Below are positions 1-64,000 of a stretch of DNA of 64,000 nt, in pieces. Numbering within the stretch: position 1 is the stretch's first letter; each line of letters begins with the position of its first letter. A model generated the notes under the pieces. The model did no database searches, was not told the DNA's origin, and was given only the letters and a program-made list of their open reading frames with translations. Both the position numbers and the translations under genes were made by a program. This DNA is from Glycomyces lechevalierae (lineage in GTDB: Bacteria; Actinomycetota; Actinomycetes; Mycobacteriales; Micromonosporaceae). The stretch lies in NCBI RefSeq assembly GCF_027622945.1, contig NZ_JAPZVQ010000002.1:396386-460385 (forward strand). Reading direction: 5' to 3'.

Positions 1-1
1 G

Positions 2-34
2 ATCATCGGCACCGTGCTGCGGCTGCCGGCTTAG
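2..34 (+). CDS. C-terminal end of an upstream protein (partial)
   Basis: A frame entering from the left edge reads IIGTVLRLPA and stops at TAG (32-34), twelve bases before a strong hairpin terminator. Ten residues are too few to identify the protein. The stop followed closely by a terminator is the only support for a real gene end. Confidence 0.35.
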   Translation: MIGTVLRLPA

Positions 35-45
35 ACGACGCGCAC

Positions 46-76
46 GGGCCGGGGAGCGCGATGCGCTCCCCGGCCC
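46..76. terminator. Bidirectional hairpin terminator
   Basis: A perfect 14-bp stem (46-59 with 63-76) encloses the 3-nt loop GAT. It lies between the stop of the left-edge frame and the end of the convergent secreted-protein gene, so it can serve both. There is no long T-tract, as is common for actinobacterial terminators. Confidence 0.75.
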
Positions 77-105
77 TTCGCGTTGCGGGCGTTCGGTTCG
101 GGGCC

Positions 106-534
106 TTACGAGGTGTACTCCCAGTCTTGGACGCAGGACCAGGCGCTGTAGCCCCAGGCGCCGTTCCAGAAGACCTCCATCCAGTAGTCGCTGGTGAGGC
201 CGCAGGCGCTGTACTCGCCGCCGGAGCCGCGCTCGCAGGAGACCTGGACCCAGGTGCCGGCCGGGATGACCTCGAGGATCGTGGAGCCGACCTCGGCGAG
301 GCGGCGGTGGTTGACGCCTTCGGAGAAGCGGGCCCTGCAGGTCCGCTGCTCCGAGGCGCTGGCAGGAACGACGGTGGTGGCGGGAACGGTGTCGGTCGTG
401 CTCTCGATCCGCGATTTCACGGGCGTCGGCACGTCGACGGGCACGCGTGGAGCCGCGGCTGCCGAGGACGCGGCGGAGAACGACAGCGCGAGCGCGGCCG
501 CAATGACGCCGATGGCAGTGAAGAACCTCTTCAT
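106..534 (-). CDS. Small secreted protein of unknown function
   Basis: Codes for 142 aa starting MKRFFTAIG. Residues 1 to about 28 are a Sec signal peptide: two basic residues, then a long Ala/Leu/Ser core ending in AAAA. The mature part holds four Cys in the second half, which could form two disulfides, and an aromatic-rich end (SDYWMEVFWNGAWGYSAW). ATG 534 is chosen because AAAGGGG lies about 11 nt upstream; an upstream in-frame ATG at 567 has no ribosome site and would put extra residues before the signal peptide. No family recognised. A TGTCGG palindrome lies about 100 bp upstream (636-651). Confidence 0.75.
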   Translation of the reverse strand: MKRFFTAIGVIAAALALSFSAASSAAAAPRVPVDVPTPVKSRIESTTDTVPATTVVPASASEQRTCRARFSEGVNHRRLAEVGSTILEVIPAGTWVQVSCERGSGGEYSACGLTSDYWMEVFWNGAWGYSAWSCVQDWEYTS

Positions 535-635
535 TACCAGGATCACCCCTTTGGTGAACTTGATCATGCTTACGCCTTATGGCGTGATCTCAACCTAATT
601 ACGAAGAAGCGCGCGTTACTGCACAAAACGGGTAA

Positions 636-651
636 TGTCGGGAAACCGACA
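636..651. promoter_or_regulatory. TGTCGG-N4-CCGACA palindrome, copy 1
   Basis: Perfect 6+6 inverted repeat with spacer GAAA, in the gap between the PadR gene and the secreted-protein gene, about 100 bp upstream of the latter's start. The same arms with the same 4-nt spacing occur at 28735-28750 and 53979-53994, also between genes. Probably a binding site for an unidentified dimeric regulator. Confidence 0.5.
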
Positions 652-687
652 GAGCGGCCGGCACGTCGGCGATGCGGGGACGCGGGC

Positions 688-1224
688 TCAGTCCTGCGGT
701 TCGGCGGGCGGCACGGTCTGCGCCCATTCGGCCCAGTCGGCAAGGGCCTCATACAGTTTGACGCCCGCCTCGATCGTCACGCGCATCGATTTGACCTGCG
801 GGGAGTCGCCGTAGACGCCGCCGTCCTTGTCGGCGGCGAACTGCTCGAACCCGGCGGCGGCCTGCCGGTAGTAGGCGGCCTCGGCGGCGAGGTGGGCGCG
901 CAGGTCCTCAGGGTCCATGAGCCAGTAGAAGAGCGAGCGCAGCAGCGGCTCGAGCCTTGCCGTGCGGTCGACGGGCTCCTCGGTCAGCCAGCGCTTCGCT
1001 TCGGCGCGGCCGGCGTCGGTGATGCGGTAGACCTTCCGCCCGCGCGGGCCCTCGCTGTCGATCTCGATGAGGCCGGCGTCGGCGAGCTTGTTGAGCTCGC
1101 CGTAGATCTGCGGATGCTTGGCGGGCCAGATGAGGCCGAGCTGCTTCTCGAAGCGCTGCGTCAGGTCGTAGCCGCTGGCGGGCTCTCCGGCGAGGAGCCC
1201 GAGCAGGGCGTACCGCAGCGACAT
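688..1224 (-). CDS. PadR family transcriptional regulator
   Basis: 178 aa. Residues 1-75 are a PadR winged helix (start MSLRYALLGLLAGEPASGYDL, then KHPQIYGELNKLADAGLIE and a wing with GRKVYRIT). Residues about 85-170 form the helical C-terminal dimerisation region of the virulence-activator type. It is divergent from the SDR gene at 1379 with a 154-bp gap holding a promoter and dyad symmetry, so it probably controls that gene and itself. PadR proteins are usually repressors released by small aromatic or drug-like ligands; the ligand here is unknown. Confidence 0.92.
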   Translation of the reverse strand: MSLRYALLGLLAGEPASGYDLTQRFEKQLGLIWPAKHPQIYGELNKLADAGLIEIDSEGPRGRKVYRITDAGRAEAKRWLTEEPVDRTARLEPLLRSLFYWLMDPEDLRAHLAAEAAYYRQAAAGFEQFAADKDGGVYGDSPQVKSMRVTIEAGVKLYEALADWAEWAQTVPPAEPQD

Positions 1225-1302
1225 CGCTTCTCCTTCGGGCTGGTCGGGGCCTCGTGGTCCGGGCCGTGCGGCGAGTCTAGCCGCCGGGCCGCGGTGCGGG
1301 GG

Positions 1303-1354
1303 TTGACGAGTGAGGACCTGATATGTATCGTTCGACGTGTCTCTTCATACATGT
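1303..1354 (+). promoter_or_regulatory. Promoter and putative PadR operator for the SDR gene
   Basis: TTGACG (1303-1308) followed after 17 nt by TATCGT (1326-1331) fits a housekeeping -35/-10 pair. Overlapping the -10 and start region are ATGTAT (1323-1328) and its inverse ATACAT (1347-1352), resembling the ATGT/ACAT half-sites known for PadR proteins though more widely spaced. Repression by the divergent PadR would block RNA polymerase here. Confidence 0.5.
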
Positions 1355-1378
1355 CAAGTCTTACTGCTTGGAGTCCTC

Positions 1379-2248
1379 ATGGGCAACACCCCAGCCGTCC
1401 TGTTGACCGGCGCGAACGGCGGCATCGGCACCCCTGCGGCGCTGGACCTGGCCGCGCGCGGCTTCACCGTCTACGCCGGGATGCGCCGCCTCGGGCACGG
1501 ACCGTTCGACGGCGTCGCGCGCATCCGGGAGATCCGGCTCGACGTCACCGACCCCGACTCGGTCGCCGAGGCGATCGCGCGCATCGAGCGCGAACGCGGC
1601 GGGCAGGGCCTGCAGGCGGTCGTCAACAACGCGGGCGTGATCGTGCAGGGCCCGCTCGAACTCGTCCCCGACGACGAGCTGCAACGCCAGTTCGCGGTGA
1701 ACGTCTTCGGTCCCGTGCGCGTGGTCAAGGCCGCGCTGCCGCTGCTGCGGGCCGGCGCGGGCCGGATCGTGAACGTGGGCGCGCCGACCGCGTACCTGCC
1801 GATGCCGTTCAACGGCCCGATCTCCTCGAGCAAGGCCGCGCTGCATTCGCTGACGGCGGCGCTGCGCGGCGAGCTCGCCGCGTGGGACCTCCCGGTGACC
1901 GTGGTCGTGCCGGGACTGGTCGACACCGCGATCTTCACGAAGGCGGCGGACGCCCAGCGGACCGTTCCCGTTCCGGCGGAACGGGAAGCGCTCTACCGGC
2001 AGCACCTGGCGGCGCTGGAGCGGTCGGCCGCGAAGCAGCGGCCAGAAGCGACCACGGGCACGGTGCGGGCGATCGCTGCGGCGGTCACCGACCGGCGCGT
2101 GAAGCCCGAGTACTTCAGCGGCGCGAACGCGCGGGTCCTGTCGAAGATGCTGGCGCGGCTGCCGCGCCCGGTGCGGGAGTCGGCGGTCGCGAGCGCCTTG
2201 GGCGTCAAGGGCATCCAGGCGCCGCGGGAGACCGCCCGCGCGGCCTGA
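1379..2248 (+). CDS. SDR-fold oxidoreductase lacking the catalytic Ser and Tyr
   Basis: 289 aa. The Rossmann nucleotide site is intact (LLTGANGGIG near residues 7-16) and the structural NNAG motif is present (VVNNAGVIVQG). Where active SDRs have N-x-S-S and Y-x-x-x-K, this reads GRIVNVGAPTAYLP and GPISSSKAAL: the catalytic Ser is replaced by Gly/Ala and the Tyr by Ile; only the Lys remains. It may therefore bind NAD(P) without classical oxidoreductase chemistry, or use another acid. The start is ATG 1379 with GGAG eight bases upstream. Divergent from a PadR regulator. Confidence 0.85.
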   Translation: MGNTPAVLLTGANGGIGTPAALDLAARGFTVYAGMRRLGHGPFDGVARIREIRLDVTDPDSVAEAIARIERERGGQGLQAVVNNAGVIVQGPLELVPDDELQRQFAVNVFGPVRVVKAALPLLRAGAGRIVNVGAPTAYLPMPFNGPISSSKAALHSLTAALRGELAAWDLPVTVVVPGLVDTAIFTKAADAQRTVPVPAEREALYRQHLAALERSAAKQRPEATTGTVRAIAAAVTDRRVKPEYFSGANARVLSKMLARLPRPVRESAVASALGVKGIQAPRETARAA

Positions 2249-2370
2249 GCCGGTACGGCGTCACGGGCCGGCGCTCAAACGAGGTGCCGGACGCCACGGG
2301 CGTCGAGGGCCGCGGTGTTCGAAACCTCGATGTTCGAATGGGCGTCGGTGGATCGTGATTGGCTCGGAGG

Positions 2371-2967
2371 ATGGCGAAAACCGTGTACAACACAGCGACC
2401 AGCATCGACGGCTACCTCGCGGACCCCGAGAACTCGCTCGAATGGCTCTTCACGGTGCCGGGCGGCCACCCCGAGCAGTCGGAGGAGCAGGGCGGCGACG
2501 CGGCGACCCCGCTCGACGAGTTCGACGAGTTCCTCGTCGGGGTCGGAGCGATCTGCATGGGGTCGACGACCTACGAGTGGATCCTCGAACACGAAGTGCC
2601 GCTGGAACACCCGGAGAAGTGGCCCTATCAGGTGCCCTCGTGGGTCTTCACGACCCGGGACCTGCCCGCGCTGCCGGGCAAGGACATCCGGTTCGTCGCT
2701 GCCCCCGACCCAGGCGATGTCGCCAGGGTCCACGCCGAGATGGTGGCGGCCGCGGGCGACAAGGACCGGTGGATCGTGGGCGGCGGCGATCTGGTCGGCC
2801 AATTCTTCGACGCCGGGCTCCTCGACGAGATCCGCGCTTCAATCGCGCCGGTCTTCCTCGGGGACGGCGCACCGATCCTGCCGCGCCGCATCCTCTCCCA
2901 CCACCTCGAACTGACCGAGGCGAAAAGCGTCGGCCAGTTCGCCTGCCTCACTTACCGAGTGAAGTAG
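2371..2967 (+). CDS. Dihydrofolate reductase-family (RibD C-terminal) protein
   Basis: 198 aa with the RibD-C/DHFR-like fold seen in many orphan actinobacterial reductases: an opening strand and loop with TSIDGYLA, MGSTTYEW near residue 60, WVFTTRDL, and the glycine motif WIVGGGDLVGQFFDAGLLDEI. Substrate unknown; these proteins are not folate DHFR proper. GGAGG sits directly against ATG 2371, so a TTG at 2359 or a leaderless start is possible. Two direct TGTTCGAA copies lie 33-55 bp upstream. Confidence 0.82.
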   Translation: MAKTVYNTATSIDGYLADPENSLEWLFTVPGGHPEQSEEQGGDAATPLDEFDEFLVGVGAICMGSTTYEWILEHEVPLEHPEKWPYQVPSWVFTTRDLPALPGKDIRFVAAPDPGDVARVHAEMVAAAGDKDRWIVGGGDLVGQFFDAGLLDEIRASIAPVFLGDGAPILPRRILSHHLELTEAKSVGQFACLTYRVK

Positions 2968-2986
2968 CGGAACAGCACGGGCGACG

Positions 2987-3014
2987 CCCGCCCGGCCCTT
3001 TCGGGCCGGGCGGG
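2987..3014. terminator. Bidirectional hairpin terminator
   Basis: A perfect 12-bp GC stem (2987-2998 with 3003-3014) closed by TTTC, lying between two convergent gene ends (2967 and 3022). Confidence 0.8.
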
Positions 3015-3021
3015 TCTCCTC

Positions 3022-3588
3022 TTAGTCGTTGTCGTCGGCGTCATCCTGGTCGTCGGTCTCGTTGTCGTCGGCGTCGTCATCGCCGTCGTCACCGATGCCG
3101 TCGTCGTCCCCGTCGTCGTCGTTCGCGTCGTCGTCGGCGAGCACCTCGGTGACCGTGCCGTCGAAGGCGTCGACCACGACGTCCCATTCGGCGCCGTCGG
3201 CGTCCGTCACCTCGACGATCCAGACCGGGGCCTCGGCGGTGCCTTCGAGGTCGACGTCCCAGACGTCGCCCGGGACCTCCGCGAGGGCGGCCTCCACGGC
3301 CGCGTCCTCGCCGATCGCCTCGGCCGGGAGCGCGAAGTCGTCGCCATCGGTGCCGTTCCGGTCGTCCGCGTCGTAGCGGTCGTCCGCGTCGTCGGCCTGC
3401 TCGGCGGCGCGGTCGTTCCGGTCGTCGATGTCGTCCGCGGCGAAGGCCGCGGCGGTGCCGCCGCCCAGGAGCAGGACACCGGCGGCGCCGGCGATGACGA
3501 GGGTGCGCTGGCGGCCGCGGAAGCGGCGCGGGGTCGCCTCGGGCTGGTCGGGGGTCGAAGCCTGCTGGGTGTCGGTCGGAGCGTTCAT
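3022..3588 (-). CDS. Membrane-anchored PepSY-domain protein with Asp-rich tail
   Basis: 188 aa. Short N-terminal cytoplasmic part, one membrane segment at about 29-49 (TLVIAGAAGVLLLGGGTAAA), an Asp/Arg linker, a PepSY domain at about 84-148 (EAALAEVPGDVWDVDLEG ... WDVVVDAFDGTVTEVL), then about 40 residues that are more than half Asp. ATG 3588 has AGAGGA six bases upstream; an earlier in-frame start at 3654 would run into the operator. Divergent from the response regulator at 3794 and sharing its operator region, so it is probably the main target or an accessory sensor of that system. The acidic tail suggests binding of divalent or other cations; this is inference. Confidence 0.85.
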   Translation of the reverse strand: MNAPTDTQQASTPDQPEATPRRFRGRQRTLVIAGAAGVLLLGGGTAAAFAADDIDDRNDRAAEQADDADDRYDADDRNGTDGDDFALPAEAIGEDAAVEAALAEVPGDVWDVDLEGTAEAPVWIVEVTDADGAEWDVVVDAFDGTVTEVLADDDANDDDGDDDGIGDDGDDDADDNETDDQDDADDND

Positions 3589-3640
3589 GTCGTGTCCTCT
3601 CGCTGGTGTGCGGATCTGATGTCGGCAACGATGCGCGTCC

Positions 3641-3773
3641 GAACCTGAAGCCAAGCTGAAGTCACCTGAAGCCGACTTCAGGAAAGGGCTTGCAGGAGAG
3701 CGGGAGTGACAGTTTCGCCTGGCAGGGGCCGGATTCTCGTGTCCGCGAGCGACTTCAGCTTGGCTTCAGGTTC
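3641..3773. promoter_or_regulatory. Symmetric operator region of the two-component system
   Basis: A perfect 23-bp inverted repeat, 3641-3663 and 3751-3773, is separated by 87 bp. Each arm carries two direct CTGAAG half-sites spaced 11 bp, typical for tandem binding of OmpR/PhoB-family dimers. A further CCTGAAG-CCGA-CTTCAGG dyad is at 3665-3682. One arm sits near the PepSY start (3588) and the other just upstream of the regulator start (3794), so both genes are probably controlled by the regulator itself. Confidence 0.75.
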
Positions 3774-3793
3774 GCTGTGTCAAGCTTCGGGAC

Positions 3794-4477
3794 ATGCGAT
3801 TGCTGATGGTGGAAGACGAGCAGCGGCTGGCCAAGATGGTCGCCGCCGGGCTGACGGCCGAGGGGTACGCCGTCGATCTCGCCCATGACGGCCGGACCGG
3901 CCTGTCGAAGGCCCGCATCGGCGACTACGACGCGATCATCCTCGACATCATGCTGCCGTCCATGAACGGCTACCAGGTGTGCGCGGCCCTCCGGCAGGAG
4001 GGCATCGCCACGCCGATCCTCATGCTCACCGCCAAAGACGGCGAATACGACGAGGCCGAGGGGCTCGACACCGGCGCGGACGACTTCCTCACCAAGCCGT
4101 TCTCCTTCGTGGTCCTGCAGGCGCGCCTGCGCGCGATGATGCGCCGCGGCCGGTCCGCGGCCGCCTCGCCCACGGTGTGGCGCTTCGGCGACCTCACCGT
4201 CGACCCGGCCACCCGCACCTGCCGCCGCGGCGGCGCACCGGTCGAGCTCACTTCCAAGGAGTTCTCCGTCCTGGAGTACCTGGCGAGCCGCGCCGGCGAG
4301 GTCGTGTCCAAATCGGAGATCCTGCACCACGTGTGGGATTTCGCCTATGACGGCGACGTGAACATCGTCGAGGTCTACATCTCCAACCTCCGCCGCAAGA
4401 TCGACACCCCTTACGGCCGCGCCTCGATCGCGACCGTGCGCGGGGCGGGCTACCGATTGGCGGCGAACGGTGGCTAG
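3794..4477 (+). CDS. OmpR-family response regulator
   Basis: 227 aa. Receiver domain 1-115 with acidic pocket E7-D8, phospho-acceptor D51 (DAIILDIMLP), Thr in MLTAKD and Lys in TKPF. A winged-helix effector domain fills 130-225 (GDLTVDPATRTCRRGG, VELTSKEFSVLEYLASRAGEVV, VYISNLRRKID, TVRGAGYRL). It overlaps the histidine kinase gene by 8 nt, so they are translated together. Likely binds the CTGAAG repeats just upstream and autoregulates. Confidence 0.96.
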   Translation: MRLLMVEDEQRLAKMVAAGLTAEGYAVDLAHDGRTGLSKARIGDYDAIILDIMLPSMNGYQVCAALRQEGIATPILMLTAKDGEYDEAEGLDTGADDFLTKPFSFVVLQARLRAMMRRGRSAAASPTVWRFGDLTVDPATRTCRRGGAPVELTSKEFSVLEYLASRAGEVVSKSEILHHVWDFAYDGDVNIVEVYISNLRRKIDTPYGRASIATVRGAGYRLAANGG

Positions 4478-6032
4478 GCAGCCGACCAGGGCGCAGCGCG
4501 CCGAGATCCGCAGGGCCATGCGCAGAGCCGAGGGCAAGAAGCCCTTCTGGCGGCCCGACTCGGTGCGGGCGCGCGCCACGGTCGGCGCGACGCTGGTCGT
4601 CGCCGTCGCACTGGTCGCCGCCGGGTTCCTGGTCACCACCATGCTTCGAGAAAACCTGTACGGCCGCGCCGAACTCACCGCGGAGGTCAACGCCCGCTCC
4701 TTTGCCGGGCAACTCGCGTCCGGCACGGCGCCCACGGCGATCGAGCTGCCCGATGACGGCGAGCTCGTGCAGATCGTGGACGCGAACGGAACCGTGGCCG
4801 CCGCCAGCGAAGACCTCGAAGGCGCCCCCGTTATCGGCGGTTTCGCCCCCGAACCCGACCCCGTCGAGACGGCCACCGAGACCCGGCCCGAGACCGAGAC
4901 CGACGATGACGACGACCAAGACGACGACGCCGATGACGACGACGACACGCCCTCGAGCGACGCGACCACGACGGCGGGCGGCGGCGCGGTCGGCTCGACG
5001 ATCGCCTACGAGACGGTGAGCGTGCCCGCCGAGGACGACGCGTCCTACCGCTTCGCGGCCCTCACCGCCACCGCCCCGGACGGGCGGACCTACGCCGTCT
5101 ACTCCGGTGCTTCCCTTGAGACGCAGGAAGAAGCGGTCGACAGCGTCGGCACGGCGATGGCATGGACGCTCGCGCCACTGCTGCTCATCGTCGCCGTCGT
5201 GACCTGGCTGGTGGTGCGGCGCGCACTCCGGCCGGTCAAGGCGATCCAGACGAAGCTCATCGAGATCACCGGCGGCGACCTGAGCCAGCGCGTGCCGGTG
5301 CCCGCGAGCCGCGACGAGATCCACAGCCTGGCCCGGACGACGAACATGACGCTCACGGCACTCGACATGGCCGTCTCGCAGCAGCGCCGGTTCGTCGCGG
5401 ACGCCTCCCACGAGCTGCGCAGCCCGCTCGCGATCCTGCGCACGCAATTGGAGATCGCCCGCGAGCACCCCGAGCTGCTCGACTTGGACGCCACGCTCGG
5501 CGATGTGACTCGCCTGCAGGACCTCGCCACGGACCTGCTGCTGCTCGCGCGCCTCGACGCCGGGGAGCGGCCGCCGCACGTGGAGGTGCCGTTCACCGAG
5601 CTGGTGCGCGAGGAGGTCGCGCGGCGGGCCGCCACCGACAGGGTGCCGGTGCGGCTCGACGTCGAGGAGGACCTGATGGTGTGGGGCGTGCGCGGGCACC
5701 TGGCCCGGGCCGTCGGGAACCTGCTCGCCAATGCGCAGCGGCACGCCGAAGAGGGCGTGACGGTGCGGCTGGCGGCCGAGGACGACGAGCTGCTGCACCT
5801 CGATGTCATCGACGACGGCAACGGCGTCCCGAAGGATCAGCGGCGCCAGATCTTCGACCGGTTCGTGCGGCTCGACGAGTCCCGCAGCCGCGACGAGGGC
5901 GGCGCCGGCCTGGGCCTGGCGATCGTGAAGGACGTGGCGCAGGAGCACGGCGGCACGATCTGGGTGCACGACGCGCCCGAGGGCGGCGCCCTGTTCCGGC
6001 TCACGCTGCGCCGCAACGGAAGGGGGTGGTGA
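4470..6032 (+). CDS. Sensor histidine kinase with Asp-rich extracellular loop
   Basis: 520 aa, GTG start overlapping the response regulator stop. Order: basic N-terminus, TM1 about 38-58, extracellular sensor about 60-228, TM2 about 230-250, HAMP 251-300, HisKA with His314 in DASHELRSP, and an HATPase domain about 400-515 with N box (VGNLLANAQRH), G1 (DDGNGVP) and G2 (GAGLGLAIV). Residues about 140-160 of the sensor are almost all Asp/Glu, echoing the acidic tail of the divergent PepSY protein. That suggests sensing of a cation or cationic peptide at the surface; no direct proof. Confidence 0.96.
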   Translation: MARQPTRAQRAEIRRAMRRAEGKKPFWRPDSVRARATVGATLVVAVALVAAGFLVTTMLRENLYGRAELTAEVNARSFAGQLASGTAPTAIELPDDGELVQIVDANGTVAAASEDLEGAPVIGGFAPEPDPVETATETRPETETDDDDDQDDDADDDDDTPSSDATTTAGGGAVGSTIAYETVSVPAEDDASYRFAALTATAPDGRTYAVYSGASLETQEEAVDSVGTAMAWTLAPLLLIVAVVTWLVVRRALRPVKAIQTKLIEITGGDLSQRVPVPASRDEIHSLARTTNMTLTALDMAVSQQRRFVADASHELRSPLAILRTQLEIAREHPELLDLDATLGDVTRLQDLATDLLLLARLDAGERPPHVEVPFTELVREEVARRAATDRVPVRLDVEEDLMVWGVRGHLARAVGNLLANAQRHAEEGVTVRLAAEDDELLHLDVIDDGNGVPKDQRRQIFDRFVRLDESRSRDEGGAGLGLAIVKDVAQEHGGTIWVHDAPEGGALFRLTLRRNGRGW

Positions 6033-6144
6033 TCAGGAACCGGTTCACCGGGGATCCGGCGCTCGGGGCGGGCGCAGTTGTGACGGGTTCTCGCCTGCCG
6101 GTCGGTGCTGCCGCATCGCAGTCGGCGGTCCTTACGATGGCCGG

Positions 6145-7074
6145 ATGAAAGCTTGGATCCCCCACGAGGCCGGCCTCGACCAGCTCGGCCCCCTGCCCGA
6201 CGGTGTCACCGTCGAGGTCTACGACGGCGGCGACTACCCGTCCGACCCGGGCGGTGTCGAGTTCCTGGTGCCGCCGGCCGCGCCCAAGGCGACCCTGCCC
6301 GGGATGTCCTATTCGACGCCTCCCATGTTGCAGGACATGCCGAACCTGAAGGTCGTGCAACTGCTCAGCGCCGGAGTCGAGCACTGGGTGCCGCTCGTTC
6401 CCGACGGCGTGATGCTGTGCAACAACCGCGGCGCGCACACCGAGGTCACCGCCGAATGGGTGATGGCCGCGGCCCTCGCCTCGGTGCGGCGGCTGGACGT
6501 GTTCGCCCGCAACCAGTCCGAGGGCAAGTGGGAGCTCGCCTGGGGCACGACGCTGTCCGGGAAGTCCGCCGTGATCGTCGGCGCCGGTTCCATCGGTGAA
6601 GCGGTCGCTCGCCGGTTCGAGGCCTCCGGGATGCAGGTCCAGATGGTGGCCCGCAGCGCCCGGCCCGGGGTCGGGACCCTCGCGGACCTCCCCGAGCTGC
6701 TGCCGCAGGCGGACGTCGTGGTGATCATGGTGCCGTTGACCCCCGAGACCGAAGGCCTGGTCGACGCCGCGTTCCTGGCGCGGATGCGGGACGGCGCGCT
6801 GCTGGTGAACGCCGCGCGCGGCAAGATCGTGGACACCGCCGCGCTGACCGCCGAGGTCGCCTCGGGGCGGCTGCGGTGCGCGCTCGACGTCACCGAGCCC
6901 GAACCGCTCCCGGCCGACCACGAGCTGTGGGGCCTGGAAGGCGCGATCGTCACGCCGCACGTGGGCGGCGCGGTCCTCGGGTTCATCGAGCGGGTCTACC
7001 CGCGCGTGGGCGACCAGATCCGTCGCTTCGCGGCGGGCGAGGAGCTCCACAACGTTGTCGAGAACGGCTATTAG
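6145..7074 (+). CDS. D-isomer 2-hydroxyacid dehydrogenase (phosphoglycerate dehydrogenase-like)
   Basis: 309 aa. NAD-binding motif VIVGAGSIGEAVARRF at about residue 150, active-site Arg in VNAARGKIVD, Glu in CALDVTEPEPLP and His in TPHVGG: the full Arg-Glu-His set of D-2-hydroxyacid dehydrogenases. Length is typical for the short (about 310 aa) class. Substrate cannot be told from sequence; glyoxylate/hydroxypyruvate reductase is one option. It stands alone, 112 bp after the histidine kinase. Confidence 0.9.
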   Translation: MKAWIPHEAGLDQLGPLPDGVTVEVYDGGDYPSDPGGVEFLVPPAAPKATLPGMSYSTPPMLQDMPNLKVVQLLSAGVEHWVPLVPDGVMLCNNRGAHTEVTAEWVMAAALASVRRLDVFARNQSEGKWELAWGTTLSGKSAVIVGAGSIGEAVARRFEASGMQVQMVARSARPGVGTLADLPELLPQADVVVIMVPLTPETEGLVDAAFLARMRDGALLVNAARGKIVDTAALTAEVASGRLRCALDVTEPEPLPADHELWGLEGAIVTPHVGGAVLGFIERVYPRVGDQIRRFAAGEELHNVVENGY

Positions 7075-7121
7075 CCGGTACGGGTCGCCGCACGCTGGAC
7101 CTTTGATGGTTCGATGGTGCG

Positions 7122-7838
7122 GTGATGACGCGATTCGAGGAACTGGGCTGGCGTGACTCGCCGATGGGCGAGATCAGTCTGCGGCGGCGGTTCGACCCGG
7201 AGGTCCAGGCCGAGGTCTACGAGGTCAAGCTCGACGAGGACTTCCTCATGTCGAGCCTGTTCACCGTGGCGGAGCGCGAGCTCTCGCACCTCGGCCTGGC
7301 CCGTGTGACCGGCGACGACCTCGAGGTGGTCGTCGGCGGTCTCGGCCTGGGCTACACCGCGCTGGCCGCGCTCGAGGACCCGCGCGTGCGGGACCTGATG
7401 GTCATCGAGTACTCGGACGCCGTCATCGACTGGCACGAGCGGGACCTCCTGCCCGACACCGTCGGCCTCGCCGCCGACGAGCGGGTCCGCTTGGCGTGCG
7501 CGGACTTCTTCGCCGCCGCGATGAGCGACGAGGGCTTCGATCCCGAGCGGCCGGGCCGCGCCTTCGACGCGGTCCTGCTCGACATCGACCACTCCCCCAG
7601 CCGCGTCCTGCACTCCCCGCACGCCGAGTTCTACACGCCGGCGGGCCTGCGGGCCATGGCCGCGCACCTCAAGCCCGAAGGGGTCTTCGCGATCTGGTCG
7701 GACGACCCGCCCGAGCCCGAGTTCATGACCGTCCTCATGGAGGTCTTCAAGGGCGTCAACGCGAAACGGGTCTGGTTCGACAACCCCTACACCGGCGGGC
7801 GCTCCTCGAACACCGTGTACACGGCCGTCAAGGTCTGA
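7122..7838 (+). CDS. Spermidine synthase-like / class I methyltransferase-fold protein
   Basis: 238 aa. Glycine motif VVVGGLGLGYTALAALED at about residue 70 followed by an acidic residue after the next strand (MVIEYSDAVIDWH) and AVLLDIDHSP, as in polyamine synthases and their relatives. Homologues in actinobacteria are annotated spermidine synthase or spermine synthase-like without proof. GTG 7122 and ATG 7125 are adjacent possible starts. It converges with the next gene leaving a single base between stops. Confidence 0.75.
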   Translation: MMTRFEELGWRDSPMGEISLRRRFDPEVQAEVYEVKLDEDFLMSSLFTVAERELSHLGLARVTGDDLEVVVGGLGLGYTALAALEDPRVRDLMVIEYSDAVIDWHERDLLPDTVGLAADERVRLACADFFAAAMSDEGFDPERPGRAFDAVLLDIDHSPSRVLHSPHAEFYTPAGLRAMAAHLKPEGVFAIWSDDPPEPEFMTVLMEVFKGVNAKRVWFDNPYTGGRSSNTVYTAVKV

Positions 7839-7839
7839 G

Positions 7840-8196
7840 TCAGGAGACCCGCGCGCCGAGCGGGACGTCCGCGTCGGGGGCCAGCAGCACGACCTCGTCG
7901 GTCCCCTCGACGGGGACGCCGAGCACCAGCACCTCGGACTTGAAACCGGCGATGCGCCGCGGCGGGAAGTTCACGACCGCGACCACCATGCGCCCCACCA
8001 GCGCTTCGGCGGTGTAGCGGGCGGTGATCTGCGCGCTCGACTGCTTGACGCCGTGCTCGCCGAAGTCGATCCAGAGCTTGTACGCGGGCACGCGCGCCTT
8101 CGCGTTCACCTCGGTCTTGACGACGCGTCCGGCGCGGATCTCGGTGCGGAAGAACTCCTCCGCGGTGGTCTCGGCGGTTTCGGTGGGTTCGGTCAT
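7840..8196 (-). CDS. CsaA-like tRNA-binding (OB-fold) protein
   Basis: 118 aa: a single EMAP/tRNA-binding OB fold (RAGRVVKTEVNAKARVPAYKLWIDFG, QSSAQITARYTAEALVGRMVVAVVNFPPRRIAGFKSEVLVLG, ending LGARVS). This is the size and layout of bacterial CsaA, described as a secretion-related chaperone but also a dimeric tRNA binder. Fifteen bases separate it from the allantoicase gene on the same strand, so it may be the last gene of the purine operon transcript. Confidence 0.88.
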   Translation of the reverse strand: MTEPTETAETTAEEFFRTEIRAGRVVKTEVNAKARVPAYKLWIDFGEHGVKQSSAQITARYTAEALVGRMVVAVVNFPPRRIAGFKSEVLVLGVPVEGTDEVVLLAPDADVPLGARVS

Positions 8197-8211
8197 GGCC
8201 GCAGGATAGCG

Positions 8212-9234
8212 CTAGGCCTCGTCGAAGCGCCGCCGCATTTCGGCCAGCGCGGCGTCGGTGAGGCGTCCGTAGAGGCGCAGGCGCGCCATGCCGCCGTCGG
8301 GGAAGATGTTGAGCCGCACGGAGGTCGCGGGCCTGTCGTTGCCGAGGACGAACCGGTGCGGGGTGTCCGGTCGGAGCTCGGTGCGGGGCAGGAGTTCGAA
8401 GGCGGCGCTGCCGTCGTGCGCTTCGAGCGCGGCCCAGCCGGGGGCGTTGTGCTTGAGGTGGGTGGTGTCGAGTTCGGCGACGCGGACGACGCCGCGTCCG
8501 GCGAGGCGGACGTCGAGCCATTCGTGGCCGGGTTCGCGGCGGCGGGCGGTCTCCCAGCCGTCGGCCTGGCTGGCGGGGAGGCCGGGCATGATGGCGCCGA
8601 TCGGGTTGGAGTAGAAGGCGTTCGAGGCGCCGGTGACCATGGCGCCGTTGACGAGGGCGGCGAGGTCGAGGGGCAGGTCCGCGAAGGCGGCGGGGTCGGG
8701 GACGGGGCTGCCGTGGACGCGAAGGCGGGCGATGCCGCCGTCGGGGTGCATGTTGAGGCGCACGTGGGTCCAGCGGCGGGTGTCGGGGACGGCGTACTCG
8801 TTGACGCTGTCGCCCTTGGCGTCTGACACCGGCACGAGGGGGTGCCATGTCGTGTCGAGGAGGTCGGTGAGGCCGGGGTGGCCGTCGAGCCGGCAGGCGT
8901 CGACGGAGATCTGCGGCGGGTAGTTGCCGGTGAAGTAGGCGGTGTCGACGACGATGCCGCTGACGGTGCCGGGGACGCCGAGTCGGATGATCGCCCAGTC
9001 CTGGCCGCCGCTGTTGCCAGTGGCGCTGTCGCGGCGGCGGCGGGTCTCCCAGCCGTCGTAGATCTGTCCTTTGTGGCCGAAGGTGTGGGCCTGGTGGACG
9101 ACGGGGTAGGGCCGGATGAGGCTTTCCTTCTCGGCGAAGGACTCGTCGTTGGCTGCGAGGACGGCACCGCCGAGGGTGCGGGCGGCGAGGTCGGGGAGCG
9201 CGCGCCAGTCGTCCGGGGCTTGGAGGTCGGTCAT
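8212..9234 (-). CDS. alc: Allantoicase
   Basis: 340 aa. Hydrolyses allantoate to ureidoglycolate and urea. Two tandem allantoicase repeats of about 150 aa are visible; compare [10 protein letters not shown]...WAIIRLG in the first with [23 protein letters not shown] in the second, and the paired [19 protein letters not shown] and [19 protein letters not shown]. The start ATG overlaps the allantoinase stop by 4 nt (ATGA, 9231-9234), so the two are translationally coupled. Confidence 0.95.
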
Positions 9235-10616
9235 CGGGGGCTCCTTCGCAGTTGGCGGCCGCGCGGGGCGGCGTCGGTGTCGATGCGCGCGCCGCGCAGC
9301 CAGGTGGCGGCGACCGCGCCGGTGAGCGTCTCGCCGTCGTAGGGGGTGACGGGGTGGCGGTGGTGGAGGTCGGCGGCGCGGACGGTCCATGCGCGTTCGG
9401 GGTCGAACGCGACGAGGTCGGCGTCGGCTCCGGTCGCGATGCGTCCCTTGCGGTGCAGGCCGACGAGGTCGGCGGGGCCGGTGCTCATCCAGCGGACGAG
9501 GTCGGTGAGGGCGAGGCCGCGCGCGCGGGCCTCGGTCCACATCACGGGGAGCCCGAGCTGAAGCGAGGCGATGCCGCCCCAGGCGGTGGCGAAGTCGCCG
9601 GTCTTCATGTGAGGCGGGCTGGGCGAGTGGTCGGAGACGACGATGTCGATCCGGCCGTCGAGGAGTCCGGCCCAGAGGGCGTCGCGGTTGGCCTCGCCGC
9701 GGATCGGCGGGCAGCACTTGAAGGCGGTGGCGCCGTCGGGGACGCGTTCGGCGGCGAGGTGGAGGTAGTGCGGGCAGGTCTCGACGGTGATCGCGACGCC
9801 GTCGAGCCAGGCATCGTGGATGAGGTCGAGCGCTTCGGCGGCGGCGAGGTGGAGGATGTGGACGCGGGCGCCGGTGGCGCGGGCGGCGGCGATGACCTCG
9901 CGGACGGCGCTGGTCTCGGCGGCCTCGGGTCGGGTGGCGAGGAACCGGCCGAAGTCGCTTCTTGGCGATGCTTGCGAGCCATGACTGTGCACTGCGGCGT
10001 CGGCGTCGTGGAGGTGGGCGGGGTCTTCGGCGTGGACGATGAGGAGGCTGTCGAGGGCGGCGACGGTGGCGCAGGCGCGGTGGAGGCCGGCGGCGTCGAG
10101 CGGCGGGAACTCGTCGACTCCTGAAGGGGCCGTGAAGCATTTGAAGCCGAAGACGCCCGCGTCGTGGAGGCTCTTCAGATCGGCGTCGTTGCCGGGGATG
10201 GCGCCGCCCCAGAAGCCGGTGTCGACCCAGAGCTTGCCTTCGGCGGCGGCGCGCTTCGCGGCCAGCGCGGCGGTGTCCACGGTGGGCGGGAGGCTGTTGA
10301 GGGGCATGTCGACGATGGTGGTGACGCCGCCCGCGGCGGCGGCGCGGGTGGCGGTGGCGAAGCCCTCCCATTCGGTGCGGCCGGGTTCGTTGACGTGGAC
10401 GTGGGTGTCGACGAGGCCGGGGAGGAGGGCGAGGTCCTGGAGGTCTTCGGTGCGGTGGGCGGGAATGGGTTCGTCGTAGTCGCCGATGACGGCGATGCGC
10501 TCGCCGGCGATGGCGACGGCAGCGGGGCGTTCGCCGTCGGGGAGCACGGTGCGGCGGGAGCGGAGCACCAGGTCGTAGATGACCGGGGAGGAAATGTCGT
10601 AGGGGTCGGTCATCAT
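9231..10616 (-). CDS. allB: Allantoinase
   Basis: 461 aa. Opens the hydantoin ring of allantoin to give allantoate. Cyclic amidohydrolase motifs: [10 protein letters not shown] (metal His pair), [10 protein letters not shown] (carboxylated Lys), LLIVHAEDP and VHILHLA (metal His) and VVSDHSPSP (metal Asp). ATG 10616 has GGAG five bases upstream. A stretch reading GSQASPRS before [10 protein letters not shown] is coded by a 23-bp sequence repeated exactly at the folC start (9960-9982 and 31603-31625) and may be a small insertion in a surface loop. Confidence 0.95.
9960..9982. repeat. 23-bp exact duplicate, copy 1 (inside allantoinase)
   Basis: Identical, in the same orientation, to 31603-31625. 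Here it codes for SQASPR on the minus strand, in a region between conserved allantoinase motifs. The match ends abruptly on both sides. Confidence 0.7.
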
Positions 10617-10654
10617 GGTGACTCCAGGTGTTCGATCGATGACGACGTTGCTCT

Positions 10655-10703
10655 TGGAAGGACGGTGCTCATGGAAGGACGGTGCTCTTGAAAGACAGTG
10701 CAG
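10655..10703. repeat. 17-bp tandem repeat between purine genes
   Basis: Two near-perfect units (10655-10671 and 10672-10688, TGGAAGGACGGTGCTC plus A or T) and a degraded third fill most of the 103-bp gap between allantoinase and the upstream gene. A partial related unit precedes them. Could be spacer expansion or protein-binding sites; no coding sense seen. Confidence 0.6.
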
Positions 10704-10719
10704 GGGTGGTGCGGATGGC

Positions 10720-11112
10720 TTATGGGGCCTCGGCCTTCGAGGCGCGGTAGGCGCGCCAGGAGCCGTGAGCGGTGATGTCGATGAGCTCGGGCAGGTCGGC
10801 GCAGTCGTCGCGCAGGCGCATGCCGAGGGCTTCGGAGCCGTCGGCCATGCCGACGACGCCGAGTTCGAGGTCGGCCGGTTCGGCCGGCAGGAGGGAGGTG
10901 CGCAGGACCGTGAGGTCGATGTCGTAGAGCTCGCCTTCGATGGCCGCCCCTTGGCCATCGGGCGCGGACTGGAGGGCCGGGTGGTCGTCGCCGACGGAGT
11001 GCAGCCGGTAGATCGGCAGCGTCGTGGCGGGTCCGACGAAGGGCGCTCCGCCGATGAGGTGGTGGAGGTTGCCGCCTTTCATGCCGCCTCCGTTGAGGAA
11101 CATGTGGACCAT
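10720..11112 (-). CDS. Allophanate hydrolase C-terminal-like protein (gamma-glutamylcyclotransferase fold)
   Basis: 130 aa beginning [14 protein letters not shown], then [23 protein letters not shown] and [19 protein letters not shown]. This matches the stand-alone form of the C-terminal domain of allophanate hydrolase (AtzF/DUR1,2 type), which in the full enzyme acts on N-carboxycarbamate. The amidase half is absent here. In a purine cluster it may act on a urea- or ureidoglycolate-derived product; unproven. ATG 11112 has AAGGAG seven bases upstream. Confidence 0.75.
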
Positions 11113-11124
11113 CGGTGGCTCCTT

Positions 11125-11315
11125 CGGTGCTCGGTCTCGGCTGGGTCTTCGGGTCTTCGGGTTCGACCCCGGCGCGGTTCGGTCGCATCGGTTTCGGTGC
11201 GGTTCGGCCGTGGCGCGGTTCCGGCTCGGGCGTCGAGGGTCTCGGTCGCTTCGGTTCGGTTCCCGCGGTCGCGGTCGTTCGGTTCGGCTGCGGCGGGTCC
11301 CGACCCGGGCCGGGC
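11125..11315. repeat. CGGTTCGG-rich spacer
   Basis: The 212-bp gap upstream of the preceding gene carries about five imperfect copies of CGGTTCSG, with no convincing start or codon pattern on either strand. Low-complexity spacer; promoter content unclear. Confidence 0.5.
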
Positions 11316-11324
11316 CGCCACTGG

Positions 11325-12344
11325 TCAGTGGTGGATGGGTCCTTCGGCCTCGGTGAGGAAGCCGGCTCGGGCGTCATTCCTGACGGCGACGATCTCGGCC
11401 AGGATCGACAGAGCGGTCTCGTCGGCGGTGCGGCCGTTGAGGTCGAGGCCGATCGGTGAGCGGAGGCGGGCGAGCGCTTCCTCGCCGACGCCGGCCTCGC
11501 GGAGCCGTTCGAGCCGGTCGCGGTGGGTGGCGCGGGAGCCGAGGGCGCCGATGTACCCAGCGTCGGAGGCGAGCGCGCGTTCGAGCAGCGGCAGGTCGAA
11601 CTTGGCGTCGTGGGTGAGGACGACGACGGCGGTCTGCGCGTCGATGTCGGTGGCGTCGAAGTGCCGGTGCGGCCAGTCGACGATCACTTCGTCAGCGTCG
11701 GGGAACCGGATCGGCGTGGCGAACACGGGCCGGGCGTCGCACACGGTGACCCTGAAGTTCAGGGACTTGGCGATGCGCACGATCGGCGCGGCGAAGTCGA
11801 CGCCGCCGTAGACGAGGAGCCGCGGGGGCGGCGTGTAGACCTCGACGGCGAACCGCCCCACGGCACCCGAGGCGGCCGGGAGGTCGATCGCGCCGAGCTC
11901 GAGGTGCCCGGCGAAGCCGTTGGCGCTGATGGCGACCGCTGCGCCGACATCGGGGCCTTCGACGGCGCGGACGAGCGAGACGGGCTCGCCCGCGAGGATC
12001 GCGTCCAGGGCGGCCCCGATCGCGGGGTCGTCGGGTTCGACCCGGACGACGAGGACGTCCATCGAGCCCTCGCAGGTGATGCCGAGGTAGAACCGCTCCT
12101 CCTCGGTCGAGCCGAACGAATCCGTTGCGGCCGTGCCGGTTTCGAGGACCTCCTGGCAGCGCACGTACACGGCGGCTTCGACGCAGCCGCCCGAGACGCC
12201 GCCCACGGCGGTGCCCTCGGCGTCGACGGCGAGCGCCGTCCCGAGCGGGCGCGGCGAGGACCCGGTGGTGGCGACGACCGAGGCGAGCGCGAACGGCCGC
12301 CCCTCGTCCATCCAGGCGCGGAGTGTCGCGGCGATGTCCCTCAT
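11325..12344 (-). CDS. xdhC: XdhC/CoxI family molybdoenzyme maturation protein
   Basis: 339 aa. XdhC-type proteins receive the molybdenum cofactor, promote its sulfuration and insert it into xanthine dehydrogenase. N-terminal XdhC/CoxI domain with ATTGSSPRPLGTALAV and GGVSGGCVEAAVY (about 25-65); C-terminal Rossmann domain with RLLVYGGVDFAAPIVRIA, VVVLTHDAKFD and GYIGALGSRATHRDRLERL. Its ATG overlaps the stop of the large xanthine dehydrogenase subunit (ATGA), fitting co-translation with its client. Confidence 0.93.
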   Translation of the reverse strand: MRDIAATLRAWMDEGRPFALASVVATTGSSPRPLGTALAVDAEGTAVGGVSGGCVEAAVYVRCQEVLETGTAATDSFGSTEEERFYLGITCEGSMDVLVVRVEPDDPAIGAALDAILAGEPVSLVRAVEGPDVGAAVAISANGFAGHLELGAIDLPAASGAVGRFAVEVYTPPPRLLVYGGVDFAAPIVRIAKSLNFRVTVCDARPVFATPIRFPDADEVIVDWPHRHFDATDIDAQTAVVVLTHDAKFDLPLLERALASDAGYIGALGSRATHRDRLERLREAGVGEEALARLRSPIGLDLNGRTADETALSILAEIVAVRNDARAGFLTEAEGPIHH

Positions 12345-14695
12345 GGCTGCCTCCCGAGGTGGGCGGTCAGGTGCTCCGGCCTGACCGGGATGTGAGTGAG
12401 CGCGAGTCCGGTCGCGTCCCGGATCGCGGCGACGATTGCGGGCGTCGACGAGAGCGTGGGCGGCTCGCCGGCGCCGCGAAGCCCGTAGGGCGCTTCGGGA
12501 TCGGCGTTCTCGACGATGCGCAGCCGCATCGGCGGCATGTCGAGGATGGTGGGGATGAGGTAGTCCGTGAAGGACGCGTTCCTCACGCGCCCCTGCTCGG
12601 TGATCATCTCCTCCATGACGGCGAGTCCGAGGCCCTGCGCCGAACCGCCGTGGATCTGCCCTTCGAGCGCGACCGGATTCATGATCTTCCCGACGTCCTG
12701 CACGCAGGTCAGGTCGACGACCTTCACCAGGCCCAGCTCGACGTCGACGTCGACCGTGGCGCGGTGCACGCACAGGGCGAGCTGGACGTGCGACTCTCCT
12801 TGGCCCGTAACGGGGTCCATCGGTTTCGTGACGCGGTGGCGGAAGACCTGGGTCGCCTCGATCGGGCCGTCCGCGAGGTCGCGGCCCTGCCAGAGCTCGC
12901 GCACGGCCTCGCAGGCGGCCTTGACCGCGCCGCCCGTCATGTACGACTGGCGGGACGCCGAAGACGACCCGGCGGAGCCGACCTTCGTGTCGTTGGGCAG
13001 CAGCTCGACCCGGTCCACGCCGAGCTCGGTGCGCGCGATCTGCGCCTGGAGGCTCCAATGCCCCTGCCCCACTTCGGCGGCGGCGGTGTGCACGAACGCC
13101 ACCGTCTCGCCGTCGACGAGTTCGAGCCGGACCCTGGCGGTCGAATAGTCGTCGAACCCTTCTGAGTAGCAGACGTTCTTGAGCCCGACGCCGTAGCCGA
13201 CCCCGCGGCGCACGCCCTCGCCGTGCGTCGTGTTGCCGGTGCCGCCGGGGAGTTCGACGATGTCGCGCGCGGCCGGCACGGCCGGAACCGGGATGTCCTT
13301 GAAGCGCCCGAGCATGTCCGCGAGCGGCGAGAACGGCCGCCCGGGGTTGGAGGGACCGCCCGCCCGCTCCGGGTCGTACGCGTCCACGATCTGCCCGGTG
13401 ATCAGCTTGGAACCCTGGGCGACCGCGTTGCGGCGCCGGAACTCCAGCGGGTGCAGACCCAGCATCTCCGCCAGGGCGTCCATCTGCGACTCGTACGCGA
13501 AGCAGGTCTGCACGCCGCCGAAGCCGCGCATCGCCCCGCACGGCGGGTTGTTCGTGCGCGCGCCCCACGCGTCGACGCTCACATGCTCGACCTCGTAGGG
13601 CCCCACCGCGAGCGACGCGGCGTTGCCCACCACCGCCTCGGTCGTGGAGGCATACGCACCGCCGTCGAGGACGATCCGCGCCTTGACATACAGCAGCTTC
13701 CCGTCCGCGTCCGCCGCGTGCTCGTACCGCATCCGCGCCGGATGCCGGTGCACATGGCCCACGAACGATTCGGCCCGGTCGTACATCATCTTCACCGGGC
13801 GGGCCGTCGCGAGCGCGAGCATCGCCATGTGGACCTGCACGGACAGGTCCTCGCGGGCCCCGAACGCGCCGCCGATCCCCGCGATCGCCATGTGGATCCG
13901 GTCCGGCTCCAGGCTCAGGCACGGCGCGATCTGCTCCAGATCCGAATGCACCCACTGCGTTGCGACGTACAGCGACACGCCGCCGTCGCCGGACGGCACC
14001 GCCACACCCGACTCGGGGCCGAGCGGCGCCTGGTCCTGCATGCCGACCACGTACTCGCGGGCGACCACCGCCGCCGGGACCTGCGCGTCAGGGTCGCCGA
14101 GCCGCACCGGCTGGTACCGGAAGACGTTCCCGGCCTCGACCGCTTCCTCAGGGTCCCAATGGGTCTCGAGCTCCTCGTACTCGACGGTGACCGCCTCGGC
14201 CGCACGGCGGGCCAGGTCGAGCGTCTCAGCGGCGACGATCGCGACCGGCTCGCCCTGGTAGTTCACCTCGTCGATCGCGAGCACCGGCTGATCGGCCTCG
14301 ATGAGTCCGTAATAGCGCTTCCCGGGGACGTCGGCGGCGGTGAGGACCGCCGCGACGCCCGGCATCGCCAGCGCGGCGGCGGTGTCGATCGAGACGAGGC
14401 GCGCGCGGGGGTGCGGGCTGCGGAGGGTGTGGCCCCACAGCATCCCGGGGAACTCGAGGTCGGAGGCGTAGTCGAAGGCGCCGTTCGCCTTCGCTGCCGC
14501 GTCGGGCCGGGTCGGGCTCGACCCGACGCCGCCCGACCGCTCTTGGAGGGGGGTCCCGACCCCGCCGGCTGCCCTTGTCGGCGGGGTCGGAGTCTTTGTG
14601 GGCGCCGTCTTTGTGGGCGCCGTCTTGGTGCGCGCGGTCGGCTCGGGCGCGGCCGCGGTCGTGCCGTTCGGTTCGCCGGCAACGGGTTCAGGCAT
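12341..14695 (-). CDS. Xanthine dehydrogenase, molybdopterin-binding subunit
   Basis: 784 aa. Oxidises hypoxanthine/xanthine to urate with the FAD and 2Fe-2S subunits coded just upstream. Molybdopterin-subunit landmarks: RPDAAAKANGAFDYASDL, GIGGAFGAREDL, GAMRGFGGVQTCFAYESQMD (substrate Arg), EVGQGHWSLQAQIA, and catalytic Glu in LRGAGEPPTLSSTPAI near the end. The first 60 residues are an unusual Pro/Thr/Lys extension with a repeating KTAPT coded by a 15-bp tandem repeat. ATG 14695 has GGGAGG six bases upstream and overlaps the next gene by 8 nt. Confidence 0.94.
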   Translation of the reverse strand: MPEPVAGEPNGTTAAAPEPTARTKTAPTKTAPTKTPTPPTRAAGGVGTPLQERSGGVGSSPTRPDAAAKANGAFDYASDLEFPGMLWGHTLRSPHPRARLVSIDTAAALAMPGVAAVLTAADVPGKRYYGLIEADQPVLAIDEVNYQGEPVAIVAAETLDLARRAAEAVTVEYEELETHWDPEEAVEAGNVFRYQPVRLGDPDAQVPAAVVAREYVVGMQDQAPLGPESGVAVPSGDGGVSLYVATQWVHSDLEQIAPCLSLEPDRIHMAIAGIGGAFGAREDLSVQVHMAMLALATARPVKMMYDRAESFVGHVHRHPARMRYEHAADADGKLLYVKARIVLDGGAYASTTEAVVGNAASLAVGPYEVEHVSVDAWGARTNNPPCGAMRGFGGVQTCFAYESQMDALAEMLGLHPLEFRRRNAVAQGSKLITGQIVDAYDPERAGGPSNPGRPFSPLADMLGRFKDIPVPAVPAARDIVELPGGTGNTTHGEGVRRGVGYGVGLKNVCYSEGFDDYSTARVRLELVDGETVAFVHTAAAEVGQGHWSLQAQIARTELGVDRVELLPNDTKVGSAGSSSASRQSYMTGGAVKAACEAVRELWQGRDLADGPIEATQVFRHRVTKPMDPVTGQGESHVQLALCVHRATVDVDVELGLVKVVDLTCVQDVGKIMNPVALEGQIHGGSAQGLGLAVMEEMITEQGRVRNASFTDYLIPTILDMPPMRLRIVENADPEAPYGLRGAGEPPTLSSTPAIVAAIRDATGLALTHIPVRPEHLTAHLGRQP
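14593..14637. repeat. 15-bp in-frame tandem repeat in xanthine dehydrogenase N-terminus
   Basis: TCTTTGTGGGCGCCG occurs twice in a row (14593-14607, 14608-14622), followed by a diverged third unit. It codes for repeated KTAPT on the minus strand and makes a flexible N-terminal extension. Confidence 0.75.
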
Positions 14696-16049
14696 CGCGG
14701 GCCTCCCTGAGGTTCGCGCTGGCGGTGGCGAGGTCGCGGGCGAGCGCCGCGGTGTCGGCGGTGCGGAGTTCGCCGCGTTCGACGACGGGTTTGCCGGCGA
14801 CGGTGAGGAGGCGCAGCGGCGCGGGCGGTCCGAGTACCAGGGCCGCAACGGGATCGGCGATGCCGGCGTGGCCGAGGCCGGTGAGGTCCCACAGGGCGAT
14901 GTCCGCCTGCTTGCCGACTTCGAGGGAGCCGACCTCGGCCTCGCGTCCGAGGACGCGGGCGCCGCCGATCGTGCCGAGGCGCAGGGCGGTGCGGGCGTCC
15001 ATCGCGTGCGGGCCGTGGAGCTGCCGCGCGGTGTAGAGCGCCTGGCGCAGCTCCTCGCCGAGGTGGCCGGCCTCCTGGCTGGCGGCGCCGTCGACGCCGA
15101 GGCCGACGGGGATGCCGGCGGCGAGCATCGCGGGGACGTCGGCGAGGCCGGTGCCCAAGCGGGCGTTGGAGGACGGGCAGTGGGCGACGCCGGTGCCGGC
15201 CGCGCCGAGGCGGCGCTGCGCGTCCGGCGTGAGGTGCACGGCGTGGGCGAGCCACGTGTCGTCGTCGATCCAGCCGACCTTGTCCATGTACTCGACCGGG
15301 TCGCAGCCGTGGACGCGTTCGCAGAACTCGGCTTCGTCCAGGGTCTCGCACAGGTGGGTGTGGAGGCGGACGCGCTTGTCGCGGGCGAGCGCGGCGGATT
15401 CGCGGAGGAGTTCGGTGGAGACGGAGAACGGCGAGCAGGGGGCGACGGCGATGCGGAGCATCGAGCCGGGCGAGGGGTCGTGGTGGCGGTCGATCGCGTC
15501 GGCGGTCGCGGCGAGCGCGGCGTCGATGTCCTCGACGATGTGGTCGGGCGGGAGGCCGCCGTCGCTGACGCCGCGGTCCATGGAGCCGCGCGCGAGGTGG
15601 AGGCGGACACCGATCTGGGCGGCGGCCGCGATCTGGACGTCGACGAGGTCGGCGGCGTGGCCGTCGGGGTAGACGTAGTGGTGGTCGGCGGCGGTGGTGC
15701 AGCCGGAGAGGGCGAGCCAGGCGAGGCCGGCGGTGTTGGAGGCGGCGACGTGCGCGGGGCCGATGCGGGCCCAGACGGGGTAGAGGTCGACGAGCCATTC
15801 GAAGAGGGTGTGGTCGGTCGCGTATCCCCTTGTGGCCCACTGGTAGAGGTGGTGGTGGGTGTTGACGAGGCCGGGCGTGGCGAGGCAGCCGGACCCGTCG
15901 ATCCGTTGCGCGCCTTCGATGTGCGGGGCCGGGCCTTCGCCGACGGCGGTGATCACGCCTTGGTCGATGACGACGTGGCCGCGAGCGTGCTCGGTCCCGG
16001 CGGCGTCCACCGCCGCAACTGCTGTGTTCTCGATCACCGTGGCGCTCAT
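14688..16049 (-). CDS. 8-oxoguanine deaminase-like amidohydrolase
   Basis: 453 aa of the ATZ/TRZ-type metal-dependent deaminases: NTHHHLYQWATRG with the metal His pair (about 63-75), RLHTHLCET, LAHAVHL, and metal Asp in GLGVDGAAS. The N-terminal strand domain and C-terminal KQADIALWDL are complete. TRGYATDHTLFEWLVDLYPVWARI resembles known 8-oxoguanine deaminases, which convert 8-oxoguanine to urate and so feed the uricase of this cluster. Guanine or another hydroxypurine substrate is possible. Overlaps both neighbours by a few bases. Confidence 0.85.
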   Translation of the reverse strand: MSATVIENTAVAAVDAAGTEHARGHVVIDQGVITAVGEGPAPHIEGAQRIDGSGCLATPGLVNTHHHLYQWATRGYATDHTLFEWLVDLYPVWARIGPAHVAASNTAGLAWLALSGCTTAADHHYVYPDGHAADLVDVQIAAAAQIGVRLHLARGSMDRGVSDGGLPPDHIVEDIDAALAATADAIDRHHDPSPGSMLRIAVAPCSPFSVSTELLRESAALARDKRVRLHTHLCETLDEAEFCERVHGCDPVEYMDKVGWIDDDTWLAHAVHLTPDAQRRLGAAGTGVAHCPSSNARLGTGLADVPAMLAAGIPVGLGVDGAASQEAGHLGEELRQALYTARQLHGPHAMDARTALRLGTIGGARVLGREAEVGSLEVGKQADIALWDLTGLGHAGIADPVAALVLGPPAPLRLLTVAGKPVVERGELRTADTAALARDLATASANLREARDA

Positions 16050-16618
16050 GGCGTGTCCTCCGTCGAATCACCCGCGGCACGTGGAATATTGGAGACATTT
16101 ATCCACTGGTTGTGGTGAAGGTGGGATCGGGCGGGTACCCGGGGCACCCCGTCTGAGATGGCTTCGGACGACATGGCTTCGGCGGCGGCGTGGACCGCGT
16201 CGATGATCTTCTCGTAGCCCGTGCACCGGCAGAGGTTCCCGGCGAGGGCTTCCCGGATCTGCGCGTCGCGCGGGTCGGGTTCGCGTTCGAGGAGGTCCGC
16301 GACCGAGACGAGCAGGCCGGGCGTGCAGAACCCGCACTGGACCGCCCCGCAGGCGATGAACGCGTCGCGCACCGGCCGGGGCACGGCCCCGACCACCGTC
16401 TTCACTTCGCGCCCTTCGCATTGCGCGGTCGCGACCAGGCACGAGCACACCGGGTCCCCGTCGAGCAGCACCGTGCACGACCCGCATTCGCCCTGCTCGC
16501 AGGCGTTCTTCGTGCCCGTGAGGCCGAGCCGGTCCCGCAGGGTCGAGAGCAGGCTCTCCCCCGGCCGGTCGATCTCGGCGACCGCGGCCTCGCCGTCGAT
16601 CCGCAGCTCCACCCTCAT
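16046..16618 (-). CDS. Xanthine dehydrogenase, 2Fe-2S subunit
   Basis: 190 aa. Plant-type ferredoxin cluster ligands CEQGECGSCTVLLDGDPVCSC (about 39-59), then the second cluster domain with CGAVQCGFCTPG and LCRCTGY. It passes electrons from the Mo site to FAD. A Cys-free tail of about 40 residues after the CTGY domain is longer than usual. ATG 16618 overlaps the FAD-subunit stop by 4 nt and its stop overlaps the deaminase start by 4 nt. Confidence 0.95.
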   Translation of the reverse strand: MRVELRIDGEAAVAEIDRPGESLLSTLRDRLGLTGTKNACEQGECGSCTVLLDGDPVCSCLVATAQCEGREVKTVVGAVPRPVRDAFIACGAVQCGFCTPGLLVSVADLLEREPDPRDAQIREALAGNLCRCTGYEKIIDAVHAAAEAMSSEAISDGVPRVPARSHLHHNQWINVSNIPRAAGDSTEDTP

Positions 16619-17493
16619 CGTCCGGCCTCCGTCCCGTGCGCGGCGGTCCAGACCCGCCGCAGCGCCCGCGCGGCGCACACCGCCAGCGCGTGGCGCCGGT
16701 ACGCGGCAGTGCCGCGCACGTCGTCGATGGGCCGCGCCGCGGCCGCGACCCGGCGGCCGAACTCCTCGGCCAGCGCGTCGTTGAAGAGGTCCGGTCGCGC
16801 CCAAGGCAGTTCGATCCGGTCCGCGTCGGGCGCGGTGAGCGGGGTGGGCCCGGCGGAGCCGATGCCGGTGCCGAGCCGCCGCGCGTCGAGGTCGAGCGCG
16901 ACCGCGAGCGAGCACACGGCGATGACCATCGCGTTGCGCGTGCCGACTTTCAGGAACTGCTGCGGCCCGAGGGCTTTGGGAACTATGACGGCGGTGATGA
17001 GCTCTCCCGGTTCGAGGACGCTGCGTTTGGGGCCGGTGAAGAAGTCCGCGATCGGGACGGTGCGCCGTCCCGCGGCGGAGGCGATCTCGATGGTCGCGCC
17101 GGTCGCGAGGAGCGGCGGGTGGCCGTCGCCGGCCGGCGAGGCCGTGGCGAGGTTGCCGCCGAGGGTGCCGCGGTTGCGGATCTGGGGCGACCCGACGGTG
17201 CGGGCCGCAGCGGCGAGGCCGGGCAGGACCGTGGCGAGTTCAGCGCAGATCCGGGCGTAGGTGACGCCGGAGCCGATGCGGATCGCCGCGCCTTCGTCGG
17301 ACCATGCGCGCAGTTCGGCGATGCGGGTGAGGTCGAGCATCGCGGCGGGCCGGGTGTGGCGGTAGTTGACGGCGACCATGAGGTCGGTGCCGCCGGCGAC
17401 CGGGACGGCCTCGGGGTGCGCGGCGAGGTCGCGCAGCGCCTCGCCGAGGTCGGCGGGGCGGTAGAAGGACGCTGTGGCCTGCGGCGCCGTCAT
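16615..17493 (-). CDS. Xanthine dehydrogenase, FAD-binding subunit
   Basis: 292 aa. FAD_binding_5 domain with VAGGTDLMV (about 33-41) and TVGSPQIRNRGTLGGNLATASPAGD (about 100-124), and a C-terminal CO-dehydrogenase flavoprotein-type domain. Together with the 2Fe-2S and Mo subunits it forms a three-subunit xanthine dehydrogenase. Overlaps neighbours by 4 nt on both sides. Confidence 0.95.
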   Translation of the reverse strand: MTAPQATASFYRPADLGEALRDLAAHPEAVPVAGGTDLMVAVNYRHTRPAAMLDLTRIAELRAWSDEGAAIRIGSGVTYARICAELATVLPGLAAAARTVGSPQIRNRGTLGGNLATASPAGDGHPPLLATGATIEIASAAGRRTVPIADFFTGPKRSVLEPGELITAVIVPKALGPQQFLKVGTRNAMVIAVCSLAVALDLDARRLGTGIGSAGPTPLTAPDADRIELPWARPDLFNDALAEEFGRRVAAAARPIDDVRGTAAYRRHALAVCAARALRRVWTAAHGTEAGR

Positions 17494-18332
17494 GCCGTCT
17501 CCCTTCGGACCGTGCCCTCGATGAGCCCGTAGGGCAGGTCCCCGGCCTGGAAGACCACGCCCGGGTTGTCGAGGCCGAACCGTCCGAGGTCGAAGAGGTA
17601 GTGGTGCCGGTTCGGCAGCGACAGGCGGACCTCCGCGACCTCGGGGATCGCCTTCAGTATGCGCTCGCCGACGGCGTGGAGGGTCTGTTGCAGCGAGAGC
17701 GAGTACGTGTCCGCGAAGGCGGTCAGGAGGGCGCCCCGAGCCTTGGTGAACGCGTGGTCGTAGAACGCGTCGTCAGGGTCTTCGGCCTGGTAGTCCCAGG
17801 TCGCGGTCACGGCGGTGGCGAGGATGCGGTCGTCGGTCTCGGGGAGGGTCGTGTACTCGTCGGCGAGGAAGCCGTTGAACTCCGAGTCGGTGGTGTTGAG
17901 GAGCAGCAGGTCGCGCACCCCGGAGCGGATGCGGACGGTCTCGCCGTCGTAGAGGGCCTCGGTGGTGCGCAGTTCGCCGCCTTCGCCGCGGGTGAAGGAG
18001 TGGTCGCCGATGCGCGTCCACCCGTGTTCCTCGATCCGGACGCGGGCGGTGGTGATCGACGGGGTCGCGTCGACGAAGTGCCGGGCGAGGCGTTCGGCGA
18101 AGGCCTCGATCGCGCCGATGCCGCCCCGCGCGAACGCGTACACGGTGTTCTTCTGCGAGTCGGTGGGCAGGACGCCGGTGTTGTCGCCGGTGTAGTGGGT
18201 GGCGTCGAGGTCGCCGGAGAGCGCGGTGTGCACGGTCAGGTCGCGCAGTTCGTGGCGCGCGGATTCGCGGCCGACGCGGACGAGGCGGATCCCGGACTTG
18301 CCGTAGTTGTTGGGGCCCATGGCGAAGGTCAT
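17490..18332 (-). CDS. pucL: Urate oxidase (uricase)
   Basis: 280 aa. Oxidises urate to 5-hydroxyisourate without cofactor. Lys of the catalytic pair lies in NNYGKSGIRLVRV, the Thr in VLPTDSQKNTVYAFA; EVRLSLPNRHHYLFDL is the conserved C-terminal motif. Start ATG 18332 has GGGGGAG six bases upstream; a second Met at 18320 is also possible. Two bases separate it from HIU hydrolase. Confidence 0.97.
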   Translation of the reverse strand: MTFAMGPNNYGKSGIRLVRVGRESARHELRDLTVHTALSGDLDATHYTGDNTGVLPTDSQKNTVYAFARGGIGAIEAFAERLARHFVDATPSITTARVRIEEHGWTRIGDHSFTRGEGGELRTTEALYDGETVRIRSGVRDLLLLNTTDSEFNGFLADEYTTLPETDDRILATAVTATWDYQAEDPDDAFYDHAFTKARGALLTAFADTYSLSLQQTLHAVGERILKAIPEVAEVRLSLPNRHHYLFDLGRFGLDNPGVVFQAGDLPYGLIEGTVRRETA

Positions 18333-18334
18333 CG

Positions 18335-18664
18335 CTAGCTCCCCCGGTACGTGGAGTAGGCGAAGGGGCTCAGCAGCAGCGGCACGTGGCTGTGGCCTGC
18401 GGTGGCGGTGAACGCGATCTCGACCTCCGGATAGAACGTGTCGATGTCCCGGTCGGCGAACCAGGCGCCGGTGTCGAACCGGAGCCGGTGCGGGCCCGGT
18501 TCGGTGCGCCAGCCCGCGACACGGCCGTCCGCGTCGGTCGGGGCCGAGGCGACCTCGGTGTAGTCGTTCCCGTCCCGTTTGAGGAGGGTGACGCGGACGC
18601 CGGCGGCGGGGCGGCCCGCGACGGCGTCGAGGACGTGGGAGGAGACGGTGCACGGTCCGCTCAC
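18335..18664 (-). CDS. uraH: 5-hydroxyisourate hydrolase (transthyretin-like)
   Basis: 109 aa. Hydrolyses 5-hydroxyisourate to OHCU, the second step after uricase. Characteristic start (SSHVLDAVAGRPAAGVRVTL), the HRLRFD region and the C-terminal signature HVPLLLSPFAYSTYRGS, which ends in the YRGS that separates this enzyme from animal transthyretin. Overlaps the OHCU decarboxylase stop by 4 nt. Confidence 0.97.
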   Translation of the reverse strand: MSGPCTVSSHVLDAVAGRPAAGVRVTLLKRDGNDYTEVASAPTDADGRVAGWRTEPGPHRLRFDTGAWFADRDIDTFYPEVEIAFTATAGHSHVPLLLSPFAYSTYRGS

Positions 18665-19155
18665 GGCCGCACCGCCTTCTCGAGCCGCAGCGCGACGATG
18701 GCGCGGAGCTGGGCGATCGCCTCGCGTCGTTCGGTCTCGTCGTCGTTGCCCAAGCGGCGCTTGGCCTCGGCGAGGATCTGCTCGCCGGTCAGGCCGGTCG
18801 CGCGGATGAGGAAGACCCGCCCGAAGCGCCGCTCGTAGGCGGCGTTGACCTCGGCGAGTTCGGCGCGCACGGCCTCGTCGGCGGTGAGCGCCCGGGACTG
18901 CTCGCCGCGCGACCAGCGGTCCTCACCAGCGGGTTTGGGCTTGCCGATGGGCGCGTGGGCGGCGTGCGCGACGGCGAGTTCGGAGGCGTCGAGCTCGTCG
19001 AAGCCCGCGAGGGCCGCGGCCTGCAAGGCCGCGACGGAGCCGTAGGGGCGGCCCGAAGCGACCTTCTCGGCCCAGGCGCGGGACGCGCAGCAGGCCGTGA
19101 GCACCTCCACCGCGTCCTCGGCGTCAGCGGTGTTGAACGCTCCGAGAGTCCACAT
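18661..19155 (-). CDS. uraD: OHCU decarboxylase
   Basis: 164 aa. 2-oxo-4-hydroxy-4-carboxy-5-ureidoimidazoline decarboxylase yields S-allantoin. Helical protein with catalytic His in AHAAHAPIGKP, the SRGEQSRA motif and NAAYERRFGRVFLIRATGLT. Start ATG 19155 follows GGAGGA closely; upstream in-frame ATGs lack such a site. First gene of the long minus-strand purine operon; divergent from pucR across 243 bp. Confidence 0.95.
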   Translation of the reverse strand: MWTLGAFNTADAEDAVEVLTACCASRAWAEKVASGRPYGSVAALQAAALAGFDELDASELAVAHAAHAPIGKPKPAGEDRWSRGEQSRALTADEAVRAELAEVNAAYERRFGRVFLIRATGLTGEQILAEAKRRLGNDDETERREAIAQLRAIVALRLEKAVRP

Positions 19156-19398
19156 CGGCTCCTCCTTGTCCATGCTCGAGAGACGGCGCGTGGCTCTCAC
19201 CGTCGCACGAACCCGCCCTGTGCGGTAAGTGAAGCCGAAACCCGAGGCCGGGGGCTTCGTCTCCGGCTATGAAAGCTTGGTTTCCCCGCCGTTAAATGCT
19301 GGAGGATCGTCCAAACCCCGCAGTTCGGCGGCGCTATGGTGGTGGGGCCTACCGCGTCCCGACGCGCCTGTGAAGGCCGGACCCCTGGGGGCCACACC

Positions 19399-20919
19399 AT
19401 GCGACTCCGTTCACTGCTGCAGATGCCCGAGCTGGGATTGACCCTGGTCTCGGGCCGCCACCACCTCGACCGCGAGATCCGCTGGGTCGTGCCGACCGAC
19501 ATGCACGACCCGCGCCGGTACCTGTCGGGCGGCGAGCTGGTGCTCACCGGGCTGATGTGGCGCCGGGCCGAGACGGACTCGGACACGTACGTGCGCAACC
19601 TGATCGCCGCGGGCGTCACGGCGCTCGGCGCGGGCGACCACCCCGAGTTCCATGCCGTCCCGCTGGATCTGGTGGACGCGTGCGCCCGCCACGACCTGCC
19701 GCTGTTCGCCGTCGATGCGGCCGTCGCCTTCGCGGAGATCACCGAGCGGATCGTGCAGCGCCTGTCCGTGGGCCGCTCGGGCGACCTCGCGTCCCTGCTC
19801 GACCGGCACCGGCGGCTCATCGCCGCGGACGGGATCGGGCAGATCCTCGAGCTCATCCGCAACGAACTCGGCATGGAGTGCACGGTCCTCTCGCCCACCG
19901 GCCGGGCGCTGCGCGGCGGGCTCGAACTGGGCGAGACGGACCGCGCGGCCGTCGTCGCCCGCGCGCACGCCGCGGAGCGGTTGCCGCAGAAGGTGACCCT
20001 CGACCGGCACCGCGCCTACTCGGTGTTCGGGATCGGCTCGACCCTCCACACCGGCCGGTTCCTGGTGATCGACGACGACCACACGCACTGGGCGCCCGAG
20101 CGGCGGCTCGTCGCCGAGCAGCTCGCGGCCCTCCTCATGCTCGAACTCGACGACCCGGCGGTGCGGCCCGCGCCGCACGTCGAACTCGTCACCGCCCTGC
20201 GCGAAGGCACCGTCGACGAGCACCTGATGCGCTCGGCCGGGCTGCCCTCGGGCGGGAGCGTCACCGTCATCGCCGCCGTCGGGGAACCCGCGGCGTTGCG
20301 GGAGGTCGTCGTCGCCGAAGCCGTCGCGGGACAGGAGGGCGACCCGCTGGAGCCGCCCGTCGCCGCGTGGGCGAGCCTCGGGGACGAGACCATTGCGGTG
20401 CTCGCGGGCCCCGCAGGGTCCGCCGAAGAGCGGCCGAGACTCCTCGAATGGTCCCGGCACTGCGCGAAGGTCCTGTCCGGGCTCGGCGGGAGCGGCGCGG
20501 TCAGCGTCGGCGTCGCGGACCCCGTGCGGGCCGCCGGCCTCTGCGGCGCGCTCGAGCAGGCCCGGCACACTGCGGCGCTCGCCCAGCCGCGCCCCGGCGG
20601 CGTCGACGTCGCCGAACCCGACCACCTCGTCTCGCACCGGATGCTCCTGGCCGCCGTCCCCGCCGACGTCAGCCGGGCCTTCCGCACCCGCGTCCTCGAC
20701 CCGCTCCTCGAATACGACGCGCGGCACCGCTCCGACCTGCTGCCGACCCTCCGGCGGTTCCTCGAGTGCGACGGCTCCTGGCGCCAATGCGCCGCGAGCC
20801 TCCACCTGCACGTCAACACCGTCCGGTACCGGATGCGGCGCGTCGAAGAGCTCACCGGGCGCGACCTCCGCAATCCCCTCGACCGGATGGACCTCGCCCT
20901 CGCGGTGAGCCTGGAGTGA
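19399..20919 (+). CDS. pucR: PucR-family transcriptional regulator
   Basis: 506 aa. N-terminal purine-catabolism regulatory domain (MRLRSLLQMPELGLTLVSG ... WVVPTDMHDPRRYLSGGELVLTG, about 1-120), a middle GGDEF-like region (about 290-420) and a C-terminal PucR helix-turn-helix (FLECDGSWRQCAASLHLHVN with YRMRRVEELTGRDL). Divergent from the purine operon, so the obvious controller of it; in Bacillus, PucR activates such genes in response to allantoin-type intermediates. ATG 19399 follows GGGGG. Confidence 0.94.
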   Translation: MRLRSLLQMPELGLTLVSGRHHLDREIRWVVPTDMHDPRRYLSGGELVLTGLMWRRAETDSDTYVRNLIAAGVTALGAGDHPEFHAVPLDLVDACARHDLPLFAVDAAVAFAEITERIVQRLSVGRSGDLASLLDRHRRLIAADGIGQILELIRNELGMECTVLSPTGRALRGGLELGETDRAAVVARAHAAERLPQKVTLDRHRAYSVFGIGSTLHTGRFLVIDDDHTHWAPERRLVAEQLAALLMLELDDPAVRPAPHVELVTALREGTVDEHLMRSAGLPSGGSVTVIAAVGEPAALREVVVAEAVAGQEGDPLEPPVAAWASLGDETIAVLAGPAGSAEERPRLLEWSRHCAKVLSGLGGSGAVSVGVADPVRAAGLCGALEQARHTAALAQPRPGGVDVAEPDHLVSHRMLLAAVPADVSRAFRTRVLDPLLEYDARHRSDLLPTLRRFLECDGSWRQCAASLHLHVNTVRYRMRRVEELTGRDLRNPLDRMDLALAVSLE

Positions 20920-20920
20920 A

Positions 20921-20943
20921 CATGGTCCCGAAGTGGGACCATG
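20921..20943. promoter_or_regulatory. Perfect 9-bp hairpin between pucR and the MobA-like gene
   Basis: CATGGTCCC (20921-20929), a 5-nt loop, then GGGACCATG (20935-20943). It starts two bases after the pucR stop and ends just before the next gene's ribosome site. Could limit downstream expression as RNA, or be a DNA operator. It is short for a terminator. Confidence 0.5.
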
Positions 20944-20957
20944 GAAGGGGGGAACAC

Positions 20958-21566
20958 ATGAAGAACACCGCGGGCCTCGTGCTCGCCGCGGGCGCCGGAC
21001 GGCGCTTCGGCGGACCGAAGGCCCTGGCCGAATTCGACGGCCGCAGCCTGCTCGACCGGGCCGTGGCCACCTTGCACGCCGGCGGCTGCCGGCAGGTCCT
21101 CGGCGTGCTCGGCGCCGGCGCCGAGCAGGCGCTCGCCGCCGCCACCGAGGCGTTCACGCCCGTGATGAACCGGCGGTGGGGCCAGGGGCTCTCGACCTCG
21201 CTGAAGGCCGGGCTCGCCGCCGTCCCCGAACGGTACGACGGGGTCGTCGTGACCCTCGTCGACCAGCCGCGCATCGTCCCCGAAGCGGTCCGGCGCGTCA
21301 TCGCCGCCGCCGAAGAGGGCGCCGCCGTGGCCGTCGCCGTCTACGCGGGCCGGCGCGGACACCCGATGTACTTCGCGCGCGAGCACCTCGACGCGATCGC
21401 CGCCGGGGCCTCGGGCGACCGGGGCGCCCGCGACTTCCTCGCCGCCCACCCGGGGCTCGTGCGGGAGGTCGAATGCCCGGGCGACCCGCTCGACGTCGAC
21501 ACCCAGGCGGACCTGGAGGCGCTGTCGCGCCCCACCTCACCGCCCGGTCTCGTGAGTCAGCGCTGA
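20958..21566 (+). CDS. MobA-like NTP transferase (molybdenum cofactor cytidylyltransferase type)
   Basis: 202 aa. Nucleotidyltransferase signature LAAGAGRRFGGPKALAEFDG at about 9-28 and the metal-binding VTLVDQPRI near residue 95. MocA/MobA-like proteins next to xdh genes attach CMP or GMP to molybdopterin to make the dinucleotide cofactor of xanthine dehydrogenase. ATG 20958 is preceded by a G-run. Co-directional with pucR, 38 nt away. Confidence 0.88.
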   Translation: MKNTAGLVLAAGAGRRFGGPKALAEFDGRSLLDRAVATLHAGGCRQVLGVLGAGAEQALAAATEAFTPVMNRRWGQGLSTSLKAGLAAVPERYDGVVVTLVDQPRIVPEAVRRVIAAAEEGAAVAVAVYAGRRGHPMYFAREHLDAIAAGASGDRGARDFLAAHPGLVREVECPGDPLDVDTQADLEALSRPTSPPGLVSQR

Positions 21567-21622
21567 CCGCGGCCTAGAGACCCCGTACCGCTGCCAGCGT
21601 CGTCAGTGGTGCGGTCAACAAA

Positions 21623-22030
21623 CTAAGCGGCGAACCAGAGGTCGATCTCGCGCTTCGCGGACTCCTCCGAGTCCGAGGCGTGGATCAGGTTCTGCTGGTT
21701 CGACACCGAGAAGTCGCCGCGGATCGTGCCCGGCTCGGCCTTGCGCCCGTCCGTCGCCCCGGCCAGCTTGCGCACCACCGGGATCGCCTCGTCCCCCGCG
21801 ACCACGAGGCTCACCAGCGGCCCCGAGGTCATGAACGTCTTCAGGCCCTCGTAGTACTCGCGGCCCACGTGCTCGGCGTAGTGCGCGTCCGAGAGCGCCG
21901 CGTCCATCGTCCGCATCCGCAACTGCTCGACACGCAGCCCCTTGCGCTCCAGGCGGGACAGGACCTCGCCGATGAGCCCGCGCCGCACGGCGTCGGGTTT
22001 GATCAGGACGAGTGTGCGCTGTTCGGCCAC
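21623..22030 (-). CDS. ndk: Nucleoside diphosphate kinase
   Basis: 135 aa. Transfers gamma-phosphate between NTPs and NDPs. Signature TLVLIKPDAVRRGLIGEVLSR at the start and the active-site His in NQQNLIHASDSEESA; full length for the family. Start is GTG 22030, with GAGGAG seven bases upstream, since no ATG fits the conserved N-terminus. Divergent from the membrane VOC gene. Confidence 0.97.
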   Translation of the reverse strand: MAEQRTLVLIKPDAVRRGLIGEVLSRLERKGLRVEQLRMRTMDAALSDAHYAEHVGREYYEGLKTFMTSGPLVSLVVAGDEAIPVVRKLAGATDGRKAEPGTIRGDFSVSNQQNLIHASDSEESAKREIDLWFAA

Positions 22031-22157
22031 GGGAGGACTCCTCGAAAGTGGTGGTCGGATTCTGGCTGCCATCGTAAGGGATGTTGTGTCCGTTGCCTCA
22101 CCCACGTACGATTCACGTTGCAACCCGGTTCTCCCAGTTGTGGATGAGGTGTCCCCG

Positions 22158-23765
22158 ATGGCACGTGGCAGCCAACCACCAAGGCCGGCCCCCCGGCCTT
22201 CCAAGGCGCCCAGCAGGGGCGGCGCGAAAGGCGGGGCCGCTCGAGGCGGAGCGAAAGGCGGCGCCAAGGGCGGTGCGCCGAAGAAGGGCGCCCAGCCGGG
22301 CGTCCGCAAGGCCGCGCCGGGCAAGGCGATGCCCCGCACCGGACGCCAGCCGGCGGGCCGGGGCGCGACGGCCGAGCAGCTGCGCCAGCAGCGGCTCATG
22401 CTCGACCAGCAGCGGCGCTCGCGCGAAGCGCGCTGGTGGGCGATCAACCAGCACGCGCTGAAGGACCTCCACTCCCGCCAGCACCACTCGGCCGGCGGCG
22501 AGGCGATCGGCACGACCCTCAACGGCGACAGGCGGATGCGCTGGCGCACCTCCCACGCGGTCGGTGCCATCACTTTACTGGTCATCTCCCTTTTCCTGGC
22601 TTCCATGGCCGTCGGCGCCCAGAGCGTCGGCATCGCCGTGGCCTCGTTCGCGTGCTTCGCGGGCTGCATCGCGTTCGTCACCGTCGAGCATTCGGCGCGG
22701 CGCTTCCCGCAGCCGGTCCCGGTCCCGCCGCTCATCGGGCAGCACCGGCTCGAGGACCTGATCGTCGAGGACGACCCGCCGCGCCCGGCCGCCGTGAAGG
22801 AGCCGGCGGCGAGCTCGCTCGACGACCTGTTCGAGCCCGCACCGCGCCCTGAACCCGCCCCCGAGAAGGTCACGGCGCAGGCCCCGGTACCGGAGTCGGC
22901 GAAGGTCGAGCCGCCGTCCGCTCCCACCGTCGTGATCGTGGAAGCCGTTGAGGTCCAAGACGAACCGGACGAGGCCGTGGTCGCGGCCGCGCCCGGGCGG
23001 ACGCTCATCACCGAGCCGATCGACGCCGAGCTCATTGATGAAGAAGACACAGGCGAGGACGACGCGCCCGCGCCGCCCGCCCCCGTCGCCGAGTCCGCTC
23101 CCCTGCCGAACGATCCGCCGGCCGGCGGGGCGTTCACGCTCCCCAGCGAGCAGGTCGGCGGCGCCCCGCACGGCCCGAACGCAACGGGCGCAACGGGCGC
23201 AACGGGATCCAGCGCACCTGCTGCGGCCCCCGCTCCCCCGGTCGACCCGCCCGCGCCGCCGAAAGGACCCATCGCCGAGGCCGTGACGAAGCTCAAGGCC
23301 CCGTCCCCGCCGCGCCAGCGGACCTCGGAAGAGGGCAGCAGCCTCGCCCGCGACCTGGCCGAACTGCTCCTCTCCGAGGAGCGGCTCGGCGGCACCGACG
23401 TCACCGACGTGGCCGCGACCCTCGTCGTCGCCGACCTCCAGCGCTCCGTCGAGTTCTACACGGACGCTTTGGGTCTGCAGATCGCCGACCGCACCGAGGA
23501 GGCCGCCGTCCTCGACGCCGGCTTCGGCAAGATCCTCCTCTGGGAGCGCCCCGACGCGCCGCCCGGCGAGACGGGGATCATGCACCTCACCTTCGAGGTC
23601 GGCGACATCGACGCCACCTACCAGGAGATGAACCAGGCCGGCGTCGAGTTCCTGCACCTGCCTCGCACCGCGCTGCTCGGCCAGAACTTCGAGATGCGGG
23701 CCGCGTCCTTCCGCGACCCCGACGGCCACGGCCTGGCCATCACCGAACACCGGGAGCGCGACTAA
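22158..23765 (+). CDS. Membrane-tethered VOC-domain protein
   Basis: 535 aa with an unusual layout: a Gly/Ala/Lys/Arg-rich basic N-terminus (1 to about 75), a positively charged helical stretch, two membrane segments (about 135-155, AITLLVISLFLASMAVGA, and 158-178, IAVASFACFAGCIAFVTV), a long Pro/Ala/Glu-rich acidic linker (about 190-410), and a C-terminal vicinal-oxygen-chelate (glyoxalase/bleomycin-resistance-like) domain at about 415-535 (DVAATLVVADLQRSVEFYTDALGLQI ... ASFRDPDGHGLAITEHRE). Both termini would face the cytoplasm. Only 39 nt separate it from the SCO2521-like gene. Role unknown. Confidence 0.82.
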   Translation: MARGSQPPRPAPRPSKAPSRGGAKGGAARGGAKGGAKGGAPKKGAQPGVRKAAPGKAMPRTGRQPAGRGATAEQLRQQRLMLDQQRRSREARWWAINQHALKDLHSRQHHSAGGEAIGTTLNGDRRMRWRTSHAVGAITLLVISLFLASMAVGAQSVGIAVASFACFAGCIAFVTVEHSARRFPQPVPVPPLIGQHRLEDLIVEDDPPRPAAVKEPAASSLDDLFEPAPRPEPAPEKVTAQAPVPESAKVEPPSAPTVVIVEAVEVQDEPDEAVVAAAPGRTLITEPIDAELIDEEDTGEDDAPAPPAPVAESAPLPNDPPAGGAFTLPSEQVGGAPHGPNATGATGATGSSAPAAAPAPPVDPPAPPKGPIAEAVTKLKAPSPPRQRTSEEGSSLARDLAELLLSEERLGGTDVTDVAATLVVADLQRSVEFYTDALGLQIADRTEEAAVLDAGFGKILLWERPDAPPGETGIMHLTFEVGDIDATYQEMNQAGVEFLHLPRTALLGQNFEMRAASFRDPDGHGLAITEHRERD

Positions 23766-23804
23766 GAAAGAGCCTTCCCGCCCAAGCGAACGGAGCGCAC
23801 ACCC

Positions 23805-24815
23805 ATGCTCATCGTCGGCGAGATCCACACCGCACTGCTGCCGCACTCGCGGCCGCTCACGCCCGAAGAGGCCCGCGCGGCGCTCTCGCTCGCCGTCGGC
23901 GAGTCCGTCGTCCAATGGGCGCGCCCCGTCCCGCACACCGCCTCCCCGACCCTCCTCCACGGCGTCGACTGCCGACTCCCGTTGGGGCCCAAGCCGGACA
24001 GCCACCACGCGGAGGAGGACGACCGGAACGGCTCACTGCGGGCCGTCGGCTCCGTCGCCTCCCGCGCGGTCCTCACCGGCGGGCAGCTCCTCCAGGGCTC
24101 CGCGTGGGCCTCCGTGTCCCTCTCCCAGCATCCGCGGCGCATGCCCTGGTCGTACTACCTGGCCCGGCCCGGGATGCTCGAGACCATCGGGAAGTTCGAG
24201 GCCGCGCGCCTCGCCGAGGGCTACCTCATCGCCGAGCGCCGCCCCGACCGCGCGAAACTCCTCGACACCGCCGCCGTCGCCCGCCACTCCATCCACGACG
24301 TGCTCGCCCGGCCCATGTTCGACCAGCGCCCGCCCATCAAGACCGGCTCGACCCGGCTGCGCTGGGCCGCGATCACCGACCCCGCGCAGGAGCGGACCGT
24401 CGCGTTCCGCCTGGCGGGCAACGACAGGCGCCGCCTGCGCATCGTCACCGGACCGGTCGACCCCGAGCAGGTGGCGGCCGCCGCCGAGGACCTCGCCGTC
24501 CACGACTGGCTGCTCACCGCCGTCGCCGCGCGGGTCGCGCTCGCGAAGATCGGCGAGGACTCGCGGCACACGCTCCGCACGCTCCGGCCCGTCGTCGACC
24601 ACCTGCTGCACCTGTGGTCGGCGGGCGCCCGCACCTCCCGCGACCTCGAGTTCATGTGGGACGCACTGGAACGGCGCCCCGGGCTCACCCGGCAGTGGAC
24701 GACGATGACCGAGCGGGTGCGGTCCCAGATCGACTACGGCGCGGCCGATCTGGCCGCGCAGATCCTCGACCTCATGGAGCAGCGCCAGCGCGGCGGCGGC
24801 GCGTTCCTGCGCTGA
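23805..24815 (+). CDS. SCO2521-family protein
   Basis: 336 aa, no transmembrane segment or enzymatic motif I can recognise. Starts MLIVGEIHTALLPHSRPLTPEEAR; mostly helical C-terminal half. Size and placement with the three following genes match my memory of the actinobacterial SCO2521 family, named only after the Streptomyces coelicolor locus. GGAG lies nine bases before the ATG. Converges with the SCO2522-like gene leaving two bases between stops and no terminator. Confidence 0.7.
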   Translation: MLIVGEIHTALLPHSRPLTPEEARAALSLAVGESVVQWARPVPHTASPTLLHGVDCRLPLGPKPDSHHAEEDDRNGSLRAVGSVASRAVLTGGQLLQGSAWASVSLSQHPRRMPWSYYLARPGMLETIGKFEAARLAEGYLIAERRPDRAKLLDTAAVARHSIHDVLARPMFDQRPPIKTGSTRLRWAAITDPAQERTVAFRLAGNDRRRLRIVTGPVDPEQVAAAAEDLAVHDWLLTAVAARVALAKIGEDSRHTLRTLRPVVDHLLHLWSAGARTSRDLEFMWDALERRPGLTRQWTTMTERVRSQIDYGAADLAAQILDLMEQRQRGGGAFLR

Positions 24816-24817
24816 AG

Positions 24818-25816
24818 TTACAGGGGCCCTTGGAAGATGTAGCTGAGGCGGTCGACGAGCTCCTCCGGGAGGACCATGCCCTCGCGTTCGGCGGACTTGC
24901 GGATGATCTCGATCGCGCTCGCCTCGGGCCGCACGGAGCCGCAGATGACGCGCACCGCGTGCTCGACCTCGAGGTAGTTCACGGAGAGGATCGAGACGGT
25001 GCGGTAGGCCGGGAACGGGTACGCGGCGGGTTCGAGCTGCAGGATCGGCGGCATCGCCTCCCACGTCTCGGGGAAGCGGGCGCGGGCGGGCCGGTCGGGG
25101 TCGTGGCCGTGCTCGTCTGGGACGACTTCGGCGACGGCTTCGGGGACGCCGATGCGGCGGCCCTGGTTGCGGAGCACGCCGAGGCGCAGGAGCTGCCAGA
25201 CGGCGGCGAGCATCGGGCAGGACCAGCGGCGGCCCTCGGCGGTGTCGCTCCAGAGTTCGACGTCGAGGAACACCGAGTGGTCGCGTTTGGCGTTCTGGCT
25301 GGGCGGGCGCCACTGGTCGGCCTGGCCGACCATGGCCACGCCCTTGGCCTTGGGGCTGGGCACGCCGTTGCAGAGCCAGCCGGAGCGGGCGACCGTGGGG
25401 CGGGAGCCGTTCGCGCCGGGCGGCGGCTCGAACACGATCCGGTCGGCGACGAGTCCGGCGAGCTGCAGCGGGCCCATGGTGGCGCACGCGGATTCGCGGG
25501 CGAGGTAGTCGATGCGCAGGCCCGCGTCGGCGGCCGCCTCGGTGATGACAGCGATGAGCTCTTCGGGAGGGGGCATGCCCTGCTGGCTGTAGTCGTCCAC
25601 GAGGTAGCAGGTGCTCACGCGGGGGCGGCGGCCGCCGAGGCGTTTGGAGAGGGCCTCGGTGGTGCCGTGGACCCAGGCCGCGGCGGAGGCCATCTCGGCT
25701 TTGAGCGTGTCGGGGCGGGCGAGGTCGTCGGCGTAGAGGTGGCCGACCTCGATGGAGAGGTGGGACATGCCGAAGCGCTCGGTCCGCTGCTTCGCGCTGG
25801 TCTCTTCGTAGGTCAT
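24818..25816 (-). CDS. SCO2522-family protein
   Basis: 332 aa, soluble, no known catalytic signature seen. Landmarks: HLSIEVGHLYADDL near the start, VSTCYLVDDYSQQGMPPPEEL, YLARESACATMGPLQLAGLVAD, and a C-terminal YRTVSILSVNYLEVEHAVRVI. I match it to the SCO2522 family by size and by position just downstream of the variant P-loop gene, separated by 8 nt. A later Met (25768) is a possible start but has no ribosome site. Confidence 0.7.
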   Translation of the reverse strand: MTYEETSAKQRTERFGMSHLSIEVGHLYADDLARPDTLKAEMASAAAWVHGTTEALSKRLGGRRPRVSTCYLVDDYSQQGMPPPEELIAVITEAAADAGLRIDYLARESACATMGPLQLAGLVADRIVFEPPPGANGSRPTVARSGWLCNGVPSPKAKGVAMVGQADQWRPPSQNAKRDHSVFLDVELWSDTAEGRRWSCPMLAAVWQLLRLGVLRNQGRRIGVPEAVAEVVPDEHGHDPDRPARARFPETWEAMPPILQLEPAAYPFPAYRTVSILSVNYLEVEHAVRVICGSVRPEASAIEIIRKSAEREGMVLPEELVDRLSYIFQGPL

Positions 25817-25824
25817 GGGTCCAC

Positions 25825-26769
25825 TCAATCGATGCCGCGGGCGATGGCCTCGAGGCCGGGCACGAACAGCTCCTCGGCGGAGCGCACGGCCAGCTCGGAG
25901 AAGGCCTTGACGGTCTCCTGGTTGGCGATGTCGAGCGTGACGGTGTCGGCGTCGGTGATGATCTGCTCGCGCCACTGCAGGACCGGGTCGAGCGGGACCG
26001 ACCCGAGGAGGTTCATGCGGCCCAGTTTGAGGCGGGCGGCCATCTGGTGGAGGTCCGCGTCGATCTTGCGGAGCCAGCGCACCTGGGTGGGTTTGAGGCC
26101 GGAGAGGTCGGCGCCGTCGGGGTCGACGACGGCGGTGCGCACGTAGCGGATGGAGGCGAGGAGTTTGCGCTGGTAGTCGTCGCCGAGGGAGGTGGCGGTC
26201 TCGACGAGGCCGCGTTCGCCGTAGACGAGGGAGTGGGCGGCGAGCACGTGCTGCTTGGTCCAGCGGTGGTAGACGATCCAGCGCCAGGGGAGGTTGGCGA
26301 GTTCGGGGCGGGCGGTGGCGGCCATGACCATCTCGGTGGCGTGGGAGCGGCCGGCGGAGAGGTCGACGATGACGAGGTCGAATTCGCGCGAGAGCTCTTG
26401 GAGGAGGTTGACGCAGCGGTCGACGGTGGTCTCGTCGCCGGGGAACTCGGAGCCGTCGGCGTCGCCGGGGCAGAGGACGAGTTCGCCGGCGCCGTCGGGC
26501 CGCGCCTGGAGTTCGGCGCGGTCGCTGGTGGCCCAGACGGAGTGGCGTTCGGGCTCGGACGCGAGGTCCTGGAGGTATTCGTGGATGCCGTTGCCGTAGG
26601 TGCCGTGTTCGAGGTCGTCGATGGCGAAAATGGCTCCGGCCGTGGGGGAACCGAAGTCGAAGTCCACATAGCACACGTTGGCGCCTTGGAGGGCGCGGCG
26701 GTAGGCGAGGTTGGACGAGGAGACGGAGCGTCCGGTGCCGCCCTTGTCCGAGGTCGCGAACAGCAGCAT
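25825..26769 (-). CDS. SCO2523-family variant P-loop protein (ParA/MinD-like)
   Basis: 314 aa. The N-terminus reads MLLFATSDKGGTGRSVSSSN: a deviant Walker A of the ParA/MinD/SIMIBI class with signature Lys9 kept and the usual second Lys replaced by Arg14. Then VCYVDFDFGSPTAG (switch-I-like, DxDxGxPT) and FDLVIVDLSAGRSHATEMVM (Walker B Asp). C-terminal half about 200-314 is family-specific. ATG 26769 has GGAG seven bases upstream; two bases separate it from the preceding stop. May be a nucleotide-dependent positioning or switch protein; not a true ParA, as no ParB or parS is nearby. Confidence 0.8.
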   Translation of the reverse strand: MLLFATSDKGGTGRSVSSSNLAYRRALQGANVCYVDFDFGSPTAGAIFAIDDLEHGTYGNGIHEYLQDLASEPERHSVWATSDRAELQARPDGAGELVLCPGDADGSEFPGDETTVDRCVNLLQELSREFDLVIVDLSAGRSHATEMVMAATARPELANLPWRWIVYHRWTKQHVLAAHSLVYGERGLVETATSLGDDYQRKLLASIRYVRTAVVDPDGADLSGLKPTQVRWLRKIDADLHQMAARLKLGRMNLLGSVPLDPVLQWREQIITDADTVTLDIANQETVKAFSELAVRSAEELFVPGLEAIARGID

Positions 26770-26771
26770 CG

Positions 26772-28643
26772 TCACACTCCGGTCTCGGCGTCGCGCCCGG
26801 CCGCGATGAGCCGGTCGAGGTCGATGAGGGCCTTGACGCCCAGGGCGAACGCGGTGCCGGGGCGCTCGTCGACGACCTCCTTGGCGTGGCGGATCGTCAG
26901 GCCGACGGAGCGGATCTCCTGCGCGAGCGCCGGTCCGGCGTGGCCGGAGCCGCGCAGCAGCTCCTGGTCGTAGACGTGCTCGGCCTCGACGAGGAGTTCG
27001 TGCGCGAGGTCCTCCAGGCTGCGGGAGCGGGCGGGTTCGGAGGTCGCGAACTGGGCGGCGAGGACCATGGCCTCGACGACGCGGATCGTGAAGTGCCAGG
27101 AGGGGTCCTCGAACCAGTTGACGAGTTCGCCGTAGACCTGCTTCGGCTGGTCCCACAGGCGCGCGGCGCTGCCTTCGCGGATGCGCCTGCGCGCCAGGTG
27201 CTCCCAGACGAGGTCGGCGACCTCGAGGAGCTCGGCGCGGGACTCGATGGTGACGAGGAGGCTCGCGGCGTGGTAGAGGCGCTTGAGCAGCAGGGGCGCG
27301 AAGTCGACCATGTTCCAGACCATGGCGGGGCCGTCGGGCTTCTCGATGCCGGCGAGTTCGGCCTTCACGCCGGGGAAGTGCGTCTCGATGGCGCGGTCCC
27401 CGGCGAGGGCGCGGCGGGTGATGCGGCCGCGGTTGGCGAGTTCGACGAGGACGTCCCCGAGGCGGATGAGGTCGTCGTCGCCGCCGCGGGAGGCGCCGAA
27501 GGTGTCGGTGGCGACCGCGCAGACGAGGAGCGAGTAGTAGTCGTACTCGAGGCCGTCGGTGGTGCGCCAGGGGACGTCCTCGAGCGGCCACTTCGAGCCG
27601 CCGCCGAAGGACGCGACCATGGCCCAGTAGCGGCGGGTGACGTCCATGCGGAGCTGCAGGGACTGGGCGAGGCGCTGCTCCTCCTCGGTGAGGAGGTTGC
27701 GGCGCATCACCCTGGGAGAGAACAGGGTCTGGATCGCTTCGAGGGCGACCACGGTGAAGTAGAGGTACGGGGCGTCCTCGGCGCGGCCGAGGCGCTGCGT
27801 CGAGGTGTCGGAGACGTCCGGGATGTCCGGGGCCTTCTCGACGACGGACCAGGACCAGCCGATCTCGAAGAGCTTCGTGGGGGCCTCGACGCCCGCGGTG
27901 CCGCCGGAGCCGACGGTGATGGTGCGCAGGGTGGCGATGATGTCGTCCGCGGCCTCGCGGAAGCGGCGCACGATCTTGCGGTCGGCCTGGCCGTCCACGT
28001 TGATGAGGGCGATGAGCTGGCGGCCGAAGTCGTCGTCGGCGTCGAACGTGGACACCGCGAAGGAGCGCAGCAGGCCGGTGATCGCGCCGAGGAGGCGGCG
28101 GTGGATGGCCACCTGCACCTGGTCGACCTCGCGGCTGAGGTCGGCGCGGCCCATGCGGTCGACCGTGGGCTGGAAGTCCGCGAGGAAGGTGAGGGACGCG
28201 AGGCACAGCGGGATCGAGAGCGCGAACCCCTCGGTGACGTCGATGGCGCGCTGCTCGGGCTGGGCCTTCTGGGTGCGGTCCTTGCGGTGCATGTTGGAGC
28301 CGCCGGAGTAGACGGGGACGCCGTCGTCGTCCACGTGCTTCTCCATGTAGTCCTTGACGAGGCGCATGATCCGGATGGGGATCTCGACGGCGTCGCCGAG
28401 CCCCGAGAACGCCTCGAGGACGGCGTCGCTCGTGGCGTCAGGGTCGGCGTAGTTGAGCTCGGGGAGCTCCTGCGCTGGGTACAGCAGGCAGAGCAGCTGC
28501 TGGGCGTCGCCCACGGCGTCGGACTGGTTGCGGCCGCCCCAGTGCCAGCCCTTGCGTTTGCCGCCGTCCTCGGCCGCACGCCAGCTGTAGGCCACCTGGG
28601 CCCGCCAGATGTCCAGGAGCTGTTGCCGAGGCTGCATCTTCAC
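26772..28643 (-). CDS. SCO2524-family protein
   Basis: 623 aa, largely alpha-helical, no membrane segment. N-terminus QQLLDIWRAQVAYSWRAAE, a region GKRKGWHWGGRNQSDAVGDAQQLLCLLYP, and MRRNLLTEEEQRLAQSLQLRMDVTRRYW are landmarks. Length and position as first gene of the three-gene minus-strand unit match the SCO2524 family. GTG 28643 or ATG 28637 may start it; neither has a strong ribosome site. Promoter probably in the 200-bp divergent gap holding a TGTCGG palindrome. Confidence 0.72.
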   Translation of the reverse strand: MKMQPRQQLLDIWRAQVAYSWRAAEDGGKRKGWHWGGRNQSDAVGDAQQLLCLLYPAQELPELNYADPDATSDAVLEAFSGLGDAVEIPIRIMRLVKDYMEKHVDDDGVPVYSGGSNMHRKDRTQKAQPEQRAIDVTEGFALSIPLCLASLTFLADFQPTVDRMGRADLSREVDQVQVAIHRRLLGAITGLLRSFAVSTFDADDDFGRQLIALINVDGQADRKIVRRFREAADDIIATLRTITVGSGGTAGVEAPTKLFEIGWSWSVVEKAPDIPDVSDTSTQRLGRAEDAPYLYFTVVALEAIQTLFSPRVMRRNLLTEEEQRLAQSLQLRMDVTRRYWAMVASFGGGSKWPLEDVPWRTTDGLEYDYYSLLVCAVATDTFGASRGGDDDLIRLGDVLVELANRGRITRRALAGDRAIETHFPGVKAELAGIEKPDGPAMVWNMVDFAPLLLKRLYHAASLLVTIESRAELLEVADLVWEHLARRRIREGSAARLWDQPKQVYGELVNWFEDPSWHFTIRVVEAMVLAAQFATSEPARSRSLEDLAHELLVEAEHVYDQELLRGSGHAGPALAQEIRSVGLTIRHAKEVVDERPGTAFALGVKALIDLDRLIAAGRDAETGV

Positions 28644-28734
28644 AGGGGGTCACCGCCGAGCGCTCACAGGGCCGAATCGGACAGGTCCACTATCGCACGC
28701 CCTTGTGACGCAAACAGCCTCGCAGAACGTGGTT

Positions 28735-28750
28735 TGTCGGCTACCCGACA
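28735..28750. promoter_or_regulatory. TGTCGG-N4-CCGACA palindrome, copy 2
   Basis: Spacer CTAC. It lies midway in the divergent gap, 92 bp from the SCO2524-like start and 94 bp from the small membrane protein start, so could control either side. Same arms and spacing as 636-651 and 53979-53994. Confidence 0.5.
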
Positions 28751-28843
28751 GATCCAAGGCGTCTTCGACGGGGCCCGCGGGCGTCCTATGAGTAGGGTCG
28801 GCAAACCGGGCGTACCGGTACCCTTCAGACACGAGGAGTCGAG

Positions 28844-29050
28844 ATGGTCGCACTGATGCTGGCAGGAGTGCTCATCGGCGCGGTCGGCGCCGCGGCCGTC
28901 CTCACGGGCGTCCGCGACCACCGCCGCCTCAGAGCCGAACGCCTTGCGGCCCAAGCAGATCGCGAGGCGTGCGGCGAACCTATCCCCAGCGGGTGGCCCG
29001 ATCCCGGTACTGTGGGAAGACGCCCCCGCACCCCCGAGGAGTCCCGATGA
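28844..29050 (+). CDS. Small single-pass membrane protein
   Basis: 68 aa. One N-terminal membrane helix (VALMLAGVLIGAVGAAAVLTGV, about 2-23) followed by a basic and polar cytoplasmic tail. AGGAG five bases before ATG 28844. Stop overlaps the next start (ATGA, 29047-29050), a clear sign of a real translated pair. Function unknown. Confidence 0.7.
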   Translation: MVALMLAGVLIGAVGAAAVLTGVRDHRRLRAERLAAQADREACGEPIPSGWPDPGTVGRRPRTPEESR

Positions 29051-29304
29051 CCACCGGTGTCCTGTTCTTCATCGTCTTCCTGGCGCTCGCCGTCATTCTC
29101 GGCATCGCCGCCCGCGGCGGCCCGAAGCGGCGCGCGGGCGGGTACCGCGGCGACGCGTCCTACCAGCACTCCGGTACGACCTGGAGCATCCCGGACAACG
29201 CCTCGAGCGGCGGGTCAGGCTCGAACGACTGCGGCCCGAGCTACAGCGGCGACTCCGGCGGCGGGTTCAGCGGCGGCGGGGACGGCGGCGGTTCGAGCTG
29301 CTAG
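29047..29304 (+). CDS. Small membrane protein with Gly/Ser-rich tail
   Basis: 85 aa. Membrane helix at about 4-22 (GVLFFIVFLALAVILGIAA), then KRRAGGYRGDA and a Gly/Ser/Asp-rich C-terminus (SGGGFSGGGDGGGSSC) with a final Cys. Start ATG 29047 overlaps the preceding stop. Its stop TAG shares the bases CTAG (29301-29304) with the stop of the convergent acetyltransferase gene. Function unknown; the tail recalls TPM-type and similar secreted Gly-rich tails only loosely. Confidence 0.7.
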   Translation: MTTGVLFFIVFLALAVILGIAARGGPKRRAGGYRGDASYQHSGTTWSIPDNASSGGSGSNDCGPSYSGDSGGGFSGGGDGGGSSC

Positions 29305-29825
29305 ACGGCCTTGCGTTCGTAGACGCTGCAAGGCACCTCGAAGCCCGGCACCACCGTGGTGCGCTCCAGGGTCATGCCCAGCTTCTCGGCCACGCGGATC
29401 GAGGCGGCGTTCTCGGAGTGGATGCACGAGACGACCCGGTCGAGCCCGAGCTCGCCGAACGCGAAGCCGATCACGGCCCGCGCGGCCTCGGGCGCGTAGC
29501 CGCGGCCCCACCGGTCGCGGCCGATCCGCCACCCGACCTCGGTCGCGGGCAGGATCTCCGGCAGAAACGCCGGCGTCGCGAGGATCCCGAGACCGACGAG
29601 GTCGCCGGTGTCCTGCTCGCGCACCGCGAAGGCGCCCCAGCCGTGCGCGTCCCAGTGGGCTTCCACTTTGGCTGTCAGCGCCTCGGTGTCCGCCAGGGTG
29701 CGCGGCGCGCCGTTCCCGATGTACCGCATGACTTCCGGGTCCGCGTTGATCGCGGCGAGCGCTTCGGCGTCGTCGGTCGTCAAGGGGCGCAGCAGGAGCC
29801 GATCGGTCTCGAGTTCGAGCGTCAT
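29301..29825 (-). CDS. GNAT family N-acetyltransferase (RimJ/RimL type)
   Basis: 174 aa. Starts LETDRLLLRPLTTDDAEALAAI, has VGWRIGRDRWGRGYAPEAARAVIGFAF, the acetyl-CoA pyrophosphate loop RDRWGRGYA, and IHSENAASIRVAEKLGMTLE: typical of the RimJ/L branch acting on small amines or N-termini. Its start overlaps the DUF4233 stop by 4 nt and its stop shares CTAG with the opposite gene. Confidence 0.93.
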   Translation of the reverse strand: MTLELETDRLLLRPLTTDDAEALAAINADPEVMRYIGNGAPRTLADTEALTAKVEAHWDAHGWGAFAVREQDTGDLVGLGILATPAFLPEILPATEVGWRIGRDRWGRGYAPEAARAVIGFAFGELGLDRVVSCIHSENAASIRVAEKLGMTLERTTVVPGFEVPCSVYERKAV

Positions 29826-30259
29826 CGTTTCGGCGGCTTCCCCAGCGCGACTTTGACGTACCAGCAGTAGGCCCACACGAGTCCGAACACGATCCCGGCC
29901 ACGCCGAGCGACCAATGGATCGGCCAGCACGCGATGAGCGCGACCTGCACGACCGCGCCGGCGGGCCACACCCACGGGCGCTTCGTCATGCCCGCCAGCA
30001 CGATGCAGACGACCGTGAGGACCAGGACGGCGATGATCGCGGGCTTCGCGTCGTCCAGGATCATCCGCATCGGGACGATCGCGAGCAGCAGCGCGAGCGC
30101 TTCGAAGCTCAACGCCAGCGCGGCGAGGCTGCGAGCGGCCCGGTTCGGGTCGCGCAGACCCGAGCGGGCGTCGTCATGAAGCGCGGTCTCGGGTTCGGTC
30201 CAGGGCGCTTCGGCCTCTTCGCCGTGCTCGGGGTGCTCATGCCCTTCGCCGTCAGCCAC
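29822..30259 (-). CDS. DUF4233 membrane protein
   Basis: 145 aa. A polar, acidic N-terminal 45 residues, then about four membrane segments (LAALALSFEALALLLAIVPM, AIIAVLVLTVVCIVLAGM, and two near 100-138). DUF4233 proteins sit directly after folC in many actinobacteria, as here, with an 8-nt overlap. Function unknown; the link with folylpolyglutamate synthase is conserved. Confidence 0.85.
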   Translation of the reverse strand: MADGEGHEHPEHGEEAEAPWTEPETALHDDARSGLRDPNRAARSLAALALSFEALALLLAIVPMRMILDDAKPAIIAVLVLTVVCIVLAGMTKRPWVWPAGAVVQVALIACWPIHWSLGVAGIVFGLVWAYCWYVKVALGKPPKR

Positions 30260-31625
30260 GGCGGCCCACCAGGAGCTTGCGGGCGTCCGCGACGGTGAAC
30301 ACCGAGCCGGTGATGAGGACGCCGCCGCCTGATTCGTAGATGTCGTCGGCCTCCTCCGCGAGCTCGATGCCGCGCGCGACGGCGTCGTGGAGGTGCGGCA
30401 GCACGGTGACGCGCTCTTCGCCGAAGATCTCCTTGGCGATCTTCGCGAGCGTCGCCGCGGGCATCGCCCGGTCCGAAGAGGACTTCGTGATCACGATCTC
30501 GTCGAGCAGCGGCTCGAGGAGTTCGAGCATGTGGTCGGTCTCCTTGTCCGCCAGCATGCCCACGACGCCGACGAGCTTGCGGAAGTTGAACTCCTCCTCG
30601 ACGGCCTTCGTCATGGCCTCCATGCCCGCCGGGTTGTGCGCGGCGTCGAGGATCACCGTCGGCGCCGTCCGCACCACCTCGAGGCGGCCGGGCGAGGAGA
30701 ACTCCGCGAAGGCCTGGCCCACGACCTCGGCGTCGAGCGCCTTCGGCTCGCCGGCCCCGAGCAGGACCTCGACGGCCGCCAGCGCGAGCGCGGCGTTGTG
30801 CGCCTGGTATTCGCCGTGGAGCGGCAGGAACAGGTCCTGGTAGCGGGCGGCGCGGGTCTCGATCGTGATGAGCTGCCCGCCGACGGCCACTTCGCGGGCC
30901 GTGACCTCGAAGCCGCGGCCCTCGGGCACGAGCTTCGCGCCGACGGCGTTGGCGCGGCGCAGGAGCGGCTCCATCGCGGAGCGCTGCTGCGTCGCGGTGA
31001 CGAGCGTCGAGCCCTCGTGGACGATCCCGGCCTTCATGGTCGCGATCTCGGCGAGGGTCTCGCCGAGCCACTTCGTGTGGTCGATGCCGATGGGGGTGAT
31101 GACCGCGACCTCGGCGTTCAGGATGTTCGTCGAGTCGGTCTCACCGCCGAGGCCCACTTCGATGACGCCCACGTCGATCGGGGTGTCCGCGAACGCGCCC
31201 ATGGCGAGCGCGACGGTCATCTCGAAGTAGGTGAGCGGTTCGGAGGCGTCGCGGTCGACGAGTTCGGCGAGCGGCGCGATCTCGTAGTACTGGGCGGCCA
31301 GCTTGTCCGGCGCGATCGGCTCGCCGTCGATGTTGATGCGCTCGTTGACGCTGTTGAGGTGCGGCGAGGTGAACATGCCGGTGCGCAGGCCGTGCCCGCG
31401 CAGCAGCCGCTCGATCATGCGCGAGGTCGAGGTCTTGCCGTTGGTGCCCGTGATGTGGATCGAGCGGAAGGACCGCTGCGGGTCGCCCATCATGTCGAGC
31501 AGCTGCTTGATGCGGTCCAGCGTGAAGTCCCAGCGGGAGAACCCGCGGGCTTCGAGGAGCGCTTCGACTTGCGCCAGTTCGGCGTTCAACTTTGTTGTCC
31601 CCTCTTGGCGATGCTTGCGAGCCAT
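30252..31625 (-). CDS. folC: Folylpolyglutamate / dihydrofolate synthase
   Basis: About 457 aa. ATP-dependent Mur-ligase-fold enzyme that adds glutamates to folates. P-loop ITGTNGKTSTSRMIERLL (about 45-62), FTSPHLNSVNERINIDG, VGLGGETDSTN and VILDAAHNPAGM are all present. Start is uncertain: ATG 31625 lies in a 23-bp duplicated element and has no ribosome site, while a TTG at 31589 has AGAGGGG nine bases upstream and would give a protein starting at NAELAQVEALL. Confidence 0.94.
   Translation of the reverse strand: MARKHRQEGTTKLNAELAQVEALLEARGFSRWDFTLDRIKQLLDMMGDPQRSFRSIHITGTNGKTSTSRMIERLLRGHGLRTGMFTSPHLNSVNERINIDGEPIAPDKLAAQYYEIAPLAELVDRDASEPLTYFEMTVALAMGAFADTPIDVGVIEVGLGGETDSTNILNAEVAVITPIGIDHTKWLGETLAEIATMKAGIVHEGSTLVTATQQRSAMEPLLRRANAVGAKLVPEGRGFEVTAREVAVGGQLITIETRAARYQDLFLPLHGEYQAHNAALALAAVEVLLGAGEPKALDAEVVGQAFAEFSSPGRLEVVRTAPTVILDAAHNPAGMEAMTKAVEEEFNFRKLVGVVGMLADKETDHMLELLEPLLDEIVITKSSSDRAMPAATLAKIAKEIFGEERVTVLPHLHDAVARGIELAEEADDIYESGGGVLITGSVFTVADARKLLVGRRG
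31603..31625. repeat. 23-bp exact duplicate, copy 2 (folC start)
   Basis: Identical to 9960-9982. Here it covers the annotated-type ATG of folC and its next seven codons (ARKHRQE on the minus strand), just downstream of the valS terminator. If folC starts at the internal TTG, the element is intergenic. Confidence 0.7.
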
Positions 31626-31645
31626 CAATTGGCAGAGTGAAGGAC

Positions 31646-31671
31646 GGCGGCCGCCGGTGCAGGCGGCCGCC
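31646..31671 (-). terminator. valS terminator hairpin
   Basis: GGCGGCCGCC (31646-31655) and the identical self-complementary arm (31662-31671) around a 6-nt loop form a perfect 10-bp stem, six bases after the valS stop on the minus strand. It would separate valS from folC transcription. Confidence 0.65.
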
Positions 31672-31677
31672 TCCGTG

Positions 31678-34296
31678 TTACGCCAGTCGTCCGAGCTGCG
31701 AGGTGATGCGGGCGATGTCCGCCTCGGCGGTCGCCTTGCGCGCCTTGATCTTCTCGACCACGGCGTCGGGCGCCTTCGCCAGGAACGCCTCGTTGCCGAG
31801 CTTCCCGATCGTGCCGGAGAGCTCCTTCTCGGCGGCCTTGAGGGCCTTTTCGAGGCGGGCCCGTTCGGCGGCGACGTCGATCGTCCCGGACGTGTCGAGC
31901 GCGACCCTGACGTGGTCCGAGACCGCCAGTTCGGCGGTCGGCGCGAACCCCTCGGGTTCGGCGTCGAGCTTCACGAACGAGCGGATCAGCCACTCCTGGT
32001 CGGCCAGGCCGGCCGCGTCGAGGCCGGTGATGCGCGCGGCCACCCGCTGGCTGGGCTTCACGCCCTGGTCCGAGCGGAAGCGGCGCACCTCGACCACGAC
32101 GTGCTGCATGGCGGCCACGAGCCGTTCGGCCTCCTCGTCCACTCCGGACGGGGTCGGCCAGGCGGCCACGGTGAGCGAGTCGCCCTGCTCTTCAGTGCCG
32201 GTGAGGGTCAGCCACAGCTCTTCCGTGACGAACGGGATCACCGGGTGCAGCAGGCGCAGCAGCTGGTCGAAGACGTGGCCGAGCACGCGGCGGGTGTCCT
32301 CGGCGGGCTGCCCGCCGGCGGCGAGCACCGGCTTCGTCAGCTCCAGGTACACGTCGAACACGTCGTCCCACGCGAAGTGGTACAGCACGTCCATCGCCTT
32401 CGCGAACTCGTACTGCTCCAAGTGCGCGTCCACCGTCGCGACGGTCCCGGAGAGGCGCGAGAGCACCCACCGGTCGATGAGCGACAGGTCGGCGGGCAGC
32501 TCGCCCTCCACGGTCGCGCCGCTCATGAGCGCGAACCGGGTGCCGTTCCACAGCTTGTTGCAGAAGTTGCGGGCGACCTCGGCCAGCTCGAGCGAGGCGA
32601 TGCCGTCCGCGCCCGGGTTGGCCTCGCGCGCGAGCATGAACCGCAGCGCGTCCGCCCCGTAGTTGTCGACCACCTCGAGCGGGTCGATGCCGTTGCCCAG
32701 GGACTTCGACATCTTGACGCCGTTCTTGTCCCGGAGCAGGCCGTGCAGGACCACTTCCGCGAACGGCGCCTTGCCCATCGCGTAGGTCCCGAACATCATC
32801 ATCCGGACCACCCAGAAGAAGATGATGTCCCAGCCGGTGATGAGCGCGGCCGTCGGATAGAACTTGTCCAGCGCCGGGGTCTCCTCGGGCCAGCCGAACG
32901 TCGAGAACGGCCACAGCCCGGAGGAGAACCAGGTGTCGAGCACGTCCGGGTCCTGCGTGTAGCCCTCCGGGGCGGTCTCGCCCGGGCCCACGCACACCTC
33001 TTCCCCGTTGGGGCCGTACCAGATCGGGATGCGGTGGCCCCACCAGAGCTGGCGCGAGATGCACCAGTCGAGCAGGTTGTCCACCCACGAGAAGTAGCGC
33101 TTCTCCATCTCCGGCGGGTAGATCTTCGTCTCGCCGCTGCGCACCGCGTCCCCCGCGAGCTTCGCGAGGCGCTCGACCTTCACGAACCACTGCAGCGACA
33201 GCCGCGGCTCCACCGTGGTGTCGCAGCGCTCGCAGTGGCCGACGGCGTGCACGTACGGGCGCTTCTCGGCCACGATCCGGCCCTCGGCGCGCAGCGCGGA
33301 GGCGATCGCCGAGCGGGCCTCGAACCGGTCGAGCCCCTGGAACGGGCCGTGCGCGGTGATCACGCCGCGCTCGTCCATGATGAGGATCGACTCGAGGTCG
33401 TGGCGCTGGCCGATCGCGAAGTCGTTCGGGTCGTGCGCCGGGGTCACCTTCACCGCGCCGGTCCCGAACTCGGGGTCGACGTGCGCGTCCGCCACGATCG
33501 GGATGCGGCGGCCCGTGAACGGCACCTCCACAGTGGTGCCGAGCAGGTGCCGGTAGCGCTCGTCGTCGGGGTGGACGGCCACGGCGGTGTCGCCGAGCAT
33601 CGTCTCGAGGCGGGTCGTGGCGACCACGATCGACTCCTCGCCGTCGCCGTAGCGCATGGACACGAGCTCGCCCGCGTCGTCCTGGTGCTCCACTTCGGCG
33701 TCGGAGAGCGCGGTCATGCAGCGCGGGCACCAGTTGATGATGCGCTCGGCGCGGTAGATCATGCCGTCGTCGTACATCTTCTTGAACATCGTCTGCACGG
33801 CGTTCGAGAGGCCCTCGTCGAGCGTGAACCGCTCGCGGTCCCAGTCGACGCCGTCGCCGATCTTCTTCATCTGCGAGGAGATGCGCTCGTGGTAGGTGTC
33901 CTTCCACTCCCACGCCTTCGCCACGAACGCCTCGCGGCCCAGGTCGTGGCGGGACAGCCCCTCCTTGTCGGCGAGCTGGCGCTCCACGACGTTCTGGGTC
34001 GAGATGCCCGCGTGGTCGGTGCCCGGCAGGAACAGGGCCTCCTTGCCGCGCATGCGCTCGCGGCGCACCATCCAGTCGATGAGGGTGTGGTTGAGCGCGT
34101 GGCCGAGGTGGAGCTGGCCGGTCACGTTCGGCGGCGGGATCACGACGGCGTAGGGCTCGCGGTCCGAGTCGTCGGCAGCCTTGAAGCGACCGTCGGCTAC
34201 CCACTTCGCGTAGCGTCGCGCCTCTACGTCTACCGGCGCGTACGTCTTCGGGAGATGGGTTTCCAGGTCCGGTGTCTTCTTCGCTGCGTCTGTCAC
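31678..34296 (-). CDS. valS: Valyl-tRNA synthetase
   Basis: 872 aa, class I synthetase. HIGH motif as PPPNVTGQLHLGHAL (about 50-64), KMSKS in VKMSKSLGNGIDPLEV, a connective-peptide editing domain between (TRLETMLGDTAVAVHPDD), an anticodon-binding domain, and a C-terminal coiled coil (AAERARLEKALKAAEKELSGTIGKL). GTG 34296 start. No T-box leader is visible in the 40 bp upstream. Confidence 0.97.
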   Translation of the reverse strand: MTDAAKKTPDLETHLPKTYAPVDVEARRYAKWVADGRFKAADDSDREPYAVVIPPPNVTGQLHLGHALNHTLIDWMVRRERMRGKEALFLPGTDHAGISTQNVVERQLADKEGLSRHDLGREAFVAKAWEWKDTYHERISSQMKKIGDGVDWDRERFTLDEGLSNAVQTMFKKMYDDGMIYRAERIINWCPRCMTALSDAEVEHQDDAGELVSMRYGDGEESIVVATTRLETMLGDTAVAVHPDDERYRHLLGTTVEVPFTGRRIPIVADAHVDPEFGTGAVKVTPAHDPNDFAIGQRHDLESILIMDERGVITAHGPFQGLDRFEARSAIASALRAEGRIVAEKRPYVHAVGHCERCDTTVEPRLSLQWFVKVERLAKLAGDAVRSGETKIYPPEMEKRYFSWVDNLLDWCISRQLWWGHRIPIWYGPNGEEVCVGPGETAPEGYTQDPDVLDTWFSSGLWPFSTFGWPEETPALDKFYPTAALITGWDIIFFWVVRMMMFGTYAMGKAPFAEVVLHGLLRDKNGVKMSKSLGNGIDPLEVVDNYGADALRFMLAREANPGADGIASLELAEVARNFCNKLWNGTRFALMSGATVEGELPADLSLIDRWVLSRLSGTVATVDAHLEQYEFAKAMDVLYHFAWDDVFDVYLELTKPVLAAGGQPAEDTRRVLGHVFDQLLRLLHPVIPFVTEELWLTLTGTEEQGDSLTVAAWPTPSGVDEEAERLVAAMQHVVVEVRRFRSDQGVKPSQRVAARITGLDAAGLADQEWLIRSFVKLDAEPEGFAPTAELAVSDHVRVALDTSGTIDVAAERARLEKALKAAEKELSGTIGKLGNEAFLAKAPDAVVEKIKARKATAEADIARITSQLGRLA

Positions 34297-34338
34297 CAGT
34301 CAAGTGTAAGGAGCGCGCAGGCAGGGATGCGAAGCGGT

Positions 34339-35262
34339 TTACGCGGTGTCGCCCAGAACCCTTCCGACCGCCGAGGCCACGTCCGTCTCGCCGTTCGCGA
34401 CCTGTTCGGCCAGCGCCTCGGGGACGGCGTAGCGGCGGCGCAGCTCGGCGTCGACGCGGGCGCGGATCTCGGCCGCGGCGCGGCGGCGGCGCTTGACGGC
34501 GAGGTGGTCGCCGCCCGCGAGCCAGTCGCGATGCTTGCCGATGGCGGCCACGAGGTCGTCGATGCCCTTCGCCTCGGAGGCGACGGTGGAGCAGATCGGC
34601 TGGCGCCACTCGCCGGGTTCGCGGCGGACGAGGCTCATGAGGGCGCGCAGGTCGCGCACGGTGCCTTCGGCGCCGGGCCGGTCGGCCTTGTTGACGACGT
34701 AGACGTCCGCGATCTCCACGACCCCGGCCTTGACGGCCTGGATGCCGTCGCCCATGCCGGGGGCGAGCAGCAGGAGCGTCGTGTCCGCGAGGGCCGCGAT
34801 CTCGACCTCGGCCTGGCCGACGCCGACGGTCTCGACGATGACGACGTCGAAGCCGAGGCCTTCGAGCAGGCGCACGGCCGCGCCGGTGGTGGCGGCGAGC
34901 CCGCCGAGGTGGCCGCGGGTGGCCACGGAGCGGATGTAGACGCCGGGGTCGAGGGCGTGGTCGGCCATGCGGACGCGGTCCCCGAGGATCGCGCCGCCGG
35001 TGAAGGGGCTGGAGGGGTCGACGGCGAGGACGCCCACGCGCAGGCCGGCCTCGCGCCAGGCGCCGATGAGCGCGGAGACGAGGGTGGACTTGCCGACGCC
35101 CGGCGAGCCGGTGACGCCGACGATCGTCGCGTCACCGCCTTTCACGAGGCGCGCGACCTCGGGGGCCTCGGCGGTGCCGTTCTCCAGCATCGAGATGAGA
35201 CGGGCGGTGGCCCGGCGGTCTCCCGCGCGGGCCGCCGCCACCAGGTCGGGGACCTTCATCAA
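34339..35262 (-). CDS. meaB: Methylmalonyl-CoA mutase-associated GTPase MeaB
   Basis: 307 aa. G3E-family GTPase that protects and reloads adenosylcobalamin-dependent methylmalonyl-CoA mutase. Walker A GVTGSPGVGKSTLVSALI, VLAVDPSSPFTGGAILGDRVRM, IVETVGVGQAEVEIAALADT (Walker B region) and NKAD specificity motif (VVNKADRPGAE). Its start overlaps the thiolase stop by 4 nt; with the divergent epimerase this forms a propionate/methylmalonyl-CoA locus. The mutase itself is not in the window. Confidence 0.96.
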   Translation of the reverse strand: MMKVPDLVAAARAGDRRATARLISMLENGTAEAPEVARLVKGGDATIVGVTGSPGVGKSTLVSALIGAWREAGLRVGVLAVDPSSPFTGGAILGDRVRMADHALDPGVYIRSVATRGHLGGLAATTGAAVRLLEGLGFDVVIVETVGVGQAEVEIAALADTTLLLLAPGMGDGIQAVKAGVVEIADVYVVNKADRPGAEGTVRDLRALMSLVRREPGEWRQPICSTVASEAKGIDDLVAAIGKHRDWLAGGDHLAVKRRRRAAAEIRARVDAELRRRYAVPEALAEQVANGETDVASAVGRVLGDTA

Positions 35263-36419
35263 GCTCCCTTGAGGACGATCGCGTCGCCCTGGCCGCCACC
35301 GCCGCAGAGCCCGGCCGCGCCGTACTGGCCGGGGCCGAGCTGGCGGGCGAGGGTCAGGGCGAGGCGCGCCCCGGAGGCGCCGATCGGGTGCCCGAGGGCG
35401 ATCGCGCCGCCGTCCGGGTTGACCTTCTCGAGGTCCACGCCGAGGGTCTCGGCCGAGGCCAGGACGACCGCGGCGAAGGCCTCGTTCATCTCGACCACGT
35501 CGAGGTCGGCGGCCTTGACCCCGGCCATGGCGAGGGCCTTGGCGATGGCGTTGGCGGGCTGGTCGAGCAGCGAGTTGTCCGGCCCCGCGACGGTGGCGTA
35601 CGACAGGATCTCGGCGGTCCAGGCCCAGCCGTTGGCGATCGCGGTGGACTTCTTGGCGAGCACGAGCGCGGCGGCGCCGTCGGAGATCTGCGAGGCCGTC
35701 GCGGCCGTGATGGTGCCGTTCTCGGTGAACGCCGGGCGCAGCCGGGCCAGGCCCGCGGCGGTCGAGTCGGGGCGGACGCCCTCGTCGGCGTCCACGAGGC
35801 CCTTGCGGGTCTCGACGGAGGTGATCTCCTCGGCGAGCCGCTCGGCGGCCTTGGCGGCCCGCTGGTGCGAGTAGGCGGCGAACGTGTCCTGGTCCTCGCG
35901 GGTGATCGGGCGGCTCTTCAGGTGGCGCTCGGTGGACTCGCCCATCGAGATGCCGTCGTAGGCGTCGGTGAGGCCGTCGTAGGCGAGGTGGTCGATGAGG
36001 ACGGCCTCGCCGTACTTGAAGCCGCGGCGCGAACCGGGCAGCAGGTGCGGGGCGCGGCTCATGGACTCCATGCCCCCGGCCACGATCACCTCGGCGGCGC
36101 CGCCGCGCAGGAGCTGGTCGGCCAGGCCCACGGCGGTGAGGCCCGAGAGGCAGACCTTGTTGACCGACAGGGACGGGATGCTCATGGGCAGCCCGGCCGC
36201 GACGGCGGCCTGTCGAGCAGGGTTCTGGCCGGACCCGGCGGGCAGGACCTGCCCGAGGATGACCTGGTCCACCTGCTCAGGGGCCACGCCGGCCCGTTCG
36301 AGGGCGGCTCTGATGGCGGTCCCGGCCAGGTCGGTGGCCGGGATGTCGGCGAGCGCGCCGTTGAAGCGTCCGATGGGTGTCCGGGCACTGGCGAGGATGA
36401 CGGTGTTGTCGTCGTTCAT
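35259..36419 (-). CDS. Acetyl-CoA C-acetyltransferase (thiolase)
   Basis: 386 aa. Thiolase fold with nucleophile Cys in SVNKVCLSGLTAVGLA (about residue 88), His in ALGHPIGASGAR and the second Cys in GLCGGGGQGDAIVL. Condenses or cleaves acetoacetyl-CoA. Only 32 bp separate its start from the divergent methylmalonyl-CoA epimerase, matching the order seen beside scy/filP in Streptomyces. Confidence 0.95.
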   Translation of the reverse strand: MNDDNTVILASARTPIGRFNGALADIPATDLAGTAIRAALERAGVAPEQVDQVILGQVLPAGSGQNPARQAAVAAGLPMSIPSLSVNKVCLSGLTAVGLADQLLRGGAAEVIVAGGMESMSRAPHLLPGSRRGFKYGEAVLIDHLAYDGLTDAYDGISMGESTERHLKSRPITREDQDTFAAYSHQRAAKAAERLAEEITSVETRKGLVDADEGVRPDSTAAGLARLRPAFTENGTITAATASQISDGAAALVLAKKSTAIANGWAWTAEILSYATVAGPDNSLLDQPANAIAKALAMAGVKAADLDVVEMNEAFAAVVLASAETLGVDLEKVNPDGGAIALGHPIGASGARLALTLARQLGPGQYGAAGLCGGGGQGDAIVLKGA

Positions 36420-36451
36420 GGAGACCTCCGTTGGTCGATACCCTCGATCGT

Positions 36452-36880
36452 ATGACGTTCACTGAGGGAATCGGCTTGCGGCGCATCGATCACGTCGGGA
36501 TCGCGGTCCCGGACCTGGATGCGGCCCTGGATTGGTACGCGGGGGCGCTCGGCGGCGCGGAGGTGCACCGCGAGGTGAACGAGGCGCAGGGGGTCGTCGA
36601 GGCGATGGTCGCGTGGCCCGAGGGCGGCACGCAGGTGCAGCTGCTCGCTCCGCTCGGGGAGGACTCGCCGATCGCGAAGTTCATCGGGACGAAGGGTCCG
36701 GGGCTGCAGCAGCTCGCGTTCACCGTCGCGGACGTCGAGGCGGCGGCCGCGGCACTGCGGGCAAGGGGGTGCCGACTGCTGTATGACGAAGCACGCCAAG
36801 GCACTGCGGGCTCCAGGATCAACTTCGTGCACCCCAAGGACGCCGGGGGCGTCCTGATCGAACTGGTCGAACCCGCATAG
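36452..36880 (+). CDS. mce: Methylmalonyl-CoA epimerase
   Basis: 142 aa. VOC-fold metalloenzyme that interconverts R- and S-methylmalonyl-CoA. RIDHVGIAVPDLDAALDWY with first metal His, QLLAPLGEDSPIAKFI, GLQQLAFTVADVEAA and FVHPKDAGGVLIELVE with final Glu are all present. The start is ATG 36452; upstream ATG 36431 overlaps the divergent promoter region. Confidence 0.95.
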   Translation: MTFTEGIGLRRIDHVGIAVPDLDAALDWYAGALGGAEVHREVNEAQGVVEAMVAWPEGGTQVQLLAPLGEDSPIAKFIGTKGPGLQQLAFTVADVEAAAAALRARGCRLLYDEARQGTAGSRINFVHPKDAGGVLIELVEPA

Positions 36881-37108
36881 GGCCCTTGCAGTTCGGATAT
36901 CGGAGAGCGACGGTTCGGCCACCGTGACTGTCGGATACATGACGCCGTTCGGGTGACACCTGGAGGACATCGAAACTTCACCGCACACGAGTTCCGTGTC
37001 CTTTCAAGGATTTCGACCGTTTTGCGGCTAGTGTTGCGGGTGGTTCGCCCCCCACAAACCCCTGACCTTGCTGTCGACATTCCCACTCGCGTCTGCAAGT
37101 ATTGGTCC

Positions 37109-38308
37109 ATGTCGCAGCAGCCCTCCAGCAGTACCTTTTTCGACAACGACCAATCGGTGCCGGAATTCCCCGTCCAGCTGCGGGGTTACGACCGGCACCA
37201 GGTGGATGAGTTCATCCAGAAGAACCTCGGCAAGCTGAAGCAGACCGAGTCGCAGCGCACCGAGGCCGAGCAGCGGATGACGGACGCCCAGCGTCGTCTG
37301 CGCCAGGCCGAGCAGCGGATCCAGGGTCTCGAGCAGCGTCTCGCCGAGCAGCAGAAGCAGCTCGAGGAGAACACCCGCCCGACGCTCTCCGGGCTCGGCA
37401 CCCGGGTCGAGCAGATCCTGCGGCTGGCTGAAGAGCAGGCCAACGAGCACCGCGCCGAGGCGAAGCGCGAGACCGAGGGCATCCTCTCGGCCGCCCGCCT
37501 CGAGTCCCGCGAGATCACCGACGCCGCCCGCGGCGAGGCCGGCTCCCTGAAGCAGAACGCCGAGCGCGAGGCCAACACCCTGCGCACGCAGGTCGAGCGC
37601 GAGGTCGCCGAGCTGCGGACCAACGCCCGCCGCGAATGCGAGACCCTCCGCGCCGACGCCGAGCGCGAGACCAAGCAGCTGCGCACCGCCACCGGCCACG
37701 AAGTCGCCGAGCTCAAGGCCTCCGTCGAGCGCGAGGTCGCGACCCTCCGTGCCACGGCGGACCGCGAGATCACCCAGCTCCGCGCCAAGGCCGCCCGCGA
37801 GGCGGAGGAGAAGCGCGCCGAGGCCGCGAAGCTCTTCGCCGAGGCGAAGGAGAAGCGCGACAAGGACCTCCAGGCCCTCGACCTCGAACTGGCCGAGCGC
37901 AAGGAGAAGGCCGAGCGCGAGGAGTCCGACCGCCACACCCGCGCGGTCGCCGAGACCCAGAAGCTCGTGTCCGACGCCGAGAACCGCGCCCGCGACGCCG
38001 AAGAGCGCGCCAAGGCCGCGGAGACCCGCGGCGAGGAGAAGCGCTCCGAGGCCGACAACTACGCGCAGGAGACCACCAGCAAGGCCAAGAAGGACGCCCA
38101 GAAGCTCGTCTCCGACGCCAAGGCCGAGGCCGAGCGGCTCCTCGCGGACGCCAAGTCGGACGCCGAACGCGTCACGACCGACGCCGAGACCAAGGTGGCC
38201 GAGCTCACCGCGAAGCGGGACCAGGTGCAGGAGACCCTGCGGAACCTGAGCGGTCTGGTCAGCGGCGCCCTCGGCGGTGCCCTTGGGCAGCAGGGCGACG
38301 ACAAGTAG
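37109..38308 (+). CDS. DivIVA-like coiled-coil polarity/cytoskeletal protein (Scy/FilP-type)
   Basis: 399 aa. A short N-terminal DivIVA-like motif (FPVQLRGYDRHQVDEFIQ, about 19-36) followed by nearly 330 residues of coiled coil made of Ala/Glu/Arg heptads and longer repeats, with no membrane segment. Such proteins organise the hyphal tip with DivIVA. Position right after mce matches the Streptomyces scy/filP locus. The ATG was chosen because the conserved DivIVA motif needs it; the upstream frame is intergenic. The C-terminus QGDDK-stop is partly duplicated downstream (38319-38329). Confidence 0.87.
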   Translation: MSQQPSSSTFFDNDQSVPEFPVQLRGYDRHQVDEFIQKNLGKLKQTESQRTEAEQRMTDAQRRLRQAEQRIQGLEQRLAEQQKQLEENTRPTLSGLGTRVEQILRLAEEQANEHRAEAKRETEGILSAARLESREITDAARGEAGSLKQNAEREANTLRTQVEREVAELRTNARRECETLRADAERETKQLRTATGHEVAELKASVEREVATLRATADREITQLRAKAAREAEEKRAEAAKLFAEAKEKRDKDLQALDLELAERKEKAEREESDRHTRAVAETQKLVSDAENRARDAEERAKAAETRGEEKRSEADNYAQETTSKAKKDAQKLVSDAKAEAERLLADAKSDAERVTTDAETKVAELTAKRDQVQETLRNLSGLVSGALGGALGQQGDDK

Positions 38309-38346
38309 AAAAACAGGACGACAAGTAAACCTGGCGAATCCGCGTT

Positions 38347-38397
38347 ACCGTCGAAGTCTGCGACAGTGAAGAATGATCGTAGGCGTAGGTCGACGGT
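38347..38397. promoter_or_regulatory. Inverted repeat between the two coiled-coil genes
   Basis: ACCGTCGA (38347-38354) and TCGACGGT (38390-38397) are perfect inverse copies with a 35-nt spacer, 85-135 bp upstream of the second coiled-coil gene. Could be an operator or a weak stem in the leader. Only the symmetry supports it. Confidence 0.35.
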
Positions 38398-38481
38398 GGA
38401 GGAACCACAGCTCGGCCGCGTCCCGTCACATCCGGTCCCTTGCCGGTAGTGGCGGGACGCGGCTTACGTGAGGATGAGGGT

Positions 38482-40335
38482 ATGGCGCGTGAAGACAGAC
38501 TGGACGACTCGGAACTGCTGACCGGATTCAACGAGGGTGGACCCGTCGAGTACGAGTTCGAGACCGCCTTGCGCGGCTACGACAAGGGACAGGTCAAACG
38601 GTTCCTGCAGCAGATGCAGCTCCAGATGGACACGCTGGCGGGGGAACGGGCCGAGGCGGTCGCGCAGATCGACCGGCTGGTGATCCAGATCCAGCAGTTG
38701 CAGGCGCAGATCCAGGAGCTGCGGCGGCGCAGCGCCGCCGGCGACAAGGCCTCCTACCGGCATCTGGGCGTTCGCATCGAGCACATGCTGACCCTCGCGG
38801 AGGAGCAGGCCGAGGAGATCAAGGCCAACGCCCACGCGCAGACCCAGCACCTGCACCACCACGCCGAGAACCGCCTCCGCGAGGCCGAGGCGCAGATCGA
38901 GCAGGCCCGCAAGGACTTCGAGACCACGTTGAAGGCCCGGCGCGCCGCCGCCGAGAAGGCCGAGGCCGACCGGCGCGCGATCATCGACGCCGAGATCAAC
39001 AAGCGCGCCCGCGAGGCGCAGGCCATGGTGGACCAGGCGAAGGAGCGCGCCGCCGCCCTCATCGCGGAGGCCGAGCAGGACGCCGAGAACAAGCGCGCCG
39101 CCGCTGACGAGCAGACCCGGCAACTGGTCGCTCACGTCGAGCGCCTCCGCGCCGAGGCCCAGCAGCTCAAGGACGACGCCGCCCTCGCGTCCGAACAGGC
39201 CATCACCGAGGCCCGCGAGAAGGCCGACCGGATCTCCGCCGAAGCCGAGGCCGAGGCCGAGCGCAAGCGCGCCGAGCACGAGGCCGAACTGCGGGACCTG
39301 CGCACCGAGGCCGTCGAGAATCTCGAGAAGTTCAAGCAGGAGACCGAGACCTTCGCGCAGACCGTGCGCACCGACGCCGAGAACGAGGCCACGCGGGTGC
39401 GCGCCGAGGCCGCCGACAACGCGACCCTCACGCGCACCGAGGCCGCCGACGAGGCCAAGCGGCTCCGCCTCGACGCCCAGCGGCGTCTCGAGGAGGCCGA
39501 GGCCGAGGCGCAGCGCCTCACCGCCGAGACCGAGGAGAAGGTCGCGAAGCTCGCGGCCGACGCCGAAGAGGCCGCCCGCCTCGAGCGAGAGGCCGCCGAG
39601 GCGAGCGCCCTGCGCCTCGCCGAGGAGACCGAGCGCGAGACCCAGCGCCTCCGCGAAGAGGCCGCCGACGCGTCCCGCAAGGAGCGCGAAGCTGCCGAGG
39701 TCGCGGCGCGCAAGCTGAACGAGGAGACCGCCGCCGAGACCAAGCGCCTGCGCGAGGAAGCGGCCGCGGAGGCCGAGCGCGTCACCGCCGAAGCCGCCGC
39801 GGAGGCCGCGAGGCTGCGCGAGAACGCCGACACCGCCAAGGTCGAGGCCGAGGCCCAGGTCGAACGGGCCCGCGCCGAGCTGGCCGAGATCGAGGCCGAG
39901 CGCGAGCGCCTGCTCGCCGAGGCGAAGGCCGCGGCCGCCCAGCTCCTGGATCAGGCGAGCCTGGAGGCCGAGCAGGTCAAGTCCGAACGCGACCAGTACG
40001 TCTCGGAGGCCGAGAAGAAGGCCGAGAACGCGAAGCGCCGCGCCGAGGAGCTCTCGAAGACCGCCAAGCAGACCGCGCGGCGCGACTCCGAGGCGATCCT
40101 CGCCACGGCCCGGGCGCAGGCGAAGAAGCTCATCGAAGAGGCCCGCGCGGGCCGCACCGACGAACAGGCCGCCGAGCAGCCCGCCGGTGCCGCCGCCGAT
40201 GCCGCCGCCGAGCAGCCCGCGAAGGAGTCGGCCGCTCAGGACGCGGCCGTCAACAAGCCGACCAACGGCCGCAAGCGCCCCCAGGGCGGCGGCAAGCAGA
40301 CGAGCGAAGCGGCCGAGAAGGTCTCTTTCTCCTAA
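38482..40335 (+). CDS. DivIVA-like long coiled-coil protein (Scy/FilP-type)
   Basis: 617 aa. DivIVA-like N-terminus (YEFETALRGYDKGQVKRFLQQMQLQ, about 23-47), then coiled coil to about residue 565, and a Pro/Ala/Gln/Lys-rich tail ending KVSFS. Shares the LRGYDxxQV motif and the adjacent RHLGVRIEHMLTLAEEQAEE segment with the previous gene (GLGTRVEQILRLAEEQANE), so the two are paralogues. Together they probably assemble a tip-organising complex. Shorter than Streptomyces Scy (over 1,200 aa). Confidence 0.87.
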   Translation: MAREDRLDDSELLTGFNEGGPVEYEFETALRGYDKGQVKRFLQQMQLQMDTLAGERAEAVAQIDRLVIQIQQLQAQIQELRRRSAAGDKASYRHLGVRIEHMLTLAEEQAEEIKANAHAQTQHLHHHAENRLREAEAQIEQARKDFETTLKARRAAAEKAEADRRAIIDAEINKRAREAQAMVDQAKERAAALIAEAEQDAENKRAAADEQTRQLVAHVERLRAEAQQLKDDAALASEQAITEAREKADRISAEAEAEAERKRAEHEAELRDLRTEAVENLEKFKQETETFAQTVRTDAENEATRVRAEAADNATLTRTEAADEAKRLRLDAQRRLEEAEAEAQRLTAETEEKVAKLAADAEEAARLEREAAEASALRLAEETERETQRLREEAADASRKEREAAEVAARKLNEETAAETKRLREEAAAEAERVTAEAAAEAARLRENADTAKVEAEAQVERARAELAEIEAERERLLAEAKAAAAQLLDQASLEAEQVKSERDQYVSEAEKKAENAKRRAEELSKTAKQTARRDSEAILATARAQAKKLIEEARAGRTDEQAAEQPAGAAADAAAEQPAKESAAQDAAVNKPTNGRKRPQGGGKQTSEAAEKVSFS

Positions 40336-40350
40336 GCGCGAGAACGACGT

Positions 40351-40381
40351 GAGGGCCCGGTGCGGATCGCACCGGGCCCTC
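40351..40381. terminator. Terminator of the coiled-coil operon
   Basis: Perfect 13-bp stem (40351-40363 with 40369-40381) with 5-nt loop GGATC, sixteen bases after the stop of the long coiled-coil gene. Confidence 0.85.
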
Positions 40382-40539
40382 AGTGTGTCCGCAGTCGACG
40401 GCCGGCGGCGCCCTGACACTTTCGGGTGACGCGAGGACCTCCGGGCCCCGTTCTTGTCGGACCCGGGCGGGAGGATCGGCGCAGACTGCTTCTTCCCCTC
40501 TCGGGAGGGTGGGGGTTCGTGGACGGCTGGACGCCGAAA

Positions 40540-40567
40540 GGCCCGCGGCGCTGTCGCACCGCGGGCC
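40540..40567 (-). terminator. Terminator of the monosaccharide ABC operon
   Basis: GGCCCGCGG (40540-40548) pairs with CCGCGGGCC (40559-40567) across a 10-nt loop, twenty bases past the permease stop on the minus strand. Confidence 0.7.
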
Positions 40568-40586
40568 CTCCGTCCACTTCGTCCGA

Positions 40587-41918
40587 TTACGAGATCGGCT
40601 TGCCGTCCTCCGTCGCGCTGAGCGTGCCGGCCGTGGTGGACTCCTTGTCGATGCCCTCCTTGGCCTTGGCCTTCGCCCCGCCCGAGCCGCCCGGCGTGGT
40701 GCCGACGATCGGCGGCATCAGGCCGCCGCCTGTGGCGCGCTTCTTGTTCCACACGTCGAACAGGACCGCGGCGAGCACGACCAGACCCAGGATGATCTGG
40801 ACCGTGTCGGTCGCGATGCCCAGGACCTGCATGCCCTGGCGCAGGACGCCCATCACGAGACCACCGATGACCGCACCGATGATGGTGCCGACGCCGCCGG
40901 TGACCGAGGCGCCACCGATGAACGAGGCGGCGATGGCGTCGAGCTCGAACGCGTTGCCCGCGCCCGGCGTCGCCGCGTGCAGGCGGGCGGTCACGATGAC
41001 GCCGGCGAGGCCCGCCAGCGCGCCCATGATCACGAACACCCAGAACGTGGTCTGCTTGGTCTTGACGCCCGAGAGCATCGCGGCCTTCTCGTTCCCGCCG
41101 CCCGCGTAGACGTGGCGGCCGAACACGGTGCGGTTCGCGATGAACGTGAACAGCAGGACCAGGCCCAGCAGGATCCAGCCGATGATCGGCAGGCCCTTGT
41201 ACGAGTAGAACGTGTAAGCGGCGGCCAGCATGACGGCGGCGATCGCCACGGTCTTGACCAGCCACGCCGTCTGCGAGGACGCGGCGATGCCGGCCTTCAG
41301 CTGGCGGCCGCGGCTGCGCGCCGCGAAGAACACGAACAGGGCCGCGCCCACGACGCCCACGACGAGGGTCGGGACCCGCAGGTCGACGCCCATGAACTGG
41401 TAGCCGGAGGCGAGCTCGTTGAAGGTGCCGGTGGTGCCCTTGGTCTCCGCGTCCAGGACCTTGAGGGTCAGGCCGCGGAAGATGAGCATGCCGGCGAGGG
41501 TCACGATGAACGCCGGGATGCGCACGTAGGCGATCCAGAACGCCTGCCAGACGCCGATCGCGGCGCCCAGGCCCACGGCGAAGAGCACCGAGAGGTACCA
41601 GGGCCAGCCCCAGTCGGAGAGCGCGATCGCGGACATGGCGCCGCAGAACGCGAGCACCGAGCCGACCGAGAGGTCGATGTGCCCGTTGACGATCACCAGC
41701 ATCATGCCGATCGCGAGGATCAGGATGTACGAGTTCTGCAGGATCACGTTCGTGATGTTCAGGGGAGTGATGAAGTTCTCGTCCTGAAGCACCACGTTGA
41801 GCACCTGGAACAGGATCATGATCAGCACCAGGGCGATGATCATGCCGTAGGCGCGCAGGTTGATGTTGCGCACTGCCGAGATCAGGCTCGGCCGGGTCTT
41901 GGTCGGGACGGTGGTCAT
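40587..41918 (-). CDS. mmsB: Multiple-monosaccharide ABC transporter permease
   Basis: 443 aa, about ten or more membrane segments of the BPD_transp_2 (ribose/xylose permease) type; [18 protein letters not shown] and the EAA-like [35 protein letters not shown] are family landmarks. A basic, Gly/Thr-rich cytoplasmic tail of about 60 residues follows the last helix. Overlaps the ATPase stop by 4 nt (ATGA). Longer than RbsC, as in XylH/GguB-like permeases. Confidence 0.93.
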
Positions 41919-43468
41919 TGGCGTTGCTCTTCTCCCCCGCTGGCCGTCTCAAGGGTCATGAGACGCATCAGCTCTTCCTGTGTCGCGTTGGCCCGGTCGA
42001 CCTGACCGGTGATGTGGCCGGCGCTCATGGCGTAGATGCGGTCGCACATGCCGAGCAGCTCGGGCAGTTCGGAGGAGATCATGAGGACCCCCTTGCCCTG
42101 GTCGACCAGCTTGTGGATCAGCTCGTAGATCTCGTACTTGGCGCCGACGTCGATGCCTCGCGTCGGCTCGTCGAGGATGAGCAGCTCAGGCTCCGTGAAG
42201 ACCCACTTGCCGAGCACGACCTTCTGCTGGTTGCCGCCGGAGAGGTTCCCGGCGAGCGAGTACACCGACGGCGCCTTGACGCCGAACTCGGTGCGCAGGC
42301 GCTCCGAGACCGAGTTGACCTTGTCCTGGTCGACCACGCCCCGCTTCGAGAGCTTGTCCAGACCCGGCAGGGTGAAGTTCTCCCGCAGGTCGTAGTCGAG
42401 GTGCAGGCCGTAGTGCTTGCGGTCCTCGGTGGCGTAGGCCAGGCCCGAGTCGATGGCCTCGGGGACGCTGCGCAGGCTGAGCGGCTTGCCGTCCATCGTG
42501 GCCTTGCCCGAGATGTTCGAGCCCCAGCTCCGGCCGAAGACGCTCATCGCGAACTCGGTGCGCCCGGCGCCCATGAGGCCGGCCAGGCCGACGATCTCGC
42601 CGCGGGCGATGTTGAGGCTCGCGTTGTTGACGATGACGCGGTCGCGCTGCTCCGGGTGGTAGACCGTCCAGTCGTTGACCTCGAAGAAGACCTTGCCGAT
42701 CTTGGGCTCGTGCGGCGGGTACAGGTGCTCGAGGTCGCGGCCGACCATGGCCTTGATGAGCCGGTCCTCGGTGACGGCGTCGTGCTCGGTGTCGAGCGTC
42801 TCGATCGACTTGCCGTCGCGTAGCACGGTGATCCGGTCGGCGACGGACAGCACCTCGCCCAGCTTGTGGGAGATGATGATGCTGGTGACGCCTTCCTCGC
42901 GGAGCTGGCGGAGCAGCTCCAGGAGGTTCTCGGAGTCGGAGTCGTTGAGCGCGGCGGTCGGCTCGTCCAGGATCAGGAGTTTGACGTCCTTGGACAGGGC
43001 CTTCGCGATCTCGACCAGCTGCTGCTTGCCGACGCCGATCTTCTCGACCAAGGTGGCCGGGTTGTCGTTGAGGCCGACCTTCTGCATGAGGCGGGCGGCC
43101 TCGGTGTTGGTGCGGTCCCACGAGATGACGCCGCCGGTCTTGCGCTCGTTGCCGAGGAAGATGTTCTCGGCGATCGAGAGCTCACCGACGAGCGCGAGCT
43201 CCTGGTGGATGATGACGACGCCGGTGGCCTCGGAGTCGCGGATGTTCTTGAACTGGGCGGGCTTGCCGTCGAACTCGATCTCGCCGTCGAAGTCCCCGTA
43301 GGCGTACACGCCAGACAGGATCTTCATCAGCGTCGACTTGCCGGCGCCGTTCTCGCCGACGAGTGCGTGGACCGTCGCCCGCTTGACCCCCAAGTCGACC
43401 CCGGACAGTGCGAGCACGCCCGGGAACCGCTTGGTGATCCCCCGCATTCGGAGGATGTCTTCAGACAT
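41915..43468 (-). CDS. mmsA: Multiple-monosaccharide ABC transporter, duplicated ATPase subunit
   Basis: 517 aa with two fused nucleotide-binding domains. First domain: Walker [15 protein letters not shown], signature [13 protein letters not shown], Walker [14 protein letters not shown]. Second domain: degenerate Walker A ([16 protein letters not shown], Lys replaced by Arg, usual in RbsA/XylG), signature [14 protein letters not shown], and [14 protein letters not shown]. Powers uptake with the permease coded 4 nt downstream. Confidence 0.96.
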
Positions 43469-43512
43469 TGCTTCGTCCTATTTGAAAAGTTTGGACAGCT
43501 CTGGGGAGAGGT

Positions 43513-43546
43513 TCAGGGACGCCCATGGCGGGCAGGGCGTCCCTGA
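43513..43546 (-). terminator. Intra-operon hairpin between binding protein and ATPase genes
   Basis: A 12-bp perfect stem (43513-43524 with 43535-43546, arms TCAGGGACGCCC and its inverse) with a 10-nt loop lies in the 101-bp gap. Such hairpins in sugar ABC operons lower downstream expression so that binding protein is made in excess of ATPase and permease. Confidence 0.6.
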
Positions 43547-43569
43547 GAGAAGGGTCTTGCGGCGGTCGA

Positions 43570-44655
43570 CTAGCCGAGTTCCTTGGCGTCGATGTACCCG
43601 GAGTCGACGAGGATCTCCTGGTAGTTGGTCTTGTCGACGCTGACCGGCTCGAGCAGGTAGGCCGGGACGACCTTGTTGCCGTTGTCGTAGGTCTCGGTGT
43701 CGTTGACTTCCGGGTCCTTGCCGTCGAGGACCGCGACGACCATGTCGACCGTGGTCGCGGCGAGCTCGCGCGTGTCCTTGTAGACCGTCATGGACTGGAG
43801 GCCGTCGATGATGTACTTGACGGACTCGACCTCGGCGTCCTGGCCGGTGATCACGGGCATCTCGGTGTAGCCGTTGCCCTGGAGCGAGGCGATGATGCCG
43901 CGGCTGATGCCGTCGTAGGGCGCGAGCACGACGTCGACCTTGGAGCCGTCGTTGTAGAAGTTGGACAGGATGTTGTCCATGCGCTCCTGGGCGACGGCGC
44001 CGTCCCAGTTCTCGGTGGCGATCTGCTCGAGCGAGGTCTGGCCGGACTTCACGACGAGCTTGCCCGCGGAGACGTAGGGCTCGAGCACGGCCCAGGCGCC
44101 GTCGAAGAAGTACTTGGTGTTGTTATCGGTCAACGCGCCAGCGAACAGCTCGATGTTGAACGGGCCGGGCGCGGTGTCGAGGGCCAGTGCCTCGGCGATG
44201 TAGGTGCCCTGCAGGGTACCGACCTTGGTGTTGTCGAACGACGCGTAGTAGTCGACGTCCGGCGTGTCCAGGATGAGGCGGTCGTAGGCGATGACCGTGA
44301 TGTCCTGGCCCTTGGCCTGGGCCAGTACGCCGCTCAGGGACTTGTTGTCGATCGCGGCGATGACCAGGACGTTGACGTTCTGGCCGACCATGGTCTCGAT
44401 GGCGCTGACCTGGTCCGCGGCCACGTCGTTCGAGTACTGGAGGCTCACTTCGTAGCCCGCGTCCTCGAACGAGGTCTTCAGGTTGTTGCCGTCCAGGATC
44501 CAGCGCTCGGAGGTCTTGGTGGGCATCGCGATGCCGACCTTCTTGCCTCCCGAACCGTCCCCGCCGCCGTCTTCAGAGGCGCAGGCGGAGGCGGCCATGG
44601 CGACTGCTGCCGCGCCGATGGTGCCGGTCAACAGGTGACGTCGATTGACGTTCAT
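43570..44655 (-). CDS. chvE: Sugar-binding lipoprotein (ChvE-type) of the ABC transporter
   Basis: 361 aa. N-terminus MNVNRRHLLTGTIGAAAVAM then a lipobox ending ASAC (Cys at about 26): a twin-arginine plus lipoprotein signal, then a Gly/Asp linker. Mature part is a periplasmic-binding-protein type I fold for sugars (VGIAMPTKTSERWILDGNNL, QYSNDVAADQVSAIETMV, VIAYDRLI, ITGQDAEVESVKYIIDG). ATG 44655 has AAGGAG five bases upstream. First gene of the operon. Ligand not readable; ChvE relatives bind glucose, galactose, arabinose or xylose. Confidence 0.94.
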   Translation of the reverse strand: MNVNRRHLLTGTIGAAAVAMAASACASEDGGGDGSGGKKVGIAMPTKTSERWILDGNNLKTSFEDAGYEVSLQYSNDVAADQVSAIETMVGQNVNVLVIAAIDNKSLSGVLAQAKGQDITVIAYDRLILDTPDVDYYASFDNTKVGTLQGTYIAEALALDTAPGPFNIELFAGALTDNNTKYFFDGAWAVLEPYVSAGKLVVKSGQTSLEQIATENWDGAVAQERMDNILSNFYNDGSKVDVVLAPYDGISRGIIASLQGNGYTEMPVITGQDAEVESVKYIIDGLQSMTVYKDTRELAATTVDMVVAVLDGKDPEVNDTETYDNGNKVVPAYLLEPVSVDKTNYQEILVDSGYIDAKELG

Positions 44656-44991
44656 TAGTACTCCTTCGTACCGGGCGGTTTCGGCGCATGACCTACGTCG
44701 CCCTGGGGTCAAGACGGAATCGATAGTTCAACGTTTTTCCACAACCGTCAACAGCGGATGCGTCTCGTGTCCGAATCGTTGCTTTCCAACCTCGACGAAT
44801 TCCGACACTCGGCTCCCTCGCGGCACATCGAACCCTTGACACCTCAATGAAAATGACTGTGCGTATCGATTCCTTCACCCGATCGTGCCACATCCTTACG
44901 GCCGACTACCACTCGACTGATCGTATGGGATAGCCTCACATTTAGTGCCAAACCACTACACCGATCGGCCGACCCCCCGGAGGAGGTGAGG
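44656..44991. other. 336-bp divergent intergenic region
   Basis: Lies between the sugar-binding protein and the pseudokinase. On the minus strand TTGACG (44746-44751) followed by an A-rich stretch is the best -35 candidate for the ABC operon, but spacing to a -10 is poor. On the plus strand TTGACA (44836-44841) has no good -10 partner at 16-18 nt. A single CCGACA half-site is at about 44800. No gene and no strong hairpin seen; less GC-rich than its surroundings. Confidence 0.5.
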
Positions 44992-46299
44992 ATGTCGACC
45001 ACCCAGACCATCGGACCCGCCGCCGTGCACCGTTTACTGCACCGGGACGCGGTGTGCAGCGTATTCAGCGGCACCGTCGCGACAGGCCCCACCGACCTGC
45101 TCTGCGTCACCGTCGCCCATGAGCGGGTGGACGGCTCCCGGCGCGAAGTGTTCTTCGAATGGGCCGCGAAACTCACCGGCCTCCCCGCCCACCCCCATCT
45201 GTCCCCCTGCACCGCCGTCGGGCTCACCGAGAACGGCCGCCCCTACCTGGCCGTGGGCACCGCCCGCCGCAGCCTCGCCGACCTCCTCGCCGAGCAGGGC
45301 CCCATGCCGCCCGGGCAGGTCCGCGCCCTCGGCGTCGCACTGAGCGACGCCGTCGCCGTCTACCACCGCGCCGGGCTCATCCACGGCGCGATCCAGCCGT
45401 CCCACATCCTCGTCGGGACCGGCCACCACCTGCAGCTCACCGCGTACGACGTCACCGCCCCCGTCCTCGCGGCGCCACTCCCTCCCACCCCCTACACCGC
45501 CCCTGAGCATCTGGACGCCGCCGTCGCGGGCGAGGTGGCCGCGAGCCCCTCCGGGGACGTCTACGCCCTCGCCACGGCCCTCTACGCCGCCCTCGGCGGC
45601 CGTCTCCCCTGGGTCCGGCACGCCCGCGAAGAGGCCGCCGACCCGCTGCTGCGCGCCGCCCCCGTCCCGCACATCCCCGGCGTGGACGCCGAGCTCACCG
45701 ACATGATCGGCGCGGCCCTCAGCCCCGACCCGCGCCGCCGCCCCACGGCCGACGTCTTCCGCGAACAGCTCACCAGGCTCCAGCTCTCCGGCCCCAAGGC
45801 CCACGGCCCCCGCCCCGACACGGTCGCCAACGGGCTCCTCCCCCGCCGCGGTCTGCGCCCCGTCACCGTCGCGGTCTCGACCGAGCTGACCCCGTACCGG
45901 CCCAGGCGCGAACGCCCCGGCCTGCGCCCGCGCCTGCGGTCCATCGCCACGGCCACCGCCGGGGTCGCGCTCACCGGGGCGCTCCTCGGCGGCGCCGCGC
46001 TCGCGACCTACGCGGCCACCAACCCCGAGAGCACCGGCACGGTCTGCTCCGACCCGAGCGTCCTGGGCGGACGCATCGACGAGCAGCTCGAGGACGGCCG
46101 GATCGTCGACAGCTGGTGCGCCGAGGAAGGCGACTACGTGGCCGCCACCGTGGACTATCCGGGAGGCTCCGGAGGGGACGGCGAAGGCGCCACCGAACGC
46201 AAGGTGTGGCGGATCGAAGGCGAGAACCTGGTCGCCGTCACCGACTGCGCCGACGCGACCATGCCGGCCGCGATCGCCGACTTCCTCGACTGCGCTTAA
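44992..46299 (+). CDS. Membrane-anchored Ser/Thr pseudokinase
   Basis: 435 aa. A kinase-like domain covers about 10-262, with APE kept (TPYTAPEHL) and the subdomain IX Asp kept (SPSGDVYALATALY). Catalytic residues are lost: HRDxKxxN reads HGAIQPSH, DFG reads YDV, and the VAVK Lys is not present (LLCVTVAHERV). A basic linker, a membrane helix at about 318-342 and a 90-residue extracellular part with four Cys follow. Probably a scaffold or sensor, not an enzyme. ATG 44992 follows an excellent ribosome site (AGGAGGTGA). Confidence 0.87.
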   Translation: MSTTQTIGPAAVHRLLHRDAVCSVFSGTVATGPTDLLCVTVAHERVDGSRREVFFEWAAKLTGLPAHPHLSPCTAVGLTENGRPYLAVGTARRSLADLLAEQGPMPPGQVRALGVALSDAVAVYHRAGLIHGAIQPSHILVGTGHHLQLTAYDVTAPVLAAPLPPTPYTAPEHLDAAVAGEVAASPSGDVYALATALYAALGGRLPWVRHAREEAADPLLRAAPVPHIPGVDAELTDMIGAALSPDPRRRPTADVFREQLTRLQLSGPKAHGPRPDTVANGLLPRRGLRPVTVAVSTELTPYRPRRERPGLRPRLRSIATATAGVALTGALLGGAALATYAATNPESTGTVCSDPSVLGGRIDEQLEDGRIVDSWCAEEGDYVAATVDYPGGSGGDGEGATERKVWRIEGENLVAVTDCADATMPAAIADFLDCA

Positions 46300-46342
46300 G
46301 GCGCCGACGAGCACGCGAAGGGCCGGACGCGATCGCGCGGGT

Positions 46343-47188
46343 TCAGTCGCGTTCGGGCTTGGGCAGGCCGTGCTCTTCGCCTGCCTTCGGCAGACTGTGC
46401 TCTCCGCCTGCCTTCGGCAGGAATCCGCCGAACGCCGCTACGGTCTTGTTGGCGTACGCGGAGGTGTCGCCGCGCTCCATCGGTCCGTCCCAAGTGGTCG
46501 GCAGCGGAGCGTGCTCGGGGAGGATGCGGCCCACGATGCGGTCCAAGGCCTCTTCGGCCTTGCCGACCCACAGGTGGCTGCCGTTGGCGATCTCCACGAT
46601 CTCGGCCTGCGGCACGGCCGCGAAGCGCTGCTTGGCCTCCGGGTACTGGAGGTAGTCGTCCTGCTCGGGGATGAGCGCCAGCAGCGGGCGGCCGTCCTCG
46701 GCCCACCGCGCCAGATCGTCCTCTTTGGAGTACCGCAGCGGCGGCGAGAGGAGCACGGCCCCTTCGACTCCCGGCTCGAGGCCGTACTTGAGGGTCAGGT
46801 CGGTCCCGAAGGACCAGCCGACCAGCCACACCCGCGGGAGCTCGGCGAACTCCGCGTACTCGACGGCGGCGGCGATGTCGAAGCGCTCGCCCACGCCGTT
46901 GTCGAACGCGCCCTGGCTCGTGCCCTGCTGGGACTCGGTGCCGCGCGTGTTGAACCGCAGCACCGCCATGTTCGCCAGCGCGGGCAGCCGCCAGGCGGCC
47001 TTGCGGAAGATGTGCGAGTCCATCATGCCGCCGTGGGTGGGCAGCGGGTGGACGCAGATGACGGTCGCCTCGGGCTCGCGGTCGGCGGGCAGGGCGAGTT
47101 CGCCGACGAGTTCGAGCCCGTCGGCGGTTTCGAGCGTGAGCGCCTCGCGTTTGGCGGGGAGCATGCTCGCGGATCTGATGACAGCCAC
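46343..47188 (-). CDS. Alpha/beta hydrolase family protein
   Basis: About 281 aa. Begins with LELVGELALPADREPEATVICVHPLPTHGG (oxyanion region HPLPTHGG), RFNTRGTESQQG, nucleophile-elbow-like VGWSFGTDLTLKYG (GxSxG as GWSFG), Asp in LIPEQDDYLQYPEAK, and His in ANGSHLW: a dienelactone-hydrolase-like serine hydrolase. Start uncertain between GTG 47188 and ATG 47164. The last 25 residues are a nine-residue repeat (LPKAGGEHS type) coded by a 27-bp tandem repeat. Confidence 0.88.
   Translation of the reverse strand: MAVIRSASMLPAKREALTLETADGLELVGELALPADREPEATVICVHPLPTHGGMMDSHIFRKAAWRLPALANMAVLRFNTRGTESQQGTSQGAFDNGVGERFDIAAAVEYAEFAELPRVWLVGWSFGTDLTLKYGLEPGVEGAVLLSPPLRYSKEDDLARWAEDGRPLLALIPEQDDYLQYPEAKQRFAAVPQAEIVEIANGSHLWVGKAEEALDRIVGRILPEHAPLPTTWDGPMERGDTSAYANKTVAAFGGFLPKAGGEHSLPKAGEEHGLPKPERD
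46371..46424. repeat. 27-bp tandem hairpin repeat at hydrolase 3' end
   Basis: Two units (46371-46397, 46398-46424), each with the small hairpin CTGCC-TTC-GGCAG, plus a partial third at about 46354-46370. They are in frame, adding repeated LPKAG-x-EH residues to the hydrolase C-terminus. Such a hairpin repeat in a coding tail suggests recent expansion. Confidence 0.7.
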
Positions 47189-47516
47189 GCCGGAATTATC
47201 CCCGCTGAAGCGGGACCGGCACCACCGCCTGTGGCGCACCTTGCAAGCGCGGGCGGTCGGGGTCCGATCGCGGCAGTTCTGTCGCGGCGGTACCTGGGGG
47301 TTCCATCCCTAACCCCCACCCACCCGGGGACCTTATGGCCCAGCGTCGCGCGCGGGTACGACAAGAACCGGCTTCCGCGGGCGCCATGTCACCCGATCGA
47401 GCGTGAAGCCTCGAGCGGGGCACGGGCGAGGGGCGGCGACAAAAGGCAGCGACAAGGGGCAGCGATGAGGGGCGGAGCCGTGCGGCTCCGCCCCTCGTCG
47501 TGCGTTCGGTTGTCGC
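47189..47516. other. 328-bp intergenic region with short repeats
   Basis: No convincing gene. Contains a GATAATT -10-like element just upstream of the hydrolase start (47196-47202, minus strand), a GGCAGCGACAA-type imperfect direct repeat (about 47433-47476) and the terminator at 47467-47496 for the gene ending at 47517. Confidence 0.5.
47467..47496 (-). terminator. Strong hairpin terminator
   Basis: Perfect 13-bp stem (47467-47479 with 47484-47496), loop GTGC, extended by three to four further pairs including one G-U. Twenty bases past the stop of the small zinc-ribbon gene. Confidence 0.85.
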
Positions 47517-47798
47517 TCAGCGCCAGCGGCCCGGCTGCCTGCGGCTTCTGGCGTTCCAGCAGCCGGTGTGCCAGTGGCGGCGGTCGTCGCCGTCGCCGTC
47601 GTCGGCCCAGGCGACCACGTGCGGGGTGCCCGGTTGGATCTCTAGGTCGCACCCGGGGCACCGGTAGGTCTTCTCCGCTCCGGAGCCGGGTATGCGGCGG
47701 ACCCGGACGGGTCCGTCCGGGCCGTCGATGAGGCTCGGGTCCTGGGCGCCCGAGGTCGGCCGCCGGGCCTCGCTCTGGCGGCGGTTCTTGCGCGGCAT
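47517..47798 (-). CDS. Small conserved actinobacterial zinc-ribbon-like protein
   Basis: 93 aa starting MPRKNRRQSEARRP. Central TYRCPGCDLEIQPGTPHVVAW and HWHTGCWNAR give a C-x2-C ... H-x-x-x-C set able to hold one zinc. Homologues across actinobacteria are often labelled ATP/GTP-binding protein without basis. Eight bases separate it from the upstream membrane protein gene. Confidence 0.8.
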   Translation of the reverse strand: MPRKNRRQSEARRPTSGAQDPSLIDGPDGPVRVRRIPGSGAEKTYRCPGCDLEIQPGTPHVVAWADDGDGDDRRHWHTGCWNARSRRQPGRWR

Positions 47799-47806
47799 GG
47801 TCGGCC

Positions 47807-48034
47807 TTAAGCGTGGGCGGGGTCGTCTCGCCCGGCGTCGGTCGCCGCAGCGGCCTCCGCCTCGGCGGCTTCGCGCGCGACCCGCTCGTTCAACCGCCGG
47901 ACGTGCTTGTTCATCCCCCGGATGAGGAAGATCGTCACGACGACGAGGAACACGGTCACGAACAGCCCGAGCGGCCCGGCCATCGCCTGGTCGCGCTCCG
48001 GCCCGAACTCTTGCTGCGCCAGGATCTCGATCAC
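47807..48034 (-). CDS. Small single-pass membrane protein
   Basis: 75 aa. A membrane helix at about 20-38 (GPLGLFVTVFLVVVTIFLI) followed by RGMNKHVRRLNERVAREAAEAEAAA, a basic then helical tail. Found between ung and the zinc-ribbon gene. Function unknown. Confidence 0.75.
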   Translation of the reverse strand: MIEILAQQEFGPERDQAMAGPLGLFVTVFLVVVTIFLIRGMNKHVRRLNERVAREAAEAEAAAATDAGRDDPAHA

Positions 48035-48056
48035 GCTTCAACCGTAGCCCGTCGGC

Positions 48057-48746
48057 CTAGGCCTCCTGCAGCGCAGGAAGGCGCCAGTCGACCGGCTCAC
48101 CGCCCTGCTCGACCAGGAGCGCGTTGGCGCGGCTGAACGGCTTGGAGCCGAAGAAGCCGCGGCGGGCGCTCAGCGGCGACGGGTGTGCCGATTCGATGGC
48201 CGGCACGGCACCCAGGAGGTCCTTGAGCTTGCGCGCGTCGTTGCCCCAGAGGATCGCGACGGAGGCACCGCCGCGCTCGGCGAGGGCGCGGATCGCCTGC
48301 TCGGTGACGGATTCCCAGCCCTTGCCGCGGTGCGAGGCGGGCGTGCCGGGGGCGACGCTGAGGGAGCGGTTGAGCAGCAGGACGCCCTGCTCGGCCCAAG
48401 GGGTGAGGTCGCCGTTGGCGGGGAGCGGGAAGCCGAGGTCGTCGCGGTACTCGTTGAAGATGTTGACCAGGCTCTTGGGGAGGGGGCGCACGTCGGGGGC
48501 GACGGCGAAGGAGAGGCCGATGGCGTGGCCGGGGGTGGGGTAGGGGTCCTGGCCGACGATGATGACCTTGACGTCGTCGAACGGCTGCTGGAAGGCGCGG
48601 AGGATGTGCTCGGCGGCGGGCAGGTAGGTGCGTCCGGCGGCGACCTCGGCGCGGAGGAATTCGCCCATCTTGGCGACGTCGTCGGCCACGGGGGCGAGGG
48701 CCTTGGCCCAGCCGGGCTCCATCAGTTCTTCAAGCGGTTTGTTCAT
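48057..48746 (-). CDS. ung: Uracil-DNA glycosylase (family 1)
   Basis: 229 aa. Removes uracil from DNA. Catalytic water-activating motif [20 protein letters not shown] (Asp in GQDPY; Pro in the place of the E. coli His, as in mycobacterial Ung), [11 protein letters not shown], and the leucine-loop motif [21 protein letters not shown]. Three bases separate it from ilvA. Confidence 0.96.
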
Positions 48747-48749
48747 GAC

Positions 48750-49964
48750 TCAGATGCTAGGTCCCTCCACCGACACGAAATACCCCGCGTCGCGCAGGGC
48801 CGCAACGATTTCGGTCGCGTGTTCGGAACCGCGCGTCTCGATCGAGAGGTCCACGGCGACTTCGCCGACGGACAGGCGCGGGTCGCTGCGCTGGTGGTAG
48901 ACGTCGACGATGTTGCCGCCGTAGGCGCCTACGAGCTGGAGGATCGAGGCGAGGGCCCCGGGCCGGTCAGGGCAGCGGAGGTTGGCGCGCATGAAGCGGC
49001 CGGAGGCGCCGAGGCCGTGTTCGATGAGCCGCATGAGGAGCAGCGGGTCGATGTTGCCGCCGGAGATGACGGCGACGGTGGGGGTGTCGTAGTCGACCGA
49101 GTAGTTGAGGAGCGCGGCGTAGGCGGTGGCGCCGGCGGGTTCGACGACGAGCTTGTTGCGTTCGAGGAGGGATAGGAGCGCGCGGCTGATGTCCTCCTCG
49201 GTGACGGTGACGATCTCATCGACGAGGGCGGCGACGTGCGCGAAGGGGACGTCGCCGGGGCGGCCGACCTTGATGCCGTCCGCGATGGTGTGCATCTTGT
49301 CGAGGCGCACGGGCCGCCCGGCGGCGAGCGACTGCGGGTAGGCCGCGGCGCCTTCGGCCTGCACGCCGATGATGCGGATGCCTGGCTTGAGCTGCTTGGC
49401 GGCGGCCGCGATGCCGGCGATGAGCCCGCCGCCGCCCACGGAGGTGACGATGGTGCCGGTCTCGGGGAGCTGCTCGAGGATCTCGAGGGCGATGGTGCCC
49501 TGGCCGGCGACGATGTCGCGGTGGTCGAAGGGGTGGATGAGCGTCGCGCCGGTCTCGGCGGCGAACCGGTGGGCCGATTCGAGGGCGTCGTCCACAGTGA
49601 GTCCGCCGAGGATGACTTGAGCGCCGTATCCCTTGGTGGCGGCCACTTTCGGGAGCGGCGCGGACTCGGGCATGAACACCGTGGAGCGGATGCCGAGGGT
49701 GGAGGCGGCGAGGGCGACGCCCTGGGCGTGGTTGCCCGCGGAGGCCGCGACGACGCCGAGGGCGCGTTCGGCCTCGGTGAGGTGGGAGACCCGCATGTAC
49801 GCGCCGCGGATCTTGAAGGACCCGGCGCGCTGCAGGTTCTCGCACTTGAGGTAGACCCCCTCCAGGACGGGGTCGCGCGAGGGTTCGAGAGGGGTGCGTC
49901 GCACGACCCCGGCGAGTTCTTTCGCCGCGGCGCGGACGTCGTTGAGTGTCACGAGTGGCGTCAC
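48750..49964 (-). CDS. ilvA: Threonine ammonia-lyase
   Basis: 404 aa. PLP enzyme converting threonine to 2-oxobutyrate. Schiff-base Lys in LQRAGSFKIRGAYMR (about residue 53), glycine loop VTSVGGGGLIAGIAAA, and one C-terminal ACT domain (about 325-404, RCPDRPGALASILQLVGAYGGNIVDV). A single ACT and this length fit the catabolic/short biosynthetic type rather than E. coli IlvA with two. Start codon GTG at 49962-49964 or nearby. Confidence 0.94.
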   Translation of the reverse strand: MTPLVTLNDVRAAAKELAGVVRRTPLEPSRDPVLEGVYLKCENLQRAGSFKIRGAYMRVSHLTEAERALGVVAASAGNHAQGVALAASTLGIRSTVFMPESAPLPKVAATKGYGAQVILGGLTVDDALESAHRFAAETGATLIHPFDHRDIVAGQGTIALEILEQLPETGTIVTSVGGGGLIAGIAAAAKQLKPGIRIIGVQAEGAAAYPQSLAAGRPVRLDKMHTIADGIKVGRPGDVPFAHVAALVDEIVTVTEEDISRALLSLLERNKLVVEPAGATAYAALLNYSVDYDTPTVAVISGGNIDPLLLMRLIEHGLGASGRFMRANLRCPDRPGALASILQLVGAYGGNIVDVYHQRSDPRLSVGEVAVDLSIETRGSEHATEIVAALRDAGYFVSVEGPSI

Positions 49965-50319
49965 GCCTCGATCGTAGTGCGCGGGCCGGGCCCGGCCCCG
50001 GACGGCGCTCGGAGGCCGTTCGGGACGGAGAGCGCATTGGCCGGAAAGCGGTTACTAGCGACCGAAATGCCGACCTTGGACCCGCATGGGCGACCGCTTC
50101 TACCACTGAAACCGCAGGTGGCACCTGGCGTGAACCCGAGTTCACTACCTGTCGGTAAGGGGTGACCGCCGTTACGCATCGAATAAGGAAGGCTTAAGCT
50201 ACGAAGCGTCAATCCTTAACCGGGAAGAGGCCTGCGCGTCATGCTTCTCCGCCGACACGCCCGCACGACCGCCTCATCACCCAGCAATCCATCCCCTTGA
50301 GCAACCCCTGGAGTCAACG
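49965..50319. promoter_or_regulatory. 355-bp regulatory region with several dyads
   Basis: Between ilvA and the MsiK-like gene. Three perfect dyads lie within 50 bp: CAGGTG-G-CACCTG (50115-50127), GTGAAC-CCGA-GTTCAC (50130-50145) and TACC-TGTC-GGTA (50146-50157). A TAAGG/CCTTAA pair is further downstream at about 50187-50218. No gene seen. Likely operator cluster for the ATPase gene; the second dyad is the best single candidate. Confidence 0.5.
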
Positions 50320-51594
50320 GTGACTGCTGTCACGCTGAAGAACGTCTCGAAGGTGTTCCCCGGCGATACCCTGGCCGTGGACTCCTTGAGCATGGAGGTC
50401 AACCACGGCGAATTCCTCGTCCTCCTCGGTCCGTCCGGATGCGGCAAGTCCACTGTGCTCCGCATGGTCGCCGGCCTCGAGACCCCCTCGGACGGCGAGA
50501 TCCTCCTCGACGGCGAGTACGCGAACGACCTGCCGCCGCGAGACCGCAACGCGGCCATGATCTTCCAGACCTTCGCGCTCTACCCGCACATGTCCGTCGC
50601 GGACAACATCGGCTTCCCGCTCAAGCTCGGCAAGCAGAACGGCGCCCAGTCCGTGCCCGAGGCCGTCGGCGACATGGCCAGCGCGCTCGGCATCTCAGAC
50701 CTCAAGGACCGCAAGCCGAACCAGCTCTCGGGCGGCCAGCAGCAGCGCGTCGCCATGGGCCGCGCGCTCGTGCGCCGCCCCAAGCTGTTCCTCATGGACG
50801 AGCCGCTGTCGAACCTCGACGTGGGCCTGCGCGCCGAGCTGCGCACCGAGATCTCCTCGCTGGTGCGCCGCCACGACGCGACGACCCTGTACGTGACGCA
50901 CGACCAGACCGAGGCGCTGACGATGGCGGACCGGGTCGCGGTGATGCGCAAGGGGATCCTGCAGGACGTGGGCACCCCGGACGAGGTGTACGAGCGCCCG
51001 GCGACGATGTACGTGGCCGCGTTCCTCGGCACGCCGCGCATGAACCTCCTCGAGGCGCGCGTCAACGTGTACCTCGATCGCTATGTGGCCCTTGACTTCG
51101 GCGAGCAGGAGCTGCGGCTGCCGTGGCACGACCTGCGCGGCCGGGCCGTGGCCCGCTACCACGGGGAGAACATCGTGGTCGGGATGCGGGCCGAGGCGCT
51201 CGCGCCGGTGGCAGAGGGCCACCCGGGGCAGTCGATCTCGGGCCGTGTGCGCTTCTACGAGCATCACGGCCACGAGACGCTGGTGTTCCTCGACATCGGC
51301 GCCACGGCGGTCGTGCCGGACGGGATCGGCGACAAGCCGGACCTGGCGCGCAGCGGTTCGAAGCCGCGCCGGCGCCTCGGCGGGCTGTTCTCGGGGTTCG
51401 GGCAGGCGCCGGTCGAGCAGCACGAGGCCGACACCGGGCCGATCCGCAAGCCCGCGGACCTGGTCTTCCGGCTGCCTCCGCACATCCCGGTCTCGGCCGG
51501 GCAGCCGATCACGGTGGCCGTGCACATGGACGCGCTGCACTACTTCGATAAGTACGGCAAGCGGATCGACGTCGGCTGGTCCGCTCGGGCGTGA
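50320..51594 (+). CDS. Orphan sugar ABC transporter ATPase (MsiK/MalK-like)
   Basis: 424 aa. Walker A LLGPSGCGKSTVLRM (about 35-49), Q loop FQTFALYPHMSV, signature LSGGQQQRVAMGRAL, Walker B LFLMDEPLSNLD, then a TOBE/OB-type C-terminal regulatory domain. No permease is nearby, as for MsiK of Streptomyces, one ATPase that serves many sugar importers. It is about 40 residues longer than usual, from a basic insert (SGSKPRRRLGGLFSGFGQAP) in the C-terminal domain. GTG 50320 has GGAG six bases upstream. Confidence 0.93.
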   Translation: MTAVTLKNVSKVFPGDTLAVDSLSMEVNHGEFLVLLGPSGCGKSTVLRMVAGLETPSDGEILLDGEYANDLPPRDRNAAMIFQTFALYPHMSVADNIGFPLKLGKQNGAQSVPEAVGDMASALGISDLKDRKPNQLSGGQQQRVAMGRALVRRPKLFLMDEPLSNLDVGLRAELRTEISSLVRRHDATTLYVTHDQTEALTMADRVAVMRKGILQDVGTPDEVYERPATMYVAAFLGTPRMNLLEARVNVYLDRYVALDFGEQELRLPWHDLRGRAVARYHGENIVVGMRAEALAPVAEGHPGQSISGRVRFYEHHGHETLVFLDIGATAVVPDGIGDKPDLARSGSKPRRRLGGLFSGFGQAPVEQHEADTGPIRKPADLVFRLPPHIPVSAGQPITVAVHMDALHYFDKYGKRIDVGWSARA

Positions 51595-51603
51595 GGCAGA
51601 GCG

Positions 51604-51639
51604 AACGCCGCGGGTCCCCTTGGAGGGGCCCGCGGCGTT
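51604..51639. terminator. Hairpin terminator between msiK-like gene and greA
   Basis: An 11-bp stem (51604-51614 with 51629-51639) extended by five more pairs after a one-base bulge, loop TTGG region, in the gap between two convergent gene ends. Confidence 0.85.
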
Positions 51640-51668
51640 TCGCTGCGTATCAGCCGGTCACGGCCAGA

Positions 51669-52163
51669 TCAGCCCAAGAACTTCTCGGCGTCGATGATCT
51701 TGACCGAGATCTCGGTGTCCCTGGGGGTCTTGTAGGCGACGGTGTCGCCGACCTTGTGGCCGAGGATGGCCGAACCCAGCGCGGAGTCGGGGCTGTAGAC
51801 CGTGAGGTCGGTCGTGGCCGCGATCTCGCGCGAGCCGAGGAGGAACTTCTCGGTGTCGTCGGGGTCGCCGTCGAAGGCGATGGTCACGACGGTGCCGATC
51901 TGGATCTCGTCGCTGTCCTTCGCCTCGCCCACCTTCGCGTTGCGCAGCAGGTCCTCGAGCTGGCGGATGCGGCCCTCCTGCTTTCCCTGCTCGTCGCGGG
52001 CGGCGTGGTAGCCGCCGTTCTCCTTGAGGTCGCCCTCCTCGCGGCGCGCGTTGATCTCGGCGGCCATGGCGGGACGGTTCGCGATGAGCTCGTCCAGTTC
52101 GCCCTTGAGGCGGTCGTAGGCCTCTTGCGTGAGCCAAGTGCCCTGGTTAGCGTCGGTAGCCAT
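51669..52163 (-). CDS. greA: Transcription elongation factor GreA
   Basis: 164 aa. Rescues backtracked RNA polymerase. N-terminal coiled coil with the acidic tip (INARREEGDLKENGGYHAARDEQGK, about 45-68) and C-terminal FKBP-like domain (ILGHKVGDTVAYKTP). ATG 52163 has GGAGG eleven bases upstream; ATGs at 52172 and 52208 are also in frame. Confidence 0.95.
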   Translation of the reverse strand: MATDANQGTWLTQEAYDRLKGELDELIANRPAMAAEINARREEGDLKENGGYHAARDEQGKQEGRIRQLEDLLRNAKVGEAKDSDEIQIGTVVTIAFDGDPDDTEKFLLGSREIAATTDLTVYSPDSALGSAILGHKVGDTVAYKTPRDTEISVKIIDAEKFLG

Positions 52164-52305
52164 GTGATCCATATCCTCCGAATAGTGCGATCCGTACTGC
52201 GAGGTCACGCTCTGTTGCGAACGTCCCCGCGCCCCGGGTGAAACGACCCCGGATAGCGAAAGGCCCGCCGACCGAAACGCGGTGCGACGGGCCGAAAGTC
52301 GTGAG

Positions 52306-52764
52306 TCAGTCCGCCTGCCAACACCTCAGGACCTCGCCGGTGTTGGGCACGCCCTCCACTGCGAGGGGGTACGACATCACCACATGGGTGGCATCGTCCG
52401 CCGCGATCGCGACCTCGGCGTACCCGATCTCGGCGCCCGCGAGGTCGCGGGACCTGACGGCGCACGTGGCGCCCTCGCCGGCCGGCTTGTAGACCTCGAA
52501 CTCGACGGTGACCTGACCCGGGACGGAGTCGTCGAAGCCGAGCAGTCGCTCGGAGACCTCGTTCTGCCCGTACAGTTCCGAGAGGCGCCAAGCGGCGAAG
52601 AGTCCCGCGAGGACGACGCCGACCGTGAGGGCCGCGGTCACCGCGGGGCGGCGGCGCCTGGCTTCGCGGCGCCGACCGTAGCGACCGTCGGGAAAGGTCA
52701 CGCCGGCCGCGGTTGCAGAAGGCACGGTCGGCACACGCCCATCCGTGGTCTGCATCTCAGTCAT
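52306..52764 (-). CDS. DUF4307 membrane protein
   Basis: 152 aa. Cytoplasmic N-terminus with GRYGRRREARRRR, one membrane helix (about 46-66, AVTAALTVGVVLAGLFAAW) and an extracellular beta-rich domain (VTVEFEVYKPAGEGATCAVRSRD) with two Cys. DUF4307 sits between greA and mca in many actinobacteria, as here. ATG 52764 follows AAGGAAA. Confidence 0.88.
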   Translation of the reverse strand: MTEMQTTDGRVPTVPSATAAGVTFPDGRYGRRREARRRRPAVTAALTVGVVLAGLFAAWRLSELYGQNEVSERLLGFDDSVPGQVTVEFEVYKPAGEGATCAVRSRDLAGAEIGYAEVAIAADDATHVVMSYPLAVEGVPNTGEVLRCWQAD

Positions 52765-52960
52765 TGCGTCGCTTTCCTTCGCGATCAGCGGTTTCACCGC
52801 TGCGAGCCCGCGCTTTCCAGCGGGGCTGGAAAACCGGGAAGTAATGATTATCGAGTATCGTTGCACAGAATGCCAGAGCCGACAACTACCGCAGTGCGCG
52901 AGTCGGTTCCAGTGCGCCGAGCCTTACCACTAGAAGCACCCGCCAGTGAGGTTGACCGAC

Positions 52961-54142
52961 GTGACGAACCAGAGCAAGCTGCGCCTCATGTGCGTGCACG
53001 CCCACCCCGACGACGAGTCGAGCAAGGGCGCCGGCATGATGGCGCGCTACGTGCGCGAGGGCATCGAGGTCCTCGTCGTCACGTGCACCGGCGGTGAGCG
53101 CGGGGACGTGCTCAACCCGAAGATGGACCGGCCCGAGGTGCAGGAGAACCTGCCGCGCATCCGCAACGAGGAGATGGCGCGGGCCCGCGAGATCCTGGGC
53201 GTCGAGCAGCACTGGCTGGGCTTCATCGACTCCGGGCTCCCGGACGGCTGGCTCCCCGACTCCGGCACCGAGCTGCCCGAGGACGCGTTCTACCTCGTGC
53301 CCACCGAGGAGGCCGCCGCGCCGCTCGTGGAGGTCATGCGCTCGTTCAAGCCGCACGTGGTCACCACGTACGACGAAGAGGGCGGCTACCCGCACCCCGA
53401 CCACGTGAAGACCCACGAGGTGTCCGTCGCGGCCTTCGCCGCCGCCGGCGACCCCGAGAAGTACCAGGGCCTGGGCGAGCCGTGGCAGCCGCTCAAGCTC
53501 TACTACAACCACTCGTTCGGCAAGGCGCGCATCGAGGCTCTGCACTACGCGATGCTCGAGGCCGGCCTCGAGTCGCCGTACCGGGAGTGGATGGACGCGG
53601 GCGACTGGACCCGCGACAAGAGCGAGCGCGTGACGACGCGGATCGAGTGCGCCGAGTACTTCGACATCCGCGACGAGGCCCTGAAGGCCCACGCGACCCA
53701 GGTCGACCCGGACGGGTTCTGGTTCGCCGTGCCGCGCGAGATCCAGCAGAAGGCTTGGCCCACCGAGGATTACGAACTCGTCGAGTCGCACATCGAGACG
53801 CTGCTGCCCGAGGACGACCTCTTCTCCGGACTCCGGTTAGCGCTTCAGGAACACTGCTTCACTACGGCCCCAGGGAACCCCTGGGGCCGTTTTCTCCACT
53901 TGGGACCGTTTCGACCCCGTCCGTCGCCGTCTCGACACCCTATGGTCGGGTTCCGCGCACCCTCCGTGAGGAAACAACTGTCGGGCTCCCGACACCACGG
54001 TGTATTTCCTCGGAAAGTGCGGGAACCTTGCTGCAAGCGCGCCCCCGCGGGTTACCGTGCCGGGAGAACCGGGGCGAACCCGAGTCTGGGACGTATTCGC
54101 GGAGGCGGGCGCAGAACGGAGGTGACCCATGGTCAGTCGTGA
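52961..54142 (+). CDS. mca: Mycothiol S-conjugate amidase, 3' end apparently frameshifted
   Basis: Zinc amidase that cleaves mycothiol conjugates to mercapturates for export. AHPDDES near residue 13 and YPHPDH give the metal ligands; the LLPEDDLFSGLR end fits Mca at about 292 residues. Just there a TAG occurs one base out of frame (53838-53840); the literal frame runs about 100 aa further, through a T-tailed terminator (53864-53890) and into yqgE. A single extra base near 53833-53838, real or a sequencing error, explains this. GTG 52961 has GAGG nine bases upstream. Confidence 0.88.
   Translation: MTNQSKLRLMCVHAHPDDESSKGAGMMARYVREGIEVLVVTCTGGERGDVLNPKMDRPEVQENLPRIRNEEMARAREILGVEQHWLGFIDSGLPDGWLPDSGTELPEDAFYLVPTEEAAAPLVEVMRSFKPHVVTTYDEEGGYPHPDHVKTHEVSVAAFAAAGDPEKYQGLGEPWQPLKLYYNHSFGKARIEALHYAMLEAGLESPYREWMDAGDWTRDKSERVTTRIECAEYFDIRDEALKAHATQVDPDGFWFAVPREIQQKAWPTEDYELVESHIETLLPEDDLFSGLRLALQEHCFTTAPGNPWGRFLHLGPFRPRPSPSRHPMVGFRAPSVRKQLSGSRHHGVFPRKVREPCCKRAPAGYRAGRTGANPSLGRIRGGGRRTEVTHGQS
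53864..53893 (+). terminator. Rho-independent terminator after mca
   Basis: ACGGCCCCAGG (53864-53874) pairs with CCTGGGGCCGT (53880-53890), loop GAACC, followed directly by TTTTCT. The most textbook terminator on the plus strand. It lies inside the literal mca frame, which argues that frame is wrong there. Confidence 0.85.
53979..53994. promoter_or_regulatory. TGTCGG-N4-CCGACA palindrome, copy 3
   Basis: Spacer GCTC. It lies after the mca terminator and 135 bp upstream of the yqgE start, next to a smaller ACACC/GGTGT dyad. Same arms and spacing as the copies at 636-651 and 28735-28750. Confidence 0.5.
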
Positions 54143-54713
54143 AACAACGCCGGCGCGCACCAAGTCGTTCGTCGGGAGTCTCCTCGTCGCCACCCCCACG
54201 CTGCAGGACCCCAACTTCGACCGCACGGTCGTCATCGGCGTCGGGCACGAGTCCGACGGGGTGCTCGGCGTGGTCCTCAACCGTGCGACCGAGCGGAAGG
54301 TCGTGCACTACCTCGACCAGTGGGCGGACCTGGCGGGGCACCCCGCCGTCCTCTTCGAGGGCGGCCCGGTGCAGCCTGACGCGGCGATCGGGCTCGGCTG
54401 GCGCAAGGCGGACGCGCCCTTCAACGACGCGTTCCGGCCCGTGCTCGGACGCCTGGGCACGCTCGACCTCGCCCGCGACCCGGACGAGGTCGCGCCGCTC
54501 CTGGAGGGCATGCGGGTCTTCACCGGCTACGCCGGCTGGGCGCCCGGGCAGCTCGAGGACGAGATCGACGCAGGCGCGTGGATGGTCTTCGACGCCCTGC
54601 CCGCGGACCCCTTCTCGACGAACCCCGAGGAGCTGTGGGCCATGGTGTGGAAGCGCCAGGGCGGCATGCTCTCCGCAGTCGCGCAGTTCCCCGCCGACCC
54701 CGCCATGAACTAG
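54129..54713 (+). CDS. YqgE/AlgH family protein
   Basis: 194 aa. DUF179 fold: SLLVATPTLQDPNFDRTVVIGVGHESDGVLGVVLNR, FEGGPVQPDAAIGL, VFTGYAGWAPGQLEDEI. Function is not established; it is widely conserved and often next to RNA or redox genes. ATG 54129 has GGAGGTGA six bases upstream. Its stop abuts the stop of the convergent DUF2269 gene. Confidence 0.94.
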   Translation: MVSRETTPARTKSFVGSLLVATPTLQDPNFDRTVVIGVGHESDGVLGVVLNRATERKVVHYLDQWADLAGHPAVLFEGGPVQPDAAIGLGWRKADAPFNDAFRPVLGRLGTLDLARDPDEVAPLLEGMRVFTGYAGWAPGQLEDEIDAGAWMVFDALPADPFSTNPEELWAMVWKRQGGMLSAVAQFPADPAMN

Positions 54714-55163
54714 CTACGCCCCCGGCCGCCAGGCCATGAGGACCACGACCACGCCGTAGAAGACGAGGTTGAGCCCCGAGAGCGCCAGCAGCCGCCCCCG
54801 GTGCTGCTCCAGCAGTTCGCCGTCCATGGTGCCGTGCGTGTCCAGGAGCTCCTTGCCGATGCGCGCGAGCACCCCCGGGATCACGGCCGCGCCGTTGACC
54901 ACCGCCACGACGTAGAGGGTCGAGGCGATGATGACCCAGGGGTCGGCGAACGAGTACCGCTCGCTCGTCATCATCGTCAGCACCCCGAACAGCGCGGCCA
55001 CCAGCGTGAGCGCGTTGAAGGCCATGCAGCGCCGCCCGGCCCGGTGCACCCGGTCGCCGTCCCGCTCCCGCAGCGCCCGCTCCCCCAGCCACGGCATCAG
55101 CATGGCCGGGCCGACGAACACGACGGCCAGCAGGACATGCAGGACCGACAACAGAGTGTGCAT
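54714..55163 (-). CDS. DUF2269 family integral membrane protein
   Basis: 149 aa with four membrane helices (LLSVLHVLLAVVFVGPAML, ALTLVAALFGVLTM, IIASTLYVVAVVNGAAVIPGV, ALSGLNLVFYGVVVVLMAW). Typical size and helix spacing of DUF2269, a predicted integral membrane family with no known role. Directly follows the low-complexity tract on its 5' side. Confidence 0.82.
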   Translation of the reverse strand: MHTLLSVLHVLLAVVFVGPAMLMPWLGERALRERDGDRVHRAGRRCMAFNALTLVAALFGVLTMMTSERYSFADPWVIIASTLYVVAVVNGAAVIPGVLARIGKELLDTHGTMDGELLEQHRGRLLALSGLNLVFYGVVVVLMAWRPGA

Positions 55164-55258
55164 ATTGTGATCTTACGGACATAACACCCAGGCCGGTCGT
55201 CGAAATCGGCCGCGGCGGAGTGCACACCAGCAGAGCACAAAACGGCGCCCACAAAAAA

Positions 55259-55356
55259 GCGGGCCGGGGGCGGGGGCCCGCGGGGGGGGGGGGGGCCCCG
55301 GGGGGGGGGGGGGCGGGGGGGGGGGGGCCCCGCCCCCCCCAACAACCCGCCCCCCC
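55259..55356. repeat. Poly-G/poly-C low-complexity tract
   Basis: Contains three G-runs of 13-14 bases (55282-55295, 55300-55313, 55315-55327), separated by CCCC or a single C, and C-runs to 55356. It directly follows the T-tract of the tmRNA terminator. Either a genuine G-quadruplex-like tract or a poorly resolved assembly join; the second seems likelier. Confidence 0.8.
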
Positions 55357-55404
55357 AAAAAACCCGGGCCGGGCCCGGACGCCTTCGCGTCCGGGCCCGG
55401 CCCG
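55357..55404 (-). terminator. tmRNA terminator
   Basis: Perfect 18-bp stem (55365-55382 with 55387-55404) with loop CTTC, followed in the minus direction by six T (55357-55362). Very strong intrinsic terminator eight bases past the tmRNA 3' end. Confidence 0.93.
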
Positions 55405-55412
55405 TATGGCCG

Positions 55413-55783
55413 TGGAGCTGCAGGGAATCGAACCCTGGTCCTCCGCTGCATCTGTGAGACTTCTCCGGGTGCAGTCCGCTGTGCCTTTTCTCGAGCCCCA
55501 CCGATCACGCGGACGAGACGGTGTGACGGGCTCTAATCGCCGAGAATCTCGGCCTTCGGTCCCAGCGATCAAGACCTCGGCCCAGCATCCTTAAATGATG
55601 CCGCGAACCCAGAGCGGATGCGCCTCTGGAGCGGCAACTTCACAGTCGCTTAGGCAGCGAGAGCGAAGTCAGTGCGTTTTGCGTTGGCACTTATTGGTTT
55701 CCAACGTTGGTTTACGAGACAGCGTTGGCTTCCTCGACCCGCTTCCCTCACCTCAACATACGGAGTCGAAACCGATCAGCCCC
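55413..55783 (-). ncRNA. ssrA: Transfer-messenger RNA (tmRNA)
   Basis: 371 nt. The 5' end GGGGCTGATCGGTTTCGAC and the 3' end with T-arm GGTTCGATTCCCTGCAGCTCCA pair into a 7-bp acceptor stem (GGGGCTG with CAGCTCC). An internal open frame (55688 to 55650) codes for the degradation tag ANAKRTDFALAA and stops with TAA; the ALAA end is the proteolysis signal. After the discriminator A the genome reads CG, so CCA must be added post-transcriptionally. With SmpB it rescues stalled ribosomes. A TAGAAT -10-like box lies about 47 nt upstream. Confidence 0.96.
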
Positions 55784-55875
55784 GAGACTTGGTGAGTGAG
55801 TGTTTCACCCTGTTCAGTTGTGCTTGGGAATTCTAACCCAGTCCAACGACGCGCGTCGAACCGATATTCCCCCGG

Positions 55876-56382
55876 TCACTTGCCGCCGCGCTTGGCGGCG
55901 CGGCCCATGGCCCGCTCGATCTCGCGGTCGGACTCGCGCTTGGCGATGGCCTGGCGCTTGTCGTAGTTCTTGCGGCCCCGGGCGAGCCCGAGCTCCATTT
56001 TGGCGTACCCGTTGAGGAAGTACACCGAGAGCGGGACCAGCGTCAGGCCGGCCTCGTCGAGCCGGTTCGCGAGCTTCGCGATCTCGCCGCGGTGCAGCAG
56101 GAGCTTGCGGATGCGCCGGGGCGGGTGGTTGGTCCACGTCCCGTAGTCGTACTCCGGGATGTGGAAGTTGTGGACGCGCGCCTCGCCGTTGTGGATCTCG
56201 GCGTACGCGTCGACGATGTTCCCCCGGCCCTGGCGCAGGGCCTTGACCTCGGTCCCCGACAGGACCATCCCGGCCTCGTAGGTGTCCAGGATCTCGTAGT
56301 CGTGCCGGGCCTTGCGATTGGTGGTCACCACCGAGCGCTCGGGACCCGAGTGCTTGACCTTCTCCTGCTGCTTCTTGGACAC
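55876..56382 (-). CDS. smpB: SsrA-binding protein SmpB
   Basis: 168 aa. Binds the tRNA-like end of tmRNA and guides it to stalled ribosomes. [31 protein letters not shown] (about 22-52), the [10 protein letters not shown]-type loop ([13 protein letters not shown]), and the basic C-terminal tail [22 protein letters not shown] that folds as a helix in the mRNA channel. GTG start 56382. Ninety-two bases upstream of its partner ssrA on the same strand. Confidence 0.97.
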
Positions 56383-56462
56383 GCAGCAAGCTTAACGATC
56401 GAACAAGTGTCTGGCGACTCTGATTTACGGCTTCGCAGGCGGGCGCCGTGGGCACCGATTCG

Positions 56463-57710
56463 CTACCGGCATAGACAGCTCGGCAAGTAGCCGATGGGGT
56501 TGACGCGTTCACCGCGGACGCGGACCTCGAAGTGCAGGTGCGGGCCCGTGCTGTCCCCGGTGCTGCCGACCGCGCCGATGCGCTCGTCGCGGTCGACGTG
56601 CTCGCCGTCGTGCACCCAGATCTCCGACTGGTGCGCATAGCAGGTCGAGAGGCCGCCGCCGTGGCTGATGCACGTCAACTGCCCGTAGCCCGAGCTCCAG
56701 CCGGCGTAGACGACGGTGCCGGAGTCGGCCGCGTGGATGGTCGCGCCGGTGCCGGCCGCGAAGTCGGTGCCGCCGTGGAGGCGCATGGTGCCGTAGATCG
56801 GGTGGCGCCGCCAGCCGAAGTCGGAGGACTTCCAGCCGTCGACCGGCACGACGAACCCGCCGCCACCGCCGCCGGAGGACCCGCCGCCGGAGTCGTTGTC
56901 GTCGTCGTCCTTCTGCTGCTCCCGCTGGGCCGCCTGGCGCAGCTGCTCGGCCAGTCGCTCGGACTCGGCCTCGAGGTCGTCGTACTCGGACTGGGCGTCG
57001 TCTCTGGCGTCCTCGGCGACCGCGAGGGCCGACTCACGCTCGCCCACCAGCTGCTGCACGGCCTGGCGGGCGGCCTCGGCCTCGCCGTAGCGGACCTCGG
57101 CGGCGCCGAGCGCCTCGTCCGCGGCGGCTTCGGCGTCCTCGGCCTCGGTCCGGGCGGCGGACGCGGAGTTCTCGGCGTTGGCGGCCGTGCGCCGGGCGAG
57201 GGTGATCTCTTCGACCGCCTGGTTCTTGCCCTCCATCATGTACTCGAGATACGTGAGGCCGTCGACGGCGGTCTGGGGGTCGCCGGAGGCGATGACGGCG
57301 TCGACGGTGAGCAGTTCGGCCCCGCGGGCCGTGGCGGCGAACAGGTCGGCGCGGGAGTCGCGGGCCTCTTCGACGGCCGCGCGCGCGGCCTCGTACTCGG
57401 CTTCGGCGTCGGCGAGCGCGTCGCGGGCCGCGTCGGCCTCGCGCTGGGCTTGGGCCGCTTGGGCCTCGGCCGCGGCGACCCGGCCCTGGGCGACGTCGAC
57501 GGCGTGCTCGGCGCCGGGCAGTTCGGCCCGGGTCTCGGCGAGCACCTGGCCCGCCGCGCGCACCTCGTCCGAGGCGTCCTCGAGCTGCGCGGCCATCTGG
57601 GCCTTCTCGCGCTCCACCTCGTCGAGGTCGGACTGGGACACCCCGAAAGCGGGACTGCTCGCGGTCCCTGCCAAGAGCAGGGCCGCGAGCAGCCATCCGA
57701 TTCGCCTCAT
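56463..57710 (-). CDS. M23 family metallopeptidase with coiled coil (EnvC/RipA-activator-like)
   Basis: 415 aa. Signal peptide 1 to about 24, coiled coil about 25-270 (with Asp/Gly-rich linker near 265-285) and a LytM/M23 domain about 290-410: zinc ligands in LHGGTDFAAGTG and HLHFEVR, and a catalytic His in STCYAHQSE. All zinc residues are present, so it may be active, unlike degenerate EnvC. Sits between ftsEX and smpB, fitting an FtsEX-regulated cell-wall hydrolase for division. Confidence 0.94.
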   Translation of the reverse strand: MRRIGWLLAALLLAGTASSPAFGVSQSDLDEVEREKAQMAAQLEDASDEVRAAGQVLAETRAELPGAEHAVDVAQGRVAAAEAQAAQAQREADAARDALADAEAEYEAARAAVEEARDSRADLFAATARGAELLTVDAVIASGDPQTAVDGLTYLEYMMEGKNQAVEEITLARRTAANAENSASAARTEAEDAEAAADEALGAAEVRYGEAEAARQAVQQLVGERESALAVAEDARDDAQSEYDDLEAESERLAEQLRQAAQREQQKDDDDNDSGGGSSGGGGGGFVVPVDGWKSSDFGWRRHPIYGTMRLHGGTDFAAGTGATIHAADSGTVVYAGWSSGYGQLTCISHGGGLSTCYAHQSEIWVHDGEHVDRDERIGAVGSTGDSTGPHLHFEVRVRGERVNPIGYLPSCLCR

Positions 57711-57751
57711 AGGCCCCGAATTTAGTCCATCTGCGACGGACGTTCAGGGTA

Positions 57752-57771
57752 TTCGGGGCATATGCCCCGAA
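57752..57771. promoter_or_regulatory. Perfect 20-bp palindrome between ftsX and the M23 gene
   Basis: TTCGGGGCATATGCCCCGAA has no spacer. It lies in the 73-bp gap 12 bases after ftsX ends and 41 bases before the peptidase start. Could be an operator or an RNA hairpin separating the peptidase from ftsEX. Confidence 0.55.
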
Positions 57772-57783
57772 GGTTGGTCGAGG

Positions 57784-58659
57784 TCAGACCTTGATGTTGA
57801 AGCGCAAGGTGATCCAGGCCGTGATCGCGCTGATCACCGCCGAGACGCCGACCAGGATCGGGAGCAGGATCAGGATCGCCTGCATCGGGATCGGCGGCAT
57901 GAGCTTGAACAGGTCCTCGAACTGGCCGTCGATGACCAGGTACTTCGCGGCGATGAGCGTGCCGAAGGCGAAGACCGAGCCGATCACGCCGGCGAAGACC
58001 GCCTCGAGCACGAACGGCGCCTGGACGAACCAGTTCGGCGCGCCCACGAGCTTCATGATCGCGACCTCGCGGCGCCGCGAGTACGCGGCGACCTGGATCG
58101 TGTTGGCCACCAGCATGAGCGCGGCCACGCCCTGCACGAGGGCGACGATCAGGGTGAGGCGCTGGGCCCCGCCGAGGATGTCGAAGACCTGCTGCAGGAT
58201 CTCGCGCTGGTTGGTGACCTGGAAGACGCCCTCGCGGCCCTCGAACTGGCTGATGAACTCCTTCGCGTCGGCGATGTCGACCATCTTGACGCGGAACGCG
58301 GGCGGCAGGGCCTCGGCGTCGACGGACTTCACCAGGTCGGGAGTGTCCTCGAAGGTCTCCTCGAAGCGCTTGTAGGCCTCTTCCTTCGACTCGTAGTCGT
58401 ACTCGGCGACGAGGTCGTTGTCCTTGATCTCGGTCTCGATCTGGTCCGTGGTGGCCTGATCGATGTCCTTCTTCAGGTAGATGACCACCTCGAGGTTCGT
58501 CTGGTAGAACTCCTCGATCCTGTCGACCTGGCCGTACAGCAGCAGGCCGGCGCCGAGCATCGTCAGCGAGACGGCCATGGTGATGATCATGGCGACGGTC
58601 ATGGAGATGTTGCGCCACAGTCCGAGGAAGACCTCGGACATCACGTACTTCGCGCGCAT
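57784..58659 (-). CDS. ftsX: Cell division protein FtsX
   Basis: 291 aa. Short cytoplasmic N-terminus, TM1 at about 22-44, a large extracellular domain (about 45-165), then three further helices at about 170-285 with the MacB/FtsX permease pattern. Forms the membrane part of FtsEX, which activates peptidoglycan hydrolases such as the M23 protein coded downstream. Twenty-two bases separate it from ftsE. Confidence 0.96.
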
Positions 58660-58681
58660 GTGCTCTGAATCTGCCTTCCGC

Positions 58682-59362
58682 TTAGCCGTAGACGCCGCGA
58701 GCCTGGTCGCGGACGATCTGGCCGTTCTCGATCTCGATGACGCGACGGCGCATCTGGTTCACGATGTTGGAGTCGTGCGTGACCATCAGGATGGTGGTGC
58801 CCGTGCGGCTGATCCGGTCGAGCAGGCGCATGATCTCGATCGAGGTGTCGGGGTCGAGGTTACCGGTGGGCTCGTCGGCCAGCAGCAGCAGCGGCCGGTT
58901 GACGAAGGCGCGGGCGACCGCGACGCGCTGCTGCTCGCCGCCGGAGAGCTCGTGCGGGTAGCGGTGCTCCTTGCCGCCGAGGCCCACGAGTTCGAGGACC
59001 TCGGGGACGACCCGGCGGGCGACCGAGCGCGGTTTGCCGATGACCTCGAGCGCGAACGCCACGTTCTCGGCGGCCGTGCGGTTCGGCAGCAGCCGGAAGT
59101 CCTGGAACACGCAGCCGATGCTGCGCCGGTAGGCGGGGACCTTCCACCGGCGGAGCCTCGTCACGTCGGTGTCCCCGACGGTGATCTTGCCCTTGTCCGG
59201 AACCTCTTCACGCAGCAGGAGCTTGATCATCGTGGACTTCCCCGCACCGGTCGGACCGATGAAGAAGACGAACTCTCCCTTGTCGATGAAGACGTTCACG
59301 TCCTCCACCGAGGGGCGGTTCGACCGGGGGTAGTGCTTGGTTACACCCTCAAGCTGAATCAC
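58682..59362 (-). CDS. ftsE: Cell division ATP-binding protein FtsE
   Basis: 226 aa. Walker [18 protein letters not shown] loop [17 protein letters not shown], signature [15 protein letters not shown], Walker [14 protein letters not shown] and H-loop MVTHDS. GTG 59362 gives [12 protein letters not shown], the conserved FtsE start, although an upstream ATG is in frame. ATPase partner of FtsX. Confidence 0.96.
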
Positions 59363-59617
59363 GAGGCGGAGTCTAACCGCCGAACCGCGGGGCCGGTCGG
59401 GCGGCTCCAGTACAAGCGTGGCATATTTCGCAGTTTCAGCCTCATATGTCACGGCCGTGCGGGGGTTACGACGTGATTTCAGCCGAACGGGGGAAGCCCG
59501 CATGGTCAGGCGGCCCATGAACGCTCGGCGGAGCGTCACGAGGCGGCCACGGAACGGTCCCATGCGGACACCCCGACCGCTTTATCCGCCCTTCGGCGCC
59601 CGCGGTCCGGCACAGCC

Positions 59618-60733
59618 CTATTCGGCCTTCTCGCCGCTCTTGCGCCAGCGGATGCCGGCCTCCAGGAAGCCGTCGATGTTGCCGTCGTAGACGCCCTTGA
59701 CGTCGGCCGTCTCGAAGCCGGTGCGCAGGTCCTTGACCATCTGGTACGGGTGCTCCACGTACGAGCGCATCTGGTCGCCCCACGAGGCCGTGGCCGAGCC
59801 GCGCAGCTCGTCGACCTTCGCCCGCTCCTCGTCGCGCTTGCGCTGGAGGAGCTTGGCCTTGAGGACGCCCATCGCGGTCGCCTTGTTCTGCAGCTGCGAG
59901 CGCTCGTTCTGGCAGGAGACGACGATGCCCGTGGGAAGGTGGGTCAGGCGCACGGCCGAGTCGGTCGTGTTGACGCCCTGCCCGCCGGGGCCCGAGGAGC
60001 GGTAGACGTCCACGCGGATCTCGTCCTCGGGGATGTCCTCGATCTCGTCGGTCTGCTCCAGCGCCGGGACGACCTCGACGGCCGCGAAGCCGGTCTGGCG
60101 GCGGCCCTGGTTGTCGTATTTGCTGATGCGCACCACGCGGTGCGTGCCCTGCTCGACCGAGAGGTGCCCGTAGGCGTACGGGCCGTTCACGGCGAAGGTG
60201 GCGGAGCGGATCCCGGCCTCTTCGGCGTAGGAGATGTCGTAGACCTCGGTGCCGAAGCTGTGCGCCTCGGACCACCGCAGGTACATGCGCATGAGCTGCT
60301 CGGCGAAGTCGCAGGCGTCGGCGCCGCCGGCGCCCGAGCGGACGGTCACGACGCAGTCGCGCTCGTCGTACTCGCCGGAGAGGAGCGTGCGCACCTCGAG
60401 CTCGTCCACAGCCTTGCGGATCGACTCGAGCTCGGCGGCGGCCTCGGCGGCCGCGCCCGGGTCGTGCTCGTCGTCGGCGAGCTCGAACATGATCGCGACG
60501 TCGTCCATGCGCTCGTGGAGCGAGGCGAGCTTCTTGAGCTCGGCCTGGACGTAGGACAGGCGCGAGGTGATCTTCTGCGCCTGGACGGTGTCGTCCCACA
60601 GGCCGGGGTCGGCCGCGGCGGCTTCGAGTTCGGCCAGCTCGCGCCGCAGCGCGGGCAGGTCGAGGACGGCCTCGACGCTGCTGAGCGTCGCCTTCAGGTC
60701 ACGGAGATCGGAGGAAACATCGACACTGGTCAC
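59618..60733 (-). CDS. prfB: Peptide chain release factor 2 with altered tripeptide
   Basis: 371 aa. RF2 recognises UGA/UAA. GGQ catalytic motif is intact ([20 protein letters not shown]), as are the RF2-typical C-terminal [14 protein letters not shown] and [10 protein letters not shown]. The stop-codon-reading tripeptide that is SPF in known RF2 proteins reads SKY ([16 protein letters not shown]). GTG start 60733; no programmed frameshift, as usual in actinobacteria. First gene of the prfB-ftsE-ftsX-M23-smpB-ssrA run. Confidence 0.95.
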
Positions 60734-60770
60734 AACAGATCAGACTACGCCTGTATTCGGGCTCATACGA

Positions 60771-60807
60771 AACGGGACGCGAGCCCCCGCTAGGGCCGCG
60801 TCCCGTT
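60771..60807 (-). terminator. Hairpin between the PadR gene and prfB
   Basis: AACGGGACGCG (60771-60781) pairs with CGCGTCCCGTT (60797-60807) across a 15-nt loop, downstream of the PadR stop (60886) and upstream of prfB. Would separate the two transcripts. Confidence 0.7.
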
Positions 60808-60885
60808 CCGTGCTTGATCGTCGTTCCCCGGGTCAGGGCCCGGCTCTGCTAATGCACGGCTCCGCAAGCGATCGCCGTGCGCGTC

Positions 60886-61389
60886 CTATCGCTTCTTCAG
60901 CCAGCTGAGGGCCGAGCGGTGGTAGCCGATCGCGAACTCCATCGCGATCGCCGCGTTCGGGTCCTCGTCCGCGTAGTCCTTCGCAGCGGCGCGGGCCTCT
61001 GCCAAGGCCTCCTGGTGCTGCTCGGTCGCGTCGGCGAACATCTCCTCGGCGGTGTCCTTGGAGAGGTAGTCGAGGAAGGCCGTGCGCAGTGCGACGGGGT
61101 CGCGCAGCTGGCCGATTCGGGCCGGCTCATTGAGCCAGCGGGTGAACGCCCGCTTGCCGTTGGCGCTGATCGTGTAGGGCACCGAGGCGCGGGGGCCCGG
61201 CTTCCCGACTCGAACGAGGCCGCCTTCGGCGAGGGCGGGGAGTTCGCGGTAGACCTGGGAACGCGTCATGGTCCAGTACGGACCGAGGCGACGGGTCGCC
61301 TCGGCCATGAGTTGTCCGCCGGTCATCGGTCCTTCGTGCAGCAAGCCCAGCAATGCTGCTGAGGTTGCGTTGAGTTCTTTTCCTGCCAT
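60886..61389 (-). CDS. PadR family transcriptional regulator
   Basis: 167 aa. N-terminal winged helix (LNATSAALLGLLHEGPMTGGQLMAEA, SQVYRELPALAEGGLVR, VPYTISANGKRAFTRWL, about 6-85) and a helical C-terminal part. Different subfamily from the PadR at 688: no SGYDL motif. No clear partner gene beside it; the 250-bp gap upstream is unusually AT-rich for the window. Confidence 0.9.
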   Translation of the reverse strand: MAGKELNATSAALLGLLHEGPMTGGQLMAEATRRLGPYWTMTRSQVYRELPALAEGGLVRVGKPGPRASVPYTISANGKRAFTRWLNEPARIGQLRDPVALRTAFLDYLSKDTAEEMFADATEQHQEALAEARAAAKDYADEDPNAAIAMEFAIGYHRSALSWLKKR

Positions 61390-61641
61390 GCCCGACAGGA
61401 TGCCATGTGGATGCCCTCATGACAAGTGGACAGCTCCAATGTGTCGATAGACCGTTACCGATACTTGATTGGATGGGTTCACGGATTGCGCTGCAAGCCT
61501 TGCGAAACGGTCTGAGGCGTCCACTGGATTGCAACGCCTGTTTCGAGAATTCCAATCGTGTGATCCCGATCGCCCCCATGGGTTGCGATGACTCGGCGTC
61601 GCCCGGCGGTCACGGATCATTATCGACTGTCGTGATCGCTT

Positions 61642-62997
61642 TCAGTTGCGGGGCATCGGGGATCCGATGAGATCCGAGCCGGGCGAGTCGTCGTCCGAAC
61701 CGCCCTCAGTGGAATCATCGCCCGGGCCTTCCGATTCGGACATTTCATCCGATTCTTGGTCAGGCGATTCGCTATCGGCGTCCGGCCCTTGAGGAGTGGT
61801 GGTCTCCTCACTCGGGGTCGCGCTCGTCTCGGCGCCCGATTCCGTTGGCTCGGCGGAGGTCTCGACCGGCGCGGACTCGCTGACGCTTTCGGACGGATCG
61901 GCCATATCATCATCATCCGGAAGATCCGGGCGGGCGACCACCCAAAAGGCCCAGACGGCCGCGATCACGACGAAGCATGCCGCGGCGGCGAGGCCGACGA
62001 CCCAGCCGCGGCCCAGCTTCTCGGAGTCCTTGCCGTACACGGCGCCTCGGTCGTCTCCTGCGGCGCCGGGCTCGGGCGCGGTGAGCATCGCGCCGAGCGC
62101 GGCCCGCTCGATCTCGGGCGCGTGCGGGGTCACCGGGTCGTACTTGAAGGTGGCGGTCGCGTCCCGCTCCTTCAGCTTGGGGGCGATCGGCGCGGTCGCC
62201 TGGTTCGACAGGCGCGGGGCGAGGCGGCGCAGATCGGCGGCGACCGCGTCGAGGTCCCCGCGGGCGCGCGGGTCGAGCGAGAGGAGCATCTCGACGATCC
62301 GCCACAGCTCGGCGTCCACAGCGGCCGGCTTCACCGGGATCTGCGTCAGGTGGCGCTCCACGACATCGGTGATCGAGCCGCCGCGGTAGGCGCTGTGCGC
62401 GGTGAGCGCCTCGTACAGGACGAGGCCGAGCGCGTAGTTGTCCACGCCGGGGCTCGCCGAGTCGCCCGAGGCGACCTCCGGGGCGATGTACTCGGGGGTG
62501 CCGTGCGAGGGCGCGGTCTTGGACGCGGCCGCGCGGGCGATGCCGAAGTCGATGAACTTCAGGCCGTCCGTGCCCGCCAGCATCAGGTTGCCGGGCTTGA
62601 CGTCCCCGTGCCGGTAGCCGGCGCGGTGGACGGCGGCCAGGGTCTCCGCGGCGCTCGCGCAGCGGCGCGCGGCCTCAGCGGCCGAGAGCGGGCCGTGCAC
62701 ACGCAGATGCTCACGCAGGTCGAGTCCCGGCAGGAACTCGAGCACCACGGCGCACACCTCGATCGTGACGATGAAGTCCTTGACCGCGACCACGCCCGGG
62801 TGGTCGATCGTGCGCAGGATGTCCGCCTCGGCGCGGAAGCTCTCGAAGATCTCGGTCTCGTCGCGCAGCTCCGGACGGAGGACCTTCACGGCCACGATCT
62901 CGCCGGTGACCTGGTCCAGGGCCCGCCACACGACGCCCACGGCGCCGCGCGCGATCTCGTGCTCCAGGACGTACCGGTCGGCCAGAACCGTCTGCAT
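61642..62997 (-). CDS. Membrane Ser/Thr protein kinase (PknB-type, active)
   Basis: 451 aa. Kinase domain about 9-265 with the Gly-rich loop (EIARGAVGVVWRA), VAVKVLRPE Lys, HGDVKPGNLML (catalytic Asp, Lys, Asn all kept), DFG as FIDFGIARA and APE as GTPEYIAPEV. A juxtamembrane linker, one membrane helix at about 330-350 (VVGLAAAACFVVIAAVWAFWVV) and a 95-residue Ser/Thr/Asp/Glu-rich extracellular tail without PASTA repeats. Divergent from a PP2C phosphatase, a likely opposing pair. Confidence 0.95.
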   Translation of the reverse strand: MQTVLADRYVLEHEIARGAVGVVWRALDQVTGEIVAVKVLRPELRDETEIFESFRAEADILRTIDHPGVVAVKDFIVTIEVCAVVLEFLPGLDLREHLRVHGPLSAAEAARRCASAAETLAAVHRAGYRHGDVKPGNLMLAGTDGLKFIDFGIARAAASKTAPSHGTPEYIAPEVASGDSASPGVDNYALGLVLYEALTAHSAYRGGSITDVVERHLTQIPVKPAAVDAELWRIVEMLLSLDPRARGDLDAVAADLRRLAPRLSNQATAPIAPKLKERDATATFKYDPVTPHAPEIERAALGAMLTAPEPGAAGDDRGAVYGKDSEKLGRGWVVGLAAAACFVVIAAVWAFWVVARPDLPDDDDMADPSESVSESAPVETSAEPTESGAETSATPSEETTTPQGPDADSESPDQESDEMSESEGPGDDSTEGGSDDDSPGSDLIGSPMPRN

Positions 62998-63163
62998 GGG
63001 TGCTCCTAGGGGGCTGGCGAAGCGGGCTCAATCCACTGTAAAGGGGGCGTCCTCGCAGCTCAGCGCCGGAGTCGCAGGGTGGCACGAACGGGGGATACAG
63101 ATCAGGGCGGACCAGGCCGGGCGCACCGGGATCAACGGTCGGCAGCGGAGAGTGCCGGGACAC

Positions 63164-63169
63164 TACACT
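63164..63169 (+). promoter_or_regulatory. -10 box for a leaderless start at 63177
   Basis: TACACT ends seven bases before ATG 63177, which places the transcription start at or next to the A of that ATG. No good -35 is seen, which is common in actinobacteria. Confidence 0.45.
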
Positions 63170-63176
63170 TGCGCCC

Positions 63177-63248
63177 ATGTCCCTCGAACGGCCAAGCTTT
63201 GAACAGACAGCCGAATCCCGGTGCGGAATCAGTGGTGATCGCCTGTGA
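63177..63248 (+). CDS. Possible 23-residue leader peptide upstream of PP2C
   Basis: Reads MSLERPSFEQTAESRCGISG and three more codons, then TGA. The stop overlaps the PP2C start as GTGA (63245-63248), an arrangement that couples translation. The -10 box just upstream suggests a leaderless transcript beginning with this frame. No ribosome site of its own, nor any for the PP2C start, so coupling may be the way PP2C is translated. No family recognised. Confidence 0.4.
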   Translation: MSLERPSFEQTAESRCGISGDRL

Positions 63249-64000
63249 CCGAATTGCGTTGGCGCTACGGCGCCGCGACCGACGTGGGCAAAGTCCGCGA
63301 CCTGAATGAGGACTCCCACCTCGCGTCGCGGCGGCTCCTCGCCGTGGCCGACGGCGTGGGCGGCGCGGCCGCCGGCGAGGTCGCCAGCGGCGTGACCATC
63401 GCCGAGGTGACACGGCTCGCCCGCCGCTCCCCCGTCGAGGCCAGCGCCGAGCTGGGCGCGGTGGTCGAGGCCGCCCGCGACCGCATCCGCGCGGCCGTCG
63501 CCGAGAACCCCGAGTCCGAGGGCATGGCGACGACCCTCACGGGACTCTGGCTGGGCGACAACGCGGTCGATATCGTCCATATCGGAGACTCGCGGGCGTA
63601 CCAGGTGCGCGGCGAGGACTTCGTGCAGGTGACCGTGGACGACTCGTACGTGCAGCACCTCGTCGACGAAGGCGCCATCACCCCCGCCGAGGCGCAGGAC
63701 CACCCGTACAAGTCGGTGGTCACCCGCGTGCTCCAGGCCAACCCCGCCCCCGCGCACTTCGAGACGCGGCCCGCGCTCATCGGCGACCGGTACATGCTGT
63801 GCTCGGACGGGCTCAGCGACGTCGTCGACGACGCCGTCATCGAGAACGTCCTCCGCGACTTCGCCGACCCCCAGGCGGCCGCGGACGAGCTCGTGCGGCT
63901 CGCGCTCGAAGGCGGCGGCCCGGACAACGTGACCGTGGTCGTGGGCGATGTGGCCGAGCACCGGCAGCCCCGCCGCTGGCCCTGGGTGGTCGCGGCCGCC
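63245..64000 (+). CDS. PP2C-family Ser/Thr phosphatase (partial, cut by window end)
   Basis: 252 residues visible. Reads VTELRWRYGAATDVGKVRDL then NEDSHLA, LLAVADGVGG (metal Asp), GMATTLTGLWL, IVHIGDSRAYQVR, MLCSDGLSDVV and GPDNVTVVVGD: all eleven-motif PP2C landmarks for Mn/Mg binding. The window ends at RRWPWVVAAA, the beginning of a membrane helix, so it is probably a PstP-like membrane phosphatase. Divergent from the Ser/Thr kinase. Confidence 0.95.
   Translation, partial: MTELRWRYGAATDVGKVRDLNEDSHLASRRLLAVADGVGGAAAGEVASGVTIAEVTRLARRSPVEASAELGAVVEAARDRIRAAVAENPESEGMATTLTGLWLGDNAVDIVHIGDSRAYQVRGEDFVQVTVDDSYVQHLVDEGAITPAEAQDHPYKSVVTRVLQANPAPAHFETRPALIGDRYMLCSDGLSDVVDDAVIENVLRDFADPQAAADELVRLALEGGGPDNVTVVVGDVAEHRQPRRWPWVVAAA

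What the first reader, a model, noticed from the sequence alone, without database searches (positions are those of the whole stretch)
23805..28643. Four-gene SCO2521-SCO2524-like module around a variant P-loop protein
Seen: three tightly packed minus-strand genes (623, 314 and 332 aa; gaps 2 and 8 nt) meet a 336-aa plus-strand gene with two bases between stops. Three of the four products show no recognisable domain; the 314-aa one is ParA/MinD-like. Known: sizes and order match, from memory, the actinobacterial families named SCO2521, SCO2522, SCO2523 (variant P-loop) and SCO2524, conserved but without an assigned function. Inference: they work as one system, perhaps nucleotide-switched positioning or assembly. 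This is the best candidate for an undescribed system here. The usual fifth member, a SAM methyltransferase (SCO2525), is absent from the window.
Basis: partly seen in the sequence, partly recalled or inferred. Interest (0 to 1): 0.85.

Follow-up and report, generated by a model that had tools for sequence, protein, structure and literature searches.

The report
Four-gene actinobacterial switch module, function unassigned
Four genes of unassigned function that soil actinobacteria carry all together or not at all; they look like the core of an undescribed, ATP-switched signalling system related to bacterial self/non-self conflict systems.

Summary
The four genes lie as stated and pass the curated cut-offs of NCBIfam SCO2521, SCO2522, SCO2523 and SCO2524. 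Among 296 sampled genomes of the class, each family passes in the same 29. SCO2525 passes in 18 of those 29 and is not found in this genome. A commoner partner, 'c4' (N-terminal hydrophobic segments; one of two scanned copies passes DUF6879), is in 24 of the 29, in 0 of 16 module-less genomes and in 0 of 5 Glycomyces searched.

SCO2523 has a variant P-loop (KGGTGRS) and scores higher to the KGGVGR domain than to MinD. SCO2524 models well (pLDDT 86); its weak fold matches are often (alpha/alpha)6 toroids. In 7 of 25 Actinoplanes stretches and one Glycomyces locus, large Walker-A, mostly STAND-type proteins adjoin or replace module genes: 8 of 151 adjacent genes, 0 of 712 others.

Best reading: a chromosomal, nucleotide-switched signalling/effector module rather than a MinD-type positioner. 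No function is shown. The families are catalogued; I found no print mention of the c4 and STAND links.

The parts
23805..24815 (+). SCO2521-family protein, 336 aa; convergent with SCO2522, as in 18 of 18 Glycomyces loci where SCO2521 is seen, and in Actinorhabdospora and some Actinoplanes loci
   Evidence: NF040565, 302.8 bits vs cut-off 150; no Pfam at E<=5; no solved-structure relative at E<=10; orientation
24818..25816 (-). SCO2522-family protein, 332 aa; invariant STC-DDY, DY-A-E, GWL-NG and HS-F-E residues suggest an enzyme or ligand pocket (inference)
   Evidence: NF040566, 390.8 vs 200; invariant columns in 36 rows, one a duplicate; AF2 model poor, pLDDT 58; no fold hit at E<=0.001
25825..26769 (-). 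SCO2523-family variant P-loop protein, 314 aa (alternative GTG start at 26775)
   Evidence: NF040564, 438.5 vs 200; NF047398 KGGVGR 47.1 bits; MinD 29.1 bits
26725..26745 (-). P-loop KGGTGRS of SCO2523: signature Lys kept, P-loop Lys replaced by Arg
   Evidence: sequence; of 63 copies KGGTGRS in 57, KGGTGRT in 1, KGGAGRS in 1; of the other 4, three are cut by my gene caller and one (L189) is degenerate but still has Arg
26772..28643 (-). SCO2524-family protein, 623 aa; predicted helical fold, (alpha/alpha)6-toroid-like
   Evidence: NF040567, 701.9 vs 300; AF2 pLDDT 86.2, pTM 0.82; Foldseek against PDB, no hit at E<=0.001
28735..28750 (.). dyad TGTCGG-N4-CCGACA 91 nt upstream of SCO2524; candidate operator or hairpin
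   Evidence: aligned upstream of SCO2524 in the window and 18 Glycomyces loci; arms exact in 10 of 19 Glycomyces loci, L013 included; 3 exact copies in the window, 0 in 100 shuffles
22329..23765 (+). gene upstream of SCO2521, same strand, 39-nt gap: hydrophobic segment(s), low-complexity linker, C-terminal VOC/glyoxalase-like domain (domain recognised from memory, not scanned); possible substitute for c4 (inference)
   Evidence: same strand with gap -4 to 52 nt in the window and 18 Glycomyces loci; one or two hydrophobic segments in 19 of 19

Best explanation
The four genes encode the obligate core of a chromosomal signalling/effector system of multicellular actinobacteria. SHOWN: the four families occur together or not at all in the sample, in a tightly packed order, and three of them have no Pfam family. 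INFERRED: SCO2523, a MinD/ParA-type P-loop protein with a fixed Lys-to-Arg change (the KGGVGR type), binds nucleotide as a slow or locked switch rather than as a cycling positioning ATPase. It gates SCO2524, a toroid-like protein with a pocket that binds or processes a small polar ligand. SCO2521 and SCO2522 complete the complex. Where present, the membrane-type protein c4 anchors it, and SCO2525 (small-molecule-type SAM methyltransferase) and a GNAT enzyme modify its ligand or target. In some lineages a STAND NTPase is wired to SCO2524, or stands where SCO2524 should be, which fits an exchangeable input receptor.
For: Four family models over cut-off in the identical 29 of 296 genomes, in 5 families and 8 of 115 genera. 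Coupled order. 34 of 36 SCO2523 members match KGGVGR at E<=1e-5, against 22 of 36 for MinD. Nine KGGVGR matches over cut-off, in 6 of 12 genomes searched, lie in open frames of 900-1706 aa; 7 of the 8 whose motif I printed read YS[YF]KGG[TA]GR. PMC7159879 (passages and section 24 seen) describes inactive MinD/ParA-like domains in NTP-dependent conflict systems; equating these with KGGVGR proteins is mine. SCO2524 has no match in the G. luteolus genome as held, and an AAA/NB-ARC-like TPR gene lies in its place 19 nt before SCO2523. SCO2524 paralogues directly follow nSTAND1-WD40 genes in L117, L171 and L172. DUF4062-NACHT-HEAT genes adjoin SCO2522 at L184 and L190. Walker-A proteins of 800 aa or more: 8 of 151 adjacent against 0 of 712 non-adjacent genes; all 8 adjacent proteins of that size have the motif, 0 of 21 others do. 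c4 in 24 of 29 module genomes and 0 of 16 module-less ones.
Against: No function is shown for any of the four. The STAND link is confined to Actinoplanes (7 of 25 stretches) and one Glycomyces (1 of 19); none in the other genera (0 of 61 adjacent genes, duplicate included). Twelve of the 20 stretches were chosen for extra SCO2524 copies (3 of the 12 have such a neighbour, and 3 of the 8 others). The 8 cases reduce to about 5 arrangements. Genes running off a stretch are not counted, which trims large genes far from the module. Smaller Walker-A proteins (450-799 aa) show no such trend: 0 of 20 adjacent, 12 of 116 others. L174's AAA_16 and L013's NB-ARC matches are below Pfam's cut-offs, and in L188 no NTPase family is among the 25 of 47 rows shown. 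No relative of SCO2524 on plasmids, phages or viral contigs and conserved chromosomal neighbours within groups, unlike typical defence islands. No PADLOC match beyond weak P-loop hits. SCO2524's fold match never reaches E 0.001. SCO2523 is below the KGGVGR cut-off (47.1 vs 90 bits).
Confidence: 0.4

Rival explanations
1. ParA/MinD-type positioning or assembly system: SCO2523 cycles ATP, dimerises, and places SCO2524/2522/2521 at a membrane site through c4.
For: MinD, Mrp and ParA-like sequence over the P-loop region; signature Lys kept; a membrane-type partner (c4) in 24 of 29 genomes.
Against: Arg at the P-loop Lys position in all 60 copies with a legible motif; KGGVGR scores above MinD; c4 not found in 5 of 5 Glycomyces genomes; none of the other three proteins matched a ParB or MinE family.
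Confidence: 0.2
2. A biosynthetic or small-molecule modification cluster: SCO2524 (toroid enzyme), SCO2522 (enzyme), SCO2525 (NNMT/PNMT-type methyltransferase) and GNAT make or modify a metabolite, perhaps a developmental signal; SCO2523 is a carrier or insertase of Mrp type.
For: The SCO2525 copy of L088 matches NNMT/PNMT/TEMT (44.5 bits, cut-off 25); a GNAT gene is next to SCO2525 in 19 of the 23 stretches that hold it, one a duplicate; glycosidase/epimerase entries among the fold matches of SCO2524; a morphogenetic role of SCO2525 is cited.
Against: The window's genome lacks SCO2525 and c4, so these parts are dispensable. STAND partners are hard to fit.
Confidence: 0.25
3. Anti-phage or self/non-self defence system in the strict sense.
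For: STAND, DUF4062 and KGGVGR associations; patchy presence in family f4 (unnamed, probably Streptomycetaceae): 8 genomes with it and at least 9 without; duplication and decay in Actinoplanes.
Against: Not found on mobile elements and with stable neighbours within groups; no PADLOC family beyond weak P-loop hits.
Confidence: 0.12

Closest known systems
NCBIfam SCO2521-SCO2524 families (NF040565, NF040566, NF040564, NF040567), with SCO2525 (NF040568)
   Same: All four products score over the curated cut-offs; same order of 2524-2523-2522 as elsewhere.
   Different: Window genome lacks SCO2525 and c4 and has SCO2521 on the opposite strand.
KGGVGR-motif variant AAA ATPases (NF047398); by my reading also the 'inactive MinD/ParA-like' domains of conflict systems in PMC7159879 (passages and section 24 seen)
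   Same: Lys-to-Arg P-loop; SCO2523 scores 47.1 bits.
   Different: Below the 90-bit cut-off; SCO2523 is a free-standing protein of about 300 aa, while the matches over cut-off lie in open frames of 900-1706 aa.
MinD / ParA / Mrp (ApbC) ATPases
   Same: Sequence similarity over the P-loop region.
   Different: No P-loop Lys; D[LV]SAGRS in 61 of 63 copies where MinD-type proteins have another motif (recalled).
STAND NTPase systems (nSTAND1-WD40, DUF4062-NACHT-HEAT, NB-ARC-like-TPR)
   Same: Neighbours of module genes in some Actinoplanes and in G. luteolus.
   Different: None of the four window proteins matched a STAND family.
Streptomyces conservons (cvn; recalled)
   Same: Conserved actinobacterial operon with a P-loop switch (recalled); cvn12 and sco2521-2526 are named in one HupS-controlled group (PMC11472566, passage).
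   Different: No conservon-named family among the matches of the four proteins.

Membership tests
SCO2521/SCO2522/SCO2523/SCO2524 NCBIfam equivalogs | Whole-protein score over curated cut-off, one model per protein | tested here: met
   302.8/150, 390.8/200, 438.5/200, 701.9/300 bits
SCO2521-2525 gene set | SCO2525 methyltransferase in the genome | tested here: not met
   no match in the 92%-complete own genome; the same model passes in 18 of 296 genomes elsewhere
KGGVGR-motif variant AAA ATPase (NF047398) | Score over curated cut-off of 90 bits | tested here: not met
   47.1 bits; resembles it, not a member
MinD/ParA ATPases | Deviant Walker A KGGxGK[ST] | tested here: not met
   KGGTGRS; Pfam CbiA 23.6 bits vs 25.4 and ParA 23.2 vs 27.1
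MinD/ParA ATPases | ATP-dependent dimerisation, hydrolysis and localisation | not testable with these tools
   needs biochemistry and microscopy
Known or candidate anti-phage systems (PADLOC 2023) | Match to a system's component models | tested here: not met
   0 families for three proteins; only two PDC-M28B models over about 50 P-loop residues of SCO2523 (2.2e-5 and 0.0023)
VMAP/FxSxx-COOH conflict systems | MoxR-vWA-VMAP core or peptide-processing genes at the locus | not tested
   neighbours were not scanned with models for these
(alpha/alpha)6-toroid enzymes (SCO2524) | Significant structural match | tested here: inconclusive
   many GH76, GH88, GH9-like and epimerase entries near the top (fold class recalled), prob up to 0.89, TMt up to 0.53, best E 0.077; also unrelated helical folds in the list

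The most novel reading that the evidence does not exclude
SCO2524-2523-2522-2521 is the core of an undescribed, inflammasome-like signalling system of filamentous actinobacteria: a locked KGGTGR switch controls a toroidal effector, membrane and modifying subunits (c4, SCO2525, GNAT) are optional, and STAND receptors can be plugged in or swapped for a core subunit. It would link developmental control to conflict-type immunity in a model organism.
Probability: 0.28. Interest if true: 0.82.

Novelty: new variant of a known kind. Interest (0 to 1): 0.6.

Why it matters
A four-gene set that genomes keep whole or not at all is strong evidence for one machine, and the operon that gives the families their names sits in the model organism Streptomyces coelicolor, where SCO2525 is cited as needed for normal growth. 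The STAND and KGGVGR links give a concrete, testable idea of what kind of machine it is. They also name which protein to purify (SCO2523) and which natural swap to study (G. luteolus).

Tried and rejected
AF2 of SCO2522 (25 sequences) gave pLDDT 58 and no usable fold match. Profile searches of solved structures for SCO2521, SCO2522 and SCO2524 gave nothing meaningful (the YacP match to SCO2524, E 0.0083, covers only profile positions 530-604). Pfam scans of 36 SCO2522 and 37 SCO2524 members gave no consistent family (DUF6829 in 7 of 37, best E 0.0032). Foldseek against viral structures: nothing at E<=0.001. Mobility not found at this sensitivity: no SCO2524 relative on 72,556 plasmid records, 50,697 phage records or in the viral contigs. 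The 1.7-kb insertion between SCO2522 and SCO2521 in L001 holds no convincing gene. Distance correlations between families (Spearman 0.47-0.59 outside Glycomyces for the four; 0.20-0.64 for c4) were not used as evidence, because shared ancestry alone gives them. A Kyte-Doolittle scan flags a hydrophobic segment in 23 of 41 SCO2524 copies; since the AF2 model is a mostly helical, confident fold I did not read this as a membrane helix. The dyad upstream of SCO2524 was considered as a regulon box; of its two other exact copies in the window, one lies just downstream of a gene end and one inside my called ORF 52946-54142, so a hairpin role is as likely. Paper searches: SCO2521-SCO2525 appear in 3 papers and SCO2520/SCO2526/DUF6879/PF21806 in 1; in the passages that I saw none is a functional study of the four genes. 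KGGVGR appears in 1 unrelated paper. PMC8195603 has none of MinD, SIMIBI, FxsA, KGG or DUF6879. Subscription papers are mostly not held. Rows dropped before counts: the window itself and L109/L110 (orphan SCO2525-like loci) from the adjacency and pair counts, and L100, the same record as L021; still held L100 and gave 8 of 153 against 0 of 718.
Full report
WHAT IS THERE. The window lies in a genome close to Glycomyces: of 25 related loci found in named genomes, 19 are Glycomyces, the best 98% identical over SCO2523. The four ORFs are exactly as described and belong to NCBIfam SCO2521, SCO2522, SCO2523 and SCO2524, each far above its curated cut-off. Pfam has nothing at E<=5 for SCO2521, SCO2522 and SCO2524, and only sub-threshold MinD/ParA-type matches for SCO2523. 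SCO2525 is not found in the whole genome as held (completeness 92%).

CO-OCCURRENCE. In one sample of 296 genomes of the class, each of the four models passes its cut-off in 29 genomes, and the four lists are the same 29, in 5 families and 8 of 115 genera. SCO2525 passes in 18 of 296, all within the 29; five more genomes of family f4, which lack the module, have a weaker SCO2525-like gene. In a phylum-wide sample SCO2523 passes in 5 of 296. So the quartet is obligate in the sample, while SCO2525 is optional. Relatedness inflates such counts, but four models agreeing on presence and absence in every genome is not explained by it alone.

ANATOMY ACROSS GENOMES. I read 25 loci from named genomes and stretches around the module in the 28 other positive genomes, with a simple gene caller of my own. 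With the Actinoplanes stretches added and one duplicate dropped, 2524->2523 is co-directional in 66 of 66 neighbour pairs and 2523->2522 in 58 of 58, median gaps 0 and -4 nt. SCO2521 follows SCO2522 in the same direction in 29 pairs and is convergent in 19, the latter including 18 of 18 Glycomyces loci where it is seen. A further family, 'c4', sits beside SCO2521 or, in three loci, between SCO2523 and SCO2522. It has one or two hydrophobic segments near its N-terminus in 27 of 29 rows, one row a duplicate, and one of the two copies scanned passes Pfam DUF6879, 25.2 vs 23.9 bits. In whole-genome searches c4 is found in 24 of the 29 module genomes, 0 of 16 module-less genomes, 0 of 4 further Glycomyces and 1 of 1 Actinoplanes solisilvae. 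A GNAT gene is in 23 stretches and next to SCO2525 in 19 of them (duplicate included). The window's genome therefore has a stripped version. There the gene before SCO2521 (22329-23765), with its own hydrophobic segment(s), keeps the same strand and a gap of -4 to 52 nt in the window and 18 loci. I suggest, without proof, that it may replace c4.

THE P-LOOP. SCO2523 has KGGTGRS: the signature lysine is kept and the P-loop lysine is arginine. Of 63 copies, 57 read KGGTGRS, one KGGTGRT and one KGGAGRS; of the other four, three lack the N-terminus in my gene calls and one (L189) is degenerate but has Arg. 34 of 36 aligned members match the KGGVGR domain at E<=1e-5, 22 of 36 match MinD. In 12 genomes searched with that domain, nine matches over cut-off in 6 genomes lie in open frames of 900-1706 aa; 7 of the 8 whose motif I printed read YS[YF]KGG[TA]GR. 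I did not scan them for other domains. Kaur et al. 2020 (PMC7159879; passages and section 24 seen) describe 'inactive MinD/ParA-like' domains in NTP-dependent conflict systems found predominantly in bacteria with complex development, including AP-ATPase genes beside peptide-processing systems. That these are the KGGVGR proteins is my identification, from recall; the paper's main text does not contain 'KGG'.

STRUCTURE. SCO2524 models confidently from 25 sequences (pLDDT 86.2, pTM 0.82). Against the PDB no hit reaches E 0.001, but entries near the top are repeatedly sugar enzymes that I recall as (alpha/alpha)6 toroids: a GH9-like protein, GH76, GH88, cellobiose 2-epimerase, mannose isomerase; best E 0.077, prob up to 0.89, TMt up to 0.53. 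Other helical folds (armadillo, nuclear pore, designed proteins) are also listed at lower probability. I take this as a fold hint, not as homology. SCO2522 did not model.

THE STAND LINK. In G. luteolus (L013) SCO2524 has no match in the genome as held (completeness not given). In its place, 19 nt before SCO2523, is an 870-aa protein with AAA_22 and TPR_12 over cut-off and a sub-threshold NB-ARC match; the conserved dyad lies upstream of the GNAT gene that precedes it. Actinoplanes solisilvae has three SCO2524 genes: a full module (L116), a 2524-2523 pair (L020) and an orphan 2 nt after an nSTAND1-WD40 gene (L117). In that genus 51 of 67 genomes have SCO2524, 11 of them with more than one match (some are pieces of one gene). 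I fetched 20 stretches from these, 12 chosen for extra copies and 8 by hand along the score list. Two more orphans overlap the end of an nSTAND1-WD40 gene by 4 nt (L171, L172); L174's orphan overlaps the end of a WD40 protein with a sub-threshold AAA_16 match; DUF4062-NACHT-HEAT genes adjoin SCO2522 at L184 and L190; L188 has a 1671-aa Walker-A/WD40 protein beside SCO2524. That is 3 of 12 and 3 of 8 stretches; with the five Actinoplanes loci seen earlier, 7 of 25. Over 75 loci, proteins of 800 aa or more with a Walker A motif are 8 of 151 genes adjacent to module genes and 0 of 712 others; among proteins of that size, 8 of 8 adjacent and 0 of 21 others have the motif. Walker-A proteins of 450-799 aa show the opposite: 0 of 20 adjacent, 12 of 116 others. 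By group: Actinoplanes 7 of 56 adjacent, Glycomyces 1 of 36, others 0 of 61. The eight reduce to about five arrangements. Genes that run off a stretch are not counted. Counter-examples among the extra-copy stretches: L173 follows an ECF-sigma-like gene; L175-L182 have no such neighbour.

MOBILITY. No SCO2524 relative on plasmids, phages or viral contigs. Within groups the flanks are conserved. This argues against a mobile defence island.

LITERATURE. [quoted passage not shown] coelicolor. PMC6344877 (passage) gives it a morphogenetic role. PMC11472566 and PMC3017869 cite Gehring et al. 2004 for it (reference lists); that paper is not held and I did not read it. c4 may be SCO2520 and the GNAT gene SCO2526, by order only; I had no S. 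coelicolor sequence.

HOW IT MOST LIKELY WORKS. Shown: co-occurrence, order, P-loop change, confident SCO2524 model, c4 association, STAND neighbours in two genera. Inferred: SCO2523 is a nucleotide-binding switch with little or no turnover; SCO2524 is a pocket protein that it gates; SCO2521 and SCO2522 are core subunits; c4 anchors; SCO2525 and GNAT modify; STAND proteins feed in signals where present. I rate this 0.4, ahead of a biosynthetic cluster (0.25), a positioning system (0.2) and strict anti-phage defence (0.12).

NOVELTY. The families are catalogued, so the window copy by itself is a new member. The trimmed Glycomyces form, the c4 partner and the STAND exchange were not found in print within the searches made (for I saw passages of the papers listed, for the listing and passages of two). 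I therefore rate it a new variant of a known kind.

Noticed in passing
window 636-651, 28735-28750, 53979-53994: TGTCGG-N4-CCGACA occurs exactly three times, 0 in 100 shuffles. The copy at 28735 is aligned upstream of SCO2524 across Glycomyces; the one at 636 may be a terminator hairpin.
   Followed up: partly
L109:161-5856 and L110:891-6099: The weak SCO2525-like methyltransferases of two module-less f4 genomes overlap the end of a large gene; the L109 one is PAS-GGDEF-EAL fused to a class I/II aminotransferase.
   Followed up: partly
L013:6724-9981: In G. luteolus a second GNAT-like gene and the STAND-like gene stand between the conserved dyad and SCO2523, as if one operon.
   Followed up: partly
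L180 and L181: Compound modules in Actinoplanes with two SCO2524 genes, more than one c4 and SCO2525 between or beside them.
   Followed up: no
L175, L176, L189: Split or degenerate module copies in Actinoplanes (e.g. a P-loop without KGG in L189), suggesting the system is dispensable there.
   Followed up: no
L015:1801-6286: Four genes inserted upstream of SCO2524 in G. buryatensis; three of the four were scanned, no Pfam or PADLOC match at E<=0.1.
   Followed up: partly
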